NCBI GenBank assembly: GCA_945865695.1
Contig: CAMBFX010000005.1
Span: forward strand, 1-46,719
Source of the DNA: Chryseobacterium gleum
Lineage (GTDB): Bacteria > Bacteroidota > Bacteroidia > Flavobacteriales_D > UBA2798
Length of the DNA: 46,719 nucleotides
Reading direction: 5' to 3'
This document shows positions 1 to 46,719 of the stretch, piece after piece. The translations under genes were made by a program, and so were the position numbers. Each line of letters opens with the position of its first letter. The first letter of the stretch is position 1. The notes beneath the pieces are model-generated. The model worked only from the letters and a program-made list of their open reading frames with translations, did not search any database and was not told where the DNA came from.

Positions 1-50
1 GCCCATTTCTTCTGCCATTTTTTTTCTATTTCGGTATGATTGTATTCCAT
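1..50 (-). CDS. leuS: Leucyl-tRNA synthetase, N-terminal fragment (runs off window)
   Basis: Reverse complement of 1-50 reads MEYNHTEIEKKWQKKW, the typical LeuRS N-terminus. Confidence 0.8.
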   Translation of the reverse strand, partial: MEYNHTEIEKKWQKKW

Positions 51-159
51 AAAGTAGTTGTTCCGGTTGCGAAGGTATCAAAAGCCGAAAGATTTAAAAA
101 GGGTAATAATGAAGGCAACCTTTTTTAATTTCTGCGTTTTCTTAGAAATACTACTTGCT

Positions 160-2730
160 ATGAAGAAGATTCTATTCGCTCTATTTACCTTATTTACAGT
201 AAATTCTTATGCCGATTGTCCTGGGATGACGGCTACATTATCTATGTTTAATCCAAGTTGCAATAACTCTTGTAATGGCTACGGTTATATGAGTGTTTCT
301 GGCGGAAGTGGGAATTACAATTATTTTTATCAGGACGCATCCACTGGTGCATCAGTTGGAAATCAAGTAAACGATTCCATTTATGGATTATGCGCAGGAA
401 ATTATAGAGTGATTGTTCATGATATAACTAACACATGTTATGATACTACCTTATTTACATTGGTAGCTCCAACACAAATCGTAGGAACAGTTATTACGAC
501 TTTGAATGCCACCTGTTTTGGGGGAAGTGATGGACAATTAACCGCTTTTGCAACTGGAGGAACAGGAAGCTATACTTATTTATGGAGCAATGGTTCTAAT
601 ATGCAAACTGCTTTTAACTTAACTGCCGGAGTTTACACCGTTCAAATTTATGACGCAAATGGATGTATGTCCACCCTTATAACAGGAGTTGTGATTCAAC
701 CTACTCAATTAATTGCTAACGCAACATTTTCAAATGCAACCTGTGGTCAATGTGACGCTGTTGGTGTAGGAAATGTTACTGGTGGCACGCCTCCTTATGT
801 TTATCAATGGCAACCTAACATGGCAACTGTACAAACAGTGACTAATCTTTGTGCAGGAGCTTACCAGCTTATTATTACTGATGCCAACGGATGTACTACA
901 GGAACAGGTGGAAATGTGAATAGTGCAACTAGTATGGTTGTAACAGCAATTGCAACACCATCTGGATGTAATCCATGCGATGGAACAGTTGCTGTTTTTG
1001 AATCTGGAGGAACAAGTCCATATACGTATGATCTAACCAATATGTCACAACAAACGAATGGAAATTTTACGGGAGTTTGTAGTGGCCCTGCAGTAGCCAC
1101 AGTAACCGATAGTCAAGGTTGTGTTGGAATTTATACTGTTTTGGTTGGTTCTGCCTCTATTTCTGGTTTAACTGTAACAGATTCTATCCAGAATGAAACT
1201 GGCTCTGGTTCCAATGATGGTTTTATCGATTTAATATTAAATGGTTCTACTGGCCCTTATACTTTTTTATGGAGCAATGGAGCGACTACAGAAGATATTT
1301 ATTCGTTGTCAGGAGGAACCTACACTGTAACTATTACCGATAACAATGGTGATTGTGCTACGTTCTCGTATACTGTTACCACCACTCCAGCTTATGGTTA
1401 TATCACAGGAAATATTTATTTTGATAATAATCAGAATTGCGTTTTCGATGGAACAGATTATCCTTTGGCATATTATTATGTAAAGGCAACATCTGGCTCT
1501 AATGTGTATTATGGTTATACTAATTCTAATGGCGATTATCAAATTTGGGTTCCAGTTGGAAATTATACTGTGACACCTTATACCATTACAAACCTTACTT
1601 CAGGTTGTACCGCTTCTTATACTGCCAATGTTACCAACGGAAGTTCAATAGGTGGAAATGATTTCTCCTATTATGAATCTCCTTTTTACGATGTATGTGT
1701 AAGTGCTTGGAGCCCTGGAATCGTTCCTGGATTCAATGGAACATATTATATCTATGTGAATAATTACGGAAACCAGACAGCAGATGGATCTGTTTGCTTG
1801 ACCTTGCCTTCTCCATTGACATTTGTGAGTAGTTCTCCTACAGCAAACAGTGTTACTGGAAATGTAATTTGTATAGATTATGCAGGATTATTGGCAGGAG
1901 CAACTGGGTTTTATACCGTTACTTTTTATACTCCATCTTCATTAGCTTTAAATACACCAATGGTAGCTTGTGTAAATGCAACCGTGACTAATGGAACGGA
2001 TATTAATCCTGCTTGCAATAATTATTGCTATACAAGATTGGTCACTGGTTCATTTGATCCAAATGATAAAACGGTTTCTCCAGCTGGACAAAACGCAACA
2101 GGTGATGTTCCAGTTGCGACAGAAGAATTTACTTATCTAGTAAGATTTCAAAATACAGGAACTGGACCAGCAGTAAATATTACCATTACGGATACGCTTA
2201 CTTCAATGTTGAATCCATTATCCTTTGAAATGTTGAATGCAAGTCATCCATACACGGTTGAATTTATCAATGGAAATATCATCAAATGGAGATTTGAAAA
2301 CATCATGCTGCCCGATAGTGGAAGTAATGAGCCGGCAAGTCACGGACATGTACAATTTAGATTGAATACAATAAATACTCCAATGTTAGGACAAGTAATT
2401 GAAAACAGAGCAAACATTTATTTCGATTTCAATGAACCGGTAATTACGAATACTGCTATTAATACTTTTGTGGCTCCAAATGGTATAGAAGAATTATCCA
2501 ATGGAATATTCTCCATCTATCCGAATCCCGCAGAAAATGTATTGCATGTTCAATCTGAAAATGGAAATTCAACTTATACTATTTATGATATTAGTGGAAA
2601 AGTCTATTCAAGTATTAACTCCACTTCATCAAATTCAAGTTTAGATATCAGTTCACTTTCTTCGGGAATCTATTTCATCCAATGTATTTCAGGAAACGAA
2701 GTGGGCATGATTAAATTCATTAAGAAATAA
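160..2730 (+). CDS. Secreted repeat protein with SprB/PKD-like repeats and T9SS type A sorting domain
   Basis: Signal peptide MKKILFALFTLFTVNSYA starts at 160 (the ORF track start at 58 is upstream); repeated GGTxPYxYxW / DxxGC motifs; C-terminal IYPNPAENVLHV...GIYFIQ...KFIKK. Confidence 0.85.
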   Translation: MKKILFALFTLFTVNSYADCPGMTATLSMFNPSCNNSCNGYGYMSVSGGSGNYNYFYQDASTGASVGNQVNDSIYGLCAGNYRVIVHDITNTCYDTTLFTLVAPTQIVGTVITTLNATCFGGSDGQLTAFATGGTGSYTYLWSNGSNMQTAFNLTAGVYTVQIYDANGCMSTLITGVVIQPTQLIANATFSNATCGQCDAVGVGNVTGGTPPYVYQWQPNMATVQTVTNLCAGAYQLIITDANGCTTGTGGNVNSATSMVVTAIATPSGCNPCDGTVAVFESGGTSPYTYDLTNMSQQTNGNFTGVCSGPAVATVTDSQGCVGIYTVLVGSASISGLTVTDSIQNETGSGSNDGFIDLILNGSTGPYTFLWSNGATTEDIYSLSGGTYTVTITDNNGDCATFSYTVTTTPAYGYITGNIYFDNNQNCVFDGTDYPLAYYYVKATSGSNVYYGYTNSNGDYQIWVPVGNYTVTPYTITNLTSGCTASYTANVTNGSSIGGNDFSYYESPFYDVCVSAWSPGIVPGFNGTYYIYVNNYGNQTADGSVCLTLPSPLTFVSSSPTANSVTGNVICIDYAGLLAGATGFYTVTFYTPSSLALNTPMVACVNATVTNGTDINPACNNYCYTRLVTGSFDPNDKTVSPAGQNATGDVPVATEEFTYLVRFQNTGTGPAVNITITDTLTSMLNPLSFEMLNASHPYTVEFINGNIIKWRFENIMLPDSGSNEPASHGHVQFRLNTINTPMLGQVIENRANIYFDFNEPVITNTAINTFVAPNGIEELSNGIFSIYPNPAENVLHVQSENGNSTYTIYDISGKVYSSINSTSSNSSLDISSLSSGIYFIQCISGNEVGMIKFIKK

Positions 2731-2755
2731 ATTCATTTGATTTCATTTTTAAGAG

Positions 2756-2784
2756 AAAGGAAGTCGAAAGGCTTCCTTTTTTTG
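2756..2784 (+). terminator. Intrinsic terminator after the T9SS protein
   Basis: AAAGGAAG tcgaaagg CTTCCTTT followed by T-run. Confidence 0.7.
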
Positions 2785-2796
2785 TTTAAGATATTT

Positions 2797-2902
2797 AACC
2801 GCGGAGGCGCAGAGAGCCGCGGAGTAAAAATGTTTTTTAAATTAGTAATTGTCTTAGTTATTTTTCTACAAAATCTTTGCGTCCTCTGCGTCTCTGCGGT
2901 TT
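2797..2902. repeat. Inverted-repeat intergenic element
   Basis: Arms aaCCGCGGAGGCGCAGAG and CTCTGCGTCTCTGCGGTT flank a short AT-rich centre; the 65-aa ORF here looks spurious. Confidence 0.55.
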
Positions 2903-2987
2903 ATTTTCTTTCTTTATTAACATTCCCGTTTTAATGTTTTCCCGAGTATTTCCATTCTAATTGCTTCACAGAAGTTAATTTTGCTTC

Positions 2988-3866
2988 ATGAGTCAACCTC
3001 AAACTATCATTCGCAGAAGCGCAAGAACGTCTTATATTTCCACCATCATTGGAATTGCATTGGTTTTATTTATGCTAGGCTTGGTTAGCTGGATGGTATT
3101 AAGTTCCAAAAAAATTGTGAAGTTGGCAAAGGAATCACTACAGGTAGATATCTTTTTTAAAGATAATGCCCGTGAAGCAGATATGTTTCAACTAGAGAAA
3201 AAACTAAATGCCGAACCATTTGTAAAATCGGCTAGATTTAAATCACGTGAAGACGTAATCAAGGAATTGGAATTAGAAGAGGGAACCGAAGACTTAGATT
3301 TAGAAGATAGCTACAAAGAATTACAGCCTACAATTGAAATTTATCTTCACGAAGATTACGCACATCTGGATAGTTTGGTGCGTATCGAAGAAAGATTGAA
3401 AGCTGATTATGGAAGCATCAATGAGTTTTATTACAATAAAGAAATGTTGGACGATATCAACACCAATTCCAATTTTTTAATCTACATCATACTTGGTATT
3501 GCTTTACTGCTTTTGATTGTTGCCATCGCCTTAATCAATAATACCATCCGATTGGCTATTTATTCAAAAAGGTTAATCATCCGATCCATGCAATTGGTAG
3601 GGGCCACCGAAAATTTCATTCGCAAGCCGTTCATTTGGAACGCCTTTTTACAAGGAATCATTGCCTCGCTGTTGGCCCTTGGACTTTTGATGGGATTGAA
3701 CTTATACCTTGAGAAACAGATAGAAGGACTACACGAAATACAAGATTTAAAAATAATTGTGATACTTTTTGGTATGGTAACGGCCTTAGGTATTTTAATT
3801 TCATGGATTTCTACTTACTTTGCACTCAGAAAATATTTGAGATTAAAGTCAGAATACCTCTATTAA
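2988..3866 (+). CDS. ftsX: Cell division protein FtsX-like permease
   Basis: 292 aa, four TM segments, FtsX-like extracellular domain; Bacteroidota order ftsX-DUF3098-uppP. Confidence 0.85.
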   Translation: MSQPQTIIRRSARTSYISTIIGIALVLFMLGLVSWMVLSSKKIVKLAKESLQVDIFFKDNAREADMFQLEKKLNAEPFVKSARFKSREDVIKELELEEGTEDLDLEDSYKELQPTIEIYLHEDYAHLDSLVRIEERLKADYGSINEFYYNKEMLDDINTNSNFLIYIILGIALLLLIVAIALINNTIRLAIYSKRLIIRSMQLVGATENFIRKPFIWNAFLQGIIASLLALGLLMGLNLYLEKQIEGLHEIQDLKIIVILFGMVTALGILISWISTYFALRKYLRLKSEYLY

Positions 3867-3867
3867 A

Positions 3868-4110
3868 ATGAGCAAGTCGCCAGAAAAACGTCAATTACCC
3901 TTCAAAAAAGAGAACTATAAAATCATGGTTATTGGAATCGTGGTTGTATTAATCGGTTATTTATTAATGATGGGAGGAGTCGCAGAAGATCCTAAAGAAT
4001 TTAGCGGTGAAGAATTATTTAATTTTCAGCGGAACTTTTTAGCGCCATTTACTGTTCTTACCGGCTACGTTGTAGTAATGGTGGGAATTATGAAAAAGCC
4101 CAAAGACTAG
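3868..4110 (+). CDS. DUF3098 family membrane protein
   Basis: 80 aa, two TM segments, position between ftsX and uppP. Confidence 0.7.
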   Translation: MSKSPEKRQLPFKKENYKIMVIGIVVVLIGYLLMMGGVAEDPKEFSGEELFNFQRNFLAPFTVLTGYVVVMVGIMKKPKD

Positions 4111-4119
4111 TTTTTACCA

Positions 4120-4917
4120 ATGGATGCATTGCAGGCCATTATCATTGCCATTGTTGAGGGATTGACGGAATATCTTCCTGTATCTTCAACTGGACACATG
4201 ATTCTTACTGCTGAATTCTTGCATATGGATTCTACTCCATTCACAAAAGCTTTCATGATTAATATTCAGTTTGGGGCTATCCTTGCTGTAGTTGCTTTGT
4301 ATTACAAACGCTTTTTTCGTTCTCTCGATTTCTATTTTAAATTATTTGTGGCTTTTCTTCCTGCAGCGACAATGGGTTTTTTATTGGGAGATTTGATTGA
4401 TTCTATGCTAGAAAATGTAATGGTAGTAGCAACGGCATTATTATTAGGCGGAATTATTTTAATTTTCATTGATGGATATTTTGATCGAAAAAACCCAGAA
4501 ATAAAAAGTCAAGAAAAAACAGATGTAAATTACAAACAAGCATTTTTCATTGGTATTTTTCAATGTATCGCCATGATTCCGGGTGTTTCTCGATCTGCGG
4601 CATCCATCATTGGAGGAATGTTTCAAGGGCTGAATCGAAAAATGGCTGCTGAATTTTCTTTTTTTCTTGCCGTACCAACCATGTTTGCAGCATCCGGATA
4701 TAAATTATGGAAAGACCACGAAGCAATTACTTCCGATACTATAGGAATTCTACTCATTGGAAATGTTGTTGCCTTTATTGTTGCCATTCTAGCTATCAAA
4801 ATATTTATAGGATTTCTAACAAAGCACGGGTTCAAAATATTTGGTTATTATCGAATTATTTTAGGAGCGATATTGCTCATCTTAATTGCCGCTGGAATTG
4901 AATTAAGTATTGTATGA
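4120..4917 (+). CDS. uppP: Undecaprenyl-diphosphatase
   Basis: [17 protein letters not shown] and [10 protein letters not shown] motifs. Confidence 0.95.
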
Positions 4918-5651
4918 TCATCGACTTTGAAAATGGGGAAATTTGGATTATCGACAAGCCCTACGAATGGACATCAGCTGATGTTGTAAATAAACTCAAA
5001 TATTTCATTGGGCAAAAAACTGGAAATAAAAAATTCAAAATCGGGCATGCTGGAACTTTAGATCCATTAGCTACCGGAATTTTATTGGTTTGTATTGGTA
5101 AAAAAACCAAAGAGATTGATAAAATTCAATCTCAAAAAAAAGAATATACTGGAATTATTACGTTGGGTTCTACCACTGCTTCGTATGATTTAGAAACGCC
5201 TACCGAACAAGAATTTGATATTTCCCACATTACGGATGAAAAAATACTAGCAACAGCGAAATCCTTAGAGGGCGAACAATTACAATACGCACCACTCTAT
5301 TCTGCAAAAAAAATTGATGGTATGCGTGCCTACAAATTAGCGAGAAATGGTGTGATGAAAGAAATCAAACCGCACGCAATTACGATTTATCAATTTGAAA
5401 TAACAAAGATCGAAATGCCTAATGTTTATTTTAGAGTAGAATGTAGTAAGGGAACCTATATCCGCACTTTGGCAAATGATTTAGGAAAAAAATTGGAAAG
5501 CGGATCTCACCTTCGAGAACTCAGAAGAACCAAAAATGGAGAGTTTGACATTGAAAATGGCATGACACTTCAATTTATTTTAGAAAAACTTAATGTTGAT
5601 GATCAGGTCATTGTCATCAAACCATCGAAAAGGTATAGGCGAACTGAATAA
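4914..5651 (+). CDS. truB: tRNA pseudouridine(55) synthase
   Basis: [30 protein letters not shown] motifs. Confidence 0.95.
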
Positions 5652-5927
5652 TAAACTTGACAAGGGCTATCTGCACATTGTATATTCGCGCCCTGATTAA
5701 AAAATTCTTTAAAATCGATAAACAATAAATCCCGTAAGATTTATGTGTCTCTTGCCTCCTCTGGTTATTGCACGTGAATTTTATATAAATAACTCAAATA
5801 CGCAATGCATCGCGTATCATGATAGAATACTAAAATAAAATAACCCCAAATCCATGAATTGTTTTGTTTCAAAAAAAATAACGACAAAACAAACCATTAT
5901 TCAATTAAAAACTAAATAAAAAACATA

Positions 5928-6977
5928 ATGAAATTATCACAATTCCAATTCAAATTACCGCTAGAATTATTGGCTGAACATCCATCGAAAAATCGTGACG
6001 AAAGCCGTTTGATGATTGTAGATCGCAAAAAAGGAAAAATCGAACACAAAAAATTCAAAGACATTCTAAAGTATTTCAATGAAGGTGATACGATGATTCT
6101 AAACAATACGAAAGTATTTCCTGCTCGTATGTATGGTAACAAAGAAAAAACAGGAGCAAAAATTGAAGTTTTCTTATTGAGAGAATTAAATCGTGAAAGT
6201 TTATTGTGGGATGTATTGGTAGATCCTGCTCGTAAAATTCGTATTGGAAATAAATTATATTTTGGTGAAGATGATTCATTAGTAGCTGAGGTAATTGACA
6301 ATACTACTTCGAGAGGAAGAACATTGCGTTTCTTATTTGATGGCTCGTATGAAGAATTCAAAAACATCATTACTGGATTAGGAGAAACTCCACTTCCAAA
6401 ATACATTAAGCGTGAAGTAGAAAAAGCAGATGCTGAAAGATACCAAACTGTTTTTGCTAAGAACGAAGGAGCTGTTGCTGCGCCTACAGCTGGATTGCAT
6501 TTTAGTCGTGAATTATTAAAAAGATTAGAATTAAAAGGTATAAATTTTGCTGAATTAACTTTACATGTTGGATTAGGAACTTTCCGATCTGTAGAAGTGG
6601 AAGATTTGACTAAACACAAAATGGATAGTGAGCAATGCATCATTCCAGAATTATGTGCTCAAATTGTAAATAAAACGATTGACGAAAAGAGAAAAGTTTG
6701 CGCTATTGGTACTACTGCCATGAGAGCCATTGAAACTTCTGTATCTACAGAAGGTAAATTAAAACCCTTTGACGGTTGGACCAATAAATTTATTTTTCCT
6801 CCTTATGACTTCTCGGTTGCGAATTGTATGGTAACTAATTTCCATATGCCGATGTCTACTTTATTGATGATGGTTTGTGCTTTTGGCGGGTATGATTTAA
6901 TTATGCAAGCCTATCAAGAGGCTATCAAAGAAGAATATAAGTTTTATTCTTACGGAGATGCGATGTTGATTATTTAG
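5928..6977 (+). CDS. queA: S-adenosylmethionine:tRNA ribosyltransferase-isomerase
   Basis: [34 protein letters not shown] motifs. Confidence 0.95.
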
Positions 6978-7028
6978 ACATTAGAATATAGACATAAGAC
7001 ATTAGACAAGAAGTTTAATTCAACTTTA

Positions 7029-7076
7029 AAACCCCGAGATTCTGAAACAAGTTCAGAATGACCTCGGGGTTTTTTA
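7029..7076. terminator. Bidirectional-type intrinsic terminator
   Basis: AACCCCGAG ATTCTGAA...TTCAGAAT ga CCTCGGGGTT followed by T-run, between convergent genes. Confidence 0.85.
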
Positions 7077-8342
7077 TTTTAGAATAGTGAGTTTTTGTAT
7101 TTGGGATTTTTCCTCTGAAATAAATTGAATAAAATAATTACCATTTGACAAAATACTTACAGGAATTATTGAGTTACCTGAGGAAATGGTTTGTTGTAAA
7201 ATTATTTTTCCAGTAAGATCATAAACAAAAAATTTTACTTCACCTTTTGTTTCGAGTTGCAAATAATCATTTGCTGGATTTGGATAAAAGTAAATTTCAT
7301 TTTCCTCGAATTCATTAATAGAATTAAAAGGACTAATAACAATATTTTGAGTAATTGTATCAAAATCGCATTTGCGTTGTACAATTAGTGTAACAGGATA
7401 AACTCCATCTCCTGGAAAATTATGATTCAAAATTTCTCCGCTTAAGGTGGTATCAGAAATCACACCACCAAAATCCCAATAATAGAAATCACCATTGGTA
7501 TAAACTGGAATAAAATCATACGAATCATTGATAACATTTCCATAACTGAAATCAGCATTCACTGTGGAAGTATCAATTCTCCAAATATTTAAACTATCAA
7601 AAACAATATCGTTTACTGTATTTTGAATATCTAATGCTTCTTGAGCCGAAATACCTGAGGGAATAAATGCGCCAATGGGACTTTGATGATAAATACTTGT
7701 GTAAAAAGTACAAGCTGCTAAATAAGTTCCATGAATGCTCGGATGACTTTCGTCTGCATTATACAATTCCAGAGTTGGAAAATCTGTTCTAAATTTTTTC
7801 CATACAGCACCTACTGGAGACACTTCTGCATCTAAATCATTTGCCATTTCAATATAACTGGCGCGTAATCTAGCTTGCATTCCATCATAAGTACAAACAG
7901 GAGTATAGGAAGCACAATTAGAAGCGTCACCATTCTTTCTTCCCCACGTCATATAAAACATGGTGTGAGTGCAAGAATCATTTTCTTGAATTATTTGGTT
8001 TAAGGAATCAGCGTAAGGATAAACATCATTGGCCACCTGAGCGGGAGAAAAAGAAGGTAATTGACTTTGTTCTTGCAAAACTACATAATCCCAATTATTC
8101 GAATTAATTTTTGTTAAGGTAGTTGCATTGGTAGAATGAGCATAGAAAGTATAACCTCCTGGTGTATTACTATCATAAATTAATATATCACCAAAAGATG
8201 TAGCAATAGATGAAACCATTCCCGGCAAATTATTCACGCCAGTATAGCTATTTCCAATGAACAATACTTTTTTTGTTTGTTGAGCATTAACTCCAACAGA
8301 AAAAATAAAAATAAAAATGAAGTGCGGTAAAATATTTTTCAT
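7074..8342 (-). CDS. SGNH-hydrolase-like (DUF4886-like) protein with PKD-like region and T9SS sorting domain
   Basis: KVLFIGNSYTGVNNLP, DESHPSIHGTYLAACTFY, C-terminal YFYPNPANDYLQL...GNYFIQF. Confidence 0.8.
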   Translation of the reverse strand: MKNILPHFIFIFIFSVGVNAQQTKKVLFIGNSYTGVNNLPGMVSSIATSFGDILIYDSNTPGGYTFYAHSTNATTLTKINSNNWDYVVLQEQSQLPSFSPAQVANDVYPYADSLNQIIQENDSCTHTMFYMTWGRKNGDASNCASYTPVCTYDGMQARLRASYIEMANDLDAEVSPVGAVWKKFRTDFPTLELYNADESHPSIHGTYLAACTFYTSIYHQSPIGAFIPSGISAQEALDIQNTVNDIVFDSLNIWRIDTSTVNADFSYGNVINDSYDFIPVYTNGDFYYWDFGGVISDTTLSGEILNHNFPGDGVYPVTLIVQRKCDFDTITQNIVISPFNSINEFEENEIYFYPNPANDYLQLETKGEVKFFVYDLTGKIILQQTISSGNSIIPVSILSNGNYFIQFISEEKSQIQKLTILK

Positions 8343-8426
8343 AGCGATACAATTTGAAGAATCATTAAATTTAAAGTTAAAATTAATAATTCGAAAAATG
8401 TTTATTCTTTGAAAGCTAAAATTAAA

Positions 8427-8828
8427 TCAAAATCTTAATTCGTCTGTTGCTAATTGCTTCTCTATAGTTGAAAAAGAAATGGCTGTGTGTGATGCGTTAT
8501 AATAGCATATTTCGTTCTTCACAAGTAACATTTGAGGTGATTCGTGGCGAACTTCCAATTGTTCAGCAATAAAATTAGAAATATCACGATGTTCTAATAA
8601 ATCCAAAAATAGCGGAACAACATTTTCATCCTTCATCTTCCATTCCTTCTGAAAACGAGTCAAAACCATTTTGCTAATGGAACAACGAGTGCTGTGTTTA
8701 AAAATGACATAAATTTTACCCTTTTCATTTAGTAAATCTTGTAATTGCTCGATAGAAGTTAATTCTATCCAAGAAATGGGCTTTACCTCCATTTTCAAAT
8801 ACACCTTATTTTTTGAAAACCACCCCAT
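8427..8828 (-). CDS. ytxJ: Bacillithiol system redox-active protein YtxJ
   Basis: 133 aa thioredoxin-like, FKHSTRCSISKMVL motif. Confidence 0.8.
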   Translation of the reverse strand: MGWFSKNKVYLKMEVKPISWIELTSIEQLQDLLNEKGKIYVIFKHSTRCSISKMVLTRFQKEWKMKDENVVPLFLDLLEHRDISNFIAEQLEVRHESPQMLLVKNEICYYNASHTAISFSTIEKQLATDELRF

Positions 8829-8889
8829 TTTAAAATTTTATAATGTAAAAGTACAAATTTAAAAGCCAATTTTCTTATATTTATCCTTT

Positions 8890-9555
8890 ATGAATGAAAC
8901 ATATATTATCATAGTTGGTGGTGGTGTGGGCGCTCGAATGAATGCTGGGCAACCCAAACAGTTTCTCCCTATCCATGGAAAAACGATTTTGCAACATACA
9001 CTAGAAGCATTTCATGCATTTGATCCTACTTTCAAATATGTAGTAGTGCTTCCTGAAACAAGTATAGATTTTTGGAATAGCCATGTGAAGATTAAAAAAA
9101 TTTCTATTCCTCATACCATTGTTGAAGGTGGTAAAGAAAGATTTCATTCGGTAAGAAATGCATTGGCTTCTATTAACGGAATAGGAATGGTTGCCATTCA
9201 CGATGCTGTTCGTCCATTCGTTTCTAAACAAACCTTGAAAAATTGTTTCGAAGGAGTAAAAAAAATGGGTAATGCCATTCCCGTTATTGAAGTAAGCGAT
9301 TCCATTCGAATTGTTACCTCAACAGGTTCAGATATGGTGAATCGATCATTGGTAAAACGTGTACAAACTCCACAATGTTTTTTATTGCCTGAAATTAAAA
9401 AAGCTTACGAACAAGAATACAATCCAAAATTTACGGATGATGCTTCTGTTGCAGAAGGAATAGGAATGAAAATAAATTTAGTAGAAGGAAATCCAGAAAA
9501 TATTAAAATCACAACGCCTTTTGATATGGAGTTGGCGGAGTTTTTTTGCAAATGA
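8890..9555 (+). CDS. ispD: 2-C-methyl-D-erythritol 4-phosphate cytidylyltransferase
   Basis: GGVGARMNAGQPKQFLPIHGKTIL, HDAVRPFV, VKRVQTPQCF, TDDASVAE. Confidence 0.95.
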   Translation: MNETYIIIVGGGVGARMNAGQPKQFLPIHGKTILQHTLEAFHAFDPTFKYVVVLPETSIDFWNSHVKIKKISIPHTIVEGGKERFHSVRNALASINGIGMVAIHDAVRPFVSKQTLKNCFEGVKKMGNAIPVIEVSDSIRIVTSTGSDMVNRSLVKRVQTPQCFLLPEIKKAYEQEYNPKFTDDASVAEGIGMKINLVEGNPENIKITTPFDMELAEFFCK

Positions 9556-9607
9556 GATTTTAGTATTTAGTATTTAGTATTTAGACTTAAGACTAAATAT
9601 CCGGAAA

Positions 9608-10204
9608 TTAATTAGATTTAAAACTATTCTGCAAATGATTCTTATACAATTTTCGATGCAACAAATACATCACCGTATCGAATGAAAATAAAAATCCACC
9701 TTGCATAATAATACTATTTCCATATCCTTTCAACCTATTTGGATCAGTAGAATGAGAGGCTCGGCTTTTCACAATGAATCCAGCACCGACATACGCCAAA
9801 TCCAACCAAGAATTCAATGAAAAAATTGTTAAATATTTTTTTGGATTATATTTATCCAATTTCAATTGAACTTTTCCTTTATAAATTCGATGAGAACGAA
9901 TAAAAGTTGGAATTCCGATAGCTAAATCAATTCCACTCCAAATTAAATTCATTTTATGAAAATGATATTCTTGTCCGGTTGTACGAGACAACTGATAACC
10001 GCTATACCCAACATTCGTAATTGCCCAAGAACTTAATCCAATAGCCCCATCTTTATTTAATCTTCCTTGTGTTTGGATGAAAGGCTGAGTAATCCAGATT
10101 TCTTGTGGGAAGATAGAGGCAAAAGGCAAGAGTGAAAAGGCAAAAGCGAGAAGAAATTGTTTAGTTTGTTGAATTAGTTTGGCTAGTTGAGTTAGTTGGC
10201 ACAT
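9608..10204 (-). CDS. Hypothetical membrane protein
   Basis: 198-aa ORF with hydrophobic segments; no family I can name securely. Confidence 0.6.
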   Translation of the reverse strand: MCQLTQLAKLIQQTKQFLLAFAFSLLPFASIFPQEIWITQPFIQTQGRLNKDGAIGLSSWAITNVGYSGYQLSRTTGQEYHFHKMNLIWSGIDLAIGIPTFIRSHRIYKGKVQLKLDKYNPKKYLTIFSLNSWLDLAYVGAGFIVKSRASHSTDPNRLKGYGNSIIMQGGFLFSFDTVMYLLHRKLYKNHLQNSFKSN

Positions 10205-10332
10205 GTTTTAAAAAGAAACTTTTTTATAAATGTAAATACAATTCAATTCTATGAAATCTTTATCAAATTTTTGTCTTTATCCGCGAAAATCTGTGAAATC
10301 CGCGGCAAAAAAATTATTACCGAAGGCAATCA

Positions 10333-10941
10333 TCATCCTTCATAAAAATGCATTTCCTCAATATATTTATGCACTGGATCCGTCAATAAATATCTGACGT
10401 CTTTTTTTTCCTTAATTGCTTTTCTAATAAAACTCGAGGAAACTTTCATTACTGGTGCATCGCACATAATAACTTGTGAATGGTTGGCAAATCGATTATC
10501 CGGTTGATGTTCGCTTAATTCTTTTATTTCAGATTCGGTTAATACACGCGGATACACATATAATTTATGATGTTTCAAAATGTATTCGTGATTTTTCCAC
10601 TTGTGAAAAGTGCGCAAATTATCTTCACCCATGATTAATGAAAATTCATAATCGGGATACTTTTCTTTTAGATGCGCTAAAGTATTGGTGGTATAAGATG
10701 GTTTGGGTAATTTGAATTCGATATCACTAGCGACTAAATGCGGATTATCTTCAATCGCCACTCTTACCAATGATAAACGATGGTGATCGGCTAGTAAAGT
10801 ATTTTTTTCTTTTAGCGGATTTTGAGGAGTAACTATCAACCAAACTTTATCCAAATCGGTATAATCTGCCATGAAATTAGCTATGATGAGATGACCCACA
10901 TGCACTGGATTGAACGTGCCAAAATAGAGCCCGACTTTCAT
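10333..10941 (-). CDS. nadD: Nicotinate-nucleotide adenylyltransferase
   Basis: GLYFGTFNPVHVGHLIIAN, SSSFIRKAIKE. Confidence 0.93.
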   Translation of the reverse strand: MKVGLYFGTFNPVHVGHLIIANFMADYTDLDKVWLIVTPQNPLKEKNTLLADHHRLSLVRVAIEDNPHLVASDIEFKLPKPSYTTNTLAHLKEKYPDYEFSLIMGEDNLRTFHKWKNHEYILKHHKLYVYPRVLTESEIKELSEHQPDNRFANHSQVIMCDAPVMKVSSSFIRKAIKEKKDVRYLLTDPVHKYIEEMHFYEG

Positions 10942-11519
10942 TTTTCAGCTTTTACTGTATGGAGAAAATTAGAAACAACATTTTCTGCTTCTAAACATGC
11001 TTTAACTAAATCATCATTCAATAAAACATAATCGAATTGAGTTGAATAGGCCATTTCTTTTTCCGCTTTACCTATTCTACGTGCAATACTTTCGGGAGTT
11101 TCGGTTTCGCGCATTTTCAATCTCGCTTCGAGATGAGCGATAGAAGGTGCTTTTACAAAAATAGAAAGTGCATTTTTACCAAAATATTTTTTAAGATTGA
11201 TTCCTCCGACCACATCTACATCAAAAATCACCTGTTTTCCTAAATCCCAAATACGTTCAATTTCTGATTTTAAAGTTCCGTAATAATTGTCTTTATATAC
11301 TTCTTCCCATTCGAGAAATTCATTGCGAATAATTTTCAATTTGAATTCTTCTATAGAAAAAAAATAATAATCTTCTCCATCCACTTCATTGTGTCGTATC
11401 GGACGACTACATGCAGAAACAGAAAACGCCAAGTTCAAATCACTTTTTACCAAGTGATGAACGATGGTGGTTTTACCAGCTCCAGAGGGTGCAGAGAATA
11501 TGATTGCTTTTCCTTTCAA
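10938..11519 (-). CDS. gmk: Guanylate kinase
   Basis: KAIIFSAPSGAGKTTIVHHL, RPIRHNEVDGEDYYF. Confidence 0.95.
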   Translation of the reverse strand: MKGKAIIFSAPSGAGKTTIVHHLVKSDLNLAFSVSACSRPIRHNEVDGEDYYFFSIEEFKLKIIRNEFLEWEEVYKDNYYGTLKSEIERIWDLGKQVIFDVDVVGGINLKKYFGKNALSIFVKAPSIAHLEARLKMRETETPESIARRIGKAEKEMAYSTQFDYVLLNDDLVKACLEAENVVSNFLHTVKAEK

Positions 11520-11585
11520 ACTATTTGTTGATTTATCGATTTGGTGATTTAATGATTTGAAGACATTTGTTCATTTGGAAATTTA

Positions 11586-11966
11586 TTAATTTGGAGATTT
11601 AATGATTTTCGAAATTTTTAGATTTTCTTTTGCAGTTTTACGTGATGCAGAAAAAATCTTAAGTAATTCATTAGATTCATTAAGTAGTTCTTCACCTTGT
11701 TTTTGACTTACGATTTCGGAATCTATTAATAACTCCATCCAAAAAGCAGATTCATCAACTTCTTCTACAACTATACCTAATTTAGCAATAAATTCAGCCG
11801 TTGATCTCGCTCTTAAAGATGAGCGATAATTAGCAGCCACTGAAGTAGCACATCTTAAAAACTGTTTCCCAAGTATCCTAGCCTCTTCTGATTTTGGCAA
11901 AGACTGATAAAGCTTAATGGTTTTAAGCGCAAATTTTTTAGTTCGTATTTGTAAATCTTCCCTCAT
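11586..11966 (-). CDS. Four helix bundle protein (23S rRNA intervening-sequence protein family)
   Basis: RTKKFALKTIKLYQSLP...LRCATSVAANYRSSLRARSTAEFIAKLGIVVEEVDESAFWMELL. Confidence 0.85.
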   Translation of the reverse strand: MREDLQIRTKKFALKTIKLYQSLPKSEEARILGKQFLRCATSVAANYRSSLRARSTAEFIAKLGIVVEEVDESAFWMELLIDSEIVSQKQGEELLNESNELLKIFSASRKTAKENLKISKIIKSPN

Positions 11967-12062
11967 AAATATAACCTTAGAATTTCCTATTTCATTAAAT
12001 CAACAAATCTCCAATTCGTACTTGTCTTTATTTCATTAAATCGCCAAATCAACAAATCATAC

Positions 12063-12938
12063 CTATAACACATTCAAAATTTGTTCCTTTATCTTCTCCA
12101 ATTCATCTTTCATTCTCACCACAATCTTTTGCATATCTGCTTGATTAGATTTCGAACCGAGCGTATTTATTTCTCTTCCGATTTCTTGTGTGATGAAACC
12201 TAATTTTCTACCTTGATTAATTTCTATATCCATTGTTTCATTGAAATAATCACAATGTGTTTTTAATCGTAATTTCTCTTCTGAAATATCCAATTTCTCC
12301 ATGTAATAAATCAATTCTTGCTCGAAACGATTTTTATCTACATTTTCATTTCCTGCAAAATCCGCTAATGATTTACTTATCCTTTCTCTGACTGTTTCCA
12401 TTCGAGAAAGCTCAAAAGGTTCTACTTGAGTCAATAAATCTAAAATCACATTTATTCTATCCGACACTTCCTTTTGTAATGTACTGCCTTCTGTTTGACG
12501 GAAATTATCAAATTTAGCAATGGCTTCTTTGGCAATATTCCAAACTTCTTTCCATTCGGTTTCATCTAATTCCTGACGTTCTGTTTTCATCACATCCGGC
12601 ATTCTCAAAACAGTATGAATTACTTCTTCGTTTAGATTTATTTGTAATTCGTTGGCTAGTTCTTTAATCTGATTAAAATAACCAATGGCAATATTTTTGT
12701 TGATTGTATTGCTTGAATCTTCGCCTTGTGTTTCACAATAGATAGAAAATTCAATTTTTCCACGATCAGTAAGTTTAGAAAGTTCATTACGCACTTGTAA
12801 TTCCTTTTCGCGATAAACACCTGGCATACGAACCGAAAGATCGAGTTGCTTGCTATTAAGCGATCTCATCTCTACAGTAAATTTTTTATTCCCGATATTC
12901 GCTATCGCCTTTCCGTATCCGGTCATTGATTTTATCAT
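12063..12938 (-). CDS. yicC: YicC family endoribonuclease-like protein
   Basis: Start MIKSMTGYGKA at 12938 (track start is further upstream); EVHTVLRMPDV-like core; C-terminal ELEKIKEQILNVL. Confidence 0.9.
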   Translation of the reverse strand: MIKSMTGYGKAIANIGNKKFTVEMRSLNSKQLDLSVRMPGVYREKELQVRNELSKLTDRGKIEFSIYCETQGEDSSNTINKNIAIGYFNQIKELANELQINLNEEVIHTVLRMPDVMKTERQELDETEWKEVWNIAKEAIAKFDNFRQTEGSTLQKEVSDRINVILDLLTQVEPFELSRMETVRERISKSLADFAGNENVDKNRFEQELIYYMEKLDISEEKLRLKTHCDYFNETMDIEINQGRKLGFITQEIGREINTLGSKSNQADMQKIVVRMKDELEKIKEQILNVL

Positions 12939-13009
12939 AGGGCAAAGGTAGGAAATGAAAAATGAAAAATGAAAAATTAAATATAACTGAATGGCAGTAT
13001 GCCTAATTC

Positions 13010-13888
13010 TCACACTCGCGCTCTCTTACTAACCAACCATACTCCGGTAAAAATCAAGGCGGCTGCGAGCCATTTTATCCAAGTTAGTTCGTCTTTTCCA
13101 TAGGAAACAGCAACTAATGTGGCGATGATCGGTTGCAAATAAATATAGGCACTCACCACAGAGGGACTGATTCTTTTCAATGCATAAGTATTCAATAAAT
13201 AAGCCAAAAATGTGGTTCCTACGATTACAAAAATCACTGCCCAAATCATATTTGGCGTAAATAAATTCCAATTTACATCGGTGAATTCATTCCATCCAAA
13301 AGGAATCATGAAAGGTAATCCCATTAGAAAAACCCATTTCATCACCGTGATGGCATTGTATTTTTGCATCAATGGTTTTACTAAAACCAAAAATATTGCA
13401 TACGAAAGTGCATTAAGAAAAATACAAATATCTCCCCAAATATTTCCTTGTGCATCACCCATTTTTTTGAAAGTGATAAGAATAATTGCTCCGATTAATC
13501 CCAATAAAATTCCCGAAATTTTCCATTTGGTAATTTTCTCTCTTAAAATCCAAGCAGCAAAAATCACCACTAGAATCGGATTCACAATCATAATGATGGA
13601 CGCATTGATGGGAGATGTTAAACTCAATCCCAGAAAAAATAATCCTTGATTGATCACTACACCAGTTATCGCACAAAAAAATAAAATTTTGAAATCTTTT
13701 TTCTCAACTTTCTCGGGATAAAATAATCCCAAAGTCCAAATAAGAATGACCATTCCGATAATCCGCATTAATACAAACCCAAAGGGCCCAATAAATTCAG
13801 GTGTAAGATCTTTGGCAATGGTATAATTTAATCCGTAAATAACATTGACGATAATCAATGCAATATGTGCTCTTAAAATGTAGTTCAT
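13010..13888 (-). CDS. EamA/DMT family transporter
   Basis: 292 aa, about ten TM segments, EamA repeat pattern. Confidence 0.85.
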   Translation of the reverse strand: MNYILRAHIALIIVNVIYGLNYTIAKDLTPEFIGPFGFVLMRIIGMVILIWTLGLFYPEKVEKKDFKILFFCAITGVVINQGLFFLGLSLTSPINASIIMIVNPILVVIFAAWILREKITKWKISGILLGLIGAIILITFKKMGDAQGNIWGDICIFLNALSYAIFLVLVKPLMQKYNAITVMKWVFLMGLPFMIPFGWNEFTDVNWNLFTPNMIWAVIFVIVGTTFLAYLLNTYALKRISPSVVSAYIYLQPIIATLVAVSYGKDELTWIKWLAAALIFTGVWLVSKRARV

Positions 13889-13893
13889 TTGAG

Positions 13894-14457
13894 TTAACGA
13901 TTATTAAAATCGTTCATGGTTCTTTGTAAACCAGCTGTAGTAAATCCTTTAATAATTTCGCCACATAATTCTATTCGGGGTTGTAGTGCTTTGTCTTCTT
14001 CTGGAGTCCATTTTCCCAATACATAATTGGATTGATGGCCTTTTGAAAACTCATCTCCAATTCCGAATCTTAATCTTGCATAATTTTGATGACCAAGCAC
14101 CGCAATGATATCTTTCAATCCGTTATGTCCACCATCACTTCCTGCAGGACGAATTCGAATTTTTCCAAATGGTAAAGCCAAATCATCTGTGATCACCAAC
14201 ATGTTTTCTACAGGAATGGAATGTTGTTGCAGCCAATAGTTAACTGCTTTTCCACTGAGATTCATAAATGTGGTGGGCTTCACAAGAACGATTGTTCTTC
14301 CTTTGAATTTCATTTCGGCTACATGTGCATGTCGGGCTTCTGTAAAAAAAATATTGGACGCCTTTGCGAGTGCGTCCAATACAGTAAATCCAATATTATG
14401 TCTTGTATTCTCGTAATCCGCTCCGATATTTCCTAAACCAACAATCAGAAACTTCAT
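13894..14457 (-). CDS. pth: Peptidyl-tRNA hydrolase
   Basis: LIVGLGNIGADYENTRHNIGF, GSDGGHNGLKDI. Confidence 0.95.
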   Translation of the reverse strand: MKFLIVGLGNIGADYENTRHNIGFTVLDALAKASNIFFTEARHAHVAEMKFKGRTIVLVKPTTFMNLSGKAVNYWLQQHSIPVENMLVITDDLALPFGKIRIRPAGSDGGHNGLKDIIAVLGHQNYARLRFGIGDEFSKGHQSNYVLGKWTPEEDKALQPRIELCGEIIKGFTTAGLQRTMNDFNNR

Positions 14458-14468
14458 ACGTCTATCAA

Positions 14469-15095
14469 TTATTTCTTAGCAGGAGCTTTTGCAGCAGCGG
14501 CAGCAGGAGCAGCAGCGGCAACTGGAGCAGCAGCTTTAGGCTCTTCAACAACGTTACGTGTAATTTTCACTGCAGCAACTACAGCATTTGCTTCTTCCAA
14601 GAAAGTTAATCCATCAATTTTCATGTCTTTGATACGGATATCGCTTCCAATTTCTAAATGATCACATGCCAAGGTAATATTTGCTGGCATTTTGCTGATA
14701 TCTCCACGCACAGTTAATTTACGGAAATTCTGTAATAATTTTCCGCCTTTTTTCACACCTTCAGGCGCACCTGTCAATTTCAAAGGCAATTTTAATTTTA
14801 CTTCTTTTCCAGGAATTACTTGTAAAAAATCTACATGCGTTACTCTATCTGTTACTGGATGAAATTGGAGGTCTTGAATGATAGATGATATTTCTTTTCC
14901 ATCGATAGTTAATTTCACTTCATACACTTCCGGGCTCCAGATAATTTTTTTCAATTCTTTTTCAGTAGCGGTAAAAGATGTTTGTGTTTCTCCACCATAC
15001 AATACGCATGGCACATTTCCGGCTCTTCTGATGTCGGCCGCATCTTTTTTCCCTACGTTCGTTCTTAACGAACCGCTCAACGATACTTGTTTCAT
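14469..15095 (-). CDS. rplY: 50S ribosomal protein L25 (Ctc type)
   Basis: GSLRTNVGKKDAADIRRAGNVPCVLYGG...Ala-rich C-terminus; adjacent to pth and prs. Confidence 0.92.
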   Translation of the reverse strand: MKQVSLSGSLRTNVGKKDAADIRRAGNVPCVLYGGETQTSFTATEKELKKIIWSPEVYEVKLTIDGKEISSIIQDLQFHPVTDRVTHVDFLQVIPGKEVKLKLPLKLTGAPEGVKKGGKLLQNFRKLTVRGDISKMPANITLACDHLEIGSDIRIKDMKIDGLTFLEEANAVVAAVKITRNVVEEPKAAAPVAAAAPAAAAAKAPAKK

Positions 15096-15123
15096 TTTAT
15101 TTAGATTTTAATTAATTACTTAT

Positions 15124-16059
15124 TTATTGTATGATGAAATGTGAACTAATCGATTCATAATTCTGAACACGATGAATCACATCTGCAAAAAGATTAGCCA
15201 CAGTTAAAACTTTTATTTTTTTACTTGCATGTTTCAACGGAATAGTATCTGTTACGATTAATTCTGTCAATGGAGAATTATCAATTTTCTCAATAGCATT
15301 TCCAGATAAAACAGCATGAGTACACATCGCACGAACCGATTTCGCTCCTTTGTCCATCATCAATCCGGCTGCTTTTACCAACGTTCCTCCCGTATCGATA
15401 ATATCGTCAATAAGAATTACATCACGTCCTTCTACATCACCAATCACGGTCATGTTTTCAATTACGTTTGCTTTTTTACGCGACTTATAACAGAATGCCA
15501 TTTCTGCATTTAGATATTTCGCATAAGCATTAGCACGTTTTGTTCCTCCAGTATCGGGAGAAGCTAAAACTAGATTGGGAGTATTTAAACTTTGGAGATA
15601 AGGAACAAAAATACTTGAAGCGAAAAGATGATCTACAGGAACCTCAAAAAATCCTTGTATTTGGTCGGCATGAAGATCCATGGTTACAATTCTATCAACT
15701 CCTGCGGCAGTTAAAAGATTAGCCACCAATTTTGCTCCAATAGAAACGCGAGGTTTGTCTTTTCTATCCTGACGAGCAAAACCAAAATAAGGAATAACCG
15801 CCACTACTCTACGAGCCGAAGCACGTTTTGCAGCATCCACTAACAATAAAAGTTCGAATAAATTATCAGCTGGCGGAACAGTAGATTGAATAATATATAC
15901 ATCCTGACCACGAACGGTTTCTTCTAAAGAGGGCTGAAACTCACCATCGGCAAATTCTCCAACCGCCACTTCTCCAAGTGTTTGGCCATATGATGCGGCA
16001 ATTCTAGTAGCCAAATCTTTGGTTACTCTACCTGCGAAGAATTTTGAACCGGTTGCCAT
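15124..16059 (-). CDS. prs: Ribose-phosphate pyrophosphokinase
   Basis: FADGEFQPSLEETVRGQDVYIIQST, VAVIPYFGFARQDRKDKPR, VILIDDIIDTGGTL. Confidence 0.95.
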   Translation of the reverse strand: MATGSKFFAGRVTKDLATRIAASYGQTLGEVAVGEFADGEFQPSLEETVRGQDVYIIQSTVPPADNLFELLLLVDAAKRASARRVVAVIPYFGFARQDRKDKPRVSIGAKLVANLLTAAGVDRIVTMDLHADQIQGFFEVPVDHLFASSIFVPYLQSLNTPNLVLASPDTGGTKRANAYAKYLNAEMAFCYKSRKKANVIENMTVIGDVEGRDVILIDDIIDTGGTLVKAAGLMMDKGAKSVRAMCTHAVLSGNAIEKIDNSPLTELIVTDTIPLKHASKKIKVLTVANLFADVIHRVQNYESISSHFIIQ

Positions 16060-16266
16060 AATTGATTTTTAAGGGGTGCAAATGTAGGTTTTTCATTGAG
16101 AAGGACAAAAGAATTAAGAAAGGAAAATATAGAAAAATGAAAATATTTTTTTGAGATTGGTGTAGAATAGATAAATTCGCAACCCGTTAAAATTGGAAAC
16201 AGTTCAAAGTTTAAGGATCAAGGTTTCCAAAAACTTTAAACATTCAACTTTAAACTAAATTCTTTC

Positions 16267-16315
16267 GCCCAGGTGGTGTTACCGATAGCTATCGGGAGGT
16301 AGACACGCAGACAGA
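16267..16315 (+). pseudogene. tRNA-Leu 5'-half relic interrupted by a 14-bp perfect palindrome
   Basis: gcccaggtggtg [ttaccgatagctatcggga] ggtagacacgcagacag compared with the intact tRNA gcccgggtggtggaatggtagacacgctgg 90 bp downstream. Confidence 0.55.
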
Positions 16316-16356
16316 GTTTTTTAAGAGTGAAATAGTTCTTTTTTATGATTTTTTCT

Positions 16357-16439
16357 GCCCGGGTGGTGGAATGGTAGACACGCTGGTCTCAAACACCAGT
16401 GTCTTCACGGACATGTCGGTTCGAGTCCGACCCCGGGTA
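16357..16439 (+). tRNA. tRNA-Leu (anticodon CAA)
   Basis: GCCCGGG/CCCGGGT acceptor, CTGGT-ctCAAac-ACCAG anticodon arm, long variable arm TGTCttcacGGACA, T-arm GTCGGttcgagtCCGAC. Confidence 0.95.
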
Positions 16440-18015
16440 CTAAGCCGGACTTTTTTGAAGTTTTTTCAGAAGTCCGGCTTTTTTTATTCTCCAAAATCCT
16501 TGATTGATGTGTGATTAGAGCAATCACCTCGTTTACTTTCGGGGTTCGATAATTGTTATTTTTTGAATCATACACCAAACCCTCCGGGAACAGGGTAGTT
16601 TGAAATTGTTGTTTCTGATAAAAATCTCCCATCTCCCATGATTTACTTAGGTTTGCAGATAATTTGCAAGCGAAATTTATCAGTTTTTTAGGGTTCGATA
16701 TTTTTTCGTTGAGTTTTTCAAATTGTTTTAAAATCAGTTCTTTTTTCTGAGACAATTCCGTAGAAAATTCTTCATAAACATCCACACTTACCTGACCAAA
16801 AGCATGGCGCTTTCTTAGGTTGTAAATCTCATCTTCCAACTGCTTCAATTTTAAAGAAAGGGATTTTTTTTCATTCGTCTTGGTTTCTGTTAAGTTCTCA
16901 AAAGTATATGCTAATTGTTTACTTAATGGCTCAACAAATTTTTCATCAATGGTATATTCTGCAAGCAATTCTTTGAACTTGTCATGCATAATTTTTACAC
17001 TTCGATTAACTTTAACCCCAAGCTTATTTACCTTGTAGTAATGCAAACCTTTTTTTCTTACCAAATAACCAGTGAAAGGAGCGCCACTCTCCGCATCTTT
17101 TACAAATACTTTTAGAGGTAAATTGTCATTGGCTTTGTTTACTTTGAAGCCAGATGAACTTGCAATATCGTTTGCTTTCAAAAATAAGGTTTCATCAATT
17201 AATGCAGGATGGTTTCCCTTAACAAGTTCACCCTTTAATAAATTGTGCGACATTAAACCGCAATAGAAAGGGTTTTTAATAATTCCGGCAAGAGTTTGTT
17301 TAGGTAAATTTAGCCCAAGTACTTTTAACTTATGAATTATCTGCTCATAGGTCATTCCGTTAGCTCTCCAGTTGAAAGCTTGTTTGATTATATCACCCTT
17401 TTCGTTAATGACTATTGTTTGGTTCGGAGTTAATTTTTCAAAGGAATAACCGGTGGGGGCATTTCCTATCCAGTCACCTCTGAGTAATTTTTCGCGCATA
17501 CCATCAATGGTTTTTTGTCTGCGCATATCATTGTCATATTTACCAAAGATGAACTGAATGTTTTGTTGAAGGGTTCCTGCGTGAGAATTGGTATCAATGG
17601 GCTGAGTAACCGCAACGATATTTATACCAAGTTTTTTTAACTCACTTGCAATATAAATTGCACTATCTCCAGTCCTACTAAAACGGTCCAAACTATAAAC
17701 CAATATGTAAACAATTTTTTCTTTACTCGCTTTTACATATTTCAGCATCCGACCAAACTCTTTACGTTCATCACTTTTAGCGCTCTCGTATGTTCCGCCA
17801 AAATACCCTTTGATAGCAAAATCATTTTTTTTAGCGTACTCGGTGCAAAACTTTTTTTGCCATTCTAAACTTTGATTGGTGTCCATTTGTTCTTTTGAAC
17901 TAACCCTTGTATAGATCACGCAATTTTGAATACCTGATTCTTTTTGCTGATCTCCTTTGCCTTTTGCAAAGTTTTTAAGCAACATTTCGTTTTTGGGATT
18001 TTGTTTTGCTTTCAT
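16405..18015 (-). CDS. Large serine recombinase
   Basis: NCVIYTRVSSKEQ, YSLDRFSR, recombinase domain with FYCGLM, coiled-coil C-terminus; terminal LVPGVGLEPTCP is translated from tRNA-Leu antisense. Confidence 0.9.
   Translation of the reverse strand: MKAKQNPKNEMLLKNFAKGKGDQQKESGIQNCVIYTRVSSKEQMDTNQSLEWQKKFCTEYAKKNDFAIKGYFGGTYESAKSDERKEFGRMLKYVKASKEKIVYILVYSLDRFSRTGDSAIYIASELKKLGINIVAVTQPIDTNSHAGTLQQNIQFIFGKYDNDMRRQKTIDGMREKLLRGDWIGNAPTGYSFEKLTPNQTIVINEKGDIIKQAFNWRANGMTYEQIIHKLKVLGLNLPKQTLAGIIKNPFYCGLMSHNLLKGELVKGNHPALIDETLFLKANDIASSSGFKVNKANDNLPLKVFVKDAESGAPFTGYLVRKKGLHYYKVNKLGVKVNRSVKIMHDKFKELLAEYTIDEKFVEPLSKQLAYTFENLTETKTNEKKSLSLKLKQLEDEIYNLRKRHAFGQVSVDVYEEFSTELSQKKELILKQFEKLNEKISNPKKLINFACKLSANLSKSWEMGDFYQKQQFQTTLFPEGLVYDSKNNNYRTPKVNEVIALITHQSRILENKKSRTSEKTSKKSGLVPGVGLEPTCP
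16442..16486 (+). terminator. Intrinsic terminator of tRNA-Leu
   Basis: AAGCCGGACTT...AAGTCCGGCTT followed by TTTTT; it also lies within the recombinase ORF on the opposite strand. Confidence 0.85.
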
Positions 18016-18208
18016 ATTCTACCTCGTTTGAATGTTGTATTGAGTTTTTGCTTTTCATGAAAAGTTCATAAAATAATACTGAGAGTTTTTCTAAAGAAGA
18101 TATTGTTTCTTCCGCTTGCTCATCTGTATAATTTTCAAAGCCTTTGCAGTTTTTTAATTCATCAATAGTTAGTCGTTTTCTTTTATGTTTTTTGTTTTGA
18201 TTAGACAT
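17975..18208 (-). CDS. Small hypothetical protein next to recombinase
   Basis: 77-aa ORF, MSNQNKKHKRKRLTIDELKNCKGFENYTDEQAEETI..., overlaps recombinase start. Confidence 0.6.
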   Translation of the reverse strand: MSNQNKKHKRKRLTIDELKNCKGFENYTDEQAEETISSLEKLSVLFYELFMKSKNSIQHSNEVEYESKTKSQKRNVA

Positions 18209-18287
18209 TTAAATAGATACTTTGCTTTCGTCTGTAATGTGCAGTATGATAGCATTGTTCTTGTTTTATGTTCTGTGGTGTGCAGTA

Positions 18288-19331
18288 TCATTTATTTAAT
18301 TTTTTAGTGCTGATAGTATTAATTATTAGGTCTCCTTTTTTTGTTTTTGTGTAGGTAATTTTGCAGTTGGGTGCAAAAAGAACGTGCTTAACAAAATTCT
18401 TTACTTCAGATTCCTTAATCTTCTTCTCTTTTTCAGTTTTAATAATTTTGGTGTCGGTGCCTTTGTCGTAATTAATGGTAATGTTTTTATACTCTTTGTT
18501 TCTTAGTTCCCGTAATATCGCCAGTTCTTCATTGTTTAATAAGGCAAAAGCTAGCTCCCGTTCTTCTTTTTCTTCTGCTGAAATAAAATCCATAATGTAT
18601 TTACTAAGTGATATGTATATGTGCGGTCTTCTTATTGTTTCATTTAATACATCTTCTTTCTTCACATCTGGATGCCATTTATCAAACATTACAATCATGT
18701 TCCAATTAAACGGAAGACATTCGCCACCTTCAAAAAAACCAATACCCACTTCCATATTTTTATTGGCAATTGCATCAAATATTAATAACTCTAGTCTTTG
18801 TTTACGCTCAGTAAACATGGCACTCATTTTTTTTAGAATAAGGGGGCTAATCAACATCTCTCCCATTACTTCTTTCATTTCGACTGATAATGTTTCCTTA
18901 GCGAAAAACTCTGTAAGGTGTTTGGCAATATCGGGGTTGCCCTTTGGAATGTTCACATTGGGATCCAATTCAACGGTTTCAAATAAAAAATCTCGTGCCT
19001 TTTTTATATCTGAATAGGGATAGCCTAAATTTCGTAATGAAACAACCATTTTCATCCATATAAACTGAATGAAATCCAGCTTTACCCATTCACGCTTCCC
19101 GTCAGACTTGTTTTCTTTTTCGGTAGGGGGTGTTATCTCCAGTTCCTTCCACTGCTGATAGTTCCTTGCAGACAAGCCAAGGTCTCGCGCCAAAAACTGC
19201 TTTTTGCTTAATACGGAATACTGCTTAAAGTACTCCCCGAAGTCGGCTTGTGAAAGTTGCTTTAATAAAGTGTCGGTTAGTTCTGTTTTGGTCATGGTAT
19301 TTATTTCTACAAATATAGAATATTTATACAT
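18288..19331 (-). CDS. Putative DNA-binding (MerR-like HTH) protein
   Basis: N-terminal LSARNYQQWKELEITPPTEKE...WVKLDFIQFIWMKMVVSLRNLGYPYSDIKKARDFL resembles a MerR-type wHTH; start may be internal (MTKTEL). Confidence 0.5.
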   Translation of the reverse strand: MYKYSIFVEINTMTKTELTDTLLKQLSQADFGEYFKQYSVLSKKQFLARDLGLSARNYQQWKELEITPPTEKENKSDGKREWVKLDFIQFIWMKMVVSLRNLGYPYSDIKKARDFLFETVELDPNVNIPKGNPDIAKHLTEFFAKETLSVEMKEVMGEMLISPLILKKMSAMFTERKQRLELLIFDAIANKNMEVGIGFFEGGECLPFNWNMIVMFDKWHPDVKKEDVLNETIRRPHIYISLSKYIMDFISAEEKEERELAFALLNNEELAILRELRNKEYKNITINYDKGTDTKIIKTEKEKKIKESEVKNFVKHVLFAPNCKITYTKTKKGDLIINTISTKKLNK

Positions 19332-19355
19332 ATTTAGGTATTAAATATTTTTAAC

Positions 19356-19363
19356 TATATTTG
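19356..19363 (+). promoter_or_regulatory. Possible Bacteroidota-type -7 element (TAnnTTTG)
   Basis: TATATTTG 31 bp upstream of the ATG at 19394; no convincing -33 element verified. Confidence 0.3.
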
Positions 19364-19393
19364 GTGTATAAATGTACAACAAATTGACGACCT

Positions 19394-19813
19394 ATGCCAG
19401 CACTAAACAAAGATAATTTCACGCATAACGCAAAAATCACGGAATTTTCATGTGAGTATTGCGAAACCCCTGCGTTTGCCCATAATAAAAACGCAAAATT
19501 CTGCTCTGACCTTTGCAGACACAACGCCTATATTGATCGCAAAGAAATTAAGAAATTAGCAAAACGTGAAAATGATGTGAATATCACGGAAAAATCACAT
19601 GAAAATCTCGTTCCAAACTTTTTTGTTAAGCCAAAGCCAGTTGGTACAAAAATTATTGGCGTTCATTTTGTAGAGTACCATTTTAGAAAAATGGGTATAA
19701 AAATTACCTTAAAGCGCATAAGGGGTATTGAAATTGGCGGGGCAATTAAGTTAAATGAATTTGAAATAGCTAGACTTAATAAAAAGGCCTGGATGGTTTC
19801 AAAACTAAGCTAA
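19394..19813 (+). CDS. Small protein with Cys-rich zinc-binding motif
   Basis: CEYCETPAFAHNKNAKFCSDLCRHNAY. Confidence 0.65.
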   Translation: MPALNKDNFTHNAKITEFSCEYCETPAFAHNKNAKFCSDLCRHNAYIDRKEIKKLAKRENDVNITEKSHENLVPNFFVKPKPVGTKIIGVHFVEYHFRKMGIKITLKRIRGIEIGGAIKLNEFEIARLNKKAWMVSKLS

Positions 19814-20393
19814 CACCGCCAAAATAACGAAGCGCATTTTCACAGGTAAGTTGGCACTTTTTATATAGTTTGGTTTTGCAGAACTAACTATATAAATAAA
19901 AGTAATTATTTTTTTGGTAAATCGGTTTTCGGACAGCTGATTTTAAAAAAATTACTTACGTGATTTTTGATCGTCTTAGCAAAAATCAAGTAGACTTGAA
20001 TCATTTGCACGCTGGCATAGGTTGTTATTTATATTCTTAGATCTCAATTAAGAGTTTGAAATTATGTTTCCAGCGTTAAAAGCATCTAAATATGACCCCC
20101 CACCATTCGAAAAGAAACGTCTGAAATATAATGAGTATTCGCCCCACGCATACTCCCTTCTATATACAGAAATTTCATAATTACCATTATGAATAGCATT
20201 CACAAAATGTAGGTTATGTTCTAATTCCATGTAATTCATGACTAATTCAAATTTACTTTTCCCATGTAGCAGTATTCGTGGTCAGCGATCTGTCCACCAG
20301 GACGGAATGTTGAACGCGAGCGGCGACCTACCACATTGCAGGACTACTGCTATAAGGCATAGCGGCTGTTATGCACTGGCAATCATTTGGGTT

Positions 20394-21278
20394 TTAATTA
20401 CATTTTTTTTCAATAGAATAAACATTATCATATTGTAATAATTTTTCATTAAACTTGAAATCTTCTCTTGTATATGTTTCACTTCCATGGTCACCACAAT
20501 CATACTCAATTGAAAAATAACCACCCAAAGGGTGAAATCGACCATACCAATAATACTTTTTACCGTTATTAAAAATAGGATAGCCTAAAACTTTATCATT
20601 TCCCTCATTATAACCAATAATCATATAATCTGCAAAGCCACAACCAATATTATTAAATTGTAATTGAAATTCATTTTTCTTTCCATCACCTGTATAATCG
20701 ACCAAATTAATTAAATCTACTATTTCTAAAGTATTATTTGACTTTTGTTCTTTAATTGATGTTTTATTGTAATGATAATTTATATTGTAGGGTGTATTAT
20801 AAAGACATAAAAATATTGGTTCATTATCAAAACCTTTAGGTATCTCATATGTTGAAGTAATTTCACCTGCTTTATAAACAAAAGCAAAATACTTACCTTT
20901 CAGAGATTGTCCATTAATTTCAGATATACAATCAGAGAAATAGCCTGTTGAACTATCTTCTACACGATAATCAACTGGAGGAATAATAGGTTTTGTTGTT
21001 TCATTAAAATTTGTAACATATAAGCCAATATATATATCCTCTTTTACATCAGTTAGTTTTTTGTATTCTCTTAAATATGAACCTTTAGGCAATTTCGATT
21101 TAATGTTTTCAGTTATATTTTGTTCTATTTTAGAAATAGGAATCAGTTCTTTTTTATTTTGATTAGCATTATTATTACATGATAATGAAAAAAAAAGAAA
21201 AATAATAATTTTAATTACAAATAAAGAATAACATTTTGAAATTGATATTTTTTTAAAATTAGCGATATGTTTTATCAT
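20394..21278 (-). CDS. Hypothetical lipoprotein
   Basis: 294 aa, signal ...IIFLFFSLSCNNN lipobox-like; no named domain recognised. Confidence 0.65.
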   Translation of the reverse strand: MIKHIANFKKISISKCYSLFVIKIIIFLFFSLSCNNNANQNKKELIPISKIEQNITENIKSKLPKGSYLREYKKLTDVKEDIYIGLYVTNFNETTKPIIPPVDYRVEDSSTGYFSDCISEINGQSLKGKYFAFVYKAGEITSTYEIPKGFDNEPIFLCLYNTPYNINYHYNKTSIKEQKSNNTLEIVDLINLVDYTGDGKKNEFQLQFNNIGCGFADYMIIGYNEGNDKVLGYPIFNNGKKYYWYGRFHPLGGYFSIEYDCGDHGSETYTREDFKFNEKLLQYDNVYSIEKKCN

Positions 21279-21402
21279 AATATATTTTTCCTGAATTATT
21301 ATTGTATGTCTTCAAACTAATTTGGACTTTTGCTTAGAGAGTATTTCCTGTTAATTCAAAACTAAGTTATTTTTTTGATTTTTCTGTTGCTTTTTAATCA
21401 TT

Positions 21403-22407
21403 TTAATTGATTTTAATTATTTGATTGAGCGCTTCGCGGTTCATTTTTTCATAGTTTTTCTTCCTTTTTTTAAGTGATTTTTGCTTGATTTTTTCTATCT
21501 CGTTTAAAATAAAATCTCCTCTTCCATAATAAACATCTGCTGGTGTTAAATTTTTCAAGGATTCGTGATATCTTTCATTGTTGTATGTGTTTACAAAGAT
21601 TTCCAATGCTCTTACTAATTCTTCTGGGTAGTAATAATTATCCAGTTTAACAACGTTTTTCATTGTGCGATGATATCTTTCGATTTTCCGCTGTGTTTGT
21701 GGATGCATGGGCCTTCCATGAACTTGATCCATATCGTAATTTTCTTTTAAATAATTTTTAAGTTCAGAAGCAATGTAACAAGAGCCATTATCGGATAAAA
21801 GTCTAGGGCGTTGTTTACTCTTGATTTTAGCTTTAACAATTGCTCTGGCAATGGTTCTTTTTACATCTTGCACCTTCATACCTTCACAGAGTTCCCAGTG
21901 AACAATATATCGACTGTAATCATCCAAAACGTTGCTCAAATAATACCAACCCCAGCCAAGAATTTTAAAGTACGTAAAATCGGTTTGCCAAATCTGATGA
22001 ACAAAGCCCGTTTTATTTGTAAATTCATCTACTGCTGACATTAAAATGTGTGATGGCTCAGTTATCAACCCTCGAGCTTTTAATATTCTGTAAACGCTCG
22101 ATTCTGATATAAATATTTGTTGTTCGTCAGTTAATTTGTAAGCAAGTTCCCTCGATGATAAATGTGGATAATCTAAAGCTAATTCTACAATCAAATTCTT
22201 TTCTTCTTGTGGAATACTGTTCCATTGCTTATTTGAGGTTCTTTTTGATGGAGCTAAGCCACCGATTCCTTCCTCAGAATAAACTTTATACCAATTGTAA
22301 AATGTGCTCTTTTTTAAGCCTATTTCTTTTAAGGTTTTATTTACTCCGATTTCTGAACGAACAACAATATCTATTATCTCTTGTTTTTCGGATGCTGAAT
22401 ATCGCAT
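21403..22407 (-). CDS. IS3-like transposase, orfB (DDE integrase domain)
   Basis: HTH plus rve core: WQTDFTYFK, DDYSRYIVHWEL, LLSDNGSCYIASEL, HPQTQRKIERYHRTMK. Confidence 0.9.
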   Translation of the reverse strand: MRYSASEKQEIIDIVVRSEIGVNKTLKEIGLKKSTFYNWYKVYSEEGIGGLAPSKRTSNKQWNSIPQEEKNLIVELALDYPHLSSRELAYKLTDEQQIFISESSVYRILKARGLITEPSHILMSAVDEFTNKTGFVHQIWQTDFTYFKILGWGWYYLSNVLDDYSRYIVHWELCEGMKVQDVKRTIARAIVKAKIKSKQRPRLLSDNGSCYIASELKNYLKENYDMDQVHGRPMHPQTQRKIERYHRTMKNVVKLDNYYYPEELVRALEIFVNTYNNERYHESLKNLTPADVYYGRGDFILNEIEKIKQKSLKKRKKNYEKMNREALNQIIKIN

Positions 22408-22441
22408 AGACTTCTTGTACTTTTCGCTTACTCCAGAAGAC

Positions 22442-22780
22442 CTAAGCTTTTTTTTTAATGTCGTATCTTAAAACAAGATTAGCTACCGTTTCCTTTAACT
22501 TTAGATTCTCTTTCCTAAATTCTGTAACTTCATCACTCGTGGCTTTCCTGGTAGTATCACCATATAACTGTTTCTTTCCAGCTTCAAGAAACTCTTTATT
22601 CCACTTATAAAATTGAGATTCCTGAATCGAGTACTTTCTGCAAAACTCTGCAACTGAAGTCTCGGCCCTCAAGGCTTCCATTACAATATTGATTTTCTGC
22701 TCTGAACTAAATGTTCTTCGAGTTTTTCTACGAATCTCTTTGATGAAATTCTCCGTGGTTTTCTTTTTGTACGTTCCCAT
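22442..22780 (-). CDS. IS3-like transposase, orfA (HTH)
   Basis: RRTFSSEQKINIVMEALRAETSVAEFCRKYSIQESQFYKWNKEFLEAGKKQL. Confidence 0.9.
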   Translation of the reverse strand: MGTYKKKTTENFIKEIRRKTRRTFSSEQKINIVMEALRAETSVAEFCRKYSIQESQFYKWNKEFLEAGKKQLYGDTTRKATSDEVTEFRKENLKLKETVANLVLRYDIKKKA

Positions 22781-23087
22781 GTTTGTTAAATTTATTAATT
22801 TATTACAAACACTCCCTAAATAATCATTATATTTAGTCCACTTTATGCTGAAGATTTACAGTCGAAGCAAACACAGCAAGGTGATATTATTTTTAATAAA
22901 GAGAAAGCTCTAGTCATAATTAAATCATCTTTAAACCTAATTAAGACTAGTTGATGTCAAACTTTAAATATATTTATGGAATTCTTTATAGATATTCCAA
23001 ATCTATATAAAAGCTTGTCATTAAAAATGTGAATTGAAAGTTCTATTTTATCAAATTCCATTATCTTCTTATTTATTCTAATTTCCC

Positions 23088-23230
23088 TGCAAGTATTCAA
23101 ACTAATTTGGAATTTTGCTTGGAGTGTTTTCTGTTGATTCAAAACTAAGTTATTTTTTCATAGCTTTCCTTCCTTTTTTTAATTGATTTTTGTTTGATTT
23201 TTTCTCTTTCTTTTAATGTAAATTCCTGTA
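23088..23230 (-). mobile_element. Decayed left end of the same IS family
   Basis: tgcaagtattcaaactaatttggaattttgcttggagtgttttctgttgattcaaaactaagttattttttc aligns to 21303 onward with an internal deletion. Confidence 0.75.
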
Positions 23231-23261
23231 TCCAATTACATAAAATTAATTCAAATGATTT

Positions 23262-23540
23262 TGAAACGGACTATTATAATGTGAAATGGCATATAAAACT
23301 TTATCTGGAATATGATCTTCTAAGGTCATATGACTTTTTAAAGCCATGAACACATCTCGACTACTCATTTCTTTGAAAAATATTCTCGAGTAAGGTTTAG
23401 GAGACCTATATTTATTTTGTTTAGTAAAATCTAGATGTGAAGTAACGCCAGCTATGAAAATCTTTTGAGACTGAAAAAAGACTTTATTTTGTATTTTAAT
23501 TCTAAAGCAACTTTGCTGAACCTACGATACAAGAATTCCA
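23262..23540 (-). pseudogene. Gene remnant of unknown family
   Basis: Reverse frame reads KVFFQSQKIFIAGVTSHLDFTKQNKYRSPKPYSRIFFKEMSSRDVFMALKSHMTLEDHIPDKVLYAISHYN without a start. Confidence 0.35.
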
Positions 23541-23745
23541 TTATATGTTTGATTAAAAACTCAAAATCCTACTATTAATATTCATTAAACTTTCAAATCT
23601 TTGAAAATCATCTAAAAAGTTCGATAAATCCAACCCGTAGGGCCCACTCCTGCAAAACGTTTGAGTTCACCCGTTTCCTTTTCAGTTAAATTAGTATATT
23701 TATAATAAATACAAACTAAAGGCAAACCGTTATGGTAATGTTTAA

Positions 23746-24261
23746 TTATTTTAACCATATTTCTTTTTCTGGGTTTTCAATTATTTTAATACCGGCTTGT
23801 TTATAAGCTTCGGTGGGGTTAGGTCTATTGGCTCGATGACCATTATTTACTAAAACATCGTCTTCTGACTTTAATACCCAAACAACTTTTAATTTATCTA
23901 GAGCATATTCAAAGCGGGATGGATCATTTTTCATTGATAACATTTCTTTGACAATAATATTTACGGGATTGAAGTGTTCTAAAATGAATTTTTCATCATC
24001 ATTTGGATTATTTTTTTTTATTTGTTTTTCTATTTTATTTCTATCCTTTTCGCCAAGTCTAAAGATGTCAATATTGCTTTCTTTAGCTCTTTCAAACGCT
24101 CTTTCACTTGAGTCAGGCGGTATCAAATGGCTAGCAACTCTTAAACACCTATCCATAAGATGAATCAGCATTTTATTTTTAGTCTTTGTAAATTCATTAT
24201 CATTGTTACTTTTGATGTAATGCTTTGTAATTTCTTCTAATATTGATGAAAATTCATTCAT
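23746..24261 (-). CDS. Hypothetical protein
   Basis: 171-aa ORF; C-terminal NGHRANRPNPTEAYKQAGIKIIENPEKEIW. Confidence 0.55.
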   Translation of the reverse strand: MNEFSSILEEITKHYIKSNNDNEFTKTKNKMLIHLMDRCLRVASHLIPPDSSERAFERAKESNIDIFRLGEKDRNKIEKQIKKNNPNDDEKFILEHFNPVNIIVKEMLSMKNDPSRFEYALDKLKVVWVLKSEDDVLVNNGHRANRPNPTEAYKQAGIKIIENPEKEIWLK

Positions 24262-24285
24262 AGTTATCTGTATTAAATTCGGTTT

Positions 24286-24612
24286 TTATAAATCTCTTAC
24301 AAGTCTTACTTTAAATTCAAATTGATGGTATCTACCCATCATGTGGTAACCTGTGTGAGGGGAACCAACCTTAAAATTAAAAGAGCAAGGAATATTCTCA
24401 ATTATAGCTGCCCAATAACTTTCTTCCATAAAATTACCCTGTCCTTTTTTGTGTAATTCATTATATATTGTGTCAAATTCCTCAGTTGTCGGCAATCTCC
24501 AACCACCCGAAGTGTTTTGACACAATGATAAAGCCAGGTTTAAGTTTACACTTTTTTCGTGGTCAGCCTCTTTCAACTCAAGAGTTTTGCCATTTTTTAA
24601 TAATATTTTCAT
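24286..24612 (-). CDS. DUF1566/Lcl-like short domain protein
   Basis: GGWRLPTTEEFDTIYNELHKKGQGNFMEESYWAA... typical WRLPT/YWA pattern; start MKILLKNGK at 24612 more likely than 24639. Confidence 0.5.
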   Translation of the reverse strand: MKILLKNGKTLELKEADHEKSVNLNLALSLCQNTSGGWRLPTTEEFDTIYNELHKKGQGNFMEESYWAAIIENIPCSFNFKVGSPHTGYHMMGRYHQFEFKVRLVRDL

Positions 24613-24697
24613 TGTTTTAGTTTTTATAAACTTTACCATAACGATTTGTATGTCGTCGATGTTACCTTGTGTTGTTCCTCATGTGCGTAGGGAGGGA

Positions 24698-25375
24698 CTA
24701 TGTCGCTTGCACACTATTATTCAATGTATTTTTTATTGATTTTAAATGCCATAATAATCGCTCATAGGAACCATTATCTAAAGCTCTTTGACCAGTTAGC
24801 ATACCACTTAAAAAAACAGGTATTTCTGACTTGGTCAAATAAGTTCCTAATTTGTCGTTCCATTTAAGCTCGAGAAATTTTTTTAGGACTTTTGATGCAA
24901 AGGCATTTTCAATAACAATTATTTTCGGTTCAATAATACTTATTAGCTCTATTGACAATTTAATTTGCTCTTGGCAAAATGAATCTGTTATTTTCTTTTC
25001 AATCAACTTTTGATTAGTTTCTCGTTCAAATAATAGGTCTATGTGTTCCCATTCAATATTTAATTCCTTGGATATATCAGCAAATTTCTTGAAATACGGA
25101 TATTTTGCTTTAGCCAATAAACCAATGCTTTTAAATACCTCAATTTTGTCTTCTTCAAAGGTATTGAAGTTAAAATAAGTGTCAATATTTTCTAATACAT
25201 GAGAATATTGTTGTTCATCTTTTAAAATTTGTTTCAAGCCTTTTTCGCTAAATGATGGATTTAATCCTATAAATAACAGAGCATTATTTTTAAGATCTGG
25301 ATAAAAGTTTGGTGATCTTTTTTGATTATGATCTTTCTCCCACAATTTTATAATCTTTTCGTTAATTGATTTCAT
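24698..25375 (-). CDS. Uracil-DNA-glycosylase-like superfamily protein (putative)
   Basis: NNALLFIGLNPSFSEKG near N-terminus and ISIIEPKIIVIENAFAS resemble UDG-like core strands. Confidence 0.5.
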   Translation of the reverse strand: MKSINEKIIKLWEKDHNQKRSPNFYPDLKNNALLFIGLNPSFSEKGLKQILKDEQQYSHVLENIDTYFNFNTFEEDKIEVFKSIGLLAKAKYPYFKKFADISKELNIEWEHIDLLFERETNQKLIEKKITDSFCQEQIKLSIELISIIEPKIIVIENAFASKVLKKFLELKWNDKLGTYLTKSEIPVFLSGMLTGQRALDNGSYERLLWHLKSIKNTLNNSVQAT

Positions 25376-25493
25376 AGTTAATAAATATATTGTAAAACTT
25401 CTAAAACTTCAAACGCAATTACAGGAAAAAAGTTCCCGTAATCGTTAAATGCTTAGTTAAAATACGGATTATGTTTTGCCTTTATGGTTCATA

Positions 25494-25970
25494 TCAATAA
25501 GCGTATTTCACAGCGTGCCAAATTGCCACAAATTCTATGATTGTCACATAACCGTCAATTGAAAACTGAATATCACTAGAATAACTTGAGTTGCCAGTAA
25601 ATACTTTTCCATCTTTGATGGTTGCTATAACATCGCTGCTATAATTTGATGTACCCTTGTAAACTTTGCCATCTTTAATTGTCATAACAATATCGCTGCT
25701 ATAATTTGATGTTCCCTTGTAAACTTTGCCATCTGATACATTGTAAAGAACATCACTTGAATAATTGCTTGTCCCTTTGTAAACTTGGCTTCCGTTTATA
25801 TTACAAATTACATCCGATGAATAGTTTGATGTTTTTTTGTACACCTTGCTATTATGGAGATTACAAATTACATCACTTGAATAATTACTTGTCCCTTTAA
25901 AGACTTTTGTTTGTGCATTCATAGTGAAAGAAGTTAGCATAATTGTTGCCAGTAAAATTAAATTTTTCAT
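25494..25970 (-). CDS. Secreted 20-aa-repeat protein (VYKGTSNYSSDVI repeats)
   Basis: Signal peptide plus six imperfect KVYKGTSNYSSDVI-type repeats of 20 aa. Confidence 0.75.
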   Translation of the reverse strand: MKNLILLATIMLTSFTMNAQTKVFKGTSNYSSDVICNLHNSKVYKKTSNYSSDVICNINGSQVYKGTSNYSSDVLYNVSDGKVYKGTSNYSSDIVMTIKDGKVYKGTSNYSSDVIATIKDGKVFTGNSSYSSDIQFSIDGYVTIIEFVAIWHAVKYAY

Positions 25971-26361
25971 TTTTACAAATTTTGAATTTTGTTCCTACTC
26001 ATATGGCTTTTCGGTGTCGCCCTGTTTTTTAAGTGGTCGCTAGTCTCCAACTTTTTTTTAATATTATTTCTTATCAGTCAAACGCAATTTCAAGTATTGT
26101 CAAAATTGGATGGTGCTCTTGTTTCTGTCATTCCTTTGTGTCGTTTTTTAAACTTGCCTATAAATTTACACAAGTACCATAAGTCCTCTTAGCGCTCAAA
26201 ATAGTGTGCTAACCGCACTTTTGGTAAGTTTAGCTAAAAAAATTTAAAAACCTATTTTATGAAGTAAATTATTCCTTCTAAAAAACATTTTTTCTCAAGA
26301 TCAATTGAAAAATTCAGAGAATTCTCAAGATAACCTGAAATATCCTGCAAATCTATTAGGC

Positions 26362-26993
26362 TCATTTAATACTCCCCCACTCCTCTCTCCCCTTTAAAAT
26401 CGCCAAAAACTTTTTCATATTCACTTTTTCTTTAAAACGCCATTTAGCAAAATAGGTGGTTGCTGCCTTTTCTAATCCGTTTTTTTCGAGGTCGTGGCGC
26501 ATAGCACGGGTTTGTTTTTTGTAGGATCGATCAATATTCAGCTTTTCGTTAACCTTGAGGCCAGTAACCACCATGCGCTGCTTTCAGGTACGGAAAAAAA
26601 CTTTCTTTTCGTTTAATTGGAAACCAAATTAGAACAGGAACTTTTTGATGACATTATGAAAGACCTTGTATTTTTGGGTAAATCCAGGCTCTTTAGACGA
26701 AAAAGAAAGGTCGTCGGCATATCGGGATAGGTAATATTAAAAAGATTGCAGAAATCGCTTATTTTGGCATCAAGTGAGAGAAAAATAAAATTACTAAGTA
26801 TGGGCGAGGTTGGAGCTCCTTGCGGTAAACGATCTTCGTAGGTGCATAAACGTCACAGCGAAGCAGCCATCGGCTTTGGGAAAGAAAAAGGTTCTTCGAG
26901 AAAAACTTGTCTTGTTTGCAAGGTATTGATAGATGGAAAAAAATCTTCGATATCTACGGTGATTAAATATGCTTTGCCAACATACGCTCCCAT
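26362..26993 (-). pseudogene. Retron-type reverse transcriptase, N-terminally truncated and frameshifted
   Basis: Across frames: GKAYLITVDIEDFFPSI, LCTYEDRLPQGAPTSPILSNFIFLSLDAKISDFCNLFNITY, RYADDLSFSS, then MVVTGLKVNEKLNIDRSYKKQTRAMRHDLEKNG. Confidence 0.85.
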
Positions 26994-27065
26994 GCTTGTT
27001 AAATTTATTACAAACACTCCCTAAATAATCATTATATTTAGTGCACTTTATGTTGAAGATTTACA
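26984..27065 (-). mobile_element. Decayed right end of the same IS family
   Basis: acgctcccatgcttgttaaatttatta...gtgcactttatgttgaagatttaca aligns to 22771-22860 with a 10-nt gap and few mismatches. Confidence 0.85.
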
Positions 27066-27155
27066 TGCTTCGTGACGGGGCTAACTAAAACGTGTAAACT
27101 GAAATAAAAGGATTAAATTGCATAAACTTTCATTTGTTAATTCAAAAGCTATAAA

Positions 27156-28505
27156 ATGGATATTCTTGAAAAAATTCTAGGCGAAACTAGTATGCAGCGC
27201 TATGCATTAGTTAAACTCTTTTTAGCACACCCCATGAAAACATATTCGAGAAAAGAGTTGCTTCATTGCATGCTGAATGAACCATATTCAACCTATTTAA
27301 CGAATGAAAATACAGGTGAACATGCTTGGGAAGGTGCAGTGGTTCCAACCTCACTAATTGAGCGGTTGGACGAATTAGTTGAGCGCGAAATTATCGAAAT
27401 AATTATGCGTGATAAAAAAGAAAAACGTTATAAATTAAATAGACTTGATACAGAAAATTCAACTTTAAACAATATAGAACTAAATCAAAGAGATTTAAAT
27501 GATCTAGAATCAATAGAAAAGGCCTTTAGCAAATACGAACTACCTTTTATCCAATCAATGAAAAGACTCGTTCAATTAAATAATGAAAGAAACGAAGTTC
27601 AAAACAATGGAAATAGCTATTCGCATATTGATTTTGAAACACCTTTTATTAATGATCCAACAGTATTGGAAGTTACAAATGACTTATATTATGCAATTAA
27701 AGATTGTAATCCAATATTAAATTTAAAATATAACGGTCATTACAATTCCAATAACGAACCTTTAAAACATCATTTAAAAATTTTTCATCCTTACCTAATA
27801 AAAGAATCGCGTGGTCAATGGTATGTTGTTGGAAAGTGCCCGAGTGAAAATACATTCAGGAATGTTCCTATTAATAGAATCCAAAATAAAGAACTTGAAG
27901 TAAATGAGGATGAAACTTTTATTCGCGAAAAATTTGATGCTTCAACTTATTGGGATGGTTGTGTGAGTATAACTAAGATTGGGCTACCTGTAAATATATC
28001 ATTCCATTTAAAAAATGGCGAAATCTATAATAATGTAGATTATATAAAAGCCACCCCAATTATAAAAAAAGGGCAAACCATAAAACCTTTAAATGCTATG
28101 TGGTATGAGGTGAAGCTCAAAAATATTTATATGGGGCCAGAGCTGGTTCGAATTGTTAGATCATTAGGATTAGAAAATATAAAAAATGTAAGCCCAAAAT
28201 GGTTACATGAGGATTTGTTTGAAACCGGTGAACGCAAGCAATTTATTTTCAGCGTTCGATTACCTGAGGATATGACTAGGAAAGCATTCGAAAATGAAAT
28301 GATTTCTGAATTAAGATTAAACATAGGGAATGACAATGCTTCTGCAACATTTTCAATAACTGAAATACCAAACAAAAAAGGATGGCTTAAAGTTACATTA
28401 AACAAGATTTTGATTAATTCAATATTATCTACTTTCATTTTAAAAACAATTAAAAACATAGGGGAACAAAATTATACTACCAAAATGAATACCGTCTTAA
28501 ATTAA
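27156..28505 (+). CDS. WYL-domain regulator with N-terminal HTH
   Basis: N-terminal wHTH-like; central FHPYLIKESRGQWYVVGKCPSENTFRNVPINRIQNKELE is a WYL-type core. Confidence 0.75.
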   Translation: MDILEKILGETSMQRYALVKLFLAHPMKTYSRKELLHCMLNEPYSTYLTNENTGEHAWEGAVVPTSLIERLDELVEREIIEIIMRDKKEKRYKLNRLDTENSTLNNIELNQRDLNDLESIEKAFSKYELPFIQSMKRLVQLNNERNEVQNNGNSYSHIDFETPFINDPTVLEVTNDLYYAIKDCNPILNLKYNGHYNSNNEPLKHHLKIFHPYLIKESRGQWYVVGKCPSENTFRNVPINRIQNKELEVNEDETFIREKFDASTYWDGCVSITKIGLPVNISFHLKNGEIYNNVDYIKATPIIKKGQTIKPLNAMWYEVKLKNIYMGPELVRIVRSLGLENIKNVSPKWLHEDLFETGERKQFIFSVRLPEDMTRKAFENEMISELRLNIGNDNASATFSITEIPNKKGWLKVTLNKILINSILSTFILKTIKNIGEQNYTTKMNTVLN

Positions 28506-28548
28506 GAACTTTATAAAGTTTTAGGAAATACGATTGGGTAGGTTATAA

Positions 28549-28577
28549 ATCATGTTTCGGATAAACCGAAACATGAT
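28549..28577. promoter_or_regulatory. Perfect 12-bp inverted repeat between WYL and NADAR genes
   Basis: ATCATGTTTCGG ATAAA CCGAAACATGAT. Confidence 0.7.
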
Positions 28578-28614
28578 AGTGTATTCTTGCATCTAAATCC
28601 TAAAACATATAGCT

Positions 28615-29079
28615 ATGATAAAATTCACAAAAGTAAGTTTGCCTTTCGGATGGTTAGGCAATATGGCTCCATTTCCAGTTATGTATAATGGAAAAAAATG
28701 GTTAACAATTGAAGCCCTTTTTCAGGCATTGAGATTTGAGAATGAAAAAATAATTGAAGAAATAAGGTTAGAAAAAAGTCCTATGGGTGCAAAAATGAAG
28801 GCGAAAAAACATAAATTATTATATGTTGTTGAGCCAATGTCAGAAAAAGATTTGGAAAATATGAGAATGTGCGTAAGATTAAAATTAGAGCAACATCCAA
28901 GATTGGTTGGGCAGCTTTTAGCTACTAATGATCAATTAATTTGTGAAGATATTGGAAAAAGAAATGGAGAAAGACACAAATTTTGGGGCGCAAAGGAGAT
29001 AAATGGTGTGTGGGAAGGTAAAAATATGATGGGTGTAATTTGGATGGAATTGCGAACACAGTTAAGAAAACCAATTTAA
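28615..29079 (+). CDS. NADAR (YbiA-like/DUF1768) family protein
   Basis: [31 protein letters not shown]...[30 protein letters not shown]...FWGAKE...[16 protein letters not shown]. Confidence 0.85.
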
Positions 29080-29294
29080 TGAATTAACAAATTATTAAAA
29101 CAATCATTGAAGCCATTTTTGGTCATGTTCCGAATTTAACGAATGTTCCCATCGAATCCTTTTTTAAAGAGTAAATACAATATAGTATTATAAAATAGTA
29201 TTATTGAATAACATTAATAAGATATATTATGACATCCCTTAAATTCGATGGCGAAACACTTGAAGTTTTTATCTAGTACCTAAATTTAAACATT

Positions 29295-29693
29295 ATGAAA
29301 AAGTTAAGCATTCTCGTAATCTTTTCAGTATTTGTAATTAGTGTAGCAAGTTCACAAACTAGCAAAAATTTCTATTCTGAAACTCTTGACACGATTCAGC
29401 ATATTAATTGACACAGCGTAATAATACTCTTGAGTATCCATCTTACTAGACTGATCGGGTGGTTTGGGAATACGATTTAATTAATAAGACTGCAACATGG
29501 AAGGGTGGATCAAATACTCAAATTTACAAAATCTACAGTGCGGTCAACTATAATGGAGTTTTAACCTTAACGGTAGGTGACTCGGTTCAAGTTGGATGGA
29601 CTGTTCAAATTAAAAATCAGCCTGACGGCACTATTCTTTTTACATCTAAAAATGTTGAACTTGTCGATGGAAAGTCGGATGGATTTTTTTAAA
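29295..29693 (+). pseudogene. Secreted small protein remnant
   Basis: MKKLSILVIFSVFVISVASSQTSKNFYSETL interrupted by stops, continuing VVWEYDLINKTATWKGGSNTQIYKIYS. Confidence 0.45.
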
Positions 29694-30004
29694 AAAATGT
29701 AGTTGTTGTTTCTAGATAATAAACAATACTGCAAAAATAAAAAAATGGACAAATTTTTGTGTAATATCTATAACAAACAATCTAAATTTCAACATTATGA
29801 ATTAAGGAGTTAAAAATAGAACCGAGGCAATAAAATAAATATGGGATATATGGTGAAATTCTTCTTTTTATAGTAAATTTGCTTAGAGCTGATACATGAC
29901 GATTAAAGCTTACATTTTAAACTTAAACACAATCTGCCAGTTAATAATAGAAAATATCTTTAATATATAATTGAATATTAACAGGGATTTAAAAATTTAT
30001 CATT

Positions 30005-30817
30005 ATGAACATAAATGACTATCTAAATGCAATAACATCTTTCTTAAACGATGAACCTGCTGATTTTCTTCTTGCCACAAAACAAGAAGATTATTTAACC
30101 TATCGTATTTCCTCTTATTTAACAAATCATTCTGCTGAACAATATCAGCCAACCCAGTTCCTTCGCCATGATTTAGTTGTTTTAGATAATGAAGGAACAA
30201 AAAAAAATATCGTTGAATTTAAGTTTCAATATAGTAGTGATTTTTCAGCGCTTTACAAAACAAATAATGGTATCGAGCCATTTAGAAGTGATGTCGAAAA
30301 ATTAATAAATGTTAAATCTGAGTGCTTTCTTGTTCAATATATAGTTCACTTCTCTAAAGAAGACTTAGCAGTATGGATAAATAATATACACAACGAATAT
30401 TTTCATGCAATTTTCAATAATCAAACAAAATATTTTCCTTACATAAATAATGCAAACCTGAGAAGATTCGCAAATGAATTACGTTTTAAGGAAACTGCAG
30501 GTTTAATATATGATGCACAATATCCTGAAACGCATGTTAAAGAAATTCTTTTCTATGGCTTACCCGTAATAAATGAAGGGCATTTTAAAATCAGAAGGGA
30601 TGTTTCAATGCATTTCATGAGCAGACCAATTTCCATTCCTCATGAACTGCATGTTTTTTTGTGGAAGATTGATAATAAAAAGGGTGCTAATATTACTTTA
30701 AACGCAGCAGAAACGATCAAAAAATCAGCCCCGCCTAAGCGACCACAAAGACCTTTCCCAACAAAAAGGCCTGGACCAGGAGAAAAGGGAAAACCCATGT
30801 CAGGTTCGTTTTATTAG
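30005..30817 (+). CDS. Putative PD-(D/E)XK-like nuclease fold protein
   Basis: RHDLVVLDNEGTKKNIVEFKFQYSSDF matches D-x(n)-ExK pattern; Pro/Lys-rich C-terminal tail. Confidence 0.4.
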   Translation: MNINDYLNAITSFLNDEPADFLLATKQEDYLTYRISSYLTNHSAEQYQPTQFLRHDLVVLDNEGTKKNIVEFKFQYSSDFSALYKTNNGIEPFRSDVEKLINVKSECFLVQYIVHFSKEDLAVWINNIHNEYFHAIFNNQTKYFPYINNANLRRFANELRFKETAGLIYDAQYPETHVKEILFYGLPVINEGHFKIRRDVSMHFMSRPISIPHELHVFLWKIDNKKGANITLNAAETIKKSAPPKRPQRPFPTKRPGPGEKGKPMSGSFY

Positions 30818-30909
30818 AAATAGATTTTATGTAACACAACAACATAATTAGAATAAAGGCTTGTTATTCGGTAAAACTCATTTTCTCTAAATAAATCAAT
30901 AGCAATATT

Positions 30910-31812
30910 ATGCAAGCATATATTCAAAATCAACTTAATTTATATGAAGGTAACCCATTAGGCTACTCTAATTTACCATATGTACCAGAGGTTAATCTTA
31001 ATCAACCATTAATTTACCATCAGACAAGAAACCTTTTTGACGCATATTTCCCACCATTACACACACTAGGAAATTATGATACTAAAAAGAACAAAAAGTT
31101 AGTTTTATTAAGCCTTGAGCCACATAAAAAAGTTAGAATCCACAACGACAATATTGATTTATCTTGTGATTTTTTGTTACAGGTATATGCTCTAAAAAAT
31201 TTAACAATTAACAATGTTTTAGACGCTAATGCGTATCGTCAACAAAATTTGAATCATCAGCTCTACATGGATTACCAGTTAGATTATTTCAATACTTTCC
31301 CCGCTTTATTCAGAAATCAAGGAATGGATTTATATCCAGATGCGTATAATCATACTTACTGGAGGTATATAGCGCATATTGCAAAGGGGTATTTAAATTT
31401 ACCGGGGTTCCTAAATAATGAACCAATAAGGGAAAATGGATGGCAATCTTTATCTGATGGATTAATTGAATTACCTATTTTCCCAATGAGTGCTCCCAAT
31501 CATCCTAATGTAGGATTTAATGCATCTATCGCGGCAATGCTATGGAATAGGTTAGAATTAATTAGGCCATCTTGCGTTATTTCTTTAGCAAGATCTCATG
31601 AGAATGAAATTTTAGGTTATATGGGCATCAACAACCCCCCAGTTGAAGAAAGAGTTGTTTGTGAACAAAAAATAAGAATATTCTATGTAAATCATTTAGG
31701 ACGGAATTTTAAGCTAATTACCGGTGTTGCATTAGCTGCGCATGTTGCGTGGGGTGGTTTAAATGGAAAATATAATTACGCATACCAATTAGGCCAAATT
31801 GCGCAAGAATAG
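30910..31812 (+). CDS. Putative UDG-like superfamily protein
   Basis: KLVLLSLEPHKK near N-terminus and LWNRLELIRPSCVISLARS near C-terminus resemble UDG-like motifs. Confidence 0.35.
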   Translation: MQAYIQNQLNLYEGNPLGYSNLPYVPEVNLNQPLIYHQTRNLFDAYFPPLHTLGNYDTKKNKKLVLLSLEPHKKVRIHNDNIDLSCDFLLQVYALKNLTINNVLDANAYRQQNLNHQLYMDYQLDYFNTFPALFRNQGMDLYPDAYNHTYWRYIAHIAKGYLNLPGFLNNEPIRENGWQSLSDGLIELPIFPMSAPNHPNVGFNASIAAMLWNRLELIRPSCVISLARSHENEILGYMGINNPPVEERVVCEQKIRIFYVNHLGRNFKLITGVALAAHVAWGGLNGKYNYAYQLGQIAQE

Positions 31813-31974
31813 CGGTGTTTCCGCATCCAAAGTAGAAGTGCACAAAGCCATTTCTAAGATCGACAGATGGAGTATCTTGATGTGAGTAAAAATGCTACCG
31901 AGAAGATTTTTAAGATTGTTATTGAAAAACTTCAGAATATTTGCATCCATGAAGAATCCTATTTCACGACGACA

Positions 31975-32292
31975 CCGTCCTATGTAATTTGTATTTTTTA
32001 CGACCTTTCCATTAATGTCATATTCTATCCATTCTCCTTTCCATCAACATAACTACCTTGTAATTCTATATAGCCATTTGCCGAATAGAAAACCCAATCT
32101 CCACTTTTATTGCCATCTGCATAACTTCTCTTTCCAAACACTTTTCCATCGATACTTTCCCAAAATTCAATCCATTCTCCACTCTCCTTCCCATTAACAA
32201 ATTCACCTTTTGATTCTATTTTTCCCTCAGCAAAGGCAATATATATAATCCATTCACCATCCAGTTTCCCATCGTAGTGCTTGGAGTCAGAA
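31975..32292 (-). pseudogene. MORN-repeat-like (YwqK-type) protein remnant
   Basis: Reverse frame YDGKLDGEWIIYIAFAEGKIESKGEFVNGKESGEWIEFW...GNKSGDWVFYSANGYIELQGSYVDGK, one frameshift, then GEWIEYDINGKVV. Confidence 0.7.
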
Positions 32293-32309
32293 ATGATTAT
32301 TTTTAATAA

Positions 32310-32930
32310 TCACAACCATTTCATCCATGTTCTCTGGTCGATGAAAGGCACATTTTTTTCTTTACACATTAACATAGTATGCCCAGTTCCTCCTTGTTGT
32401 GGCTTTTTTAAATCATCGTAAAAAATTGCAAAATAGGCAGGTAAAATACCAGCTTTAGTGCCTATTACCATTACAGAATCGCGTAGTATATAAGCTCCTT
32501 TTGATTTTAAACGCTTATCCGCCCCCTTCATATACTCTACCACTAAACCTTTAACTTCTCTATTTTTCTGAGCGGTATAAACAACATCAGGTTCCTGGAT
32601 TAAATTTATACTATCGAGAGGAATTGTTTGATAAGCATTATTGTTAGCAATTTTATGACCTGAATACGGAGTTATTACCTGCAACTTTTTAGAATTTATT
32701 TTTATTACTCCTTCCGAAAAAAGCTGGTCTGCTCCATCAGCATTACCACTTCTGAAAATAATGTTGTTTGTATTTTTGGTAAGCAATTCGCCTAACCGAA
32801 CAAGTTTAGGCTTATCAGCTTCCATCACATCCCTTTTTCCTGCTAAAAGAACAATTGAGTTTTCTTCATCCAGCAGTCGAATAAAATCAACAAGTGAAAG
32901 ATTTTCAGGATTTTTAATGAGTTTTCTCAT
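32310..32930 (-). CDS. SLOG/DprA-like nucleotide-binding Rossmann protein (putative)
   Basis: IVLLAGKRDVMEADKPKLVRLGELLTKNTNNIIFRSGNADGADQLFSEGV. Confidence 0.55.
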   Translation of the reverse strand: MRKLIKNPENLSLVDFIRLLDEENSIVLLAGKRDVMEADKPKLVRLGELLTKNTNNIIFRSGNADGADQLFSEGVIKINSKKLQVITPYSGHKIANNNAYQTIPLDSINLIQEPDVVYTAQKNREVKGLVVEYMKGADKRLKSKGAYILRDSVMVIGTKAGILPAYFAIFYDDLKKPQQGGTGHTMLMCKEKNVPFIDQRTWMKWL

Positions 32931-32950
32931 ATTTGGTTTGTGAACATCTA

Positions 32951-33544
32951 TTAATAAATCTTCCTTTTAAATCCCTCACTATTTTTCATAACATCACCAT
33001 TTGTATCAATTAATATAAGATCAGATAAACTTAAGTTGAGGGAATTACGGTAAATATAATGGGTTATTTTTCCATAGTGCGTAATTTTATTACTATTTTT
33101 TGAATAATGCATAATTAGATCCAATTTTACCTGCCTCAACTGAGCATCTAAACTTAAGTTTTTGAAGTCTTCATTATAATATACACACCTTTCATAATAT
33201 TGGTAAAGATTAAACCTCGCCAAATATATTGGAACAATATGTTCATTCATTGAATAAAAACGAGGACAAAATGATGCAATTTTGTATTGCTTATCCTCCT
33301 CCATCTGCCTCTCCCTGTATATGTTTGTTTCATTAATAGCATCATTTAGTTGTTCTTCGCTGATCTGCAGGGTTTCAGCAATAGCAGGAATATCTTTTGT
33401 AAGAATTTGTCCGTTATTCAATATTGCATTCAGGAGTTTTAACCCTTTATCTATGTTTTTATAACCTAATGCATCGGCCACAAATTTTGGCTTTGTCAAG
33501 TTAAGTTCTTTAAGTTTTAACAATATCAATTCATTTGCTTTCAT
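32951..33544 (-). CDS. HTH-like partner protein
   Basis: ILLKLKELNLTKPKFVADALGYKNIDKGLKLLNAILNNG... resembles XRE-like HTH; 20 bp upstream of the SLOG-like gene on the same strand. Confidence 0.5.
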   Translation of the reverse strand: MKANELILLKLKELNLTKPKFVADALGYKNIDKGLKLLNAILNNGQILTKDIPAIAETLQISEEQLNDAINETNIYRERQMEEDKQYKIASFCPRFYSMNEHIVPIYLARFNLYQYYERCVYYNEDFKNLSLDAQLRQVKLDLIMHYSKNSNKITHYGKITHYIYRNSLNLSLSDLILIDTNGDVMKNSEGFKRKIY

Positions 33545-34000
33545 TTATGTTCGTTTTATTGAGTTAAAAATATTTAGAAGGGAATATACAATATATTTTT
33601 TTAGATTCAAACAATAGAATACAGGTTCTAGGCAATTTCAATTTCTAACATATCTTTAACGTTTATGATGATACTTATTAATTATTAATCCATAAATAAT
33701 TTATGGCAAACTTGAAATTATTTCTTTTCTAAACTCCATCATAAACTAATTTAAAATTCATTCTATTTTCAGAATAAATTTTCAAACCATTCTTTTTTAA
33801 TTTCCCTATTTTTCCAAGCTTTAAAGTTAGATTATGGGCAATGATACGATTGTTTATTACGGAAAAACCGCAAGACAACTTAAAACCAAATCAATGTATT
33901 ATTTTAACCCTTTCCTGTTGGGCAAATTCACTTGTCTGCCTCATATACCAAGGGGTGATGAACCCAGCCTCTAGAAGGAGGTTTTTCTTTTACATATATC

Positions 34001-35782
34001 CTAAGCCACTAACTTTAAGTTTTCAGCAGCTGCCCATAACTTAACGATTTCGTACTCTTCGTTTATATACATTCGGTTGTATGATCCCCTGATTTGATAA
34101 ATTACATTATCGCGCACTTCAATTGTAAGTAATCGTTTTTCTTCTTTCTCTTCACCTAAGGTTCGCAAAGAGAATATAGCACATCTGTTTTTCCTACAGT
34201 GATTCAAATAACTCAAAACGCAATGATGTAGCATTTTACCTTCTAAATACAGTTCGTATACATTTAAAAGCTGTTTAATTTCAAAATTCTGTTCTGAATT
34301 TTTAATTTTAAATTCCTTTATTTTAGCACGTTTAAATTTAATTTTCCCGTATTTTAAAATAGTCGTCTCTTCGGCAAGCTTATCATGCCATTCATATACT
34401 TCTGCCATCAAATTACTAATTGTCTTTCCTTTCAGATTTAATTCTATTTTTCTTTGTATTACATGGTAATCAATGTAGTCAAAAATAGTGCTTACATCTG
34501 TTGCTTCAAGTCCCTTCATATACAATAATGTTATTGTAGATATCCAGAATTCTAAATTCTGCAGACTGCCAAAATTACCTTTCCTTAACAATCCCAAGGC
34601 CACCGCATGCGACACTTTGTTTGCTCTTAATTGTGCATACAGTAAATATTCATTAGAGTCAATTTGATGAAGTTGTTGAATTTGCTTCATTTCAATTGAC
34701 GTTAGAAAACCCCGAAACAGATGAGTAAAAATATGAGATGCTTTTTTGGTTAATTTAAATGGCAAATTGGGATAAGTACACAGATTATTTCCCTTTAAAA
34801 CATGACTCAGCCAAAGATCATCGCGATGACTAAAAAGTATGGTAGGGAAATGAAATTTCCTAAAGAAACTCATAATCATCATATCTTCCTTATTACAACC
34901 GTCAAAATCGGAATACTCCTTAATAAAAAACAGTTGATTACTAAAAAAATCAGGGTTCTGATGATAACAAAAGTAAGTTAAGTCTAAAGTTTTAGCCGGC
35001 GTATCAAAAATCAATTGCGTAGAGAATTTTGATTTAAGCATATTGAAGAAAGGTTTTGATTGGAGCATATTCGCAAATGGTTCGATATTCCTGCCTGATA
35101 GAAGTAAGTTAAAAGTTTTCATTATCGCAATTATTTTTTCTTCATTGTTTAGTTCCGGGCACTGATTTAAAATAAAATCAATCCATTCACACATTTGCGC
35201 GTATACTTTTCTGTTATGATCATTGCTGTTTTCTAAATTTGATGAAGGAGAAATGGGAGGAAGTTGGCATACCAAATATATTAGATTCGAAATATAGGGT
35301 AACGATTTTTCGTTCCATTCTAACTCAGAAAAGAGAACAGATAAAATTTTTATATGACATGCGTTATTTATATTATTTCGAGTACAACACAAAACAATTT
35401 TGTTCCAAAACTCAACAGAATCTTTAGTAAGACGAATCTTACGAGCAAGGCAGACGAGGTTATCTATAAATTGAGGGTGATTTTTCCAACACTGGTAGAT
35501 CAACATTGCGGATTCCATATTCAAAATCGGAATCTTTGGACTGTCAACTATTTTTTGATACTCATTCAAGAAATCAGAAATGTTTATTGCACGTTCTTGT
35601 TTTAGTGAACGTAAGAGACTAATTCTATATTTTTCCGCAGGATTATTAAAATAATATCCTACGATTTCAGAATTTCCATGAACTCGTAACTCCATCGCCA
35701 CTTCACATTTTAAAACATTTCTTTTCGTTGACAAAACCTTTACGGTGATGTTGCTGTTTTGAGAATTCGTTTTTCGTTTCAT
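34001..35782 (-). CDS. PcfJ-like domain protein
   Basis: LYLEGKMLHHCVLSYLNHCRKNRCAIFSLRTLGEEKEEKRLLTIEVRDNVIYQIRGSYNR...IVKLWAAAENL. Confidence 0.75.
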   Translation of the reverse strand: MKRKTNSQNSNITVKVLSTKRNVLKCEVAMELRVHGNSEIVGYYFNNPAEKYRISLLRSLKQERAINISDFLNEYQKIVDSPKIPILNMESAMLIYQCWKNHPQFIDNLVCLARKIRLTKDSVEFWNKIVLCCTRNNINNACHIKILSVLFSELEWNEKSLPYISNLIYLVCQLPPISPSSNLENSNDHNRKVYAQMCEWIDFILNQCPELNNEEKIIAIMKTFNLLLSGRNIEPFANMLQSKPFFNMLKSKFSTQLIFDTPAKTLDLTYFCYHQNPDFFSNQLFFIKEYSDFDGCNKEDMMIMSFFRKFHFPTILFSHRDDLWLSHVLKGNNLCTYPNLPFKLTKKASHIFTHLFRGFLTSIEMKQIQQLHQIDSNEYLLYAQLRANKVSHAVALGLLRKGNFGSLQNLEFWISTITLLYMKGLEATDVSTIFDYIDYHVIQRKIELNLKGKTISNLMAEVYEWHDKLAEETTILKYGKIKFKRAKIKEFKIKNSEQNFEIKQLLNVYELYLEGKMLHHCVLSYLNHCRKNRCAIFSLRTLGEEKEEKRLLTIEVRDNVIYQIRGSYNRMYINEEYEIVKLWAAAENLKLVA

Positions 35783-35997
35783 AATGATAGGTTTAAAATT
35801 GTTAGTGAATTTGATTCAATTGTACAAGAAACATTATTTCAATTACGTCTGATTTATTTTTTTGATGATGCAATTGGTTTAGAAATATTTCAGTAGAAAG
35901 ATTATTTACATAATTGTTTTCTAAAACTAGTATCACGTTATTTTGACTCTTTAAGCAAATAACTGAAGATTCAATAATTCAAAAAAGTACTGTCAGT

Positions 35998-36283
35998 GTT
36001 GGATAGGTTAAAGATACATCCGAGTTAATTTCTCTAGGATGACCCTTCCCGTTTTTTCAGGAACTAGCATCCTTTTACTCGGCTTGCTAGGTTCCTTTTC
36101 GACATTTCAGTCGAAGAGTTTTCAGATTGGTAGTAGGGTTAAATTAAGGAAGCGGCAAGCCTAAGGCTTGGATCGCCCCTATATCCTTTGTTTACGCGGT
36201 GTAGGTATATTTCCGCTCTTAGTTGGAGTATGGTGATGGATTTTGCCATCGTAACGTTATTCAACCCTGTTTAACGTTCCAAC
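35998..36283. ncRNA. Candidate structured non-coding RNA (strand not resolved)
   Basis: GTTGG(atag)GTTAAA at 35998-36012 pairs with TTTAAC(gtt)CCAAC at 36270-36283; internal hairpins at 36060-36095, 36098-36115, 36152-36176, 36196-36216, 36235-36250; no supporting ORF. Confidence 0.5.
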
Positions 36284-36835
36284 TATTAAATATTGTGTAC
36301 CTCTAATTGTGTATTACAATTATTGTATTGAGATTGGTATTGCAGCTATAACTTATTTCTTCTCTTCCATTAATAATTGTTCACTAAATCAATACTAATT
36401 TTCTTGTTCATTCTAATGAAAAGAATAGAAAACGCTACATATACATAGTGCAAAGACCTAAACAGTTTACATTAGTCATAAGGCATAGTCAATCAACTAC
36501 AAGAAGCATCTTGCATGTTTCTAGAAATGGGAGATAAAATTATTGGATAATAATAATTTTAGTGTATTTTAATTAATGCAAAGTTATATTGTGATGTTGC
36601 GAATTTTCCGCATAGCCCAATAATTTGCAATCAATGATTAATTAATATATCGTATTATTTTGATGGGGAATTAAATATAATGCTAACATAAATAATAAAT
36701 TTTATTTTACCAAATATTTGCAAAAATAATTTGCTTATCAATTATACTTCTGAAAAGAAATGAAGCAAAATAAAAATAGAAAAAAGAATATTAGATATAT
36801 TTTAGAATATGCTAAATGGCAACAAACTCCTCCAT

Positions 36836-37010
36836 TGCAGCGTAACCATCAATTATGAGTAGAAAGTATTTCGAATAATTTGAATCATAATTATACACTC
36901 TTCCTTCCAAAATTGTTGCAAGCACATCACTGCTATAGTTGAATGTATCCATCTAAATTATCCCCGACTTAATTGTCCTTAAAATGTCACTTTTAAAGGA
37001 GAAGTTACTG
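36836..37010 (-). pseudogene. Remnant of the NYSSDV-repeat protein family
   Basis: Reverse frame reads FNYSSDVLATILEGRVYNYDSNYSKYFLLIIDGYAAMEEFVA, matching 25494-25970. Confidence 0.7.
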
Positions 37011-37387
37011 GTAAACAATTTAACATAGTTAATTGTGATCAATAGGTTTTGAATTTTGTATAACAAGGGAAACTTTTCTATGAAACAGAATATGAAATTT
37101 ATTAGTTGAAACCAGTGAACTCATAAAATCTAATGATGCAGATACACTACTCCTGATTATTGGGTATTCGGGGAAAAAGCCGTACATTTTATTGTTTATT
37201 TTAGTTGCCATTATTTTTGGTATAAAATTATTTTTCTTGCCGTCTAATGATAAAGAGCATCAAAACTTATTAAAATGTTTCGGCTATTTTTATAAGATGA
37301 CATAATAAAAAAGTTAATACTATTTACCCTCAAAATTTATTAGCTAGCTTACTGCATTCATACTGCCTATTTAATATATAATTTATT

Positions 37388-38389
37388 TTAAATAATAACT
37401 TTATAAAAAGTTCTTTTATTAGGTTCTGGATCATGAATTTGATGCCAATTAAATTCTTTCATTTTTTCGAGTTTATGAGGAATCACATTAAAATCAACCT
37501 CGTCATTGATTGGTTGCAAATCTCCTATTCCATATTCAACCTGCAAGTTTCCTAAACATCTTGGACCTGGGCCTGCCCAGCCACCCCAATGTGCAACATA
37601 ATTAATCTTTAAATTTTCTTTAATTAGTAATTTTTCAAAAGTCCAATCGTCACAGTCAATATAAAAGCAATAAATATTGCTGTTGTTATAAGCCTTATGC
37701 TTCACTAAAGTTGCTCCAAATTGATAGTTATCGATAAATTTGGCTTCTAATTGATTGTTTTTCTCTTTTAGTTTATCACTATTAATGGTCGGCTCGATCA
37801 ACTTGAATAATTCTTTTAATGGATCACTTTTATGTTCTTGATTTTTAAATATTTTATTTAAATCATCTTCATGGTTCTTCTTCTCATTTAGCAAATCATC
37901 ATACAACTCCTGAAAATTAATTTCATTAACAATATTTGTTATTGATTGAGTATTACACCCTTCTTTAATAATTCCGTCTTTTACAACCCAATGCACCTTT
38001 TGTTTGTATGATTGACTAAAGTGATTATCAGCGCAAACGTAAGATTTTATATTTTGAACAAATTCTATTTGTTGATTATAGATACTTCCTTTCTTTATTC
38101 CGCCCATATTTTGATATCTTGTAGGATGAGTTCCGTTTTCAAAATCCGTTTCAAAACCATCATGAACAAGTTTTTTATCAAATGTGATATATTCAATATC
38201 AGTATAAAAAAAAACTTTCACGGTCTCATCAATCAAAGCATCTGGATGTGATGAGTCGAAAAGTTCCATTGGTCTTTTGTCTAATGCGGCAGAGCCATAC
38301 CAGCAAACCTTAAAATCCTGTTCTTTGATTTCTTCCATAAATTCCAACGGAAGATTTGTAAATAGTTGTTGTAATTGATTAAGTTTCAT
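37388..38389 (-). CDS. Hypothetical protein
   Basis: 333-aa ORF, WYGSAALDKRPMELFD near N-terminus; no family recognised. Confidence 0.65.
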   Translation of the reverse strand: MKLNQLQQLFTNLPLEFMEEIKEQDFKVCWYGSAALDKRPMELFDSSHPDALIDETVKVFFYTDIEYITFDKKLVHDGFETDFENGTHPTRYQNMGGIKKGSIYNQQIEFVQNIKSYVCADNHFSQSYKQKVHWVVKDGIIKEGCNTQSITNIVNEINFQELYDDLLNEKKNHEDDLNKIFKNQEHKSDPLKELFKLIEPTINSDKLKEKNNQLEAKFIDNYQFGATLVKHKAYNNSNIYCFYIDCDDWTFEKLLIKENLKINYVAHWGGWAGPGPRCLGNLQVEYGIGDLQPINDEVDFNVIPHKLEKMKEFNWHQIHDPEPNKRTFYKVII

Positions 38390-38695
38390 CTTCTATAAAT
38401 TAGGGTTAATAAAAAATACTAAAAATATGCTAGAATTAAATAACTGAACTTGTAAATTCTTCATAATGGGGAGAGGTTTGATTTTAATCCAATATAAAAA
38501 ATTACATTGAAACAAAAAAATATTTAGTTTGTTATGAATTGCAGAAATTATTTAATTTAAATAATTAATGCTATTACACATCCAAGCCTATCTTTATTAG
38601 CTTAAGTTTAAAAATAGCACTGGCATAATAAGTAATGCTTTTAAGCTAAAACTAATCTTCTAGTTTGGATATTTCGTCTTCATTTATCTTAGGCT

Positions 38696-39238
38696 TTATT
38701 GATTATTAAAAAAATAGAATTCATTACTAAATAAAAAATCTTCTATATCATTAACCAGTTTTATGCTAATTATTGAATCTTCTCCATAATGAACTAGGTT
38801 GCCCCTTAAATAACTTTTTTCTGAAAAATAGTAATTCAAATTATTTGGCATCAAATCAATAATTTGATTTAAATAGGTTATGTTTTCACTAAAAACAATT
38901 AAATCATTTCCATAAAATGTTTTTAACAGAGTCCCATCTACTAACTCAATTTCAAATTCAACGCAATTCAATTTTTTATTTTGAAAATATTCAAAAAAGT
39001 ATTTAAGTTTATTATTAGTGTCAAAAATTTTTGAGGTTTTTATATTTGTATTCTTATCAGTTTTGCTGTAGCACATATTGTACTTATTATAAATATCATA
39101 AGTCACAAACAAGTTAATCTTTTTGATAATTATTTCTGAAAATATTTTAATTACTTGACTATTGCACTCATGTAAATAAAGCTTCTTCGAATTAAAGTCT
39201 AACCAAATATAATTATTTTTTTTAACTATTTTATTCAT
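38696..39238 (-). CDS. Hypothetical protein
   Basis: 180-aa ORF overlapping the upstream gene by 8 bp. Confidence 0.5.
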   Translation of the reverse strand: MNKIVKKNNYIWLDFNSKKLYLHECNSQVIKIFSEIIIKKINLFVTYDIYNKYNMCYSKTDKNTNIKTSKIFDTNNKLKYFFEYFQNKKLNCVEFEIELVDGTLLKTFYGNDLIVFSENITYLNQIIDLMPNNLNYYFSEKSYLRGNLVHYGEDSIISIKLVNDIEDFLFSNEFYFFNNQ

Positions 39239-40079
39239 ATCCTGTTTTATTGTAAAGAGAAAAATTTAACTCTAAATTATTATTTTTATTAAACAAGCCT
39301 GTTCCAAAATATAAAATAATATCTGGCTTATGGTACTTTCTTAGTAACCGTATCCATCTTAAATTAGTTTTATCAGTTTGTAAACAAATTTCTTTTAGCT
39401 TATCTAATAAGTAGTCGTTTTGTTTGGCATTAGAAAATATAAATTCCATAACATTTAATAAATTATCTGTTATCTGTTTTTGATTATCCAGTATTTCTGT
39501 TATTTTTTCAATGTAAATGCTTTTGCTAAAGGTCAATTTTAAGTCGCACTTTAGAATATTTTTACCTTTTATTTTATCGAAAATAATTTTATTAAAATCA
39601 TAATCAATATATATATCGTTTAATTGTTTAGTTATAAAATGTAAATGATCAATTATTAAATTATTAAATCCCAAAACGCCCTTTTTAGCAATGATAATTT
39701 CTGATAAATTAGTTATTTTATTAATTCCTCCACTTAAATAATTATGCTCATCTTCATAAATAAAATAATCATCATATAATTGATTAAATAGTGTATCATT
39801 TTTAGTGTTTCCCTTCGTGCTATCTATTTTAATATTTAAATATGCCACCGTTTTTTCAAGTGAATATTTGTCTCCACCAGTAAGCATCATCCTTTCTGGG
39901 TTATGTTGTAATCTTTTTAAATAATAGATTGAACAATTTTTAAAGCCAATTGTATTTCCTTTTGGAAATTCATAGTGTTGTTTGTGAATAAAAAACGTTT
40001 TTCTAGTTTTTGTATAAGGTAAAAAAGTTATTTCTGAACCTATTTTAACCAAACCTATATTTTGTAAAATATTCATCAT
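39231..40079 (-). CDS. Hypothetical protein
   Basis: 282-aa ORF; translationally coupled arrangement with 38696-39238. Confidence 0.55.
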   Translation of the reverse strand: MMNILQNIGLVKIGSEITFLPYTKTRKTFFIHKQHYEFPKGNTIGFKNCSIYYLKRLQHNPERMMLTGGDKYSLEKTVAYLNIKIDSTKGNTKNDTLFNQLYDDYFIYEDEHNYLSGGINKITNLSEIIIAKKGVLGFNNLIIDHLHFITKQLNDIYIDYDFNKIIFDKIKGKNILKCDLKLTFSKSIYIEKITEILDNQKQITDNLLNVMEFIFSNAKQNDYLLDKLKEICLQTDKTNLRWIRLLRKYHKPDIILYFGTGLFNKNNNLELNFSLYNKTGYE

Positions 40080-40334
40080 TTTATATACTAAAGAGTTGCT
40101 ATTTGCAAATGTATGTTATCAATATCCGAGTTTTCAGTAGAATCATTTAAACAGAATTCGATAAGGTTCTCTGCTCAAAAAAAAGTACTATAATATTATT
40201 CTAATGATACATCTAATCAGGTAATATTTATCACGTCAACTTTTCGAATGAAAGTTATTAAAAAACATCTGCTACTGTGTGAAATTTAGTCCAGCATACT
40301 GTTGCACATAAGAAAATAGTAGCAATAGATTAAA

Positions 40335-40859
40335 TTATTTTTGATAGATTAAAAAAGTTATATAAATAGCTCCCGTAGAATTACTCGACATTGCAACAGC
40401 TGCTCCCCATTCCTTAAAATTCATAGTTGAATTTAATTGTAAAGCATATGAATCAGAATTATCATTTTTCCATAATTCAAATACTTTTTTTATTATTTCA
40501 GTATCAGATCTTTGAATAAACTGTCCAGTTTTTTCATATACTCTTACACAAAGCATTCCTCCAATGGTTTTAACCTTCGTTATTTTTTCAATAGCTTCTT
40601 CAAATGTTGCCGACTCTTCGAAATTTGGAATATCAATATTTTGATTGGCAGTGAGTGAATCTAATATGGCTTGATAATTCGATTGATTTTTTGCTACTAA
40701 ATAGGCGACTGAATCATATACAACATCTTCAACACCTAAAGAATTTCGGTAGTCATTAATTTTAGAAAATAAAAGAGATTCCCTAGTAGAATGGTCTTTT
40801 TGAGAAAAAGATACATTACAAATTATGATTGCAAGTAAAATAATTGTCATTTTTTTCAT
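40335..40859 (-). CDS. Secreted protein, CAP-like N-terminal pattern (putative)
   Basis: Signal peptide; LLFSKINDYRNSLGVEDVVYDSVAYLVAKNQSNY; paralog of 46221 and 41433/42032 ORFs. Confidence 0.6.
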   Translation of the reverse strand: MKKMTIILLAIIICNVSFSQKDHSTRESLLFSKINDYRNSLGVEDVVYDSVAYLVAKNQSNYQAILDSLTANQNIDIPNFEESATFEEAIEKITKVKTIGGMLCVRVYEKTGQFIQRSDTEIIKKVFELWKNDNSDSYALQLNSTMNFKEWGAAVAMSSNSTGAIYITFLIYQK

Positions 40860-41105
40860 GCTACAATTTTATTGGATTTATTATTTATATTACTAAACAA
40901 TGTTTCTTAAAATTAAAAGTGTTTGTAGGTATTTAAGTAGATAGTTACATATTGAACCTTATAAGAGCGATCTGCAAATAAATTGATCTTCATTCGAGCC
41001 CCATCAGACTTTGTCAAAATAAAAATAATTGCAATTGGAGTTTATTCCCAAAAGTCTGAAATTGAAAAACAGTCTGCCCAAGTTACAGTGAAATTAGTTC
41101 CAATT

Positions 41106-41366
41106 TCATTGGTAATAATGTCTATAACTTTTTTTTGCAATAGCTTTATTCTCTCCTTGTTCCACTGGAGTTGGAGTGAAATCATACATTTCTTCTTTGC
41201 AGTCATTTACTGCCAGATTTGTTGATTTTAATAAATAGCTAGCCGTTTTTTTTGAATCTAAATCCACTATCGATTTAATAATTGCATTCGCTTTTAATGA
41301 ATCGGTTTGAGCAAATAAAAACAAACCTATACTAGAAACCAATAAGGTGAAGATTAACTTTTTCAT
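41106..41366 (-). CDS. Small secreted protein, probably a truncated paralog
   Basis: MKKLIFTLLVSSIGLFLFAQTDSLKANAII; leader region shared with neighbours. Confidence 0.4.
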   Translation of the reverse strand: MKKLIFTLLVSSIGLFLFAQTDSLKANAIIKSIVDLDSKKTASYLLKSTNLAVNDCKEEMYDFTPTPVEQGENKAIAKKSYRHYYQ

Positions 41367-41432
41367 GGCTTTTATTTTTAATTTTTATTTATGATCAGAA
41401 TTTTTATTTCAATCCCTATTAGTAGGATTTTC

Positions 41433-41963
41433 TTATTCTACCTCAAGTGTTTTTACAATTTCACACAACACCATAACCGTGTATAATTTTCCGTTTGAAA
41501 CGGTAGAATTAACACCAATCACATATTTTTGATCAAGAGTTGGACTAATAGGTAAAAGCATATTGACTTCAGATTGTCTATCAGAAATCAGTAAATTCAT
41601 TAATCTTGAAATCAATTCTTCATCAGACCTAATTACTCCATTTTCACTGATTGAATCTATTTGTGAAACCCATCCCCCACTACCCGTGAAATTATTTTCT
41701 ACCATTTGGTCTCTAAGTTTTTTTACAACTATCTTCCCGTCCTCCCCAACGATTTTGATTGGAGGAAAACTATCGGTTTTAACCATATATTCCAATTGTT
41801 CATTAGCAATTTTATAGGCTGCAGAATCAAAGGTTGCAGGTGCAAGATCCATAGACGCTCTATGAATATTGATTTCTTCCATTATTCTTTTTTCGAAATT
41901 AGTTTGTCCAAAAAGAGTTAAACTCATAATCGTAATGGACAGGATGAAGATTAACTTTTTCAT
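41433..41963 (-). CDS. Secreted protein, tandem paralog 1
   Basis: 176 aa, FEKRIMEEINIHRASMDLAPATFDSAAYKIANEQLEYMV. Confidence 0.7.
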   Translation of the reverse strand: MKKLIFILSITIMSLTLFGQTNFEKRIMEEINIHRASMDLAPATFDSAAYKIANEQLEYMVKTDSFPPIKIVGEDGKIVVKKLRDQMVENNFTGSGGWVSQIDSISENGVIRSDEELISRLMNLLISDRQSEVNMLLPISPTLDQKYVIGVNSTVSNGKLYTVMVLCEIVKTLEVE

Positions 41964-42031
41964 GGCTTTTATTTTTTACATGTTTTTATTGGTAATCATT
42001 TTTTATAAATTTCTCTAACAGTAGGATTTTC

Positions 42032-42562
42032 TTATTCTACCTCAAGTGTTTTTACATTCTCACACAACACCATGACCGTGTATAATTTTCCGTTTAAAAC
42101 GGTAGAATTAACACCAATCACATATTTTTGATCAAGAGTTGGACTAATAGGTAAAAGCATATTGACTTCATATTGTCTATCAGAAATAAGTAAATTCATT
42201 ATTCTTGAAATCAATTCCTCATGAGTCCTAATTATTCCATTTTCACTAATGTGATCCGTTTGTGAAACACAACCTCCACTACCTGTGAAATTATTTTCTA
42301 ACATTTGTGCTCTAAGTTTTTTTACAACTATCTTCCCGTCCTCCCCAACAACTTTGATTGGAGGAAAACTATTGGTTTTAACCATATATTGCAATTGTTC
42401 ATTAGCAATTTTATAGGCTGCAGAATCAAAGGTTGCAGGTGCAAGATCCATAGACGCTCTATGAATATTAATTTCCTCTATTATTCTTTTTTCGAAAGCA
42501 GTTTGTCCAAAAAGAGTTAAACTCATAATCGTAATGGACAGGGTGAAGATTAACTTTTTCAT
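42032..42562 (-). CDS. Secreted protein, tandem paralog 2
   Basis: 176 aa, near-identical to 41433-41963, offset exactly 599 bp. Confidence 0.7.
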   Translation of the reverse strand: MKKLIFTLSITIMSLTLFGQTAFEKRIIEEINIHRASMDLAPATFDSAAYKIANEQLQYMVKTNSFPPIKVVGEDGKIVVKKLRAQMLENNFTGSGGCVSQTDHISENGIIRTHEELISRIMNLLISDRQYEVNMLLPISPTLDQKYVIGVNSTVLNGKLYTVMVLCENVKTLEVE

Positions 42563-43374
42563 AAGGCATATTATTTAAGGGTTAATACTAGGATACATTA
42601 CTACAACGATCTTACATTTTACATCCACAGAATTTTATTTTGTGCAGATAGTTTAATGTTAAATGAAAAATTTATATACTGGAATACAAGCAGGGTGTAA
42701 GTAAATGAAGCGTTAGCCTAAATTCTTACGTCTAAAAAATGTTAGATACTTCTAGTTGATAAAGGCCAATAGAAAAGTTGGTATAACCATGTATTTAAAA
42801 ATACAGAGCTAAAATCAAGGCTTAAAAACGCAAGCCGAAATAGGTTAGTTGAACGCATAGTGCCTCCTTTTTTTTATAGAATAATGAAGAATAAAAAAGG
42901 TAGAATTGTTTCATTGTTACTTTTTACCCGCATTTTAATAAAAGGTTACATTCTATTTTATTTATTTCGCAAAACTCAATATATTTTTCGTCGTCGGCGG
43001 TAAATTTAAATCGTTCATAAAATAAGGTAGGGATCTAAAACATTATTCGATTGCAAAGAAGATATATTGAAAACTATCCAGAGTTATAGTTGTTGTAATG
43101 TAAAAAAATCTCCCTGCTAAAAATCTCCGCAGTGTTTACCGAAGTTCAACGTAATAATAATAATGTTTTTATTAAATTTGAATAAAGATAGTAAGAACGG
43201 AGGAAGCTTACAGTTTCTTCCTCTCAAAAATGTTTTTATATAAACTAATTACTTTCTAATTTTCAACTAAAGTTTTCTAGTTTGAAACTTTTTCAAAACT
43301 ATTCAGTATAACCCGTCCATGAAACACCTCTACCCTCTTTTATATAAATCAAATTTAACTAAAGCTAAAGGGTT

Positions 43375-43791
43375 ATGGGTTTTTCTAACATTAGTAAATA
43401 TATTTTGTTTGGATTCTGTTTTGTCTTCGGACAACTAAAAACAGAGTCTTGCCCATCTTCTGCAGATAACGTTTCAATTTTTTTTCCTCCACTCACTAAT
43501 TGCCTCCTCGATTACCGCTCAGGCCCTGACGAGTCTTCCACTATCGGACTACTCGGTTCTATCTATAAATTCAATTCAGATAAAAATGAATCGTCAATAA
43601 GAAATCATGAATTATTACAAGTAGAAATTACTGGAACAACTGCTTCGCCTAATCGATTTGTTCCTTTTCATCAATGGTTGCATTATAGAAATAGTTCCAA
43701 CTTAAATGACATGACAAATTGGAAAGATCCGAAGAGTCGCCAAGATGGAATGATTTTAGAATCACTTAATTTTTCGTTTTTCGCCTGCTGA
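43375..43791 (+). CDS. Hypothetical ORF, uncertain
   Basis: 138-aa ORF, no recognisable motif. Confidence 0.25.
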   Translation: MGFSNISKYILFGFCFVFGQLKTESCPSSADNVSIFFPPLTNCLLDYRSGPDESSTIGLLGSIYKFNSDKNESSIRNHELLQVEITGTTASPNRFVPFHQWLHYRNSSNLNDMTNWKDPKSRQDGMILESLNFSFFAC

Positions 43792-43900
43792 TTAATGTTG
43801 CTCCCAATATAAAAGTATGGTTAGAACAATAATTATATATCGGATGGATAAAACCATCATTTCAATAACGGATTCTGATTTAAATTAAATATATGCGCCT

Positions 43901-44446
43901 ATGAAAACCAAAATATTTTTCCTTTTATTATTGCTGGCAAATTTAGTTTCTGCACAAGAAAAGTCTGACCTTAGCGATACGCAAACCGTAGAAAACGCAA
44001 AAACTTTAGTGAGTATGTTCGATAAAATCGACTCGGCTTTGGCTTATAAAACGCCTGCTGATTCGACCAATTATTCTAATCTGATCATTGAATTGCGAAA
44101 TAAAAACAAATCCGCATTAACCAAGCGAGTCAATAAGGACAGTTATTGGTGTTACGCCATTTATGCTCGTGAATTCAGGGCTTCGGATTCTGATAATCCC
44201 ATTCAATACAAAGAAGGAATAAAAACCGTTTATAAAGCATTTAATTTTATACGTGAACAAATAGGCGAAGATTTTATTCTATATGAAAAATGTTATTATA
44301 ATCGGAATAACCTGTATCCAGGAGAAGGACACAAAATTAGTTTTACGGTTGAGCTAATCAATCCCGCTGGAAAAAAGATAGAGATGAGATTTTATGTAAA
44401 TAATATATTCGTAATAGAATTTATTGGTTTCTTCATCTGGGAGTAA
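43901..44446 (+). CDS. Hypothetical secreted protein
   Basis: Signal peptide MKTKIFFLLLLLANLVSAQ. Confidence 0.6.
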   Translation: MKTKIFFLLLLLANLVSAQEKSDLSDTQTVENAKTLVSMFDKIDSALAYKTPADSTNYSNLIIELRNKNKSALTKRVNKDSYWCYAIYAREFRASDSDNPIQYKEGIKTVYKAFNFIREQIGEDFILYEKCYYNRNNLYPGEGHKISFTVELINPAGKKIEMRFYVNNIFVIEFIGFFIWE

Positions 44447-44549
44447 ACCTTACAAGAACATAACAGGGACTCGAATTTTAAATCCGGATTCTTGATAAAA
44501 AAAATTATTGTAATTCTTTTCAATTATTAACCTTTAACACTACTTGATT

Positions 44550-46181
44550 ATGAAAAACCTAATGGTAATTATTTTACTAAACATTATAAGTGTTAATGTA
44601 AATGCCGCAAAAGATACTTCGAATTACCCCACTCCTGATTATAAAAAAATAAAAACAGTTTATAAAGTAAAAATAAAAATTGAGAAATCTACGGTTTTAA
44701 AAATTTATGAAGATAATCTATATGAATATATTGAATATAATAATGATTATCCAAGAGTGAGTTGCAAAAAAGAATTGGGTAAATATACTATTCTAAAAAA
44801 TAAATTAATCCTCACTAAACCATTTATTGCTGATAGTTCCATTGAATTTAAATTGAAGGATTCGTATTATATCGGAAAAAATGGATTACATACAAGATGG
44901 ATTGATTATATTAAAAAAAATAGACCGGATATCCCTAAATACAAAACGGATGACTACCAATTTCCTTGGTTTTTTAAAAGTCCCTATCTTCTGATTAATT
45001 CTGATGAAATTATAGGAGAGAAAGATATACTAATAATGATGGAATATGTTTTAAGAAATCAAAAATCAGAAAAAGATAAAGTAAAAGCTATTTCGGAATT
45101 TATGGTATCCAATATAGACTATGGCAGTGCAGAAGATGGTGAAAGTAATTATGAACGAATTTTATTTGGTAAAAAAAATAATGCGGTTTGCGAAGGTTAC
45201 AGCCGAACATTCGTTTCACTATGTTCATTGGTTGGCATAGATGCAAAATACGTTTCTGGGCCAGTAAGAACTGGATTCTCGGACGCTCTATTTACATATA
45301 CAAATCATGCTTGGAATCAAGTAAAAATAATTAATAAATGGTATGTAGTGGATGTAACATGGATGGAGGCTGACGATTTTTGGTTTCTTCCTAATTATGA
45401 TGATTTCACCTTATCACATATAGAAGAAAAAAAAGAAAATCGATTAGACTCCATAACGATTGATGATTTCTCCTCTTCGTTAATAATTTATCCCGTAAAA
45501 AATGGTAGTTATACTCGCGCATTAGAATTATCCGTAAAAGAATCGTTTCAATATTGTAAAGATAGTTTTATAATTAAATTTCCTTTGTCGTTTCAAGCTT
45601 CAAATATTTTGAAATATAATTCGGAAAAAATGTTTACACAATTTAAAAACGAGAAAACATCTTTTAAAAACAATTCAGAAAAAATAAATTATAAATTATC
45701 AAAAAATAAATTAGAACAAACATTAACAATTTATTTGAAAGATACCTTAAATAACATTACTATAAATATTAAGGGAATAGGAACCATTCATTTTATGATT
45801 GTAAATGGCACAAAAAACGAATTAGCCAAATATCTTATAGATCATGTTAATAACAAAAGTATAATGTCTTTTACCTACGCATTAATGTCGAGTTTGATTC
45901 TAAAAGATAAGAAAGCATATGAGAAATTAACGAATGAAAAAACTGTTTTATCGTATAAAAATGCGCTAGCAAAATTTGAAAAAAATCAATTACCTAATTG
46001 GGACTTCAAAATATTTGGTTGCGCATCGCACTTCAGTTATCATGAAGATGAAAGATTTGAAAAACATAGCATGGAAGTAACCAGAGCTGGATTTAATATT
46101 GAAATTTTGAAAAATAAAAATGGAGAGTATTTCTTTTACGATTTTGATTTCTATTCCTTTCCAGATTTTGCTAAAAATTAG
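44550..46181 (+). CDS. Secreted transglutaminase-like domain protein
   Basis: NNAVCEGYSRTFVSLCSLVGIDAKYVSGPVR...NHAWNQVKIINKWYVVDVTWMEADDFW gives Cys-His-Asp triad context. Confidence 0.8.
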   Translation: MKNLMVIILLNIISVNVNAAKDTSNYPTPDYKKIKTVYKVKIKIEKSTVLKIYEDNLYEYIEYNNDYPRVSCKKELGKYTILKNKLILTKPFIADSSIEFKLKDSYYIGKNGLHTRWIDYIKKNRPDIPKYKTDDYQFPWFFKSPYLLINSDEIIGEKDILIMMEYVLRNQKSEKDKVKAISEFMVSNIDYGSAEDGESNYERILFGKKNNAVCEGYSRTFVSLCSLVGIDAKYVSGPVRTGFSDALFTYTNHAWNQVKIINKWYVVDVTWMEADDFWFLPNYDDFTLSHIEEKKENRLDSITIDDFSSSLIIYPVKNGSYTRALELSVKESFQYCKDSFIIKFPLSFQASNILKYNSEKMFTQFKNEKTSFKNNSEKINYKLSKNKLEQTLTIYLKDTLNNITINIKGIGTIHFMIVNGTKNELAKYLIDHVNNKSIMSFTYALMSSLILKDKKAYEKLTNEKTVLSYKNALAKFEKNQLPNWDFKIFGCASHFSYHEDERFEKHSMEVTRAGFNIEILKNKNGEYFFYDFDFYSFPDFAKN

Positions 46182-46220
46182 CGCGTCCTTATACAGATAT
46201 GAATTTTAATCAATCGAAAA

Positions 46221-46446
46221 ATGAATAAATTAATTTTAATTTTAGCTTCGATAGCTATATGTATTGCCAGTTATTCTCAAAAAAATCATTCTACAAGAGA
46301 AACTCAATTATTTTCTAATATTAATGAATATAGAAACTCATTAAATATTGAATCAATAGAATATTATTCAGTTGCATATCTATTAGCAAAAAAACAATCT
46401 GATTATCAAGCACAATTAGATTCATTAACTGCTGATCAAAACTTTG
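46221..46446 (+). pseudogene. Truncated paralog of the 40335-40859 secreted protein
   Basis: KNHSTRETQLFSNINEYRNSLNIESIEYYSVAYLLAKKQSDYQAQLDSLTADQNF matches the paralog, then homology stops abruptly. Confidence 0.75.
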
Positions 46447-46719
46447 GAGGAAGCCGATGCAAATTCTTCGGGAATTCAACGCAGACAATTGTATGATGAT
46501 ATTAATTTTATGCTGAGTGAGGCGGGATTTTCGGCTCCGATAGAAAAAGCACGTGATGGAAAGTTTGTGTATTATTTTTATGAAGACCGAAATTTTTCTA
46601 TCAACTCACAACCGTTGAATGAAACAGAAACCAATCAAATCAAATCTGCTTTAATGATTCTTTCACGTTTCAAAGGAATGCCACAATTTGAATGGGTAGA
46701 TGAAATAAGTACCAAAATT
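46447..46719 (+). pseudogene. WYL-type transcriptional regulator lacking its N-terminus (runs off window)
   Basis: Open frame EEADANSSGIQRRQLYDDINFMLSEAGFSAPIEKARDGKFVYYFYEDRNFSINSQPLNETETNQIKSALMILSRFKGMPQFEWVDE with no start. Confidence 0.7.

Follow-up and report, generated by a model that had tools for sequence, protein, structure and literature searches.

A GC-rich, strongly folded element as a candidate orphan structured RNA in accessory DNA of a Bacteroidota genome

We describe a 286-base element (positions 35998-36283) that stands out as a GC-rich island. It lies in a Bacteroidota genome, in a gap of 1,605 bp flanked by two seldom shared genes, within a window of 46,719 nucleotides that is the whole stretch of Chryseobacterium gleum DNA analysed here. 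Our results support a structured element without a match in Rfam, and the reading that we tentatively prefer is that it specifies a free-standing RNA, structured and noncoding, that belongs to an accessory region, is encoded on the minus strand and ends near a T6 tract. Such an orphan structured RNA is plausible and its minus-strand orientation probable, and we present it as a candidate rather than as a finding.

An earlier note on this DNA had pointed to a more GC-rich stretch lacking a supported open reading frame in an AT-rich gap of about 1.6 kb, and our measurements agree with it on these points. With a GC content of 0.427 the element stands out from the rest of the gap (0.237 on one side, 0.264 on the other), and a search for the most GC-rich stretch of 286 bases in the gap places its start at exactly position 35998. 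The element holds no open reading frame of more than 50 codons, counted from stop to stop, its longer frames have no Pfam match, and a scan for tandem repeats found none. This lack of coding signal and the presence of a GC island in an AT-rich genome both count in favour of a free-standing RNA. The logic behind the lead is established, since structured RNAs have been found as GC-rich long intergenic regions in AT-rich genomes by the GC-IGR method (PMC6429828), and by that logic the element ranks as a candidate. Like the GC-IGR candidates, it is long, GC-rich, strongly folded and non-coding in an AT-rich genome; the described classes, in contrast, have homologues with covariation, whereas the element has no homologue in the genomes searched.

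The fold is better than that of dinucleotide shuffles on both strands. On the plus strand it reaches -86.3 kcal/mol (z -2.99), with 2 of 200 shuffles equally good, and on the minus strand -81.8 kcal/mol (z -4.63), a value matched by none of 200; with the flanks included, the minus-strand z is -4.12. Among 158 windows of the contig that were tested, the minus-strand element was the most extreme (z -4.94), a result that argues for the RNA. Counting against it, the limits of the element had been set by eye on the basis of its stems: windows off these hand-picked boundaries gave z values of -2 to -3.3, and a grid window 25 nt away reached only -3.33. Another gap window without an Rfam match (22781-23066, minus strand) also folds strongly, with a z of -3.86. 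Given the off-boundary values and this second gap, we consider the folding evidence to be moderate.

Every one of the five hairpins listed in the earlier note occurs in the sequence at the place it had given. They comprise GGAACTAGCA (36060-36069) with TGCTAGGTTCC (36085-36095), a hairpin at 36060-36095 with one bulged base and pair probabilities of 0.46-0.99 on the plus and 0.58-0.99 on the minus strand; TTCGAC-atttca-GTCGAA at 36098-36115 (0.79-1.0); GCGgCAAGCC-taa-GGCTTGgatCGC at 36152-36176 (0.80-0.98 for the six inner pairs); a weak hairpin at 36196-36216, between GCGG at 36196 and CCGC at 36213, that both strands form in their minimum-energy folds; and GATGG-attttg-CCATC at 36235-36250 (0.98-1.0). 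A further hairpin, CATCC-GAG / CTC-GGATG at 36017-36041, was missing from that list; its CATCC/GGATG part has pair probabilities of 0.91-0.99 on both strands, and it rivals the long-range pairings. The arms of the terminal stem, GTTGG-x-GTTAAA and TTTAAC-x-CCAAC, are present as well (35998-36012 and 36270-36283). Their outer part, the closing stem GTTGGA 35998-36003 / TCCAAC 36278-36283, pairs with a probability of 0.89-1.0 on the minus and 0.69-0.75 on the plus strand, and their inner part, GTTAAA 36007-36012 / TTTAAC 36270-36275, with 0.58-0.70 on the plus and 0.06-0.27 on the minus strand. Because a two-part terminal stem (6+6) of the same form and span is present in 50% of dinucleotide-shuffled gaps, the "closed long-range stem" that headed the earlier description was an over-reading, and this chance-level feature weighs against the RNA.

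The complementarity of AGGATG (36036-36041) and CATCCT (36068-36073), previously suggested to form an alternative pairing or pseudoknot, is indeed present and extends further. Just outside it, CCGAGT (36020-36025) is complementary to ACTCGG (36077-36082), which sits in the loop of the hairpin at 36060-36095, and so lengthens the original pairing, although this extension has a probability of 0.01 in the nested ensemble. Four two-part complementarities lie inside the element, CCGAGT/ACTCGG among them, a number reached in 1% of shuffles. The two adjoining complementarities make a pseudoknot or a switch possible.

The strand on which the element would act is suggested by a 10-bp junction stem (36135-36144 / 36259-36268), which has a pair probability of 0.91-1.0 on the minus strand and at most 0.05 on the plus strand, because an A-C mismatch on the plus strand becomes a G-U pair on the minus strand. 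There its arms at 36135-36143 and 36260-36268 enclose a domain at 36144-36259, and high pair probabilities are seen for the junction stem, for the outer closing stem and for four hairpins. In addition, a T6 tract at 35981-35986, found on the minus strand only and 12 nt past the closing stem, is a possible 3' end. The firm junction and outer stems and the T6 tract count in favour of the RNA, and the modelled folds give a mild preference for the minus over the plus strand, with the inner terminal stem pointing the other way; if the element is an RNA, the minus strand is thus likelier than the plus strand on which it had been written. Weighing against the RNA, a terminator scan called no terminator, T6 tract included, and no promoter of the sigma-70 or the Bacteroidota -7/-33 type stands out against shuffles or background. 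In the arrangement that we propose, the RNA would be transcribed from the minus strand, terminate near the T6 tract and pair its 5' and 3' ends through GUUGGA/UCCAAC. The 10-bp stem would hold a multi-hairpin domain, to be followed by three separate hairpins, and the loop of the hairpin at 36060-36095 could pair with the 3' hairpin at 36017-36041, yielding a pseudoknot or two exchanging states. Such an RNA would not code but act through its fold, with a protein or a second RNA as its binding partner.

Searches of Rfam 15 returned nothing at the gathering cut-off in the element, and relaxing the E value to 10 added only two weak, unrelated matches, both outside it. RNase P RNA and tmRNA resemble the element in length range and in having ends paired to each other. 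As the earlier note had judged, neither matches the element, and both were rejected as its identity, since the genome carries them elsewhere with strong scores (C104:2471-2873, 239 bits, and C47:5326-5723, 110 bits, respectively). Using blastn, we found no relative of the element in 150 relatives, in the two other family members, in 399 genomes of the order or in 348 genomes of the phylum. A covariance model built from the single sequence gave none in 299 relatives either, nor did the plasmids and phages searched or two scans of 85,462 species for exact patterns; the window's own genome is part of these genome counts. Since an exact pattern catches near-identical copies only and three genomes represent the family here, this absence is no proof of uniqueness. 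Short blastn matches in relatives (the best, 40 nt at 83%, in genome G039) were dismissed as chance, because the similarity stops where the match ends and some of them fall within coding regions. The covariance model recovered none of 26 exact 17-mer matches, which were screened with blastn as well; the best of them, on a Lachnospiraceae contig, falls within a phosphatase-like gene. The failure to find a homologue counts against a free-standing RNA. Of the "undescribed structured RNA" put forward earlier, the structure and the lack of an Rfam match therefore stand, while "undescribed RNA" is unproven, with no homologue in the genomes searched. We consider it unlikely that the element represents an undescribed, lineage-restricted class of large (~286 nt) structured RNAs from Bacteroidota accessory regions that form a loop-to-hairpin pseudoknot or switch.

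The genes around the element bear on what else it could be. On one side lies a PcfJ-like gene of 593 aa (34001-35782, minus strand; PF14284, E 1.2e-16), present in 30 of the 399 genomes searched, and the gene flanking the gap at its other end is found in 2 of 100, the own genome being counted each time. In the other two members of the family we found neither gene; both neighbours are patchy, and the surroundings of the element are accessory DNA. The element might be an untranslated minus-strand 5' leader whose exchanging hairpins regulate the PcfJ-like gene, given that the gene lies on the preferred strand, that the start codon lies 216 nt downstream of the element's end on this strand, and that mutually exclusive pairings exist within it. 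However, between the element and the gene lie the T6 tract and a spacer of 24% GC, and nothing similar turned up in the regions upstream of PcfJ-like genes elsewhere, a small number of them truncated by contig ends, which counts against a conserved leader; we regard this explanation as quite unlikely. The least likely of the explanations is that the element works as DNA, either as a mobile element, non-autonomous and with inverted ends, or as a site of transfer or replication, its hairpins functioning in single-stranded DNA. PcfJ proteins owe their name to a conjugative plasmid, a circumstance that speaks for such a role together with the accessory surroundings and the imperfect inverted ends (GTTGGA..GTTAAA). 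Yet the element is present as a single copy in its genome, its end motif is no commoner than a reversed control (359/428 against 365/390), no target-site duplication of 3-11 bp was seen with the ends moved by up to 4 nt, and the neighbour genes scanned encode no relaxase, integrase or transposase. The single copy, the unenriched end motif and the missing target duplication led us to reject a MITE or a family of mobile ends.

Of the alternatives, the one to which we give most room, while still considering it somewhat unlikely, is that the element is what remains of a decayed gene or of imported DNA, GC-rich and foldable by chance. The 1.1 kb beside the element contains no open reading frame of gene length and, as read from its sequence, fits decay; within it, a 46-codon open stretch at 36812-36952 (minus strand) has a weak Bflower_3 match (E 0.0042), no DUF805 RNA near it, and is possibly the remnant of a second Bflower_3 gene. 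A GC content unlike that of the host and the lack of a conserved copy also agree with a remnant, but the longer frames of the element lack a Pfam match and its fold is far above that of shuffles of the same composition. The inverted ends that would close a multi-hairpin RNA recall the a1/a2-like ends of retron msr-msd RNA; a retron was rejected, as no reverse transcriptase domain occurs among the neighbour genes scanned and the adjoining 1.1 kb is devoid of gene-length frames.

Few large structured RNAs are known from bacteria, and their functions are often unusual. If the element were transcribed and conserved in close relatives, it would add a new candidate from a family that has been little sampled. 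As a lone sequence with no relative in the genomes searched, its present value is that of a lead for strain sequencing and RNA-seq.

Other features of the contig were recorded. GC-rich islands occur in other gaps, at 20096-20381 (0.42) and 26710-26995 (0.41), with no Rfam match, and a 206-aa protein at 32310-32930 (minus strand) has a DprA-like PHROG match (phrog_768, E 4.3e-11). A DUF805 RNA (RF03081, 74 bits) lies at 25988-26055 (minus strand), with 18 nt between its end and a downstream Bflower_3 (PF21786) gene at 25494-25970 (minus strand). It is a structured RNA of the same contig and strand as the candidate element, and differs from it in its length of 68 nt, its place directly upstream of a gene and its lack of any sequence or model match to the element; the gene that it precedes encodes a 6-fold beta flower protein.
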